Shown: in pieces, positions 1 to 39,773 of the stretch
Layout: every line of letters starts with the position of its first letter
How positions within the stretch are numbered: position 1 is the stretch's first letter
From: Rickettsia typhi
GTDB taxonomy: Bacteria; Pseudomonadota; Alphaproteobacteria; Rickettsiales; UBA1997
DNA length: 39,773 nucleotides
Assembly: GCA_945862535.1 (NCBI GenBank)
Contig: CAMAYG010000014.1
Location: 1-39,773 of the forward strand
Direction: 5' to 3'
Made by a program: the position numbers and the translations under genes
Notes under the pieces: generated by a model
What the model was told of the DNA's origin: nothing
The model's input: only the letters and a program-made list of their open reading frames with translations
The model's database searches: none

Positions 1-195
1 TTCACCCTTACCTAAACAATAAATTGCTTAGGCGGTATATTCTCTGTGACACTTTCCCTTAATATTACATTATATAATACTAGCCAGCTGTTAACTGGTA
101 TCGTTTTGCCGTAAAGTCCGGACTTTCCTCTGCTAAATAAATTAAAACACAAGCTTTAATAGTTAATTTAACAGCAATCGCCCGTTAGTCTTCTG
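1..195 (-). ncRNA. rnpB: RNase P RNA, 5' part (cut by window edge)
   Basis: RNA component of RNase P, which trims 5' leaders from precursor tRNAs. Read on the minus strand, the conserved P4 core GAGGAAAGTCCGGAC lies at 130-116. It is followed by a short helix resembling the usual GCCAGGTAAC..CTGG element (ACCAGTTAACTGG), then the GGGAAAGTGTCACAGAGAAT..CCGCC block at 58-31, and GGTAAGGGTGAA at the edge (12-1). An AT-rich P3 helix sits upstream of the core. These elements are in the order known for bacterial type A RNase P RNA. The 3' part, including the second P4 strand, lies outside the window. The exact 5' end is an estimate (about 190-205). Confidence 0.9.
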
Positions 196-297
196 CAAAT
201 AAAACTATTTAGTGTTTTTAGTTTTGCAAGCATTTTTTTGCTTTATTAATAGAATTTTCTGATTAGCGATATTTTCTCTAAAGATCAAGCAATTGAA

Positions 298-326
298 CCA
301 GAGGCAAGATTCGTTAATGCCTCTGG
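298..326. other. Inverted repeat (hairpin) between rnpB and ilvD
   Basis: A perfect 9-bp inverted repeat, CCAGAGGCA / TGCCTCTGG, with an 11-nt loop lies between the divergent rnpB and ilvD genes. It has no following T-run on either strand, so it is not a standard intrinsic terminator. It could be a transcript-stabilising hairpin, a small RNA element or a protein-binding site. The rest of 196-492 is AT-rich and has no gene that I can support. Confidence 0.5.
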
Positions 327-359
327 CTAGTTAATAACATCAAGCTATAAATATTTCAT

Positions 360-390
360 GAGACTGTCGTAAATTTAAATCCTCAATTTT
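360..390 (+). repeat. Dispersed repeat, copy 1 (GAGACTGTCG... element)
   Basis: A 31-bp stretch beginning GAGACTGTCGTAAATTT has a near-identical partner at 39384-39414 (beginning GGGACTGTCGAAAATTT), in the same orientation and with 4 differences. The GRGACTGTC start and the location in intergenic DNA resemble the end of a transposable element or a small non-autonomous repeat. No transposase is visible beside either copy, so the family is not assigned. Confidence 0.5.
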
Positions 391-409
391 CGACGGGGTC
401 AAGTAGGTT

Positions 410-438
410 TTGATTGGATTATTATCCAAGTCTTATCT
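410..438 (+). promoter_or_regulatory. Possible sigma70 promoter for ilvD
   Basis: TTGATT (410-415), a 17-bp spacer, and TTATCT (433-438) lie about 55 bp upstream of the ilvD start. The match is moderate, and in such AT-rich DNA chance matches are common. Confidence 0.25.
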
Positions 439-492
439 TAATTAATAAATACAAGCATTTTTCTTGCTTTTTTTAAAAAAACATTTTCTTAT

Positions 493-2292
493 ATGGCATC
501 TGATTCTAACAACAAATTTTACAATATGCCAAATACATTCCTATTCGACAAAAGCAAATTGCCATCGCGATATGTTACCAATAGCCATGGTTGCGAAGCC
601 AGAAAAACCATGCTTTATAACATTTCTACCGATCTATACCCGCAAGGGCTAAACGAGGAAGACTTGCAAAAGCCAATAGTCGGGGTAGTAACCGCTTGGA
701 ACGAGGCCGCACCTTGCAATATTGCACTACAAAGACAGGCTCAACCAGCAAAAAAAGGGGTTAAAGAAGCAGGATGCACCCCAAGAGAATTTACGACAAT
801 CACAGTAACCGATGGCATTGCTAATGGTCATCAGGGGATGAAATCTTCCCTTGCCTCTCGTGAAGTTATTGCCGATTCAATCGAACTTACCGTTCGCGGG
901 CATTGCTACGATGCCCTAATTGGTATTGCGGGTTGCGACAAATCATTGCCTGCAATGATGATGGCAATGTGTCGGCTCGATGTCCCTGCGGTTTTTATGT
1001 ATGGCGGTTCGATTCTTCCAGGAAGATTTAAGGATCGGGATGTAACAATAGTCGATGTTTTTGAAGGAGTTGGCAAAAGAGATGCCGGGCTTATGACAAA
1101 TGAAGATCTTAAAATCCTATCAAAGGCCGCCTGCCCTAGTGCTGGTGCTTGTGGCGGGCAATTTACCGCCAATACCATGGCATGTGTGAGCGAGGCAATT
1201 GGCTTGGCACTACCTGGTTCTGCTGGAGCCCCTGCCCCCTACGAATCAAGAGATGAATATGCCTATCATTCGGGCTTAGCTATTGCCAATTTAATTGCCA
1301 ATAACATTACCGCCCGCAAAATTGTTACCAAAAAAGCCCTAGAAAATGCCGCAACTATCGTGGCTGCCACTGGCGGTTCTACCAATGCCGTATTGCACCT
1401 GCCAGCAATTGCTCATGAATGCGGAATAGATTTCGATGTCTTCGAGATTGGTAAAATCTTTGCCAAAACTCCTTATCTGGCAGATATGAAACCGGGTGGA
1501 AAATATGTTGCCAAAGACCTCTACGAAGCAGGCGGAGTGCAAATGATCCTCAAAATTCTCCTCGATTGTGGCTATATTCATGGAGATTGCCTCACGGTTA
1601 CTGGCAAAACCATGGCGGAAAATCTTCAGGATATTAAATTTAACTCAAGTCAAAAAGTGGTTTATCATCCAAAAGAGCCTCTTGCTAATAGTGGCGGGGT
1701 TGTAGTGTTAGAAGGAAATTTAGCAGTAGATGGTGCGGTAGTGAAAATTGCTGGCATGAGTAAAGATCAGCTAAAATTTACTGGCACCGCTTTGTGCTTT
1801 AATTCGGAAGAAGAATGTTTTGAAGCGGTAAGTAACAAGCAATATAAAGCAGGAGATATTCTGGTTATTCGCTACGAGGGGCCAAAAGGCGGGCCCGGTA
1901 TGAGAGAAATGCTTGCCACAACCGCAGCGATTTATGGTCAGGGTATGGGCGACAAGGTTGCACTTATTACCGATGGCCGTTTTTCTGGCGGAACTAGAGG
2001 TTTATGTGTTGGGCATATTGCCCCAGAAGCCGCAGAAGGTGGCACAATTGCCCTGTTGCAAAATGGTGATATTATTGAAATCGATGCAATTAACAAAACG
2101 ATCGAGGCAAAATTAAGCCCAGAAACAATTTTAGCACGACAAAAGCAATGGCAAGAGAAATATCCTAGCTATCAAAACGATTATCGCAGTGGCACTCTCT
2201 ACAAATATGCAAAAAGTGTTGGCTCTGCTCGTTATGGTGCAGTAACTCACCCAGGGGCAAAAGCCGAAGTTCGTAGCTATTGGGAAAGTTAG
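493..2292 (+). CDS. ilvD: Dihydroxy-acid dehydratase
   Basis: Catalyses dehydration of 2,3-dihydroxy-3-methylbutanoate and its isoleucine homologue to the 2-oxo acids, the third common step of valine, leucine and isoleucine synthesis, in the cytoplasm. The 599 residues fit the IlvD/Edd family. The three conserved iron-sulfur cysteines are present: C75 (AAPCN), C148 (GCDKS) and C220 ([12 protein letters not shown]). The C-terminal half has the expected [11 protein letters not shown] and [10 protein letters not shown] motifs. The start at 493 has no clear Shine-Dalgarno; Met12 at 526 is an alternative. It lies only 9 bp upstream of the polysaccharide genes on the same strand, so read-through is likely. 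No other ilv gene is nearby. An intact ilvD implies at least partial branched-chain amino acid synthesis, unusual for strict intracellular Rickettsiales. Confidence 0.96.
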
Positions 2293-2301
2293 AAAGCTAA
2301 A

Positions 2302-3510
2302 ATGCTCTCGCTATCGCCATACCTTCAATGCAAAAACAATAATTTTAACCTCCTCAGATTCATTGTCGCAAGCACTGTTGTGTATCAGCATTGCTATCTG
2401 GTTCTTGGCTATGATTATCGGCAATATTCTTATCTGATTAAAATTATCAATCCTGTAGCGGTATTTTTTATCATTAGTGGCTTTCTTATTAGTAAAAGCT
2501 GGGATAATAGCTTAAGCATCCTAATCTATGCTAGAAAACGAATTTCACGAATCTTTCCCGCTTTAGTTGCCTCTTTGTTTATAACAATTTTTATTATTGG
2601 CCCTATCTGCACCAATCTTAACCTTAAAGCATATTTTTTTGATATTAGCATTTATCGTTATTTTTTAAATAATCTTATTTTTAATACCAATTACTTTTTA
2701 TCTACAGTATTTGCAGAAAACCCCAATAAATATGCCAATGGAGCTCTTTGGAGCCTAATGCCAGAGGTTTTTTGCTACATAATGTTGGCTTTTTTTGGTA
2801 ATGTTGCAAAGAAATACAAATATTCACAACCTCATTTTCATTTATTAATTATTGCGATTTTGCTTATAGCTTATCAAGATGTATTATCACAGCCACAAAT
2901 TAACCAAGAATATCTCGAAAAAATTATTTATTTTGCAATTGGAGCTAGTTATTATCGCTATCGCCAGCATATACACCTCAACGGCAAAGTTGCAATATTT
3001 TTACTGCTATCTTACCTCATAAATCAACAATTTTACTGCAACATTTATTTTAATTGGCTGTTGTTGCCATATTTAGTTTTTTATTTTTCTTTCGCCCGCT
3101 TTGGCTCTTCCCGCTTTGGCTTTTCCCACTTTTGCTTGGCAAAATCTTGGGGCTTGACAGAATTTTGGCACAATTTTGGCAAAAAATCCGACCTTTCCTA
3201 CGGCATCTACATCTACCATTTTCCAATTCAACAAACTATAGTTCATTTTCTGCTTACAAGCCAAATTCTCAAACCTTTTCTTAGTAATTTTGCCCCCGAG
3301 CTTGGCAATATTACCGCCACCAGTAACCACGATTTAAACATCATTTTATTTGCTTTTATTTTTGTTGCTACTTATATTCCTAGTTTAATTCTTGCTTTTT
3401 TATCTTATAAATACCTTGAAAAGCCAATGCTAACAATAGCCCGCACTAACCATAAAGCCCATAAAAATAACAAATCCCACGGCAATAACAAAGCCATTCA
3501 AAATAATTAA
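2302..3510 (+). CDS. Acyltransferase 3 family membrane protein (OafA-like), copy 1
   Basis: Integral membrane O-acyltransferase, expected to add acetyl or similar groups to surface polysaccharide or lipid A sugars. It is 402 residues, with about ten hydrophobic segments. The N-terminus (NNFNLLRFIVASTVVYQHCY) carries the family's N-L-R-x-x-A..H pattern, and the Arg-rich motif after the second helix (RKRISRIFPAL) and the 'DLSYGIYIYHFPIQQ' motif near the C-terminus are also family features. The next gene is a tandem paralog with the same architecture. A run rich in Ser/Phe/Gly/Leu near residues 265-295 is absent from the paralog and partly arises from short DNA repeats (about 3093-3130). The tail is Lys/Asn-rich. 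The acceptor sugar cannot be told from sequence. Confidence 0.9.
   Translation: MLSLSPYLQCKNNNFNLLRFIVASTVVYQHCYLVLGYDYRQYSYLIKIINPVAVFFIISGFLISKSWDNSLSILIYARKRISRIFPALVASLFITIFIIGPICTNLNLKAYFFDISIYRYFLNNLIFNTNYFLSTVFAENPNKYANGALWSLMPEVFCYIMLAFFGNVAKKYKYSQPHFHLLIIAILLIAYQDVLSQPQINQEYLEKIIYFAIGASYYRYRQHIHLNGKVAIFLLLSYLINQQFYCNIYFNWLLLPYLVFYFSFARFGSSRFGFSHFCLAKSWGLTEFWHNFGKKSDLSYGIYIYHFPIQQTIVHFLLTSQILKPFLSNFAPELGNITATSNHDLNIILFAFIFVATYIPSLILAFLSYKYLEKPMLTIARTNHKAHKNNKSHGNNKAIQNN
3251..3357 (+). repeat. 107-bp near-identical block shared by the two acyltransferases, copy 1
   Basis: Positions 3251-3357 and 4461-4567 differ at one base (3306 C versus 4516 T), while the flanking coding sequence is clearly diverged. 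The block encodes an identical peptide beginning SQILKPFLSNFAPELGN. This looks like recent gene conversion or recombination between the tandem paralogs. Confidence 0.9.
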
Positions 3511-3514
3511 CGAA

Positions 3515-4678
3515 ATGCCAGTAATAGCTCAATACCTTAAAGACAAAGATAATAATTTTAACCTCCTCAGATTCATCGCCGCAAGCACTGTTGTCTATCA
3601 ACATTGCTATCCGCTTCTTGGCTTTGCAGATGGCAATAGCTATTTTGCTAATATCGTTAATGCAGTTGCAATATTTTTTGTGATTAGTGGCTTTTTAATT
3701 AGTAAAAGCTGGGACGAAAGCAAAAATCTTGTTAATTTCGGCAAAAAAAGATTCTACCGCATCGTTCCCGGCCTTTTCATTTGCCTTATTTTCACCATTA
3801 TAATTATTGGCCCGCTCTGCACCAACCTTAGCTTAAGCGAATATTTTTCACAAAAACAAACTTATCGTTATGTTTTAAAAAATATTAGCTTTAACACCGC
3901 TTTCCGAATTAAAAGTCTCTTTGAAAGCAATCCCTATCCTCAAGCAGTCAACGGCTCACTATGGACATTAGAGCTCGAAGTCTTTTGCTATATCATGGTT
4001 GCAGTTTTTGGAGTCTTTTTAGCAAAAATTAAGATTAATTTGGCAAAGTTTCTAATATTACTTACTGCGACTCTAATTATTTTATTAAAATTAGTCGAAA
4101 ACAATCAAAATCAAGACTTGCAGAGTCTAATTTTACAATATTTACCAGAAATCTGCAAGCATCCTTCATATGTCGAAATGTCGATATATTTTGCAATTGG
4201 TAGTCTATATTATCACTATCGCCAACGGCTTAAAATTATCCCAATAATTGCAATTGCGATATTGCCAATTTATTTGCTTAATCAACAATTTTATCTTAAT
4301 AAATATCTTAATTTTGCAATTTTGCCCTATCTTGTTTTCTATTTCGCCTTAGCAATCAAACCAACCAACCCTAAATTAGCCAATTTCGGCAAAACACACG
4401 ACCTCTCTTATGGCATCTATATCTATGCCTTTCCAATTCAACAAGCAGTAATTTATTTTTTGCTTACAAGCCAAATTCTCAAACCTTTTCTTAGTAATTT
4501 TGCCCCCGAGCTTGGTAATATTACCGCCACCAGTAACCACGATTTAAACATCATTTTATTTGCTTTTTTATTTTTTAGCTCTTATAGTATCAGCCTAATT
4601 TTTGCTTTTTTATCTTTCAAATATATCGAAAAGCCTTGTTTGGATTATGGTCATAAACAAATCAAAGCATCTTCATAA
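3515..4678 (+). CDS. Acyltransferase 3 family membrane protein (OafA-like), copy 2
   Basis: Tandem paralog of the preceding gene, 387 residues and 4 bp downstream. It has the same features: an N-terminal NNFNLLRFIAAST..QHCY, the ISGFLISKSWD segment, the basic KKRFYRIVPGL motif after the second helix, LW.LE.EVFCYIM, and DLSYGIYIYAFPIQQ before the last helices. About ten membrane segments are predicted by eye. Family knowledge points to O-acylation of a cell-surface glycan. Two blocks of DNA (about 3551-3610 and 4461-4567) are nearly identical to copy 1, though the central third has diverged, suggesting different substrate sites with homogenised ends. Confidence 0.9.
   Translation: MPVIAQYLKDKDNNFNLLRFIAASTVVYQHCYPLLGFADGNSYFANIVNAVAIFFVISGFLISKSWDESKNLVNFGKKRFYRIVPGLFICLIFTIIIIGPLCTNLSLSEYFSQKQTYRYVLKNISFNTAFRIKSLFESNPYPQAVNGSLWTLELEVFCYIMVAVFGVFLAKIKINLAKFLILLTATLIILLKLVENNQNQDLQSLILQYLPEICKHPSYVEMSIYFAIGSLYYHYRQRLKIIPIIAIAILPIYLLNQQFYLNKYLNFAILPYLVFYFALAIKPTNPKLANFGKTHDLSYGIYIYAFPIQQAVIYFLLTSQILKPFLSNFAPELGNITATSNHDLNIILFAFLFFSSYSISLIFAFLSFKYIEKPCLDYGHKQIKASS
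4461..4567 (+). repeat. 107-bp near-identical block shared by the two acyltransferases, copy 2
   Basis: Partner of 3251-3357, 1210 bp downstream, with one mismatch. Recombination between the two direct copies would delete 1210 bp and leave a single chimeric acyltransferase in frame. Confidence 0.9.
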
Positions 4679-4693
4679 TTACAACAAATTAAA

Positions 4694-5800
4694 ATGAACC
4701 GAACCATAATTTTTGCTCATTTTGACAGCGATAATATTATCGATAACTACATTATTACTTACCTAAAGGAATTAAAAAAATTTTGTAATAATATTATTTT
4801 TGTTTCCGATTGTAATCTTTTAGAGAATGAAATTAATAAGATTTCTCACCTAATTACCGACTTCATCGCCCAAAAACACAATGAATACGACTTTGGTAGC
4901 TATAAATTTGGCTATAAACTCTTGGTAGATCATCACCCAGAAATTCTTGCAAATACTCACGAATTGCTTTTTGTTAACGATTCTTGTTATTGCATTGGTA
5001 GTTTTGAAAAAGTTTTTAGCACCGAAATTACTAAAGATATCGATGCTTGGGGCCTAACCGAAGGCTACGACCACAGTTTTTCAATTAATAGCTACTATCT
5101 ACAAAGCTATTTTATTTCTCTAAGACCAACGGTTTTTAAAGAGCTATTCTTTGCTGATTTCATTAACAATATTACAAAATTACACAACAAAGATGAAATT
5201 GTTAAAAGATACGAACTAGGACTTTCGCAATTAATGTTAAAAAACCACAAAAAGCTATTTGCGGTTTTTAATATCAGCCAAATTAACGATTTTATTTTCA
5301 AAAATAGTCCATATTTAATAGATGAAATTTTTACCATCACAGGTACGGGAAATAATAATAATATAAAATCAACAATTTTAAAGAATCAATTATTACTAAT
5401 TAACGAACCGAATCACATTCATTCTGATAAATTTTTTGTTTTAGCATATATGAAATTACCAATTATAAAGAGGAGAATAATATCCGAATATTCAGATCTT
5501 GGAAGTTATTTAGTCTTTTTTTGGGCTAAAATAGTATCTATAGCTTTTCCTCAATTTGATATTAATCAGATATTCCTACACAACCATAGAATTGGAAATG
5601 CTTTAAAAGATGCAGATTTAGCATCGGATTTAAAATATATTCAAACTAGGATTGTCGGCTATAGAAGATTTTACAGCTATATTTTTTATGGCTTTTGTGT
5701 GTTTATTTATACTTTCCCTTATTTAGGAAGTATTTTATTTAAACCAAATAAAATAAAGAAATTTCTTTACAAAATTATGCTAAGGTTTAATTTGATGTAA
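4694..5800 (+). CDS. Rhamnan synthesis protein F-like (RgpF family) polysaccharide protein
   Basis: The N-terminal 240 residues match the RgpF family in pattern: FAHFDSDNIIDNYIITYL at the start, an IIFVSDCNL strand, then HNEYDFGSYKFG (residues 62-73) and LLFVNDSCYCIGSFEKVF. RgpF proteins act in rhamnose-containing or other O-polysaccharide assembly and are regarded as glycosyltransferases or related to them. The exact reaction here is unknown. The C-terminal part, ending with a hydrophobic stretch (FYSYIFYGFCVFIYTFPYLG) and a basic tail, suggests membrane association. It starts 15 bp after the second acyltransferase and belongs to the same transcription unit. Confidence 0.8.
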   Translation: MNRTIIFAHFDSDNIIDNYIITYLKELKKFCNNIIFVSDCNLLENEINKISHLITDFIAQKHNEYDFGSYKFGYKLLVDHHPEILANTHELLFVNDSCYCIGSFEKVFSTEITKDIDAWGLTEGYDHSFSINSYYLQSYFISLRPTVFKELFFADFINNITKLHNKDEIVKRYELGLSQLMLKNHKKLFAVFNISQINDFIFKNSPYLIDEIFTITGTGNNNNIKSTILKNQLLLINEPNHIHSDKFFVLAYMKLPIIKRRIISEYSDLGSYLVFFWAKIVSIAFPQFDINQIFLHNHRIGNALKDADLASDLKYIQTRIVGYRRFYSYIFYGFCVFIYTFPYLGSILFKPNKIKKFLYKIMLRFNLM

Positions 5801-5832
5801 CTAAAACTATCTATTAAATAAATTCTAGACAA

Positions 5833-6020
5833 ATGCCAAAAATTTCTGTATGTATTCTATAAAAAATATGGAGCAAAAAAAACACAGAAACGAATTACCC
5901 TGTTTTTTCTTTTAATTTAGGACTGCAAGATAAAAAATAGCCTTATATTACACCAAATGAATGCCGAATATATAGAGCAGATAAAATTGTTTTTTCAATT
6001 GTCTTGTAATCTATAACAAC
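5833..6020 (+). pseudogene. Possible remnant of a family 2 glycosyltransferase gene
   Basis: The gap between the RgpF-like gene and the next glycosyltransferase holds ATG-CCA-AAA-ATT-TCT-GTA-TGT-ATT, i.e. MPKISVCI, the very common N-terminus of GT2 glycosyltransferases. It hits a stop one codon later. Further codons read in the same frame with additional stops. This is consistent with an almost fully deleted gene, but the peptide is short and chance cannot be excluded. Confidence 0.35.
5873..5921 (+). terminator. Weak terminator-like hairpin
   Basis: An A-rich arm ending in CACAG is followed, after about 12 nt, by CTG and a T-rich run (CTGTTTTTTCTTTT). The stem is imperfect and A/T-based. 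It could end transcription after the RgpF-like gene, but it also overlaps the putative glycosyltransferase remnant. Confidence 0.25.
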
Positions 6021-6029
6021 CTTATAACT

Positions 6030-7508
6030 ATGCAAATAAACAAAATAACAATAGCAGAGCAGTTAAAAATTGAAATGAATAAAGATAAAACTAATATTGA
6101 CATCAATGAGTTGCAAAATATAGTTAACTTTTGTTTGCAGAATGTTATTTTTGATTTTACAATGCAAATAGACAAGATATTAATTAAAATAGCAAATCAA
6201 AATATAATACCTTTAAGCCAAGAATTTATACCAAATTCTTTCTTGCATATTTTTACTCAAGTTTATTTAGATGGCGGACATACTAGGGTTGGCGAAAAAT
6301 GGATTAAACATTCTCCTAGTTTTCAAAAGCATTCTGTTTTAATTACAAAGCAAGAAGATATGCCAATACCCAATTTACTAAAGCAAGTTGTTCAGGATAA
6401 GAATGGTGATTTTATAGTATTTGAAAATAAAAGCCTTCTTGAATTATCGTTAGACTTAAGAGCAATCGCTAATAACTACGAAACAATAGTTTTACATATC
6501 CATATGAATGATCTAGTGCCAGTAATTGCTTTTGGGGCACAGAATTTTAACAGAAAAATACTATTTTTTAATCATGCGGATCATGAATTTTGGGTTGGTG
6601 GCACAATAGCAACTCTAGTTGTTAATTTAAGAAGTTTTGTGCTTAAGGTAAATGAACAATTGCGGGGTATTTATCATAATGCGGTACTACCTCTGCCAAT
6701 TGAAAACCCAAATCTAGATTTTAGTGATGATGAAATTTTGCAAACAAAGAAGGAACTAGGGATCGAGCATTTTAAAAAAGTAATTGTAACAATTTCATCG
6801 GCATATAAATATAAAAATTTTGATGAATATAATTGGCTAGATACGGCAAAAAAAATCTTAGATATAAATGTAAATTCTGTAATTATAGCAATTGGCCCGA
6901 CTATGGCAAATGAAGAATGGGCTCTTGCTCACAAAGATACTAATGGCAGAATAATCCCACTTGGCATAATTCCAAATAACATTGTAGAGAAATATCTAAA
7001 AATAGCAGATTTGGCAATTGATAGCTACCCTTTTAGCTCTTTTACCGCTTTGCTCGATGTTGCAAAATATAATGTTGAGTGTCTATCTTTAAAAACAGCA
7101 ATTAATCATATCGATTCTTTTGCAGAAGCTAAAATATATTGTTATAATCAGGTCGAAATTGTTGAGAGAGCAACAGAAATATTGCAAAGAACAAAGAGAG
7201 ACCTCAATCATAAAACAAAATTATATCGCATAATGGAAGAAAAACATTTTCCTACTGCCTTCATTAAAAACCTTGATTTAATCTACAAAACTGCGGCTAA
7301 GGTGTTGGTAGAAAACAAGCAAAATCATATTTTGCAAAAATCAATATATCCACATAAGGAAATTATGAATTTTGTAGTTTTTAATCGCAAAATGAAAAAT
7401 ATAGATCAATCGTTAAAAAATTCAGTAAAAAAATCTTTTTATACTAAATTAAAAAGTAGTTGTATTAAAAGAATAATAGCTATTAAAAAATTAATAAATC
7501 TATGTTAG
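6030..7508 (+). CDS. GT-B type glycosyltransferase of the polysaccharide cluster
   Basis: Predicted cytoplasmic glycosyltransferase of 492 residues. After about 70 residues of helical N-terminus there is IFTQVYLDGGHTRVGEKWI (GGHTRV at 82-87), a pattern seen in GT4-like enzymes of polysaccharide loci where the Gly-Gly-His loop begins the donor or acceptor site. Two Rossmann-like halves follow: LHIHMNDLVPVIAF..FNHADHEFW, then KVIVTISSAYKYKNF..IIAIGPT, and ADLAIDSYPFSSFTALLDVAKYN near the end (donor-binding region). The last 60 residues are lysine-rich. The stop overlaps the next start by 7 bp (ATGTTAG), so translation is coupled to fdtA. Donor and acceptor sugars are unknown. Confidence 0.75.
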   Translation: MQINKITIAEQLKIEMNKDKTNIDINELQNIVNFCLQNVIFDFTMQIDKILIKIANQNIIPLSQEFIPNSFLHIFTQVYLDGGHTRVGEKWIKHSPSFQKHSVLITKQEDMPIPNLLKQVVQDKNGDFIVFENKSLLELSLDLRAIANNYETIVLHIHMNDLVPVIAFGAQNFNRKILFFNHADHEFWVGGTIATLVVNLRSFVLKVNEQLRGIYHNAVLPLPIENPNLDFSDDEILQTKKELGIEHFKKVIVTISSAYKYKNFDEYNWLDTAKKILDINVNSVIIAIGPTMANEEWALAHKDTNGRIIPLGIIPNNIVEKYLKIADLAIDSYPFSSFTALLDVAKYNVECLSLKTAINHIDSFAEAKIYCYNQVEIVERATEILQRTKRDLNHKTKLYRIMEEKHFPTAFIKNLDLIYKTAAKVLVENKQNHILQKSIYPHKEIMNFVVFNRKMKNIDQSLKNSVKKSFYTKLKSSCIKRIIAIKKLINLC

Positions 7509-7891
7509 AATTCGATATAAAAGGCGATGAAAGGGGCTATTTAATAGCAATTGAATCGTTAAAAAATATACCTTTTATAATAAAAAGGGTTTACTATATT
7601 TTTGGCACTAAGCCAAATGTTCGCAGGGGTTTTCATGCCCATAAAAATCTAAAACAAATGCTTATTGCCGTTGCTGGCAGTTGCAAAATACTGCTTGATG
7701 ATGGCAAAAACAACAAGCAAGAGTTATTGCTTAACTCACCTAATCAAGCTTTGTTAATCGAAGACATGATTTGGCACGAAATGTTTGATTTCTCTAGCGA
7801 TTGTGTATTGTTGGTTTTGGCAAGCGATTATTACAACGAATCGGATTATATCCGCAACTATCAAGATTTCTTAAATTATGTTAATCGCTAG
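7502..7891 (+). CDS. fdtA: dTDP-4-oxo-6-deoxyglucose 3,4-ketoisomerase (FdtA/QdtA-type cupin)
   Basis: Small cupin enzyme (129 residues; the family is about 130-150) that moves the keto group of dTDP-4-keto-6-deoxyglucose from C4 to C3, preparing it for amination. The hallmark RRGFHAHKNLKQ motif (residues 41-52, histidines 45 and 47) is present, preceded by the conserved DERGYL, KRVYYI and later the WHEMFDFSSDCVLLVLASDYYNESDYIR segment. FdtA yields the galacto and QdtA the gluco product; the sequence alone does not let me decide which. The aminotransferase partner is probably 11356-12495. The dTDP-glucose synthase and 4,6-dehydratase (rmlA, rmlB) are not in this window and must be elsewhere. 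Confidence 0.88.
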   Translation: MLEFDIKGDERGYLIAIESLKNIPFIIKRVYYIFGTKPNVRRGFHAHKNLKQMLIAVAGSCKILLDDGKNNKQELLLNSPNQALLIEDMIWHEMFDFSSDCVLLVLASDYYNESDYIRNYQDFLNYVNR

Positions 7892-8393
7892 AGAAAAGCT
7901 TTTAAAAAGCTTGCCCATAATTGGTAAAAATGTTCAATTACGGTTAGTAGAGCTTAGCGATGCTTCTTTTATTGTTGATTTACGGTCAAGAAAAGGTCAG
8001 TTTCTATCTACAACTCCTGCAAGTGTCAATCAACAAGAACAATGGCTAGAAGGCTATTTTGACCGCGAAAAACTCGGTTTAGAATGCTATTTTATTATCG
8101 AGAACGTTATTAATAAAATCAGAATTGGCACCGCAAGAATCTATGAAGTAAATTTACAAGAAAGAAGCTTTACTTTTGGTAGTTTTATTGTCGATAAAAA
8201 TTTAGCAATTATAAATTCTGCAAGTTTCGAGGCGATGAATTTAGTTATCGACTTCGCTTTTACCGCTCTTGATTTAGAAGTTTGTAATTTTGATTGCCGT
8301 AAGAATAACGATATTGCCAATAATTTTTACCGCCGTTTTGGTGCAGAATTAGTTGGAGAAAATGAATTAAACTATATTTATAAAATAAAATGA
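7878..8393 (+). CDS. GNAT-family acetyltransferase of the sugar cluster
   Basis: A 171-residue GNAT protein overlapping fdtA by 14 bp. It has the fold's strand pattern: LRLVELSDASFIVDLRSRKG at the N-terminus, FIIENVINKIRIGTARIYEV, the central EAMNLVIDFAF helix region for acetyl-CoA, and NDIANNFYRRFGAE at the end, where the NN..FYRRFGF-type motif is typical of RimI/RimJ-like enzymes. Because it sits between fdtA and other sugar genes, it likely N-acetylates an amino sugar nucleotide. The FdtC enzymes described for 3-acetamido sugars belong to a different (hexapeptide-repeat) fold, so this would be a non-orthologous replacement. That last step is inference. Confidence 0.75.
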   Translation: MLIAREKLLKSLPIIGKNVQLRLVELSDASFIVDLRSRKGQFLSTTPASVNQQEQWLEGYFDREKLGLECYFIIENVINKIRIGTARIYEVNLQERSFTFGSFIVDKNLAIINSASFEAMNLVIDFAFTALDLEVCNFDCRKNNDIANNFYRRFGAELVGENELNYIYKIK

Positions 8394-9898
8394 CTATTAA
8401 ACATATTATCGTTCAGGCTGGCGGTCTTGGAACTAGATTAGAAGCATTAACAACAAATAAACCAAAATGCCTTGTTTCTGTTAACAACCTGCCGATAATT
8501 TTTTACTTATTTAATCAATTTCCCAAGGCAAAGTTTTATATTATTGCCGACTATAAATCCGATGTTCTTGAAAAATATTTAACAACCTTTGCTACAAATA
8601 TCGACTTCTGTATTGAAAAAACCAATTTCAAAGGTACAAGCTCTGGAATTGCTAATATGGCAAGAAAGATAGAAAATAACCCTTCGGTAATGTTAATTTG
8701 GAGCGATTTAATCTTAGATGATTCTTTTTTATTACAAAATAAGGAAGAAAATTATGTTGGAATATCTGTAGATTTCGAGTGTCGATGGTCTTTTATCAAT
8801 AATCAATTCATTAAAAATAACTCAAAAGAAAACGGAGTTGCTGGTTTATTTTTATTTAAAAACAAACAAATTCTTCATAATGTCCCAGAAAATAGTGAAT
8901 TTGTTGCATGGCTTGCTAATCAAAATATAGATTTTAATAGATTGGAGCTACTTAATGCTAAGGAAATAGGGACAATAAACTCCTACGATAGTGCTAAAAA
9001 GAGTAATAAAAAATGCCGACCTTTTAATGAGATTAATTTTTATCCAAAATATGTTGAAAAAATACCACTTAGTGAATACGGCAAAGACATCGCTCTTAAA
9101 GAAACAAGCTGGTATAAGCATGTATCAGGCTATGGCTTTAGCCATATTCCTAAAATATACAGATACGAGCCTTTACGAATAGAAAAAATAATAGGAAAAA
9201 ATATTTATGAATATCAAAATTTTTCTGATTATCAAAAAGAACAAATTTTAAAAAAGATTATTAAAAAATTAAACGATTTACATAATCTAGACAATGAAAA
9301 AATTGCCGTAGAATCTGATTGTATCAATAACTACCTCGAAAAGACATTTGAAAGAATGTCTGTAGTTAAAAATTTAATTCCGTTCGCAAATCAAAAAGAA
9401 ATTGTCATTAATGGTAAAAAATATAAAAATGCTCTTTTTTTTAAAGATGAAATTTATGCAAAAATAATCAAACATATTCCCAATAAATTTCATATTATTC
9501 ACGGCGATCCAACATTTTCAAATATTATTCTAAGAGATGAAGATGTTGATCCTGTTTTTATAGATCCTCGAGGTTATTTTGGCAGTAGCTTAATTTACGG
9601 TGATCGTGATTACGATTTTGCAAAGCTTTATTACTCTATTATTGGCAATTATGATCAATTCAACAATCATAATTTTTCTTTAGATATTAGGGAAGCGGAA
9701 GTTTTTTTACATATTAACTCTAACAACTGGTCTCAGTTAGAAAGTTTTTTCTTTAACGAATGCGGTAGCAGTATAGAAAAAATCAAACTGCTACATTCTT
9801 TAATATGGTTATCATTATGCACCTATGCTTGGGATGATTACGATTCAATTTGTGCAAGTTTTTATAACGGACTAACCTATCTAAATGAATTAATTTAA
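8390..9898 (+). CDS. Fusion of sugar nucleotidyltransferase and APH/choline-kinase-like phosphotransferase
   Basis: Bifunctional protein of 502 residues. Residues 1-~210 form an NTP-transferase domain: IIVQAGGLGTRL (8-17), KPKCL with Lys26, and an acidic WSDLILDD segment (104-111) for metal binding. Residues ~235-502 form an aminoglycoside phosphotransferase/choline-kinase-like domain: the HGDPTFSNI catalytic motif (His371, Asp373, Asn378) and IDPRG with the metal Asp392. Such a pair would phosphorylate a small alcohol or sugar and activate it as an NDP- or CDP-conjugate, as LicA and LicC do separately for choline. The actual substrate is not clear. ATGA overlaps at 8390-8393 with the previous gene; the HAD phosphatase follows 11 bp downstream. 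Confidence 0.82.
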   Translation: MTIKHIIVQAGGLGTRLEALTTNKPKCLVSVNNLPIIFYLFNQFPKAKFYIIADYKSDVLEKYLTTFATNIDFCIEKTNFKGTSSGIANMARKIENNPSVMLIWSDLILDDSFLLQNKEENYVGISVDFECRWSFINNQFIKNNSKENGVAGLFLFKNKQILHNVPENSEFVAWLANQNIDFNRLELLNAKEIGTINSYDSAKKSNKKCRPFNEINFYPKYVEKIPLSEYGKDIALKETSWYKHVSGYGFSHIPKIYRYEPLRIEKIIGKNIYEYQNFSDYQKEQILKKIIKKLNDLHNLDNEKIAVESDCINNYLEKTFERMSVVKNLIPFANQKEIVINGKKYKNALFFKDEIYAKIIKHIPNKFHIIHGDPTFSNIILRDEDVDPVFIDPRGYFGSSLIYGDRDYDFAKLYYSIIGNYDQFNNHNFSLDIREAEVFLHINSNNWSQLESFFFNECGSSIEKIKLLHSLIWLSLCTYAWDDYDSICASFYNGLTYLNELI

Positions 9899-9909
9899 CA
9901 ATTTACAAA

Positions 9910-10284
9910 ATGCAGACAATTACATTATCGGATTTATCAAAAACTTGGATTTTTGATGTCGATGGCACACTTGTTAAACACAACGGCCACCTTGAGGGAA
10001 AAGAGGAGTTGCTAAGTGGAGTAGAGGATTTTTTTAAGAATCATATTAGAAAATGTGATACAGTCATATTATTAACCTCAAGAGATGCAATTTACATCAA
10101 TCAGCTTAAATTGTTTCTTAAGGAAAACGAGATCCGCTTTGATTATATAATTTGCAATTTACCTCATGGAGAAAGAATAATGGTTAACGATAAAAAACCA
10201 TCTGGCTTAGAAACAGCATTTGCTATAAACAAAATTCGAGACTGCGACTTAAATATAAACATTAATATCGACAACAAACTATGA
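9910..10284 (+). CDS. Small HAD-family phosphatase
   Basis: A 124-residue minimal HAD hydrolase. Motif I is WIFDVDGTLV (nucleophile and acid Asp), motif II is LLTSRD, and the C-terminal acidic motif is represented by MVNDKKPSG. No cap domain is seen, and the length is near the lower limit for the superfamily. Next to a nucleotidyltransferase-kinase fusion, it probably removes a phosphate from a bisphosphorylated or monophosphorylated precursor, as GmhB does in the heptose pathway, but this is inference. The stop overlaps the next start (ATGA at 10281-10284). Confidence 0.72.
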   Translation: MQTITLSDLSKTWIFDVDGTLVKHNGHLEGKEELLSGVEDFFKNHIRKCDTVILLTSRDAIYINQLKLFLKENEIRFDYIICNLPHGERIMVNDKKPSGLETAFAINKIRDCDLNININIDNKL

Positions 10285-11321
10285 GATTAATTAACAAAGT
10301 AACAAGAGAAATTATAAGAATTATCAATCAATTTCTTAAAATAATAAATTGCAATTATCGAATAGTAAAAAATTATGCCCCTATAATAGAGAATATTAGC
10401 GACACAGAAAAACTTAACGACATTATTGGCAAGCATAGTGACTACTGGATAATAATGCCCCTTAGTGCATTTGGTGATTCGTTGGTAGTGTTTAAATTAA
10501 TCAAAAAATTTAAGGAAGAAAGAGGGGGAAGGGTATTAATTTTATCAAATGAAGAAAGAATATTGCAACTAGCAAAAATGTTTGATTCTATAGATAAATC
10601 AATATTAATCACTAATAATGACTTCAGTGATAATATTTTTACTGGCGCATTAACAAAAATTGTTATTGGTAAGTTATTTGCAACTCATTTTTATATTAAT
10701 TTTATTTTCAATAAAACTAGTAGCAATATGTTAACAAGGGCAAGAGCTTTCCTAGAGATTAACAATGAAACATATGGAGAATCGCCAATCTTTTCTAAAG
10801 AATCACGTGATTTTGCAAAAGAATTCATTGAAAATAATAACATGAAAGATGATAAAATAATATTGATAACCCCCTTTGCAACAACGATGAACGATAAATC
10901 ATTAAAAGTAAATTTTTGGAATGAATTAGCAATAAAATTAGAAAAAAATGGCTATAAAGTTGTTTTTAACAGCCATAAAGATTCAAAAATTAGTAATGAT
11001 TTTATTAAATTTATGCCTAATATCGAAATAATTACAGCTTTTTCATCTCTCTGTCATTGTGTTATTGGATTCAGGTCTGGGATATTAGATGTAATAAGGG
11101 ATGGTAGTGATGTTAGAATGATTGCTATATACAACTTAGATCATTGCACTTCAATGCTTTATCAAGATTTCGATGTCGATAAAAATAAAAGTCCTATTGA
11201 AAATTACATTAACTGCTGTTCTCTTAACACAATGTATAATAAAAACAATACACTTGAGTTAATTTACCAAGGAGATGAAGAAGCTTTTAAAGCAGAACTT
11301 CTTGGTTATTTTTTAACATAA
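10281..11321 (+). CDS. GT9/heptosyltransferase-like glycosyltransferase (tentative)
   Basis: A 346-residue protein of the cluster with a GT-B look. The SAFGDSLVVFKLIKKFK stretch (about residues 62-78) resembles the GD(A/S)L...PL entry of GT9 proteins. The middle (KIILITPFATTMNDKSLKVNFWNELAIKLEKNGYKVVF, about 193-230) resembles the nucleotide-sugar half of heptosyltransferases, and HCVIGFRSGILDVI resembles the family's 'S.GP.HLA'-like loop in a diverged form. A short N-terminal basic/hydrophobic stretch may tether it to the membrane. It could also belong to an unnamed family close to GT9. Starts at an ATGA overlap with the HAD gene. Confidence 0.5.
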   Translation: MRLINKVTREIIRIINQFLKIINCNYRIVKNYAPIIENISDTEKLNDIIGKHSDYWIIMPLSAFGDSLVVFKLIKKFKEERGGRVLILSNEERILQLAKMFDSIDKSILITNNDFSDNIFTGALTKIVIGKLFATHFYINFIFNKTSSNMLTRARAFLEINNETYGESPIFSKESRDFAKEFIENNNMKDDKIILITPFATTMNDKSLKVNFWNELAIKLEKNGYKVVFNSHKDSKISNDFIKFMPNIEIITAFSSLCHCVIGFRSGILDVIRDGSDVRMIAIYNLDHCTSMLYQDFDVDKNKSPIENYINCCSLNTMYNKNNTLELIYQGDEEAFKAELLGYFLT

Positions 11322-11355
11322 ATAATTTACTAAATCTTAACCTGGACAATAAATA

Positions 11356-12495
11356 ATGGCAAAAATTCCGTTTCTTGACTTAAAAAGAATTAATGCTAAA
11401 TATCGGCAAGAATTACAAGATTCTTGTGCTAAGGTAATTAATTCTGGCTGGTATATTTTGGGGCAAGAAGTTGCAAAATTTGAGGAAGAATTTGCTAAAT
11501 ATTGCGGTAGCCGATATTGCTTTGGGGTGGCTAATGGTCTCGATGCCTTAATATTAATCTTTCGAGCCTTTAAAGAATTAAATAAGATTAGCGATGGTGA
11601 CGAGGTAATCGTCCCTGCTAACACCTATATCGCTTCGATTATGGCAATTACTGCCAATAATTTAGTGCCAATTCTGGTCGAGCCAGATATTAATAGTTAC
11701 AACCTCGATCCACAGCTGATAGAAGCCAAAATTAGCAAGAAAACCAAGGCGATATTGGCAGTTCATCTTTATGGCAGAATTGCCGATATGCAATCAATTA
11801 ACAATATTGCCAAAAAGCATAATTTACTAGTTGTTGAAGATGCAGCACAAGCTCATGGAGCAATGCTAAAAGGCATTAGAGCTGGCAATTGGTCTGATGC
11901 TTGTGGCTTTAGTTTTTACCCCGGGAAAAATTTGGGAGCAATTGGCGATGGTGGTGCAGTTTGCACTAATTCACAAGAATTAGCCGAAGTGATTTTAGCC
12001 CTAAGAAATTATGGCTCGAAGGTTAAATATCAAAATATTTATTTGGGATATAATTCTCGCCTCGACGAAATTCAGGCCTCGATGCTTGCGGTAAAATTAC
12101 AGCATCTCGATTTAGAAAATAGCCAAAGAAGAATAATTGCCAATTTTTATTGTCAAGAAATCAGTAACCCAAATATTATTTTGCCAAAAATGCCTCTTGA
12201 TCCTTTAGAATCGGTATGGCATCTTTTTGTTGTTCGTTGTAATAACAGAGAGCAATTGCAACAATTTTTAAAAAGCCGAGGGGTTGAAACAATGATCCAC
12301 TACCCTGTCGCACCGCATCAGCAAAATTGCTATAATTATGGCAATTATCACTGGCAAGAACTTTCACTACCAATCACCGAAGCGATTCATCAGCAAGTGT
12401 TGAGTCTGCCAATTTACCCATATTTTAGCTTGGAAGAGGCAAAAATTGTTGCCGATGCAGTTAACGATTTTCCTAATGAGTGGGTAAAAAGTTAA
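11356..12495 (+). CDS. fdtB: DegT/DnrJ/EryC1 sugar aminotransferase, FdtB/QdtB-like
   Basis: PLP-dependent transaminase of 379 residues, the usual length, that places an amino group on a keto-sugar nucleotide. It shows [17 protein letters not shown] at the start, [31 protein letters not shown], the PLP-ring aspartate in [11 protein letters not shown] (Asp162) and the Schiff-base lysine in [15 protein letters not shown] (Lys191), and NSRLDEIQA. This whole pattern is that of the dTDP-3-amino-3,6-dideoxyhexose transaminases that work with FdtA/QdtA. Together with the 7502 gene and an acetyltransferase it would give a dTDP-3-acetamido-3,6-dideoxyhexose. The 35-bp gap upstream is the longest between adjacent genes in this part of the cluster. 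Confidence 0.88.
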
Positions 12496-12566
12496 TAAAA
12501 TATTTGACATTTCGATATTTATTTACATATTCAGCACATAAAACAAATCATTATTCTAACAGCATC

Positions 12567-13595
12567 ATGAAAAAGTGGACAATTCTTATAGTTAATTACA
12601 AATCAAATGTCTATCTTAAATGGCAATTTAAGATATTATACGATTTTAACGATCCTCAAGATTTTGAAGTGATCATAGTAGATAATTCTGTAGAAGAAGA
12701 GGAAAAGAACAAGCTTGAAGAGCTAAGTAAAAATTACAAGTCGACTTATCAAAATATCAAAATATTATATTTTCAACCTACCGATAAAACCGCTAGCGGT
12801 CAGCACGGACAAGGAATAGAATTTGGTAAAAAATATGCCAATTCAGAATATTTACTAGTCCAAGATCCAGACTTCTTTTGGTTAAAAAACCAATATCTCA
12901 ACCATCTAGAGCAACTTCTGCAAAATTCCGATGCCGTCGGTGCTCCATATCCAAAAAAAGTTGCCGAAGGTCATCCTTATTTTCCATCGGCATTTGGCTG
13001 TGCCTATCAATTTAGCAAAGTTAAAGATGTTTCATTTGAGCCTTATATAGATAACGATATAGAAAAATCTTGGCAAAAATACAAAGAATCTAATGCTTTT
13101 GAAAAAGGATTAGATTTTTACTACGATGTTGGCTGGATGGTAAGAAAAGCACTATCCCTACCTTCAGAAAATAAAAATTTTATATCCTTTTCGCAACTTA
13201 ATATCAAGAACGAACTATTGAATCTATTAAAATTAGAAGATTCTCATTCCTACGAAACCAATACCAGATTATATTTTTGGAATAACGAAGTAATATGTCT
13301 GCATTTATTTAGAGGCACCTTTACTGGAAAAGTTACCAAATATCAAGATCCTCAATTAACATTATCATTAAAAATTATACATATCAGGGATAAAATAGGA
13401 GAATTTATGTATAAATCAATCGGTGACAACAATACAGATCTTAATGCTATAGCTAATAAGTTACGACTTTACTTCGATTCCTTTAATGAATTTAAGAATG
13501 GTTCGCATCAAATGGTCGCAAAGAAAAGGTTTATAAAAGAAAAATTAAAAAATTCTATTAAAAAAAGATTAAGAACAATCCTTAACAGAAAATAG
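12567..13595 (+). CDS. Glycosyltransferase, family 2-like
   Basis: Predicted GT-A glycosyltransferase of 342 residues from the chosen start. The sequence begins MKKWTILIVNYKSNVYL and shows EVIIVDNS, then EYLLVQDPDFFWLKNQYL, where DPDFFW supplies the DxD-like metal-binding site, and later AVGAPYPKK. An in-frame ATG at 12480 would add 29 residues and overlap fdtB, but those residues do not fit the fold, while GT2 proteins normally start with the first beta strand, as here. The gene lacks the usual GT2 'GG.GA...G' stretch in its canonical form, so its donor type is uncertain. The C-terminus is lysine- and arginine-rich. Confidence 0.7.
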   Translation: MKKWTILIVNYKSNVYLKWQFKILYDFNDPQDFEVIIVDNSVEEEEKNKLEELSKNYKSTYQNIKILYFQPTDKTASGQHGQGIEFGKKYANSEYLLVQDPDFFWLKNQYLNHLEQLLQNSDAVGAPYPKKVAEGHPYFPSAFGCAYQFSKVKDVSFEPYIDNDIEKSWQKYKESNAFEKGLDFYYDVGWMVRKALSLPSENKNFISFSQLNIKNELLNLLKLEDSHSYETNTRLYFWNNEVICLHLFRGTFTGKVTKYQDPQLTLSLKIIHIRDKIGEFMYKSIGDNNTDLNAIANKLRLYFDSFNEFKNGSHQMVAKKRFIKEKLKNSIKKRLRTILNRK

Positions 13596-13605
13596 TAAAT
13601 AAAAA

Positions 13606-14742
13606 ATGAAACAAATTCCTCTTTTTAAAGTTTTTATCGCACCAGAAATAGATAAACCTTTGCTCGAAGTATTGCATAGCGGCTTTATCGGCGAAGGCGA
13701 GTCGGTGAAAAACTTCGAATTAAATCTTGCTAAATACATTGAGAATTCAAAATTAGCAACCGTCAATAGTGGCACATCTTCTTTGCACCTAGCTTATCAC
13801 TTATCTTTATATCGACAAAATAAGTCTTATAAAATCGATAGCGAACTAGAAATCATATCTTCGCCGATGACTTGCACTGCAACCAACACTCCAATTATTA
13901 ATAATGGTGCTAAAATCATATGGGCAGATTGCGACCCAATTACTGGTAATATCGACCCCGATTCAATTCGCAAGAAAATCACCAAGAAAACTAAGGCAAT
14001 AGTTATGATTCATTGGGGTGGCAATCCTTGTTTAATCAATGAAATAAATAAAATTGCTCAAGAATACGACATTAAAACAATCGAAGATTGTGCTCATGCT
14101 ATTGGTGCCTCTTATGATGGCAAAAAAATTGGCAACACTATTTCCGACTTTTCCTGTTTTTCATTTCAAGCAATTAAACACATAACATCCATTGATGGCG
14201 GGCTTATTACAACCAAAAAACAAGAAGATATCGAGAGAATTAAATTATTAAGATGGTTTGGAATAGATCGCGAGCCAAAAACCAAAGAAGCAATAGATTT
14301 AAGGTGTGAAATTGATGTTCCCGAGGCTGGCTATAAATTTCATATGAACAATATTTCTGCGGTCGTTGGCAATGAGAATCTTAAACATGTCGACAACATT
14401 ATATTTAAACATCGCGACAATGCTAATTTTTATAATAAGATTTTTAGCGATGCGAAAATTAGATTTGCCCCAGAAAATCATCAATCTGCTTACTGGCTAT
14501 ACACTATTCATGTTGAAAACCGCGACGAATTAATGATAAAACTTAAGGAATTTGGGATAAATAGCTCAAAAGTCCATGCAAGAAACGACACTCACTCGAT
14601 GTTTAAGGATTTTTACGACACAAACCTGCCTGGGGTAGAAGATTTTAATCGCACTCACTTGTGTATTCCTGTTGGCTGGTGGGTTGATAATCAAGATCGT
14701 CAACTTATTGCCGAAAAAGTTATAGAATTTGCCAAGAATTAA
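13606..14742 (+). CDS. DegT/DnrJ/EryC1 sugar aminotransferase, second copy (perosamine-synthase-like)
   Basis: A second PLP-dependent sugar transaminase (378 residues), only distantly related to the 11356 gene. It has IPLFKVFIAPE, GFIGEGESVKNFE, VNSGTSSLHLA, EIISSPMTCTATNTPI, the PLP aspartate in IEDCAHAIGA (Asp161), and the active Lys191 in FSFQAIKHITSIDGG. SSPMTCTATN and HWGGNP resemble enzymes that make 4-amino-4-deoxy sugars such as perosamine or its relatives. The acceptor keto sugar is not clear. The following GNAT gene overlaps it by 14 bp, so the pair probably aminates then acylates one sugar. No GDP-mannose 4,6-dehydratase lies in this window. Confidence 0.82.
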   Translation: MKQIPLFKVFIAPEIDKPLLEVLHSGFIGEGESVKNFELNLAKYIENSKLATVNSGTSSLHLAYHLSLYRQNKSYKIDSELEIISSPMTCTATNTPIINNGAKIIWADCDPITGNIDPDSIRKKITKKTKAIVMIHWGGNPCLINEINKIAQEYDIKTIEDCAHAIGASYDGKKIGNTISDFSCFSFQAIKHITSIDGGLITTKKQEDIERIKLLRWFGIDREPKTKEAIDLRCEIDVPEAGYKFHMNNISAVVGNENLKHVDNIIFKHRDNANFYNKIFSDAKIRFAPENHQSAYWLYTIHVENRDELMIKLKEFGINSSKVHARNDTHSMFKDFYDTNLPGVEDFNRTHLCIPVGWWVDNQDRQLIAEKVIEFAKN

Positions 14743-15337
14743 ATCAAAACATATGCTGGAACTCGATAAATACAGAGCAAGAATGGTCGATAGCGAAGAC
14801 CTAGTTTTTGTCAACAAATTACGATTATCGACACATGTGCAAGAAAATGTCGGTTCGCATCTTTTTACTAACGATATTTTACAAAAAAACTGGCTTGAAA
14901 ATGTTTCCAAGTCAACAAAAGACAAATATCTAATTTTTGAAACTAAAATCGCAAGCAATCACCTAGCAAAACCAGAGGAGCTGTGGCAAAAAATTGGGCT
15001 TATTCGCCTTAATGACATAGATTTTATTAATCGCTCGGTCTGTGTTGGTGGCGACATCGGATTAGAATTTATAGGCAAAGGTCATAGCAAGATTATGTAT
15101 CAAATTATCTGTAAAATCTGCTTTGAAATCTGGGGAATGAATAGGATATGGTTGCTAGTACTAGAAGGTAATATTAGAGCGAAAAATCTTTATCACAAAT
15201 TAAATTTTTATCAGGAAGGCATAATGAGAAAAGCGATATTTAAAAATGGTAAATTCGAAGATTATATTTTAATGAGTATGTTAGAAGAAGATTATTATAA
15301 AAATAACAATATTTACTCAAGTGTCGCTATGGTTTAG
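14729..15337 (+). CDS. GNAT-family acetyltransferase (amino-sugar acetylation likely)
   Basis: GNAT protein of 202 residues, the last gene of the polysaccharide cluster. RARMVDSEDLVFVNKLRL begins the fold, IGLIRLNDIDF is the central strand, FIGKGHSKIMYQIICKICFE carries the acetyl-CoA loop in the form G-K-G-H-S, and NIRAKNLYHKLNFYQEGIMRKAIFKNGKFEDYILMSML is the classic C-terminal pattern shared with RimJ/PseH-like enzymes. The 14-bp overlap with the transaminase matches the 14-bp overlap of fdtA and its GNAT; a start at Met9 (14753) without overlap is also possible. It may make the N-acyl group on the second amino sugar. Confidence 0.75.
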   Translation: MPRIKSKHMLELDKYRARMVDSEDLVFVNKLRLSTHVQENVGSHLFTNDILQKNWLENVSKSTKDKYLIFETKIASNHLAKPEELWQKIGLIRLNDIDFINRSVCVGGDIGLEFIGKGHSKIMYQIICKICFEIWGMNRIWLLVLEGNIRAKNLYHKLNFYQEGIMRKAIFKNGKFEDYILMSMLEEDYYKNNNIYSSVAMV

Positions 15338-15371
15338 AGATAGAATTGCCTTGATTTGTGGCACAGTTGTT

Positions 15372-16448
15372 TTAACTAGGTTGTTTAGCTAGGGGGTGGT
15401 ATCTTTCTAGGAAGCCCCTGAGGTCTTGGTTGCTGATATGGGTGTATATCTCGGTTGTAGCAAGCGAATTATGGCCTAATATCTCTTGTAATGTTCGTAA
15501 ATCTATGCCATTTTGTAATAGATGGGTTGCAAAAGAATGGCGAATAATATGGGGGTGAATCCTTGACGGTTCTAGCTTGGCAACAATTGCCAATTCTTTA
15601 AACATCGAGTTAACTCTATTTCTTGTAAGGGGTAAATCGGTTTTTGTTGTTAGTTTATTTTGTAGATTTTGCTGTTGTTTTTTATTGTTTATCGTTTCCT
15701 CGATCGTTTGTTTTTCTTGTTGTAAGTTAATTTCTCTTTGATTTTCGAAGGAAAATTTCTTGCGACTTGCTCGATAATTGCCAGTAAAAAGCCATTTTGA
15801 TTCACCTTGACCTAATAAATCTTTTAATTGGCGATATTTATTAATCATATTAATTGCCATTTTGCCTATTGGCACAATTCTTTCCTTATTGCCTTTACCG
15901 CGAATTAGCAAAATATTATTGTTATTACCATCAAAAACTAATGCCGATATTGGTAATTTAACCAACTCACTAATGCGGAGGCCCGTGCTATACATAACCT
16001 CTAATATTGTGGCAATTTTGATGCCGAAATCGCTTTTGTCTTTATTGGCGGTATCTAGTAATTGCAACATTTCTTTAACTGTAAGAAAATCTGGTAATTT
16101 TTTTAACTTTTTTGGCTGAGAAATTAGGCTTAATGGGTTGTTATCGATAATTTTTTCTATCCATAAGAAACGATAAAAACTACGAAAAACACTAATTTTT
16201 CTGGCAACAGAGCTAGATTTAGCCGAACCATCGTTAAATTTACTACCAACAAGTGTCGATAAATATAAGCGAATCAATGCCTCATCTACCTCTAGTAAAG
16301 ATTTTTCAGAATCTAAGCAATAATTTGCTAATAAGATTAGGTCAAAACGATAAGAATTAACGGTATTTTGCGACAAACCATCTTCGGCAATAATTTTTGC
16401 TAGATAATTATTGATTAATTTAAGATTAGATTCTTCGAGGCTTAGCAT
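15372..16448 (-). CDS. xerD: Tyrosine recombinase XerC/XerD-like
   Basis: Site-specific tyrosine recombinase used to resolve chromosome dimers at dif. All catalytic residues are visible: Arg158 (GLRISEL), Lys185 (RGKGNKER), His300 and Arg303 ([14 protein letters not shown]), His326 (LGHNS) and nucleophile Tyr335 (TEIYTH). The SAM-like N-terminal DNA-binding domain spans about 10-110. At 358 residues it is some 50 longer than typical XerC/D (about 300). The excess is a polar Lys/Gln/Asn-rich insertion at about 224-273, between the Lys and His catalytic elements. XerC and XerD cannot be firmly separated by eye, so the symbol is tentative. It is the last gene of a minus-strand unit gshB-tdh-xer and converges on the polysaccharide cluster with 34 bp between them. 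Confidence 0.88.
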
Positions 16449-16470
16449 TATTAGGGCAAAATCTAATTTA

Positions 16471-17481
16471 TTATATTATCTTGCCCAAGCCTTGTAACAT
16501 CGACCTTACTAGAGTGTCGAGATTGAATTTTGGTTGCCAACCCCATTGTTTTCTTGCTTCGCTATCGTCAATAGATTGAGGCCAAGAATCAGCAATTTGC
16601 TGGCGGAAATCTGGAAGATAAGTTACGGTAAAATCTGGTAAATATTTTTTAATATTTTCGGCTAATTCGGCACAAGAAAAACTAAGACCAGCAAAATTAA
16701 AATTACTAAAATTTGTTAATTTATTGGCATCCGCCTCGGCTAATTCTATTGTTCCCCGTATTGCATCTTCGATATACATCATCGGCAAAATAGTATTAGC
16801 AGATAAGAAACATTGATAAGCCTTGTGCTCTATTGCATAATTAAAAATTTCTACCGCATAATCTGTCGTGCCTCCTCCAGCCTTTGTTTTGTAGCTAATT
16901 AGCCCCGGATACCTAAGCCCCCTAACATCTACGGCAAATTTCTTACGATAATAATCGCACAGCATTTCGCCGGTTAACTTCGAGATACCGTAAATTGTTG
17001 TTGGCTCGATAATGCTTTGCTGTGGAGTGTTGATATTTGGTGTTGTTGGTCCAAAAACAGCAATTGAACTTGGGCAAATCACCTGAGAAAGGTGAAAATT
17101 TTTGGCAATTTCAAGAATGTTGATTAGGCCGTTAATGTTAATATCCCAGCACAATGAAGGGTTTTTCTCGCCACTTGCCGACAATATTGCTGCGAGATGG
17201 TAAATATCGGTAATTTGCTCTTTTTTTACCACTTCGGCAATTTCGTTGTAATTTAAGACATCTATTTTGTAGTAATTTTTAATGTTTTTTACCGAAGATT
17301 CTTGTGATTTTATAGATTCTAGGGCTTCTGGCGATTTTAAATCTGAGCTTATAACAGAATCTATGCCGTATCGCAAAATTAGAGCTTCGACTAAATCTGT
17401 GCCAATTTGCCCCAAGGCACCAGTAACTAAGATTTTCTTTTGATAATTATTTGTTTTGCTAAAATTTTGCTGATTCTGCAT
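16471..17481 (-). CDS. L-threonine 3-dehydrogenase, short-chain (SDR) type
   Basis: NAD-dependent enzyme of the extended SDR family that oxidises L-threonine to 2-amino-3-oxobutyrate. It has the Rossmann motif TGALGQIG (20-27), [13 protein letters not shown], and the catalytic Tyr164-x3-Lys168 (YGISK). It also carries the signature region [25 protein letters not shown] and [16 protein letters not shown], which distinguishes the epimerase-like threonine dehydrogenases from other NAD epimerases. It is unrelated to the zinc alcohol-dehydrogenase type Tdh of E. coli. The partner kbl (2-amino-3-ketobutyrate ligase) is not in this window. It lies 5 bp downstream of gshB and 22 bp upstream of the recombinase, forming a unit on the minus strand. 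A NAD-sugar epimerase is less likely. Confidence 0.85.
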
Positions 17482-17486
17482 TTTAT

Positions 17487-18617
17487 TTACTTGATTAATG
17501 GTTTAAAATTATCGATTTTTGTAATAATTTTATTGATAATTTGGTCTTCTAATTTCGTCTGACAAAGTTCGTTAATTTGCTTTATGCAAGTAGGCGAGGT
17601 AGAATTTATCTCTGTTAAGAAATTACCAATTAAATCTATCCCAACAAAAAATAAATTTTGCTCTTTTAAAACCTTGCCAACGGCATTAGCAACTTCTTGC
17701 TGTTTCTTGGTTAAGGTAACTTTAACCGCCACTCCGCCAGCATGGAAATTACAGCGATAATCTTTGTCATCGGCAATTCTTGCTACCGCACCTAAAATTT
17801 CGCCATCAAGCAACAATACTCTGATATCGCCGTTTTTTACCTCGGGCAGATATTTCTGCACCATTATCGGAGACGGATAAGATTTTTGCATTAACGAAAA
17901 TATCGAGGCTAAATTTTTACTATCGCTATCTAAAACAACAATGCCTTCGCCACCGCAAGCATAAAGCGGTTTCAAGACAATTTTTTGATGTTGCATGGCA
18001 AAATCTTGCAAATTCTCGATATTATTAACAATTGCCGTTGGGGCGATGAATTTAGCAAAATCGCTAATAAAAATTTTCTCTGGGAAATTTCTGATTGCCA
18101 ATGGATGATTAAGAATCAAGACTCGGTCGGCAATTTTCTCTAGTAAATAAGTGGTGGTAATGTAATTTAAATCAAATGGCGGATCTTGGCGGAATAAGAT
18201 GCAGTCAAAAGTTGTTAAATCGGCATTTTCGCTACTAATAACTTTACAATGCGGTTTATTAGGTGATAATTCGATTTTATAAACCTTAGCCTTGACAATT
18301 TGTTGAGTAAAGTCAAAATATAGGCTTTGTGGTAAATAGTAATATATTTCTAAACCGTGCTGTTGCGCACTTAGCAATATTGCAAATGTTGAATCTGTTG
18401 CTGTGTCGATGCTAAAAATATCGTCCATTTGTGCAACAATTCTCTTGGGAGCAACAATTTTCTTGGGTGCAACAATTTTCTTGGGTGCAACAATTTTCTT
18501 GGGTGCAACCGTTTTTTGTTGAGCTATTTTTTTCATAGATTTTTTTTGTAAAATAGCCTTTTTGTTGTTAGAATCGCTAGATTTAATAGCACTAACAGAA
18601 ATATCAATTTTATTCAT
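17487..18617 (-). CDS. gshB: Glutathione synthetase with a repeat-built N-terminal extension
   Basis: ATP-grasp ligase that joins glycine to gamma-glutamylcysteine. The core matches GshB: QMDDIFSIDTATDSTFAILL, FDCILFRQDPPFD, IVLKPLYACGGEGI, GDIRVLLLDGEILGAVAR, and the terminal ATP-site FVGIDLIGNFLTEINSTSPT. GshB usually begins only a few residues before the MDDI segment. Here it is preceded by a basic extension containing five near-copies of (P/Q)KKIVA, encoded by an 18-bp tandem repeat (18433-18522). Possible starts are 18617 (376 aa, shown) and 18536 (349 aa). The upstream open frame to 18701 overlaps the divergent gene and is ignored. The 18536 start leaves more room for the two divergent promoters. 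Confidence 0.88.
   Translation of the reverse strand: MNKIDISVSAIKSSDSNNKKAILQKKSMKKIAQQKTVAPKKIVAPKKIVAPKKIVAPKRIVAQMDDIFSIDTATDSTFAILLSAQQHGLEIYYYLPQSLYFDFTQQIVKAKVYKIELSPNKPHCKVISSENADLTTFDCILFRQDPPFDLNYITTTYLLEKIADRVLILNHPLAIRNFPEKIFISDFAKFIAPTAIVNNIENLQDFAMQHQKIVLKPLYACGGEGIVVLDSDSKNLASIFSLMQKSYPSPIMVQKYLPEVKNGDIRVLLLDGEILGAVARIADDKDYRCNFHAGGVAVKVTLTKKQQEVANAVGKVLKEQNLFFVGIDLIGNFLTEINSTSPTCIKQINELCQTKLEDQIINKIITKIDNFKPLIK
18433..18522 (-). repeat. 18-bp tandem repeat inside gshB
   Basis: Five units of GCAACAATTTTCTTGGGT (plus-strand reading; the first and the last are diverged) lie at 18433-18450, 18451-18468, 18469-18486, 18487-18504 and 18505-18522. The three central units are identical, with the period a multiple of three, so copy changes keep the gshB frame. 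Each unit encodes a KKIVAP-like hexapeptide resembling the first beta strand of GshB (KRIVAQMDD). Confidence 0.93.
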
Positions 18618-18637
18618 AATCGATTTAAATATTAAAA

Positions 18638-19279
18638 ATGTCGAATAATAATTATACAAATCAAGATTGCAATAATCAATCGTCAAGTCAAGTAACATCA
18701 AAAGAATTTCCTGTTATCGAGCTTAATAGCAAATATTATCTAAGAGAAATTACCGAAAACGATGCCCCAGCTTTTCTTAAATATTTCTCCGACCCGCAAG
18801 TCAGCCGTTATATTTTATGCGACATTCCCACGGCTTTAGAAGAAGCAAAGCGAGATGTTTATTATTGGCGTAATGTTTTTTATAGTAATGACGGTATATA
18901 TTTTGCTATTGCCCGTAAAGAAGACGATTTTATGATTGGCTCTATTGGTTTTAACAACTACAACGGTGCTAATCGCCGTATTGAACTTAGCTACGATCTC
19001 GATTGGCAATATTGGCAACAAGGCATTACCGCTTGTGCAATTTATAAATTGCTAAATTATGCCTTTAAAAGATATAATGTGAATCGAATCGAAGCCTTTA
19101 TGACCACAGAAAACCAGCCATCACGGCAATTATTAATTAAAATGAATTTTACCCTCGAGGGAATACTTAGAAATTACAAGTTCTTTAACGATAAGTTTTA
19201 CGATGTTCTTTCTTTTAGTTTCCTGCCTCAGGACCTTAAAAAACTTAACTCCAAGCCCGAGCCGAAGATTAAAGAATAA
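18638..19279 (+). CDS. RimJ/RimL-type GNAT acetyltransferase
   Basis: Predicted N-acetyltransferase acting on ribosomal-protein-like N-termini or small molecules. Of 213 residues, the first ~30 are polar and Asn/Ser-rich. From YYLREITENDAPAFLKYFSDPQVSRYI the RimJ pattern begins, followed by MIGSIGFNNY, IELSYDLDWQYWQQGITACAIYKLLNYAF (acetyl-CoA loop region, with QGI in place of the usual GxG) and NRIEAFMTTENQPSRQLLIKMNFTLEGILR. It is the only plus-strand gene between 15372 and 24037, divergent from gshB and convergent with the PKHD hydroxylase, whose stop is 7 bp away. The target is unknown. Confidence 0.85.
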   Translation: MSNNNYTNQDCNNQSSSQVTSKEFPVIELNSKYYLREITENDAPAFLKYFSDPQVSRYILCDIPTALEEAKRDVYYWRNVFYSNDGIYFAIARKEDDFMIGSIGFNNYNGANRRIELSYDLDWQYWQQGITACAIYKLLNYAFKRYNVNRIEAFMTTENQPSRQLLIKMNFTLEGILRNYKFFNDKFYDVLSFSFLPQDLKKLNSKPEPKIKE

Positions 19280-19286
19280 TCTTGCA

Positions 19287-19988
19287 TTAGGTATTTGTTG
19301 ATTTTCTAAGCAAATTATGATAAACCGCCAGTAGATTATCGATAATTTTTTGATTTTTAATCTCTTCTTGTTGCAAGCTACGAATTGCATTATCTAGCTT
19401 AAAAAGCATTTGACGGTCTTCATTATTTGCCACTAAAGATTCTATCCAAAAAAACGAAGCAATTCTTTCGCCAGCAACTATTGGCTTTACTTGATGGACG
19501 GTATTTGCTGGGTAAATAAATAAATCTCCTGCATCTAATTTAATTTCACTATTGCTACTATTGCCAATATTGTCTTCAATCGCTAATTCTCCGCCGTCAT
19601 AAGCATTGGCATCGCTTAAAAACAATGTTGCCGAAAGATCGCAACGGACATAGCCCGATTCACCGAGACTATTTTTAATTACCCTAACGGCATTATCGAT
19701 ATGAGATCCGTAAAATTGACCTTCTTGATATAAATTAAAAGACGGCGGGAAGATTTTCTTTGGTAAGGCGAAAGAAAAAAATTCTTGATTCGATTGTAAA
19801 ATATCGATAATTTGATCGCTCAAAATTTTAACTTGCGGATTATTTGGTAGTAGTTGCCAATTATTCTTAACTTTGCTTGCAATAATTCCAGCACTTTCTG
19901 CACCATTTTGCCAATTTAGCATTTTTATTTTATTTGCCAATTCCAGAGCAGAATCTTTGGCAATAATGTTTTTAATTGAAATAAACAC
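19287..19988 (-). CDS. PKHD-type Fe(II)/2-oxoglutarate hydroxylase (PiuC/YbiX-like)
   Basis: Dioxygenase of 233 residues, near the family length of about 225. Iron ligands are His96 and Asp98 (GSHIDNAVR) and His165 (NTVHQVKPI), with Arg175 (GERIAS) for 2-oxoglutarate. The sequence up to KLDNAIRSLQ follows the YbiX/PiuC pattern closely, and the substrate of that family is not known; piuC homologues are often near iron-uptake receptors. Here it is 8 bp downstream of metG on the same strand, so co-transcription is likely. Whether it is functionally tied to the receptor-like gene at 33612 cannot be told. Confidence 0.9.
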   Translation of the reverse strand: MFISIKNIIAKDSALELANKIKMLNWQNGAESAGIIASKVKNNWQLLPNNPQVKILSDQIIDILQSNQEFFSFALPKKIFPPSFNLYQEGQFYGSHIDNAVRVIKNSLGESGYVRCDLSATLFLSDANAYDGGELAIEDNIGNSSNSEIKLDAGDLFIYPANTVHQVKPIVAGERIASFFWIESLVANNEDRQMLFKLDNAIRSLQQEEIKNQKIIDNLLAVYHNLLRKSTNT

Positions 19989-19996
19989 TGAATAAA

Positions 19997-21613
19997 TTAA
20001 TTTTTTCTTAAGCGAGGGAAAATTACCTGAACTTCGGCAATTTTATGGCAATTATTTAGGGCATAATCTTTGCTTAGAGCAATAAAATTACGATCTTGCT
20101 TAGCGATATTAAGAATATCCAAAACTTGATTTGCCAAATATGGAATAAATGGTTGCCAAGAAATTGCCAATAAGCGAACCGCCTCGGCAACTGTTGAAAG
20201 CACAATATTCATAAGCTCAAAATTGCCTTCTTTAGCCAATTTCCAAGGAGCAAAATGATCGATAAAAACATTGCATTGATTGCTTAGAGCGAGCAAATTA
20301 GCTATTGCTTCATCGAATTGCAAATCGTTAATTTTTGCTAAGTTTTCCTGGCAGTTAAAATATATTTTATCGAGCAATTCCCTAGATTCGTTAAAGTTTT
20401 TATATTCTACCAAGTTATTATTATTGTTTTTGGCAATCATCGACAATGCTCTTTGCACCAAATTACCAAAATTATTCACTAAATCGGCATTAACACGAGA
20501 AATCAGATTATCTCGCTGATAGTCGCCATCGTTGCCAAATGGCACTTCGCGAAATAAAAAGTAACGAAAATAATCGTTGGCAATTTTATGGTCAATAGCA
20601 AAAGATTCTAGCCAGTTAATTTCTTGATGCGGATCGATGGTATTGCCCAAAGATTTAGAAATTTTCTGTCCTTGATTTGTCCACCAACCATGAGCAAAAA
20701 TGCGGTTTGGCAGTGGTAAATCTGCTGCCATTAGAAATGCTGGCCAATAAACGGCATGAAACCTTAGAATATCTTTGCCAACAATATGTAGAGGCGAATT
20801 TTTAGTATTGCACCAGAAATCTTGATATAATTGCGAATCGGGCAAGTGAAAATTAAGGGCAGAGATGTAGTTGGTTAAAGCATCGAGCCAGACATAGACG
20901 ATATGTTGCTTTTCGCTATTGCTATTTGGCACTGCTACCCCCCAAGAAAATGAGGTTCGCGAAATTGAAAGGTCTTTCAAACCGCTTTTTACAAAAGACA
21001 TAACTTCGTTTCTTCTACTTACAGGCTCGATAAAATCTGGCACCGCTTCGTAAAGGGCAAGTAACGGCTTTTCAAATGCCGATAATTTAAAGAAATAGCT
21101 TTCTTCTTTATGCCAACAAACTTCCGCCCCAGTAGGAGCAAGGCCGTTCACTAATTCTTCTTCGCTGTAAAATGCCTCGTCTCTTATTGAATACCAACCT
21201 TGGTAAATATCGCGATAAATAAAGCCTTTATCTTCAAGAATTTGCCAAAAACATTGCACTGCATCTTTGTGATTCTTGTCTGTAGTGCGAATAAAGTGGT
21301 TATGAGTTAGATTAAGCTTTTCAGCAAGTTCGCTAAATTTTAGCGACACTTCGTTGCAAAAAATCTGCGGATCTTTAACTGCATTAATCGCCGATTTTTC
21401 TACTTTCTGGCCATGTTCATCTGTGCCAGTAAGAAAAAAGACATTGCAACCGCTAAGCCTTTTTGCCCTAGCAATAATGTCGCAAGCAATAGAGGTGTAG
21501 GCATGGCCAATATGAGGTGAGTCGTTAACATAATAAATTGGCGAGGTAACAAAGAAATTATCGCCTAAGGAATTATTATCTAGGGCATTGCTGTTGTAAT
21601 TATTGGTAGTCAT
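19997..21613 (-). CDS. metG: Methionyl-tRNA synthetase
   Basis: Class I aminoacyl-tRNA synthetase that charges methionine onto tRNA. From the start chosen here the length is 538 residues, as in other alphaproteobacteria. HIGH is at 34-37 (SPHIGHAYTS), the TGTDEHG motif at 62-68, and KISKS at 317-321. The anticodon-binding domain fills the C-terminus, ending with VIFPRLRKN. A longer open frame to 21766 overlaps the upstream lipoprotein gene and includes a 13-bp tandem repeat; its 51 extra residues do not look like MetRS, so Met at 21613 is preferred. The RLSGCNVFFLTGTDEHGQK region matches the bacterial type without a zinc knuckle. Confidence 0.95.
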   Translation of the reverse strand: MTTNNYNSNALDNNSLGDNFFVTSPIYYVNDSPHIGHAYTSIACDIIARAKRLSGCNVFFLTGTDEHGQKVEKSAINAVKDPQIFCNEVSLKFSELAEKLNLTHNHFIRTTDKNHKDAVQCFWQILEDKGFIYRDIYQGWYSIRDEAFYSEEELVNGLAPTGAEVCWHKEESYFFKLSAFEKPLLALYEAVPDFIEPVSRRNEVMSFVKSGLKDLSISRTSFSWGVAVPNSNSEKQHIVYVWLDALTNYISALNFHLPDSQLYQDFWCNTKNSPLHIVGKDILRFHAVYWPAFLMAADLPLPNRIFAHGWWTNQGQKISKSLGNTIDPHQEINWLESFAIDHKIANDYFRYFLFREVPFGNDGDYQRDNLISRVNADLVNNFGNLVQRALSMIAKNNNNNLVEYKNFNESRELLDKIYFNCQENLAKINDLQFDEAIANLLALSNQCNVFIDHFAPWKLAKEGNFELMNIVLSTVAEAVRLLAISWQPFIPYLANQVLDILNIAKQDRNFIALSKDYALNNCHKIAEVQVIFPRLRKN

Positions 21614-21650
21614 TAAATATTGTTGATAAATTATTAAAATATCGAAGTTG

Positions 21651-21696
21651 GAATAAGACCATGGAATAAGACCATTGAATAAGACCATGGAATAAG
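21651..21696. repeat. 13-bp tandem repeat upstream of metG
   Basis: Copies of GAATAAGACCATG start at 21651, 21664, 21677 and 21690, the last being partial. They fill most of the gap between the lipoprotein gene and metG. The copies look almost identical, so recent slippage is likely. A role in metG expression is possible but not shown. Confidence 0.85.
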
Positions 21697-21698
21697 GG

Positions 21699-22094
21699 TT
21701 AGTATCTTCTAACTTTTTTAAGCACTTTAAAATATTGCAAAATGGCATTTTTGACCGCAATTTCATTTGGTCTTACTGGGTAAATCCTAGACAATTCTAA
21801 GATGATTCTTTCGTCGCATTCGTAGTCGAGCAGTCCTCTTTCGATATAACATAAATCGTGATTTTTACAGGCTAAATCTATCATATCAATTGGCATATTT
21901 TGCATCGAGACCGCCCTTTGTTTGAAAGGGCTACAGTAATATCCATGATTAGGAAAAGGCGGAAGTTTCCTAGGAATAAATAAAAAACAGCTAGTAAGAC
22001 CAAAAATAACACCTAATAACATCGCCAAAAAAGTAGCTTTGCCCAAAGTTTTATATATAAAATTTTGCATTAAATTAGTAGTGAAATTAGCCAC
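21699..22094 (-). CDS. Phospholipase A2-like lipoprotein
   Basis: A 131-residue protein with a membrane segment at 18-35 and a lipobox-like LTSC (Cys36). The remainder shows the hallmark of secreted PLA2: ACKNHDLCY with Cys76, His79, Asp80 and Cys82, preceded by PIDMIDL and followed by DYECDERI, whose Asp94 can be the second catalytic aspartate. The YC at 53-54 is where the calcium loop would begin, though the family's glycine-rich loop is not clearly there. Phospholipase A2 cleaves the sn-2 ester of phospholipids. A role in host membrane damage or lipid feeding is possible. It lies between lepA and metG on the same strand. Met9 (22070) is an alternative start. Confidence 0.65.
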   Translation of the reverse strand: MANFTTNLMQNFIYKTLGKATFLAMLLGVIFGLTSCFLFIPRKLPPFPNHGYYCSPFKQRAVSMQNMPIDMIDLACKNHDLCYIERGLLDYECDERIILELSRIYPVRPNEIAVKNAILQYFKVLKKVRRY

Positions 22095-22146
22095 AATATT
22101 AGCTTTGAATTAGTTATAACTTGTTTTAAACACAGGAAAAAGGAAG

Positions 22147-22215
22147 ATTATTCTTCGCCTAGACAATCACATTATTCTTCGTCTAGACAAATATATTACT
22201 CTTCGTCTAGGCGAA
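22147..22215. repeat. 24-bp tandem repeat made from the 3' end of lepA
   Basis: ATTATTCTTCGYCTAGACAA occurs at 22147 and 22171, and a third copy at 22195 (ATTACTCTTCGTCTAGG) forms the last codons and stop of lepA. The period is 24 bp. It appears that the end of lepA has been duplicated twice downstream, giving extra copies of the C-terminal peptide code plus stop. Confidence 0.85.
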
Positions 22216-24037
22216 GGGCGGCCAAAAATGCCGATTGCGGGATTTCGACATTGCCAATTTCTCGCATTTTCTTTTTACCTTTTTTCTGCTTATCGAGAAG
22301 TTTTCTTTTTCTACTAATGTCACCGCCATAGCACTTAGCAGTAACATCTTTCCGCATTGCCGAAACGGTCTCGCGGGCAACTATTTTACCACCAATAGAT
22401 GCCTGAATTGCAATTGCAAACATTTGTTTTGGAATAAGTTCTTTAAGCTTTTTGCAAAGCCCCCTGCCCCTAGTTTCCGCACGGCTTTTGTAAACAATAA
22501 TCGATAAAGCATCTAATGGTTCGGCATTAACCAAGATAGATAATTTAACCAAATCGCTTCTTTCATAGCCCTCTACTTGCCAATCGAAACTTGCATAGCC
22601 ACGGGAGCAAGATTTTAGACGATCGTAAAAGTCATAGACAATTTCGTTAAGAGGTAAATGATAAATAAGCATTGCCCTGTCGCCAACATAAGAGAGATCT
22701 TTTTGAATCCCCCTTTTTTGAATGCAAAGGTCTATTACCGAGCCAAGATATTCGTCTGGAGTCATGATTGTTGCCCTAATCCATGGCTCTTCCATAAAGT
22801 CTATTTGGGTTGGATCTGGCAGATCTGCGGGCGAATGAACGAATAATACCTTCTGCTCTTTTTCTTCTGGGCTAGAATTTTTATATTTCTCGAGGTGAAC
22901 ACGGTAAATTACCGAAGGTGCAGTGGTGATAAGGTCGAGGTCGAACTCTCTTTCGAGCCTTTCAAGCACAATTTCAAGATGCAACAGGCCAAGAAAACCA
23001 CAACGAAAACCATAGCCAAGGGCGGAAGATGTTTCGGTTTCAAATTCAAAGCTGGCATCGTTTAAATGAAGTTTCGCAAGAGAATCGCGGAACTTTTCGA
23101 ATTCGGAAGAATCTATTGGGTAAATACCGCAAAAAACTACGGACTGATTTTGTTTAAAACCCGGTAAAGCAGTAGCATGATCGTTGGTTGCAAGAACAAT
23201 GGTGTCTCCTACCTTGCAATCTGCCACTTGCTTGATTTGGGCATTGATAAAACCAACCTCGCCCGCTTTAAGGTCGTCGCAAAAAACTTTTTTTGGGGTG
23301 AAAAAACCTACGGAATCTACCTGATATGTAGCATTTACTGCCAACATTTTAATTTTCTGCCCTTTTTTAATAACTCCGTCTATCACCCTAACCAAGACAA
23401 TTACCCCTAGATAAGGGTCATACCAACTGTCGATTAACAATGCCTTAAGCTCGCCGTTAATATCGCCAATTGGAGCGGGTAGTTTAGTGATAACATTTTC
23501 TAGCACTTCTTTAATGCCAACACCAGTTTTTGCCGAAACCAATACCGCAGAACTAGTGTCGATGCCAATAACTTCTTCAATTTGCTTTTTAACTCGCTCG
23601 GGGTCGGAAGCAGGAAGGTCTATTTTGTTAAGAACAGGGAAAATCTCGTGATTATTGTTAATTGCCTGATAAACATTTGCTAAAGTTTGTGCCTCTACCC
23701 CTTGTGTAGAATCAACGACAAGAATCGAGCCTTCGCATGCCGCCAAACAACGGCTTACCTCGTAGGCAAAATCGACATGCCCTGGAGTATCCATAAGGTT
23801 TAGCATATAGGTTTTGCCATCTAGAGCCTCGTATTGCAACCTAACGGTTTGGGCTTTAATGGTGATTCCTCGTTCTTTTTCAATATCCATAGAATCGAGG
23901 ATTTGGCTAGTCATTTCGCGGTCGCTAATTGCCCCGCACTCCTGAATTAGCCTGTCCGACAAAGTCGATTTGCCATGATCGATATGAGCAACAATAGAAA
24001 AATTACGAATATAAGAGATTTTACTAGGATTCGACAT
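22196..24037 (-). CDS. lepA: Elongation factor 4 (LepA)
   Basis: Ribosomal GTPase that back-translocates or rescues stalled ribosomes. At 613 residues it is near the usual 600. G-domain motifs are visible: AHIDHGKST (G1), DTPGHVDF (G3) and NKIDLP (G4). Domain III-V features include [21 protein letters not shown], and the LepA-specific C-terminus is present ([58 protein letters not shown] in part). The protein ends in LRLDEE, part of a 24-bp tandem repeat. It heads a minus-strand series with the lipoprotein, metG and the hydroxylase. The start has no nearby competitor. Confidence 0.97.
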
Positions 24038-24261
24038 CTATATTATGAAAGTTAAAATAAGAAACAGCATTGCCCCGCCAACACCTTTAAATATTGGCAT
24101 TTTTAAAGAATTTTCTTTATATTGCAAGCTTTTTTCTTGGTAAATTCTATTTTAAATTCTAAGATTATGAGTATTGATTTTACATAAAATAATAAAGTTT
24201 AAATACCATATTTCAACCCTTTATTCAAAACAATCCCCTATATTCCTACCGCTAAAAATTT

Positions 24262-24317
24262 CTTGCAATTTTGCTAAAGTTAATTAAGTTTTCTAAAACA
24301 CCTCAAATAATAATTTA
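24262..24317 (+). repeat. Dispersed intergenic repeat, copy 1 (upstream of hsdR)
   Basis: A segment with the core CTTGCAATTTTGCTAAAGTT is matched at 36957-37014. The match extends with differences over about 57 bp, both copies in the same orientation and 110-130 bp before the start of a plus-strand gene. It may be a relic of a mobile repeat or a shared regulatory element. The rest of 24038-24429 is AT-rich. It holds a possible -35 (TTGACA, 24333-24338) without a clear -10, and no gene. Confidence 0.6.
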
Positions 24318-24429
24318 CAATACTTCATTTATTTGACAGAAATTGTAATGCTATTCTTAAAAAAAATATCAGAATCACCCTTAGAAACCATTACAAAATA
24401 GCTATTAATAGCCTGCCATAACATTAAAG

Positions 24430-27400
24430 ATGTTATCGTTGGTAAAAATAAATAAAATGACACGATTTACAGAAGATAGTAGGGTTAAAATACCAACAAT
24501 AATTCATCTCACTCGCCTTGGTTATAATTACCTTTCGCTAAATGGGGCTAAACGGGATGAAGGAACTAATATTTTTTCTGAAATTTTTATAGAAAATATT
24601 GTTCAAATTAATGAGGGAATCGAAAAAGAAGATGCTCGAAGATTGCTCGAAGATGTAAAGCTCGCCTTAGAAAATGAAGATCTTGGGAAGGCTTTTTATG
24701 AAAAATTAATCGCCACTTCTGGTCTAAAATTAATCGATTTTACTGATTTTAGTAAAAATCGTTTTGATGTAGTAACAGAATTAACTTATAAAAATGGCGA
24801 TGAAGAGTTTCGCCCCGACATAACTTTGTTGGTGAACGGCATGCCTTTAATATTTATTGAGGTAAAAAAACCAAACAACAAAGATGGTATAATTGCCGAA
24901 AGAGATCGCATCAATAAACGATTTAGAAATCCTAAATTTAGAAGATTCGTTAACATCACCCAGCTTATGGTTTTTTCTAATAATATGAATTATGACGATG
25001 AGCAAATCGACCCTTTGCAAGGTGCTTTCTATGCTTCTCCTTCATATCGTGAACCGATATTTAATTATTTTCGAGAAGAAGAAATTTTTGATCTCGCATC
25101 GATTTTAAAGCCAGAAAATGAAGAAATCGAGAATGGTATTTTAAAAGATAATAATCTCAGTGCAATAAAACACAGCCCCGAATTTATCACAAATAAAGAT
25201 TCAAACACCCCTACCAACAAAATTTGCACCTCATTATTTTCTAAAAAACGATTGGCTTTCTTGTTAAAATATGGCATTACTTATGTTAAAGAAAGTGCCA
25301 GATTAGAAAAGCATATCATGCGTTATCCACAAATTTTTGCAACAAAAGCCATTGAAAAAAAATTAAACGAAGGAGTAAAAAAGGGAATCATTTGGCATAC
25401 TCAAGGAAGCGGAAAAACTGCTTTGGCATTTTATAATGTTCGCTTTCTCACCGATTATTTTCAAAAAAAATCTATTATTCCAAAATTCTATTTTATCGTT
25501 GATCGTATCGATCTTTTAACTCAAGCACAGCGAGAGTTTGTAAGTCGTGGCTTGGTGGTTCATATCGTTAAATCTAGAGATGAATTTGCTCAAGATATTA
25601 AATCAACAAAGGTTATTAATAATAACGGAGGAAAGCCTGAAATTACCGTTGTAAATATTCAAAAATTTCAAGACGATCCTAATGTTTTAAGCTCGAATGA
25701 TTATGATTTAAATATTCAAAGAATTTATTTTCTCGATGAAGTTCATCGAAGCTACAACCCCAAGGGAAGCTTCTTGGCAAATTTGAGTCAATCAGATGTT
25801 AATGCCATAAAGATCGGCCTTACGGGGACGCCACTTCTGGGCGATGACTATAATTCAAAATCGCTCTTTGGAGATTATATTCATAAATATTATTATAATT
25901 CTTCAATTGCCGACGGCTATACTCTGCGACTAATTCGCGAAGAGATTGCTACTTCTTATAAAATGCAATTATCACAAATTCTTGATTCGATAGAAATTGA
26001 AAAAAATAGTGCAGAAAAGAAATTTATTTATTCTCATCCAAAATTTGTTGAGCCGATGCTCGACTACATAGTCAATGATTTTGAGGATAGTAGAATTGCT
26101 TTTGGCGATAATTCTATTGGTGGCATGGTGATTTGCGATAGCTCGGATCAGGCTAAAAAAATATATGAAATTTTTCAAGAAAAATATCAAAACAAAACCA
26201 CTGAAGAACATAAAGTAAAAACTGCCTCTTTAATTCTTCACGATATTAATGATAAAGAATTTCGCAAAGATCAAGTTGAGGCTTTTAAAAGCGGAGAAAT
26301 CGATTTGTTATTTGTTTATAACATGCTTCTAACAGGCTTTGATGCTAAAAGACTCAAAAAACTTTATCTTGGTCGCATAATCAAAGATCACAATTTACTT
26401 CAGGCTTTAACTAGAGTTAACAGAACTTATAACAAATTCCGCTATGGTTATGTGGTTGATTTTGCCGATATTAAAAAGGAATTCGATAAAACTAACGAAG
26501 CCTATTTCAAAGAGCTTCAAGGCGAGCTTGGCAATGAATTTGAAAATTACTCGCTATTATTCAAATCCCGTCAAGAAATAAATCAAGAAATCGAAGAAAT
26601 TAAAGATTTATTATTTCGCTTTGACTTAAAAAATGCCGAAATTTTTTCTCAGCAAATATCCGAGATAAAAGATCGCGAAGAAATTAGATTAATTAAACAA
26701 GCCCTTGGCAATGCTAAGATGCTTTATAATTTAATTCGTTTATATGGGCATTCTGATTTATTGAATAAATTAGATTTTAAAAAGCTTGAAAAGCTTTATA
26801 GCGAAACGAGTAATCGCTTAGATAATCTAAACCTTATAGAGAGTCTTAACAATCAAAATAACAATATTCCAATTTTAAATCTTGCCCTCGAAGATATTTA
26901 CTTCGAATTTCACAAAACCAAAACAGAAGAGTTGATTTTGGCGGATAAATTAAAAAACATGCTTCGCATTACTCGCGAAGCAATGCTAAATAATCTCGAT
27001 CAGCAAGATTTGCAATTTATTTCGCTTAAAGAAGAGCTTGAAAGACTATTTAAAAAGAAAAATCTTAATGAAATTGCCGGGGAAGATATCAATCAAAACA
27101 TTGCAATTCTAGAACAAATTCACGATCGCATTAAGGAAATTAATCGAGAAAATAACCTTCTTAAATCCAAATATGAAAATGATTCGAAATATGTTAGAAT
27201 ACATAAGAGACTTATTGAAAACAAAGGCTTTAGCAATCAAGAACGGAAAATTTGCGAAGCATTAAATGAAATAAAAATCGCTACCGATGAACGGGTTTTA
27301 CAAAATTCTCAAATCCTAAAAAACGAAAGTTATTTTAATGCCGAAGTTGGAAGTAGCATTATTAAGCAATTTAACCTGCGGGGCATAGAATTAAACCCCG

Positions 27401-27477
27401 ATTCCACCAAATACATCAACAATTTAATTGTCAAAGAATATATGAACGAAATTAAAAACGAGGCTAAAATATGGTAA
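24430..27477 (+). CDS. hsdR: Type I restriction enzyme, R subunit
   Basis: Motor-nuclease subunit of a type I restriction system; it translocates DNA and cuts unmethylated DNA away from the recognition site. Residue numbers use the 24430 start. The PD-(D/E)xK-type nuclease is at 130-146 (DITLLVNGMPLIFIEVKK, with Asp130, Glu144, Lys146). The SF2 helicase core has Walker A QGSGKT (325-330), the DEVH box (436-439) and GLTGTP (463-468), with later helicase motifs around FVYNMLLTGFDAKR. The C-terminal ~300 residues are helical and charged, as usual. The start may be 24457 (Met10, MTRFTEDSRVK), which better matches the family. The stop overlaps hsdM by 7 bp. Confidence 0.95.
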   Translation: MLSLVKINKMTRFTEDSRVKIPTIIHLTRLGYNYLSLNGAKRDEGTNIFSEIFIENIVQINEGIEKEDARRLLEDVKLALENEDLGKAFYEKLIATSGLKLIDFTDFSKNRFDVVTELTYKNGDEEFRPDITLLVNGMPLIFIEVKKPNNKDGIIAERDRINKRFRNPKFRRFVNITQLMVFSNNMNYDDEQIDPLQGAFYASPSYREPIFNYFREEEIFDLASILKPENEEIENGILKDNNLSAIKHSPEFITNKDSNTPTNKICTSLFSKKRLAFLLKYGITYVKESARLEKHIMRYPQIFATKAIEKKLNEGVKKGIIWHTQGSGKTALAFYNVRFLTDYFQKKSIIPKFYFIVDRIDLLTQAQREFVSRGLVVHIVKSRDEFAQDIKSTKVINNNGGKPEITVVNIQKFQDDPNVLSSNDYDLNIQRIYFLDEVHRSYNPKGSFLANLSQSDVNAIKIGLTGTPLLGDDYNSKSLFGDYIHKYYYNSSIADGYTLRLIREEIATSYKMQLSQILDSIEIEKNSAEKKFIYSHPKFVEPMLDYIVNDFEDSRIAFGDNSIGGMVICDSSDQAKKIYEIFQEKYQNKTTEEHKVKTASLILHDINDKEFRKDQVEAFKSGEIDLLFVYNMLLTGFDAKRLKKLYLGRIIKDHNLLQALTRVNRTYNKFRYGYVVDFADIKKEFDKTNEAYFKELQGELGNEFENYSLLFKSRQEINQEIEEIKDLLFRFDLKNAEIFSQQISEIKDREEIRLIKQALGNAKMLYNLIRLYGHSDLLNKLDFKKLEKLYSETSNRLDNLNLIESLNNQNNNIPILNLALEDIYFEFHKTKTEELILADKLKNMLRITREAMLNNLDQQDLQFISLKEELERLFKKKNLNEIAGEDINQNIAILEQIHDRIKEINRENNLLKSKYENDSKYVRIHKRLIENKGFSNQERKICEALNEIKIATDERVLQNSQILKNESYFNAEVGSSIIKQFNLRGIELNPDSTKYINNLIVKEYMNEIKNEAKIW

Positions 27478-29102
27478 CTCAAGATTTTGAAAGAAAAACC
27501 AAAGAATTAATCGATAGCCTAAAGGCCGTCTGTACTTCGTTTGGGCTAGGTAATGACGGCAATGAATTTACCATAATTACCCAAGTTTTTTTTTATAAAT
27601 TTCTTAACGATAAATTCGCTTTTGAAATTAAAAAAATCGATAGCAAATTAAAAAATTCTTCAACTTTCGAGAAAGATATTTTGGCTCTTAAAGAAAGTGA
27701 GTTCGAGATGCTAAAAATGCAACTCCCCGCCGATACCGCTCGCCTAAAAGCCGAGCATTTTATTGGAGCACTTTTTGAAAAACAAAATCAGCCAGAATTT
27801 GCCAAACTTTTTGACGATACTTTGCGAGATATTGCCATTACCAACAACGATATTTTCTCGGTAAAAACTGAAGGCGGAGCGAAAATAATTTTATTTGATC
27901 GAGTAAGTGAATTTATCACCGACACCTCAAGGCGCGATGCCTTTTGTCGAGCCATTATTAACAAATTAGTCGATTTTAGTTTTGAAAATATTTTCAATCA
28001 AAAATATGATTTTTATGCGACAATTTTTGAATATCTCATCAAAGATTATAACAAAGATAGTGGCGGAAAATATGCCGAATATTATACCCCCCATGCTGTC
28101 GCCAAAATCATGGCAGCAATTTTAGTGCCAAAAGAAGTTCAAGGAAAAATCCAAAATGTCACTTGTTATGACCCTTCCGCAGGCTCTGGAACCTTGCTTA
28201 TGAACATTGCTCATGCTATTGGTGAAAATAAATGCAGTATTTATTCGCAAGATATTTCGCAAAAATCATCGAGCTTGCTTCGTTTAAATTTGGTTTTAAA
28301 TAACCTAGTTCATTCAATTCAAAATATTATTCAAGGTGATACCATGCTTCATCCTTATCACAAGGAAGGAGTTGATTTGAGGCGATTTGATTACATCGTT
28401 TCCAATCCGCCATTTAAATTAGATTTTAGCAATGAAAGAAATAATTTAGACGGCAAAGAAAATCAAAAAAGATTTTTCGCCGGAATCCCCAAAGTGCCAA
28501 ATAAAGATAAAGATAAAATGGCAATTTATTTGCTTTTTATTCAGCATATAATGTATTCTTTAAGTGCCAAAGGCAAGGGTGCGATTGTGGTGCCAACGGG
28601 CTTTATTACTGCTCAAAGTGGCATTGAAAGAAAAATACGGGAGAAATTAATTGATGAAAAAATGTTGGCGGGAGTTGTTTCGATGCCAAGCAATATTTTT
28701 GCCACTACCGGCACTAATGTTTCGATTCTTTTTATTGACAAAAATAACAAAGAAAATGTGGTTTTGATTGATTCTTCAAAGCTTGGTGAAACTGTCAAAG
28801 AAGGCAAAAATCAAAAAACCGTTTTGAGTGAAGATGAAGAAGATAAAATCATCAACACTTTTAACAAAAAAGAGGCGATCGATGATTTTTCGGTGGTGGT
28901 TTCTTATGATGAAATTAAGGCTAAAAATTATTCATTGAGCGCGGGGCAATATTTCGATGTTAAGATTGAATATGTTGATATTTCTAAAGCAGAATTTGAT
29001 GCTAAAATGCAGGGCTTTAGCGATAATTTAGAGAAGATGTTTGGTGAGTCGAGAGATTTGGAAGTGAAGATAAAGAAAGAGTTGAAGGGGTTGGGGCTAT
29101 GA
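27471..29102 (+). CDS. hsdM: Type I restriction-modification system, DNA adenine methyltransferase subunit
   Basis: N6-adenine methyltransferase of 543 residues, a normal size. A helical HsdM N-terminal domain (1-~170) is followed by GKYAEYYTPHAVAKIMA (199-215), the SAM-binding motif I DPSAGSGTLL (234-243) and the catalytic NPPF (312-315). The 3' end of hsdM overlaps hsdS by ATGA (29099-29102), and its start overlaps hsdR, so all three subunits are likely co-translated. With two HsdM and one HsdS it would form the methylase. The presence of all three intact genes suggests an active system. Confidence 0.96.
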   Translation: MVTQDFERKTKELIDSLKAVCTSFGLGNDGNEFTIITQVFFYKFLNDKFAFEIKKIDSKLKNSSTFEKDILALKESEFEMLKMQLPADTARLKAEHFIGALFEKQNQPEFAKLFDDTLRDIAITNNDIFSVKTEGGAKIILFDRVSEFITDTSRRDAFCRAIINKLVDFSFENIFNQKYDFYATIFEYLIKDYNKDSGGKYAEYYTPHAVAKIMAAILVPKEVQGKIQNVTCYDPSAGSGTLLMNIAHAIGENKCSIYSQDISQKSSSLLRLNLVLNNLVHSIQNIIQGDTMLHPYHKEGVDLRRFDYIVSNPPFKLDFSNERNNLDGKENQKRFFAGIPKVPNKDKDKMAIYLLFIQHIMYSLSAKGKGAIVVPTGFITAQSGIERKIREKLIDEKMLAGVVSMPSNIFATTGTNVSILFIDKNNKENVVLIDSSKLGETVKEGKNQKTVLSEDEEDKIINTFNKKEAIDDFSVVVSYDEIKAKNYSLSAGQYFDVKIEYVDISKAEFDAKMQGFSDNLEKMFGESRDLEVKIKKELKGLGL

Positions 29103-30253
29103 GAAAGATGTCCAATATAACTTTAGGTGATTTGATAGAATTTCAAAGAGGTTATGATTTGCCAAAATCAGAATTTAAAATTGGTTATGTACCAGTTATT
29201 TCGTCAAATGGTATATTGGGATATCATAACCAAGCAAAAGTAAAAGGTCCAGGAATTACAATTGGTCGAAGTGGCACTGTTGGATTGCCTCATTTTATAA
29301 ATGAAGATTTTTTCCCTCACAATACAGCTTTATTTATTAAAGATTTCAAAGGAAATTATCCAAAATATGTTTTTTATCTTCTTAAAACACTTTCGTTAAA
29401 TAATATGGGTAGTGGCTCGGGTGTTCCAACTATGAATCGTAACCATCTGTATCCTTTAAAAGTATCTGCATATTTAGATTTTACTGATCAGAAAAAAATC
29501 GCCGCCATCCTTTCCGCCCTCGATGCCAAAATTGAACTCAATAATCGCATCAATGCCGAGTTGGAGAAAATGGCAAAAACCATCTATGATTATTGGTTTG
29601 TGCAATTCGATTTCCCCGATTGCAACGGCAAGCCCTATAAATCTTCGGGCGGTGCAATGGTTTGGAGCGAAGAACTAAAAAGAGAAATTCCCGAGGGATG
29701 GGAGGTTTTGAAAATGAATAAATTGTTAATCAAAAATATCGTTAAGTTTAATTTTAATAGCAATAAAAGCATTGATACCATTGATTTATCGGTTATGCCT
29801 AGCTCAACTATGTGTTTAAACCAAAAAAATAGCAGTGATTTTTTTACTACAAATCTATTTATTTTGAATAAATTTGATATTCTTTTTGGGGCGATAAGAC
29901 CATATTTATTAAAAGCAGGATTTTCACCATTTGATGGCTTAGTTACTGGCACCGTCCATTCTTTTAAAACTAAAAATGAAAACTTTTATAATTTTGCACT
30001 TTTAACGATGGTTAGCAATAGCATGTTTGACTTTGCCATCTCTAATTGTAAAGGCACAAAAATGCCAGTTATTGGGGCTGATGATTTACTAAGTTATAAG
30101 GTTGCATTTAATGAACAAGTTGCAATAAAATTTAACAAGTTTTTAGAATTTAAGCATCTTATTTCAAACAATGTTAAACAAAACCAAACTCTCGCCGAAC
30201 TCCGCGATTGGCTGTTGCCAATGCTTATGAATGGTCAGGTTAAGGTAGAGTAA
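29099..30253 (+). CDS. hsdS: Type I restriction-modification system, specificity subunit
   Basis: DNA-recognition subunit of 384 residues. TRD1 covers roughly 1-128, the central conserved helix region 129-172 (DFTDQKKIAAILSALDAKIE, ending in FVQFDFP), TRD2 about 190-330, and the distal conserved helix about 335-384 (NQTLAELRDWLLPMLMNGQ). The two helical regions set the spacing between the two halves of a bipartite target. The start at 29099 is favoured by the ATGA overlap; a second Met lies 3 codons on. The target sequence cannot be inferred. Its stop is 2 bp from that of the convergent large gene, leaving no room for a terminator between them. Confidence 0.95.
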   Translation: MRKMSNITLGDLIEFQRGYDLPKSEFKIGYVPVISSNGILGYHNQAKVKGPGITIGRSGTVGLPHFINEDFFPHNTALFIKDFKGNYPKYVFYLLKTLSLNNMGSGSGVPTMNRNHLYPLKVSAYLDFTDQKKIAAILSALDAKIELNNRINAELEKMAKTIYDYWFVQFDFPDCNGKPYKSSGGAMVWSEELKREIPEGWEVLKMNKLLIKNIVKFNFNSNKSIDTIDLSVMPSSTMCLNQKNSSDFFTTNLFILNKFDILFGAIRPYLLKAGFSPFDGLVTGTVHSFKTKNENFYNFALLTMVSNSMFDFAISNCKGTKMPVIGADDLLSYKVAFNEQVAIKFNKFLEFKHLISNNVKQNQTLAELRDWLLPMLMNGQVKVE

Positions 30254-30255
30254 TT

Positions 30256-33200
30256 CTATCTCCATCGCGGCGCAAAGGATTGGTTGTAATTTTGCTGTTG
30301 CCTAACTCTTCCGCCTAATTGGCTATGTGAATTTGCAACATTTTTTTGAGAAGTAGCTTTTTTCACAGCTCCATTAAGGCTTTCAATGAGCTCTGGCTCT
30401 TCCTGAATAGAATTAGGTTGTGTTATTTTTTGCAAGATAATTTTAGCTTTTGGCGATAAAATAGAAGAGCGATTAAAAGCATTATTAGCAATAGAATCTC
30501 TTTTAGGTTCTCCTTGTGGAATTTTCAACATTTTTACATCGTCACAAAAATCTTCTTCGACAATATCCGATTCTCGACAATCTTTAATATAACTTTTAAT
30601 AATTGCTAAAGCGGAAGAAGATTTAGAATTATTTAAAGAATTAGGAATTTTATCTTTGAGAATTTCGGCATCTTCAGCGGTAATAAATTTTAGTTTTTCT
30701 TTAAAAATACCCTCTAAAGAAGGAGTATTGAAATAAAGTCTTGCCTGAAAACCCTCTCTTGAGCCTAGATAATCCTTGCAGGCAACAACAGCTTTAGTGA
30801 AAGCTTGCAATATTTTGTTGGGCATTGCCTCGATTTCTTCTGGGCTTAATTGGTAATTATCTTTTAAAATAAGGTCAACGATATGTTTTTTAGCTTTATC
30901 TTCTAACTTCTGACTGATGTCTGGGCTAGATTTAGCAATTAAACTTATAAACCTAGAATTTTCTATGCTATCAGCAAAAAAGCAAATTAACCCCAATTCT
31001 TTTGCTGTAATATTTTTTGCCGAGTAATTCATTGCCAAATCTTTACAGGCAACAACAGCTTTGGTGAAAGCTTTCAATCCTGGGTTGGGCATTGCCTCAA
31101 TTTTTTCTGGTCTTAACTGGTAATTATTTTTTAAAATAAGGTCAATGATATGTTTTTTAGCTTTATCTTCTAACTCCTGACCGATGTCTGGGCTAGATCT
31201 GGCAATAATCTTTAATAAATAATGACTATAAGAAGCTGATTGTTTATTATCACAAAGTCTAAAGGTAAAGCCTAATATATCTTCGCTAATATATTCTTCT
31301 CTATTGATTTTAATAAAAATACCACTCATAATTAGCTTGTTAATATTTTTATCATCTAAAACAATTTTTGCCAAATTGCTTACTGAAATAGAATTAAGAT
31401 TTTCTTTAATTTGTTCTTCCGTTAAAATACCTTTATCAAAAGCAATCATAATAAACTGGTTAAATTTATCAATTAATTCTAACTTATTAGGACCTCTCTC
31501 TATTGAAAGATCATAATTTAACAAATTTAACAGCTGAAAATTAAACACAATAAGACTTATATCAGTAATACTAAAAGGACTTCTGTTATTATAAAGACCA
31601 TCAACCGCACTAGCTTCATATAATATAAATTGAAACAATCCAGCTATACTGTCAGGAGAATAGACACATTCCAAAGCTGATTTTTCTTTTTCCTCTAGGT
31701 TGCTTTTGTTGGAAAGATCGCTAATATGAGTAACAGCTAAAGCCTGAGCCTTTTCAAACCTGTCTTGTAAATTTTTTGGAAAACTATTATCTTTTATAAA
31801 TTTAACAATTACCTGCTGTGCCAAACTAAAATTATCACTATTATATTCAATATAATGATTGTTAGGGTCGATAACTCTTGCATAATCAATACAATCTTTG
31901 CGAAATTTCTTGTAGCTAGGATGACGAACATAAGTAAGAGAACCGTCTCTAATATCGCCATTATTTAACGATATAAGAATCGATGATGCTAATATTTTGC
32001 TAAGTAGTGGATTAATATGCCAATTTTGCCTAATTAAATTTTCCACCCGTTGATTAGGGCTAAGAAAGGTAGCTTGATACATTTTTTCTTCCCTATAAGA
32101 ATTACTAAAATTTGCATCAATAATCATATTCGCAAAAGTTTCTTGCTCTCCTTTTGTTGCAAATCTATTTGCAACAAATATTGCTAATTCTGGGTCTTGT
32201 AAAAGAATTTTTTGTAGATTTTCTTGTTTTTCAGGGCTATTTTCGAGCTCTGCTTGGGTACATTTAAGCTGTTGCAAACCCTTTTTATAAACATCATTAA
32301 CAGATTTTATAATATCACCTGCAGGAGCTAATAAATCGGCAACCATCAATTCTAGCATCGATAAAGTAAGCCCACAACCTATTACCGAATTAGCATGGCT
32401 GTCGTTAGTTTCTCTTCCTAAAATATATTTTTCTGCAAATGAGCCAAGGTGAACCCTGTTTCCAAAATCAATAAAAGCGGAATAGCGAGAAATAACCTTT
32501 GCCATCGTTTGCTTTAGAATTAATGGCTGTTTTAGGCTGTAAATTTCAAGCCTTTGTGCCATACCGCCGACACAAAGACGAATTTCACCATCATCAAAAA
32601 AGCCACCATAAAATAGTAAAATCTTTTCTTTTTTAGTATCTTGGTCTGGAATAGTGTCAATTTCTCTAATTATCTCAATAAATCTATTTACCAAATCGTA
32701 GTTACTGTCTACTACTGCCTGACTTTTTAAATAATTAATCCAGAAATCAACAGCTGGCACGATCTCTTTTTCATTTGTATCTTTAAGATTTTTTATTAGC
32801 CATTCACAGGTTTCTGTTTTAAGTTTTTGTAATTCACTTTCAGGATAATTTCGTAGTTGTTTTTTGTATAACCCAGAGAAAAGCTCTGGTTCTACAACGG
32901 TGCTGTTTTGTCCCCGCTGTTTCTCTTCTTCTTGCAATTCTTCGGAATGGTAGGAAACAATATTACATCGTGTTAAATTTTTTGTAACGATTTCCAATGC
33001 TATTTCTTTTATCTTTCGATTCTCTTTTGTGCCTTTAAGATCTTTGCTTTCAAGCTCTTGCTTTAATCTATCTCTTACATTAACTAGGCTTCGACGGTCT
33101 TTATTGATATATTGCAAAGAAAAATAGCTAAATTTATCAAAATAATCATGTGATATTAAGCAATCTGAACCTTGATAATTTTGAGGGAGATTAGTTTTTG

Positions 33201-33291
33201 CTGATTTAAGTTCTGTTGCTAATTCTATTAACTTTTTATATAAAATATTGTCTTCATCGTTGTTTTGATTGAGTGTTTTATTGTTTTTCAT
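30256..33291 (-). CDS. Large hypothetical protein with internal duplication
   Basis: A 1011-residue soluble protein that I do not recognise. It has no signal peptide or membrane segment. The sequence is rich in Lys, Glu, Asn and Leu helices, suggesting an alpha-helical scaffold. Two near-copies of one block, offset by 89 residues, lie in the C-terminal third. They start SSPDI(G/S)Q(E/K)LEDKAKKHI and run to FTKAVVACKD, about 50 residues each. The last ~60 residues are Ser/Asn/Gln-rich and end in NQSFAPRWR. Its isolated position, convergent with the restriction operon, and its AT-rich upstream region suggest a separately controlled accessory gene. A secreted effector is possible but unsupported by any motif. 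Confidence 0.75.
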   Translation of the reverse strand: MKNNKTLNQNNDEDNILYKKLIELATELKSAKTNLPQNYQGSDCLISHDYFDKFSYFSLQYINKDRRSLVNVRDRLKQELESKDLKGTKENRKIKEIALEIVTKNLTRCNIVSYHSEELQEEEKQRGQNSTVVEPELFSGLYKKQLRNYPESELQKLKTETCEWLIKNLKDTNEKEIVPAVDFWINYLKSQAVVDSNYDLVNRFIEIIREIDTIPDQDTKKEKILLFYGGFFDDGEIRLCVGGMAQRLEIYSLKQPLILKQTMAKVISRYSAFIDFGNRVHLGSFAEKYILGRETNDSHANSVIGCGLTLSMLELMVADLLAPAGDIIKSVNDVYKKGLQQLKCTQAELENSPEKQENLQKILLQDPELAIFVANRFATKGEQETFANMIIDANFSNSYREEKMYQATFLSPNQRVENLIRQNWHINPLLSKILASSILISLNNGDIRDGSLTYVRHPSYKKFRKDCIDYARVIDPNNHYIEYNSDNFSLAQQVIVKFIKDNSFPKNLQDRFEKAQALAVTHISDLSNKSNLEEKEKSALECVYSPDSIAGLFQFILYEASAVDGLYNNRSPFSITDISLIVFNFQLLNLLNYDLSIERGPNKLELIDKFNQFIMIAFDKGILTEEQIKENLNSISVSNLAKIVLDDKNINKLIMSGIFIKINREEYISEDILGFTFRLCDNKQSASYSHYLLKIIARSSPDIGQELEDKAKKHIIDLILKNNYQLRPEKIEAMPNPGLKAFTKAVVACKDLAMNYSAKNITAKELGLICFFADSIENSRFISLIAKSSPDISQKLEDKAKKHIVDLILKDNYQLSPEEIEAMPNKILQAFTKAVVACKDYLGSREGFQARLYFNTPSLEGIFKEKLKFITAEDAEILKDKIPNSLNNSKSSSALAIIKSYIKDCRESDIVEEDFCDDVKMLKIPQGEPKRDSIANNAFNRSSILSPKAKIILQKITQPNSIQEEPELIESLNGAVKKATSQKNVANSHSQLGGRVRQQQNYNQSFAPRWR
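30778..31208 (-). repeat. Direct repeat encoding the 89-residue duplication
   Basis: About 160 bp at 30778-30941 is closely matched at 31045-31208, an offset of 267 bp (89 codons). DNA identity is high enough to align by eye throughout. The intervening ~100 bp has no third copy. Confidence 0.85.
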
Positions 33292-33611
33292 TTTATATTT
33301 TGTATTTTAGTATTATTTTACTAGAAAACTAAACTTTAAATATTTTTTTTACAACTACTATTTTGCACTTACTTTCATAAATTTATAATATTAATTTATT
33401 TTATTAATTAGTCTAAATATTATATTAATATCATATTGACTAATAAAATATTGATATTAATATTGTCTATATATCAATCAATCTGTTGACATCAGATTAT
33501 AATATATTTATTATTAAGCTAAAATATATTATAATTTTATATAAATAATATATAACTAAGTAATACAGTAAAACAATATCGTAAAATCATATAATAAACT
33601 ATAATTAAAAT
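33292..33611. other. AT-rich intergenic region between divergent genes
   Basis: This 320-bp interval separates the start of the large hypothetical gene from the receptor-like gene. It is extremely A+T rich (TATATTAATATCATATTG and similar runs), with many short self-complementary stretches, and no ORF of note. It holds a good promoter candidate (33486-33514) for the plus strand. Its composition is typical of DNA bound by nucleoid proteins, but no specific site can be named. Confidence 0.6.
33486..33514 (+). promoter_or_regulatory. Sigma70-type promoter for the receptor-like gene
   Basis: TTGACA (33486-33491), 17-bp spacer, TATTAT (33509-33514). This is a consensus -35 with a near-consensus -10, placed about 97 bp before the start codon at 33612, giving a leader of roughly 90 nt. 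Confidence 0.55.
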
Positions 33612-36600
33612 ATGAAGAAATACAAAATATTAATACTCGTTACCATATCAATTATTACAACATCACTCTTTGCTAAATCTTACAACATAAAACACAATTT
33701 ACCAAATACGATTAAATCGAAATCTATTTCTCAAAATCAATTATCTCAACAATTATCTCAAAACCCCGCACTATCGGAAGTGAAAAAAGAATCTCTCGAG
33801 ACAAATAAAATCAATCAAGAAAACCCTGTTAAAATTAGCAAAACATCGAAAAATATAGAGCCAGCAAAAAAGCAAGACAGCATCGCCAAAAGCAATAAAA
33901 TTTATTCCAACATCAAAACTGCAAAAAATAAAGGCAATAGCCAGCATTATTTTAAAACTTTAAACAACGATTCGCAAGCTTTGCCTAAAGTTATTGCAAC
34001 AATCAAAAGATCAACCTCTAAACCTAAAGACTCTGAGTTTAAAGATATATTAGAGCCAAGGCTAGAAGAAGAATCTTTAAACATTGACGATGAGGTTTTA
34101 GAATCTTTGGCCTTAGATATTAGCGAAAATAGTCAAGAAAAGACTAAAAGCGAATCGATAGATAATACAGATTCGCCAAAACAAGATAACTTAATTACAA
34201 AACTAAGAGACGATATTAGAGTCAGTGAACAATTAATCTGTGAAACCTGCGGTGTCAAAAACTTATCGATAAATAATATGCCATCAAGCTACACCAATAT
34301 TATGGCTGATGGAGTAAGAATAAACCCTGCCAATATTCAATCTTATAACCTCGAAATGCTCGACAAAAACAACTTTGAGAGCATGTTAGTAACAAATAGC
34401 ACTAATTCTAATATCGCAAACCCCGACAGCATTAGCAATGGCATTAATTTTATTAGTAAAAAACCAAAAAGTAATAAAATCGATGTCAAAGTTAACAAAG
34501 GTAATTACGGCACTAAGGAGATAAATATTAATACTAATACCATTTTTAAAGGCGGTTCATTAAAAATTGGTGGCACAACTAAAGACAGACAAGGAATAGA
34601 TAGCGACAGAAATGGTATTGTCGAAATGCCAAATAGCAGGAATCGAAATTTTCACAGCACTATTTATCTTGAAAACGTCTTGGGATTTACTGTTAACTCT
34701 AGTTTTGGCATCGCTCAAGATTATCGCTATAGCAATATTGCTCGCTATACTTCTAGCAGTAACTTAAATAATGGAGATAACGCCGGTGGAACTACGACTG
34801 GCGGAACTACCAGCGGAACTACGACTGGTGGAACTACTGGGACTACGACAGGGACTACGACTGGCGGGACTACTGGGACTACGACAGGGACTACGACTGG
34901 TGGAACTACGACTGGCGAAACTACTGGAACTACTGGAACTACGACTGGCGGGACTGCAACTGGCGGGACTACGACTGGCGGAACTACTGGAACTACGACA
35001 GGGACTACGACTGGCGAAACTACTGGAACTACTGGAACTACGACTGGCGGAACTACCAGCGGAACTACGACTGACGGAACTACGACTGGCGGGACTACGA
35101 CTGACGGAACTACCACCGGGACTACGACTGGCGGGACTACTGGGACTACGACTGGCGGGACTACTGGAACTACGACTGACGGAACTACGACTGGCGGAAC
35201 TACCAGCGGAACTACGACTGGCGGGACTACGACTGGAAATAACATAACTTGCCCTACTGGAACCACATTATATAACGGTAGTTGCTATAGTTGTCAATCT
35301 GGCACCTTATTCGAAGACAAATGTTACAAGTGCAATGATCCAGAAACTTTTAATCCTGTAACCAAACAATGTGATTGCTCGGGTGCCAATGCCACTTGGG
35401 ACAAAAGATTTTTTTGGGAAGGTGAAAGTTGTAAACCATATGGCCGCTGTGGAAATCGCAAAATCGACTTTGGTGGATTATTTGGTTGCGATTGTGCTAG
35501 TGGCTACGCGCAAAATTTTCTCTCTTTAGATGGTGATTGCGGTAAGCTTTTTACTAGTAATCGTTATAATCCAGTATCAAAATCTGGCTCTTCCACTCCA
35601 ACAGTAATTGATGCAATAAAAACTGTTATAACATCAGTTGTGCAATTGGCTGTTAATGGCTTTAAAGAGCTTTTCACTAACCTTAATAACCCTTTAAGCG
35701 AGAATACAGGCTCTCAAATAAATCAGAATGCAATTCAAAATAATATTGTAAGAAATAACATTAATACTACCAGTCAACAATTTAGCTTAGAGGCGGAAAG
35801 AAAGACTTCTTTTGGCTCTTTTAAGTTAATTAGCAATATTAATAGTCAAAAACAAAAAAATAATTTGTTAAATGATTGGCAATTAGACCAGATATATCTT
35901 GAAAATTCCTACAAAATTCGCAGTAAAATTAAGGAAATAGAAGAGATTTTCTTAGGAATGAGTCAATTTACTCAAAAACTAAAATATAATAACGATTCGC
36001 AAAATAATATAATTGATAGTGGCTACAACTATAAGAGCACGGCACTTTTTGGGCAAATCAATAACTCTTTTTTGCTTGACAAAATCAAAACTTCTATTGC
36101 TAGCAGAATAGATCATTACAAACAATTTGGTAAAAATTTTACCCATAAAATTAATGCAACTTTTCATCATAACAATAATCTTATTAGTAAAATTGGTTTT
36201 GCCACTGGAAATAAAACCCCAATGGCTAGTTTTGGCGATATTGCGGCAAATAATAATAGCAATATCAAGCTCGAAAAGAACCAAAGTTTTAATTATGACA
36301 CTAGCTATAAAAAGCAAAACCTCGAAATTGGTGCGGGATATAATCGCAATAGCATAGCAAATATTACCAAAATCGACAGCGAAAATAATCTTGTCAATTC
36401 ACATAATTTGGTTGTAATAGCAAACTACAATATTCGTGCATCCTACCCAATTTTTAAAACCACCACCGCTAAAATCGAGGCTCAACATAGTAGATTTAAC
36501 TTTGAAACAGGAGACCTGCCTCTGGCAATGCCAAATTACAAGGCCTTTCTAACATTAGACCAGCAATTATCAAAGAACTTTGTTGTAAATATTAAAACTA

Positions 36601-36887
36601 ATTGGAGTGGTAGTCAGGATTTAGATAAATTTTACGGCGTTCGTTATAACCTCGATGGCAGTCGTAAAAAGTCTAAATCTCCTCATTTCTTTACTTTAGA
36701 TAGTCAGGCGAATCTGAAAATCAATAAAAATCACTCGGTAACTTTTGGCGCTGATAATATTACTAACTACATTCAATCTAGAATTGATTCGCAAATGGCA
36801 ATAAGCAATAACCAGCTAATGCTTAACAATATTTGGGGGTCTAATCTTGGGCGATATATCTACATCAATTACAAAATTAGCATGTAA
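33612..36887 (+). CDS. TonB-dependent-receptor-like outer membrane protein with Thr/Gly repeat and Cys-rich insert
   Basis: A 1091-residue protein. A signal peptide is at 1-21 (LVTISIITTSLFA). Residues 22-200 are low-complexity and Lys/Ser/Asn-rich. A plug-like domain follows at about 205-285 (CETCGVKNLSINNMPSSYTNIMADGV and SISNGINFISKKP), then barrel strands with GIDSDRNGIVEMP to about 385. Residues 392-542 are a [GTTT/GGTT]-type repeat, and 547-643 carry 12 cysteines with two CxxC and two CxC pairs. The barrel resumes around 740 (e.g. SRIDHYKQFGKNFTHKINATFHHNN and GNKTP) and ends YINYKISM, ending in methionine rather than the usual terminal aromatic. The substrate is unknown. No TonB box is evident. 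TonB and its partners are not in this window. Confidence 0.78.
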   Translation: MKKYKILILVTISIITTSLFAKSYNIKHNLPNTIKSKSISQNQLSQQLSQNPALSEVKKESLETNKINQENPVKISKTSKNIEPAKKQDSIAKSNKIYSNIKTAKNKGNSQHYFKTLNNDSQALPKVIATIKRSTSKPKDSEFKDILEPRLEEESLNIDDEVLESLALDISENSQEKTKSESIDNTDSPKQDNLITKLRDDIRVSEQLICETCGVKNLSINNMPSSYTNIMADGVRINPANIQSYNLEMLDKNNFESMLVTNSTNSNIANPDSISNGINFISKKPKSNKIDVKVNKGNYGTKEININTNTIFKGGSLKIGGTTKDRQGIDSDRNGIVEMPNSRNRNFHSTIYLENVLGFTVNSSFGIAQDYRYSNIARYTSSSNLNNGDNAGGTTTGGTTSGTTTGGTTGTTTGTTTGGTTGTTTGTTTGGTTTGETTGTTGTTTGGTATGGTTTGGTTGTTTGTTTGETTGTTGTTTGGTTSGTTTDGTTTGGTTTDGTTTGTTTGGTTGTTTGGTTGTTTDGTTTGGTTSGTTTGGTTTGNNITCPTGTTLYNGSCYSCQSGTLFEDKCYKCNDPETFNPVTKQCDCSGANATWDKRFFWEGESCKPYGRCGNRKIDFGGLFGCDCASGYAQNFLSLDGDCGKLFTSNRYNPVSKSGSSTPTVIDAIKTVITSVVQLAVNGFKELFTNLNNPLSENTGSQINQNAIQNNIVRNNINTTSQQFSLEAERKTSFGSFKLISNINSQKQKNNLLNDWQLDQIYLENSYKIRSKIKEIEEIFLGMSQFTQKLKYNNDSQNNIIDSGYNYKSTALFGQINNSFLLDKIKTSIASRIDHYKQFGKNFTHKINATFHHNNNLISKIGFATGNKTPMASFGDIAANNNSNIKLEKNQSFNYDTSYKKQNLEIGAGYNRNSIANITKIDSENNLVNSHNLVVIANYNIRASYPIFKTTTAKIEAQHSRFNFETGDLPLAMPNYKAFLTLDQQLSKNFVVNIKTNWSGSQDLDKFYGVRYNLDGSRKKSKSPHFFTLDSQANLKINKNHSVTFGADNITNYIQSRIDSQMAISNNQLMLNNIWGSNLGRYIYINYKISM
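34785..35237 (+). repeat. Thr/Gly-coding minisatellite
   Basis: A 453-bp array of degenerate 9-15-bp units such as GGAACTACGACTGGC and GGGACTACTGGGACT. It encodes 151 residues made almost only of Thr and Gly, with a few Ser, Glu, Asp and Ala. All units are multiples of three, so changes in copy number keep the frame. Long shadow frames are open on both strands here because of the repeat, and are not genes. Confidence 0.95.
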
Positions 36888-36956
36888 TATTATTTGTGAT
36901 ATTTAATTTGCATTGGAGCAAGTAAATTCCGATCGGCTCTTTTTGGCAAAAAACTC

Positions 36957-37014
36957 CTTGCAATTTTGCTAAAGTTTATTAAATTTTCCTCGAAACACCT
37001 TCGGTAATAATGTA
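36957..37014 (+). repeat. Dispersed intergenic repeat, copy 2 (upstream of the ATP10-like gene)
   Basis: Partner of 24262-24317, sharing the core CTTGCAATTTTGCTAAAGTT. It lies 130 bp upstream of the 37144 start, in the same orientation relative to the downstream gene as copy 1. Confidence 0.6.
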
Positions 37015-37064
37015 TTAATTAAGATTCTCTCTAATTTTAATATCTAATTAAATTTCTTGTTTTA

Positions 37065-37094
37065 TTGAAATATCTATTTGCTTAACCATATAAT
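37065..37094 (+). promoter_or_regulatory. Sigma70-type promoter for the ATP10-like lipoprotein
   Basis: TTGAAA (37065-37070), an 18-bp spacer and a perfect TATAAT (37089-37094), 50 bp before the start codon at 37144. It gives a leader of about 40 nt. Confidence 0.6.
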
Positions 37095-37143
37095 CTTTAA
37101 GCTCGATAAATAAGGCTTAATTATTATAAAAAACAACAAAATC

Positions 37144-37701
37144 ATGAAAAAATTAACCCTATTATCTCTATTATTAGTAATGCAGTCTTGTATTATTGGG
37201 GCTGGGAATAATTCAAAAATTATAGCCAATCAAAATAATCATTTCCCAAAAATGACTGGCATTGATTTAAATGGCAAAAAACAAGAAATTCCTGCTGTTT
37301 TTAAAAATAAATTCAACCTAATAGTCGTTGCTTTTAAAAAAGAGCAACAAATCGAAGTCAACACTTGGATTAAGGCTCTGGAGCCAATGCTAAAACAAGA
37401 TCCAAATCTAAGTTTTTATGAAATTCCATTAATTTACGAGCTTTCGGTTTTTAAAAGAATGTTCCTTAATAATGGAATGCGATTTGGAATTACCGATGAA
37501 ATAGCCAGAAAAAGAACTATCACGGTTTATGCAAATCGTCAAGAGTTTTTCAAACTTACCCAGATGAAAGAAGAGCAAATTTATGCACTATTACTTGATT
37601 CTAGCGGAAAAATTATATGGAGAACAGAAGGTGTTGCCGACGATAAGAAGATCTTAAGCTTAAAGAAAATCATCTTAAAAGAAGCCAAAACAAATATATA
37701 G
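37144..37701 (+). CDS. ATP10-like lipoprotein (thioredoxin-like fold)
   Basis: A 185-residue exported protein with a lipoprotein-like signal (LTLLSLLLVMQSC, Cys16). The mature part follows the pattern of the mitochondrial ATP10 family: FPKMTGIDLNGKKQEIP, NLIVVAFKKEQQIEVNTWI, the central FNNGMRFGITDEIARKRTITVYANRQEF-like region (here FLNNGMRFGIT...), and IYALLLDSSGKIIWRTEG at the end. Mitochondrial ATP10 helps assemble the F1Fo ATP synthase membrane part; bacterial relatives are poorly studied. The fold is thioredoxin-like, yet no CxxC is present, so a redox role is unlikely. It has its own promoter and lies between the receptor-like gene and a decayed region. Confidence 0.6.
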   Translation: MKKLTLLSLLLVMQSCIIGAGNNSKIIANQNNHFPKMTGIDLNGKKQEIPAVFKNKFNLIVVAFKKEQQIEVNTWIKALEPMLKQDPNLSFYEIPLIYELSVFKRMFLNNGMRFGITDEIARKRTITVYANRQEFFKLTQMKEEQIYALLLDSSGKIIWRTEGVADDKKILSLKKIILKEAKTNI

Positions 37702-37737
37702 TTTATTGGCATCAGATCTGCGAACCTCTAAATAAAA

Positions 37738-38063
37738 TCGACCAACAAACAATTAACTTTCAAGGAACAATAGGGGAATTATCCGGAATTTTTATCACAG
37801 ATCGACCTTGTGCCAGAAAAATATTATCCGTTAGTAGTAGACTTTCTGGCTATACCAAAGTTGCAATTTTGAATGCCTTGATTCGTGCAGAATCTTACGA
37901 TAATGCTAAAAAATTGTAAAAAGAAACAAGAAGCTAATCGCAGATTATGAAAATCTAAAAGAGCCGAATGTAATGGAGTTGGCAAAATGAAAATAAGCCG
38001 ATTCAGCAAGTTGCAATCGTCAAAGATAAATTTCTAACGGAAACAAAAATTTTAAGAGAATAA
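37738..38063 (+). pseudogene. Decayed gene fragment with several frameshifts
   Basis: Plus-strand reading gives coding-like peptides in successive frames: IDLVPEKYYPLVVDFLAIP, then AILNALIRAESYDNAKK, KLIADYENLKEPNVMELAK and finally NKPIQQVAIVKDKFLTETK with a stop at 38061-38063. Each piece ends in a stop or shift shortly before the next begins. They read as natural protein sequence but I cannot name the family. The rest of 37702-38389 shows no gene; near 38132 a tRNA 3'-end-like string is present (see rejected). Confidence 0.4.
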
Positions 38064-38389
38064 ATTTCTGGTAATATCGATATTTGGTCTTGGAGTTTCC
38101 AATATTTCTAATCTAGTATTTATTATCTGAGATTGTGGCGGAGCTGACAGTATTCGAAACGAACCAATCTCAATTTTTTGCCTTCAGCACTTATAGGGCT
38201 TCAAGATGCCTCAAGCTTAACCGAAAATCAATCTTTGATTTTTCGATAGATTTTAGATGCCAGCATCCTTTGGCATTAATATCTTTAATTATTCTTGAAA
38301 TAAAGCCATCTCTTAGCCCTTTTTAGCCATTTTTAGCCTTATCTATTTCTACTTTTCGGATTAACAATTCGTGATAGAATTTTTAGGTT

Positions 38390-38962
38390 TTAGTCAGTTG
38401 GTGAATTAATTTTAATCATATTTCCATTCATGTTGTAATCTGCAGAAATATACTCAACGACATATCCACCAAAAGAGTTTTTAGCCCTGTATTTTGTTTC
38501 TACCATTATTGTGTTATTAAACTGATCATTTTCATCAAAATTCTTCCAATATCTGGTTTCTATATGTTGCAAACTATCAGGGTCATTTAGGTTTTCTTTT
38601 ATAAATTTATAAAGCTTGATATGCCTTCCATCCCATGCGGAGAATTGCCTCTCAATCCTATTCTGCTCTTGCTCAATCATTAATTGCTTCTCAATCATTA
38701 TCTTCTCATCCTCAATCCTTATCTGTTCTACAGTTTTTATAGTAGCATCTGTTTTTGAAGTGTCTTCAGAGGAGAAATAGGAGAAATAGGCTGCGATTCC
38801 AATAATGAGTAATACTATACCAGCTATAGCAGTAATATTAGCAATCGCAATTTCCCGTGCTGTTTTTGCCGGACTGGATATTCCGCAATCTGGACATTTC
38901 TGTGTAAATCGACTGACTGGTTTTTTGCACTCGCGACATTCTTTTAAATTTGTATTTGCCAT
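38390..38962 (-). CDS. Zinc-ribbon membrane protein of unknown function
   Basis: A 190-residue protein with an N-terminal zinc ribbon (Cys9, Cys12, Cys23, Cys26 in ECRECKKPVSRFTQKCPDCG), one transmembrane segment at about 42-66, a charged Glu/Gln/Ile-rich coiled coil at about 72-106, and a C-terminal globular domain (FIKENLNDPDSLQHIETRYW...VETKYRAKNSFGGYVVEYISADYNMNG). The ribbon is followed by the membrane segment, so the ribbon is likely cytoplasmic and the C-terminal domain outside. The DPDSL..(I/F)..W and KYRAKNSFGGYV pattern occurs in small uncharacterised proteins of many bacteria, some linked to phage or mobile islands. The exact role is not known. Confidence 0.8.
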   Translation of the reverse strand: MANTNLKECRECKKPVSRFTQKCPDCGISSPAKTAREIAIANITAIAGIVLLIIGIAAYFSYFSSEDTSKTDATIKTVEQIRIEDEKIMIEKQLMIEQEQNRIERQFSAWDGRHIKLYKFIKENLNDPDSLQHIETRYWKNFDENDQFNNTIMVETKYRAKNSFGGYVVEYISADYNMNGNMIKINSPTD

Positions 38963-39042
38963 CTTTTGATTTTTGATTTTTCCTGTTTATTAATGATAAA
39001 AACTTAAAACACGATTAGATAGTTTTTTAACTAGAATATTGG

Positions 39043-39131
39043 CGGAGAGAAAGGGATTCGAACCCTTGATACAGTTTTACCCGCATACCTTCTTAGCAGG
39101 AAGGTGCCTTCAGCCTCTCGGCCATCTCTCC
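39043..39131 (-). tRNA. tRNA-Ser (anticodon GCU)
   Basis: Minus-strand reading begins GGAGAGATGGCCGAGAGG, has the anticodon stem CCTTCCTGCTAAGAAGG with GCU in the loop, a long variable arm (TATGCGGGTAAAACTGTA), the T arm GGGTTCGAATCCC, and ends TCTCTCCG. CCA is encoded directly after (39042-39040). The long variable arm and G73 fit serine. It reads AGC and AGU codons. Confidence 0.96.
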
Positions 39132-39136
39132 GTTTA

Positions 39137-39168
39137 ATGCTCCAGCGATAAGGCTGAAGGCATTTAAT
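39137..39168. repeat. 32-bp direct repeat beside tRNA-Ser, copy 1
   Basis: Identical to 39243-39274 at an offset of 106 bp. The central GGCTGAAGGCA (39152-39162) is the inverse of TGCCTTCAGCC in the tRNA gene (39105-39115), so a hairpin is possible across the tRNA 5' end. Confidence 0.9.
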
Positions 39169-39200
39169 AAATTGCAATGTTTATGAAAAAACATTGCGGG

Positions 39201-39213
39201 CAGCCTCTCGGCC
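39201..39213 (-). pseudogene. Truncated copy of the tRNA-Ser 5' part
   Basis: CAGCCTCTCGGCC (plus-strand reading) matches tRNA positions 39111-39123. The surrounding 39197-39220 is a decayed version of the acceptor and D-arm region. With the 32-bp direct repeats, it suggests an old tandem duplication of about 106 bp containing the tRNA 5' end. Confidence 0.6.
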
Positions 39214-39242
39214 CCTCCCTTACAATTTAGTAATATTATTCG

Positions 39243-39274
39243 ATGCTCCAGCGATAAGGCTGAAGGCATTTAAT
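39243..39274. repeat. 32-bp direct repeat beside tRNA-Ser, copy 2
   Basis: Second copy of 39137-39168, identical over 32 bp. Confidence 0.9.
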
Positions 39275-39383
39275 TATTTTATACTAAAGTAATTTTTGTA
39301 ATATTTTTAAAGTTAGAGGCAAGTCTATATTCGACTTTTTTTAAGTCAATTATAAATTTAAAAAATAATCGAAAATAGTTAAT

Positions 39384-39414
39384 GGGACTGTCGAAAATTT
39401 AAATCCCTAATTTT
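39384..39414 (+). repeat. Dispersed repeat, copy 2 (GGGACTGTCG... element)
   Basis: Partner of 360-390 with 4 differences in 31 bp. It sits just before the palindromic-repeat cluster. The GGGA...TCCC ends of the first 24 bp can pair. Confidence 0.5.
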
Positions 39415-39457
39415 TTATCAAAGAAAATCAGAATTTAAATTGATTTTATTATTCATA

Positions 39458-39558
39458 GATCCTGCAACTTCGTGCAGGATGACGACAGAAGGCAGATCCT
39501 GCAACTTCGTGCAGGATGACGACAGAAGGCAGATCCTGCAACTTCGTGCAGGATGACG
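39458..39558. repeat. Tandem array of a palindromic element (three units, 37-bp period)
   Basis: Units start at 39458, 39495 and 39532. Each contains ATCCTGCA-ACTTCG-TGCAGGAT, a near-perfect 8-bp palindrome with a short loop, followed by GACGACAGAAGGCA in the first two. Such hairpins are known as abundant intergenic repeats in several host-associated alphaproteobacteria. An inverted fourth copy is at 39688-39724. Confidence 0.9.
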
Positions 39559-39617
39559 ATTGAGAACGATTTTACAACAAGAAACTAGACTTCTTTTTCT
39601 GCGAAAACTTTTTCATT

Positions 39618-39649
39618 CGGCAACAACTGGTTAAAACGGTTTGTTGCCG
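39618..39649. other. Inverted repeat
   Basis: CGGCAACAA and TTGTTGCCG are separated by 14 nt. No T-run follows, so I do not call it a terminator. No gene occurs anywhere in 39275-39773. Confidence 0.5.
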
Positions 39650-39687
39650 AAAACTTCCCGCACCGTCACCTTCGCACTCTCTCGCTT

Positions 39688-39724
39688 GTCATCCTGCACG
39701 AAGCGAAGCGAAGTTGCAGGATCC
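39688..39724. repeat. Inverted copy of the palindromic element with internal expansion
   Basis: GTCATCCTGCACGAAGCGAAGCGAAGTTGCAGGATCC-type sequence: the same element as 39458-39558 in reverse orientation, with the GCGAA loop sequence duplicated. Both orientations together make a large inverted-repeat structure over about 270 bp. Confidence 0.85.
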
Positions 39725-39773
39725 ATGGATTTATAAATACATTTTAACGAAATGCTGTTTAATATTGATTTTA

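Follow-up and report, generated by a model that had tools for sequence, protein, structure and literature searches.

A predicted TonB-dependent receptor with a Thr/Gly array and a twelve-cysteine module in loop 3

Most accounts of TonB-dependent receptors (TBDRs) treat them as transporters or signal transducers, and a gene on a draft contig of a probably Rickettsiales lineage raises the question of what such a barrel may be doing when a long run of threonine and glycine, followed by twelve closely spaced cysteines, interrupts it. The window, that is, the whole stretch of DNA analysed, is 39,773 nucleotides long. The initial annotation had described an open reading frame at 33612-36887 with a Thr/Gly stretch and 12 cysteines, and the frame, composition and cysteine positions confirm this description: the frame (P0001) starts with ATG and stays open for 1091 codons with zero internal stops. 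The features are listed below with the basis for each.

33612-36887, forward strand: whole open reading frame P0001, 1091 aa, predicted TBDR with loop-3 insert
33612-33677, forward strand: signal peptide, residues 1-22 (judged by eye; model helix at residues 3-23, pLDDT mostly below 50)
33678-34133, forward strand: low-complexity linker rich in S, K, N and E, residues 23-174 (pLDDT mostly below 50)
34134-34466, forward strand: plug domain, residues about 175-285 (Pfam Plug and fold alignments)
34239-34250, forward strand: plug CxxC, here CETC, residues 210-213 (family alignment)
34467-34733, forward strand: barrel strands 1-5, residues 286-374 (structure model)
34734-35753, forward strand: entire loop-3 insert, residues 375-714 (between strands 359-374 and 715-731)
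34785-35237, forward strand: Thr/Gly array, residues 392-542 (composition and tandem-repeat analysis)
35250-35540, forward strand: 12-cysteine module, residues 547-643 (cysteine positions and VirB6-like homology)
35604-35684, forward strand: predicted helix, residues 665-691, C-terminal to the cysteine module (low confidence in the full model)
35754-36884, forward strand: barrel strands 6-22, residues 715-1091 (PF00593 and structure model)
37144-37701, forward strand: downstream gene P0002, 185 aa, ATP10-like (Pfam match, PF05176)

Elsewhere in the window, a type I restriction-modification operon that appears complete (hsdR, hsdM and hsdS by family matches) lies upstream at 24430-30253, and a 1011-aa protein that matched nothing in Pfam, NCBIfam or PADLOC is encoded on the reverse strand at 30256-33291. 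The far end holds a tRNA-Ser (gct) on the reverse strand at 39040-39131, a 31-base stretch beside it that is present twice (39138 and 39244), and a 37-base palindrome-containing unit repeated in tandem nearly three times at 39457-39559 (none expected by chance). A hairpin related to this unit was seen by eye near 39690, and the repeat resembles a dispersed palindromic element lying at the end of the contig.

Plug, barrel and the position of the insert

Family profiles, a structure model and fold alignments were used to place the receptor parts. Full-length P0001 matches the barrel family PF00593 (E 3.2e-10; 40.9 bits versus a cut-off of 27), and residues 700-1091 scanned alone match it at 2e-12; the match is absent for fragments starting at residue 543 or 661, which may be a HMMER filter effect of the preceding biased stretch. 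The Plug family is unlisted when the full-length protein is scanned against Pfam, and residues 1-390 scanned alone match it at E 4.6e-4 and 21.1 bits, under the curated cut-off of 23.9. Fold alignments begin at residues 159-193, most of them placing the start of the TBDR part at about residue 175 and not at residue 200 as first annotated; within the plug, model pLDDT is below 50 up to residue 224 and 50-65 beyond. Solved TBDRs (Cir, PirA, PfeA, FepA and BtuB) align with the model at 8-10 percent identity (Foldseek), and 22 barrel strands were counted by hand, without four 3-residue elements and without the plug strands. A stretch reading LPKVIATI, picked out by eye, aligns with a similar near-N-terminal stretch in the homologues and is a candidate TonB box. 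The earlier proposal of a TBDR plug and 22-strand barrel is thus borne out by Pfam, structure model and fold alignments, and the assignment of P0001 to the TBDRs is supported at the level of sequence and model. Because its barrel matches those of 22-strand, plug-bearing TBDRs, an autotransporter or intimin-type adhesin was rejected.

The same model indicates on which side of the membrane the insert would lie. Ten even-to-odd strand connections are 2-5 residues long, as periplasmic turns are, and every connection of more than 5 residues is odd-to-even by strand count. Because the insert joins strands 5 and 6 and the long connections are all odd-to-even, the predicted barrel topology puts it on the outer side, which supports the initial annotation in placing a stalk and a cysteine part outside the barrel. 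Both of these parts stand; the extent given for the insert does not, as it runs from residue 375 to 714 and includes the predicted helix 665-691 (pLDDT up to 88 when the module is modelled alone).

Receptor family, divergence and transport machinery

Scanning named genomes yielded 29 loci, chiefly from beta- and gammaproteobacteria, 21 of which were aligned (L033, L039, L041, L042, L045, L048, L050 and L055 being excluded). Among the relatives, the receptor is present in 2 of 34 (the window's own genome and G014, from another genus of the same family, whose contig is L031), and in the order as a whole in 4 of 263 genomes (these two, G034 and G055); both same-genus genomes searched, G001 and G002 (79 and 91 percent complete), gave zero receptor matches. 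As a single query, P0001 had no matches in viral contigs and weak TBDR matches in six plasmid records.

Loop 3 comprises 340 residues in P0001 versus 50-67 in the 21 aligned homologues, none of which carries a Thr/Gly or Cys insert, and within this scope the earlier remark that no standard receptor has this layout holds. The longest open reading frame at 28 homologue loci is 828 aa (at L042 the frame taken is other than the receptor's, at L050 it starts late, and the partial L055 is left out). A TBDR with a Thr/Gly stalk and a Cys head is also unreported in the open-access literature, among the titles and abstract beginnings of the matches listed, and in two papers on Rickettsiales genomes (PMC10847448, PMC9352585) word searches of the main text found no 'TonB'.

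Of the 22 aligned rows, 20 retain the plug CxxC, P0001 (C210/C213) among them; the rows without it are L056 and L057. A thioredoxin-like gene lies directly downstream at 24 of 28 loci (again excluding L055), and at 23 of these the aligned piece contains a CxxC; the loci without the gene are L044, which keeps the plug CxxC, L048, L056 and L057. The thioredoxin-like protein of G014 matches ResA/StoA models, under their cut-offs. Next to P0001, this usual position is occupied by P0002, which has one cysteine and is without a CxxC. P0002 was rejected as a thioredoxin partner (hhalign probability 0.9 percent versus the partner alignment A5), and elsewhere in the 93 percent complete genome the search for a thioredoxin-like partner gave just a weak 105-aa frame (7.2e-4). 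P0001 belongs to this kind of TBDR, marked by a plug CxxC and a thioredoxin partner, and probably arose as a metal-uptake receptor.

To estimate how far P0001 has departed from the family, we compared it with columns conserved among 18 core homologues. It keeps 15 of 40 such columns in the plug and 54 of 113 in the barrel; L031, a relative from the same family, keeps 37 and 102, and L056 and L057, which are without the insert, keep 12-13 and 61-66. Among the residues lost are the RG at plug positions 262-263 and, in the loop at 875, a conserved E and H; W1075, G1076, G1080 and R1081, also conserved, are kept. In the tree, the P0001 branch has about 5 changes per column versus a median end branch of 0.27, and the L056/L057 stem has 4.3; these long branches meet, so the placement of P0001 is unsure. 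Since L056 and L057 are about as diverged without any insert, erosion alone is no proof of changed function.

The genome encodes a TonB_C domain on C1 (9.7e-18, over the cut-off), and C2 has a further match that falls short of the cut-off. It also encodes at least three other TBDRs by PF00593 genome search, a lower bound because the search missed P0001 itself. Energised transport is therefore possible. Adjoining another TBDR (L027:5594-7381) is a 595-aa frame with a TTG start; it contains a tandem repeat rich in His, which hints at metal binding.

The Thr/Gly array and the cysteine head

The array consists of 151 residues (92 T, 50 G, 3 S, 3 D, 2 E and 1 A) and has a G+C fraction of 0.576 versus 0.32 in the N-terminal part, 0.31 in the barrel and 0.39 in the Cys part. 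It is repetitive at the DNA level (units of 12 to 126 bases by TRF), with a longest exact internal repeat of 47 bases versus a mean of 21.9 and a maximum of 38 in 200 synonymous-codon shuffles, and the listed copies are all spaced by multiples of 3. Searching 62 family genomes with the array pattern gave 11 matches here and one short match in a different protein context; the reversed pattern, as a control, gave two. The array is known from one draft genome, assembled in 37 contigs.

The cysteines of the head, at residues 547, 558, 561, 571, 574, 587, 589, 607, 613, 626, 628 and 643, led to a relative within the same genome. The head matches residues 930-1020 of a 2031-aa VirB6-like frame (L025) with E 8.2e-4 in a protein search of 263 genomes of the order and 6e-7 in a single BLASTP comparison, and its cysteines and their flanking residues can be aligned to the VirB6-like module. 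The Smith-Waterman score is 112, versus 47.9 +/- 7.2 and a maximum of 80 for 1000 shuffles that kept the cysteines in place, and the similarity therefore goes beyond cysteine spacing. With the module reversed the score is 47, and seven other large frames from four VirB6 regions score 29-58. Judged by these sequence comparisons, the Cys head and residues 930-1020 of the VirB6-like protein are homologous. The 2031-aa frame itself has a TrbL/VirB6 domain at 1293-1499, slightly under the cut-off in hmmscan and slightly over it in the genome search, and is one of five VirB6-like frames in the genome (1007-2031 aa, on five contigs: L069, L070, L071, L072 and L025). Besides the one on L025, three of these frames are cysteine-rich, with 31-52 Cys. 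One report describes the flanks of VirB6 as varying greatly in Rickettsia (PMC2653234).

A two-row profile, run against 263 genomes from the order and 385 from the class (overlapping sets), found no third copy of the module. Weak matches to frames of 30 and 77 aa in G042 and G028, at E 0.002-0.003, were rejected as chance and did not reappear with this profile in the order set. Phages and plasmids held nothing at E 0.1, and among viral contigs none of 87 pattern matches was confirmed. The initial annotation had proposed a profile search of the module against cysteine-rich domain families; its best Pfam match is at E 0.88 and its best solved chain at E 0.16, and no known Cys-rich family (EGF-like or other) was recognised for the head in these searches. 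Modelled alone, the module gives short hairpins and the helix 665-691 at a confidence (pLDDT 49.8, pTM 0.23) too low for a comparison of folds.

Possible roles and known systems

The fold, topology, family and head homology computed for P0001 suggest that the ancestral uptake role has probably changed. The explanation to which we give most weight, tentatively and at somewhat less than an even chance, is that a metal-type TBDR was re-tooled as a surface display or binding protein by means of a loop-3 stalk and Cys head. The barrel would serve as outer-membrane anchor, with extracellular loop 3 enlarged to about 340 residues; the Thr/Gly tandem array would form a flexible stalk, easily re-lengthened; and the 12-Cys module would be a head that touches something outside, either a host or prey surface or a ligand-carrying protein or complex. 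The insert would then be surface-exposed in vivo, its cysteines may form disulfides, and transport would be lost or changed. Many family-conserved residues are gone and the neighbourhood is partner-less; we count the plug and barrel, the absence of the insert from the 21 aligned homologues, the eroded positions, the long branch, the missing adjacent partner gene, the in-frame duplication of the array and the head homology in favour of a re-tooled receptor, and the encoded TonB_C and other TBDRs, the retained plug CxxC, the similar divergence of L056 and L057 and the low-confidence model of the head against it.

The same points bear differently on a less likely account, in which P0001 would be a working TonB-dependent transporter, with the Cys head on its stalk serving to capture a protein or large ligand and pass it to the plug. 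Host-protein-stripping receptors do use long loops (TbpA loop 3), and the plug, the 22-strand barrel, the plug CxxC, the encoded TonB_C and the location of the insert in loop 3 are all consistent with capture; however, many family-conserved plug and loop residues are gone and the usual thioredoxin-like neighbour is missing. We consider it unlikely that the gene is instead a decaying TBDR under weak constraint that gathered a repeat array and a stray module neutrally. The very long branch, the weak plug match and the patchy occurrence of the gene (no match in G001 or G002) would suit decay, but the 1091-aa frame is intact across a 453-base array whose copies are spaced by multiples of 3, 12 spaced cysteines and 22 predicted strands are present, and W1075, G1076, G1080 and R1081 are kept. 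That the array was mis-joined or given a wrong length in assembly is very improbable, even though the draft is in 37 contigs, tandem arrays are error-prone and a second strain was not found: the frame is kept on both sides and throughout the array, and the flanking pieces are TBDR parts predicted to fold as one 22-strand barrel, which would be unexpected from a false join. This flank argument tells against a false join, whereas the copy number may be wrong.

If the re-tooled receptor is the right reading, uptake barrels could be converted into surface display scaffolds, and the locus would give a testable lead on how other cells are encountered by a poorly known lineage, probably of the Rickettsiales. 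A further idea, which we regard as improbable, is that one extracellular recognition module sits on two machines, a VirB6-like T4SS subunit and a stalked former metal receptor, and addresses the same target cell or surface, with the receptor as a tether that would bring the secretion system to its target. The likeness to the Rickettsiales VirB6-like proteins (RvhB6) lies in the Cys module common to P0001 and the 2031-aa protein; the difference is that VirB6 is an inner-membrane channel subunit, whereas P0001 is a predicted barrel.

Among receptors of known structure, we know of none of the Cir, PirA, PfeA, FepA or BtuB type whose loop 3 holds a Thr/Gly and Cys insert as large as this one. In TBDRs of the TbpA/LbpA type, an enlarged loop 3 grips an extracellular protein, and TbpA chains are weak profile matches to P0001 (best E 1.2e-6); to our knowledge, TbpA and LbpA have neither a Thr/Gly stalk nor a 12-Cys head. 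A partner of the TbpB type was sought at the adjoining gene, which is the ATP10-like P0002. A further likeness, by description, is to the TBDR-pTFP pair of Stenotrophomonas maltophilia, reported as a CQNC-type TBDR and a periplasmic thioredoxin-fold protein in the MntR regulon, controlled by MntR and induced under Mn and Fe limitation (PMC13217887). That pair and the family studied here share a TBDR with a plug CxxC and, at 24 of 28 loci in this family, a thioredoxin-like gene downstream, but the published motif is CQNC, whereas P0001 has CETC and its homologues mostly CS[IV]C; P0001 further differs in that its loop 3 carries a long insert, its conserved positions are eroded and a thioredoxin-like neighbour is missing. 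The combination of plug CxxC and thioredoxin-like neighbour, reaching from beta- and gammaproteobacteria to one same-family relative of the window's genome, bears on this recently described metal-linked receptor pair.
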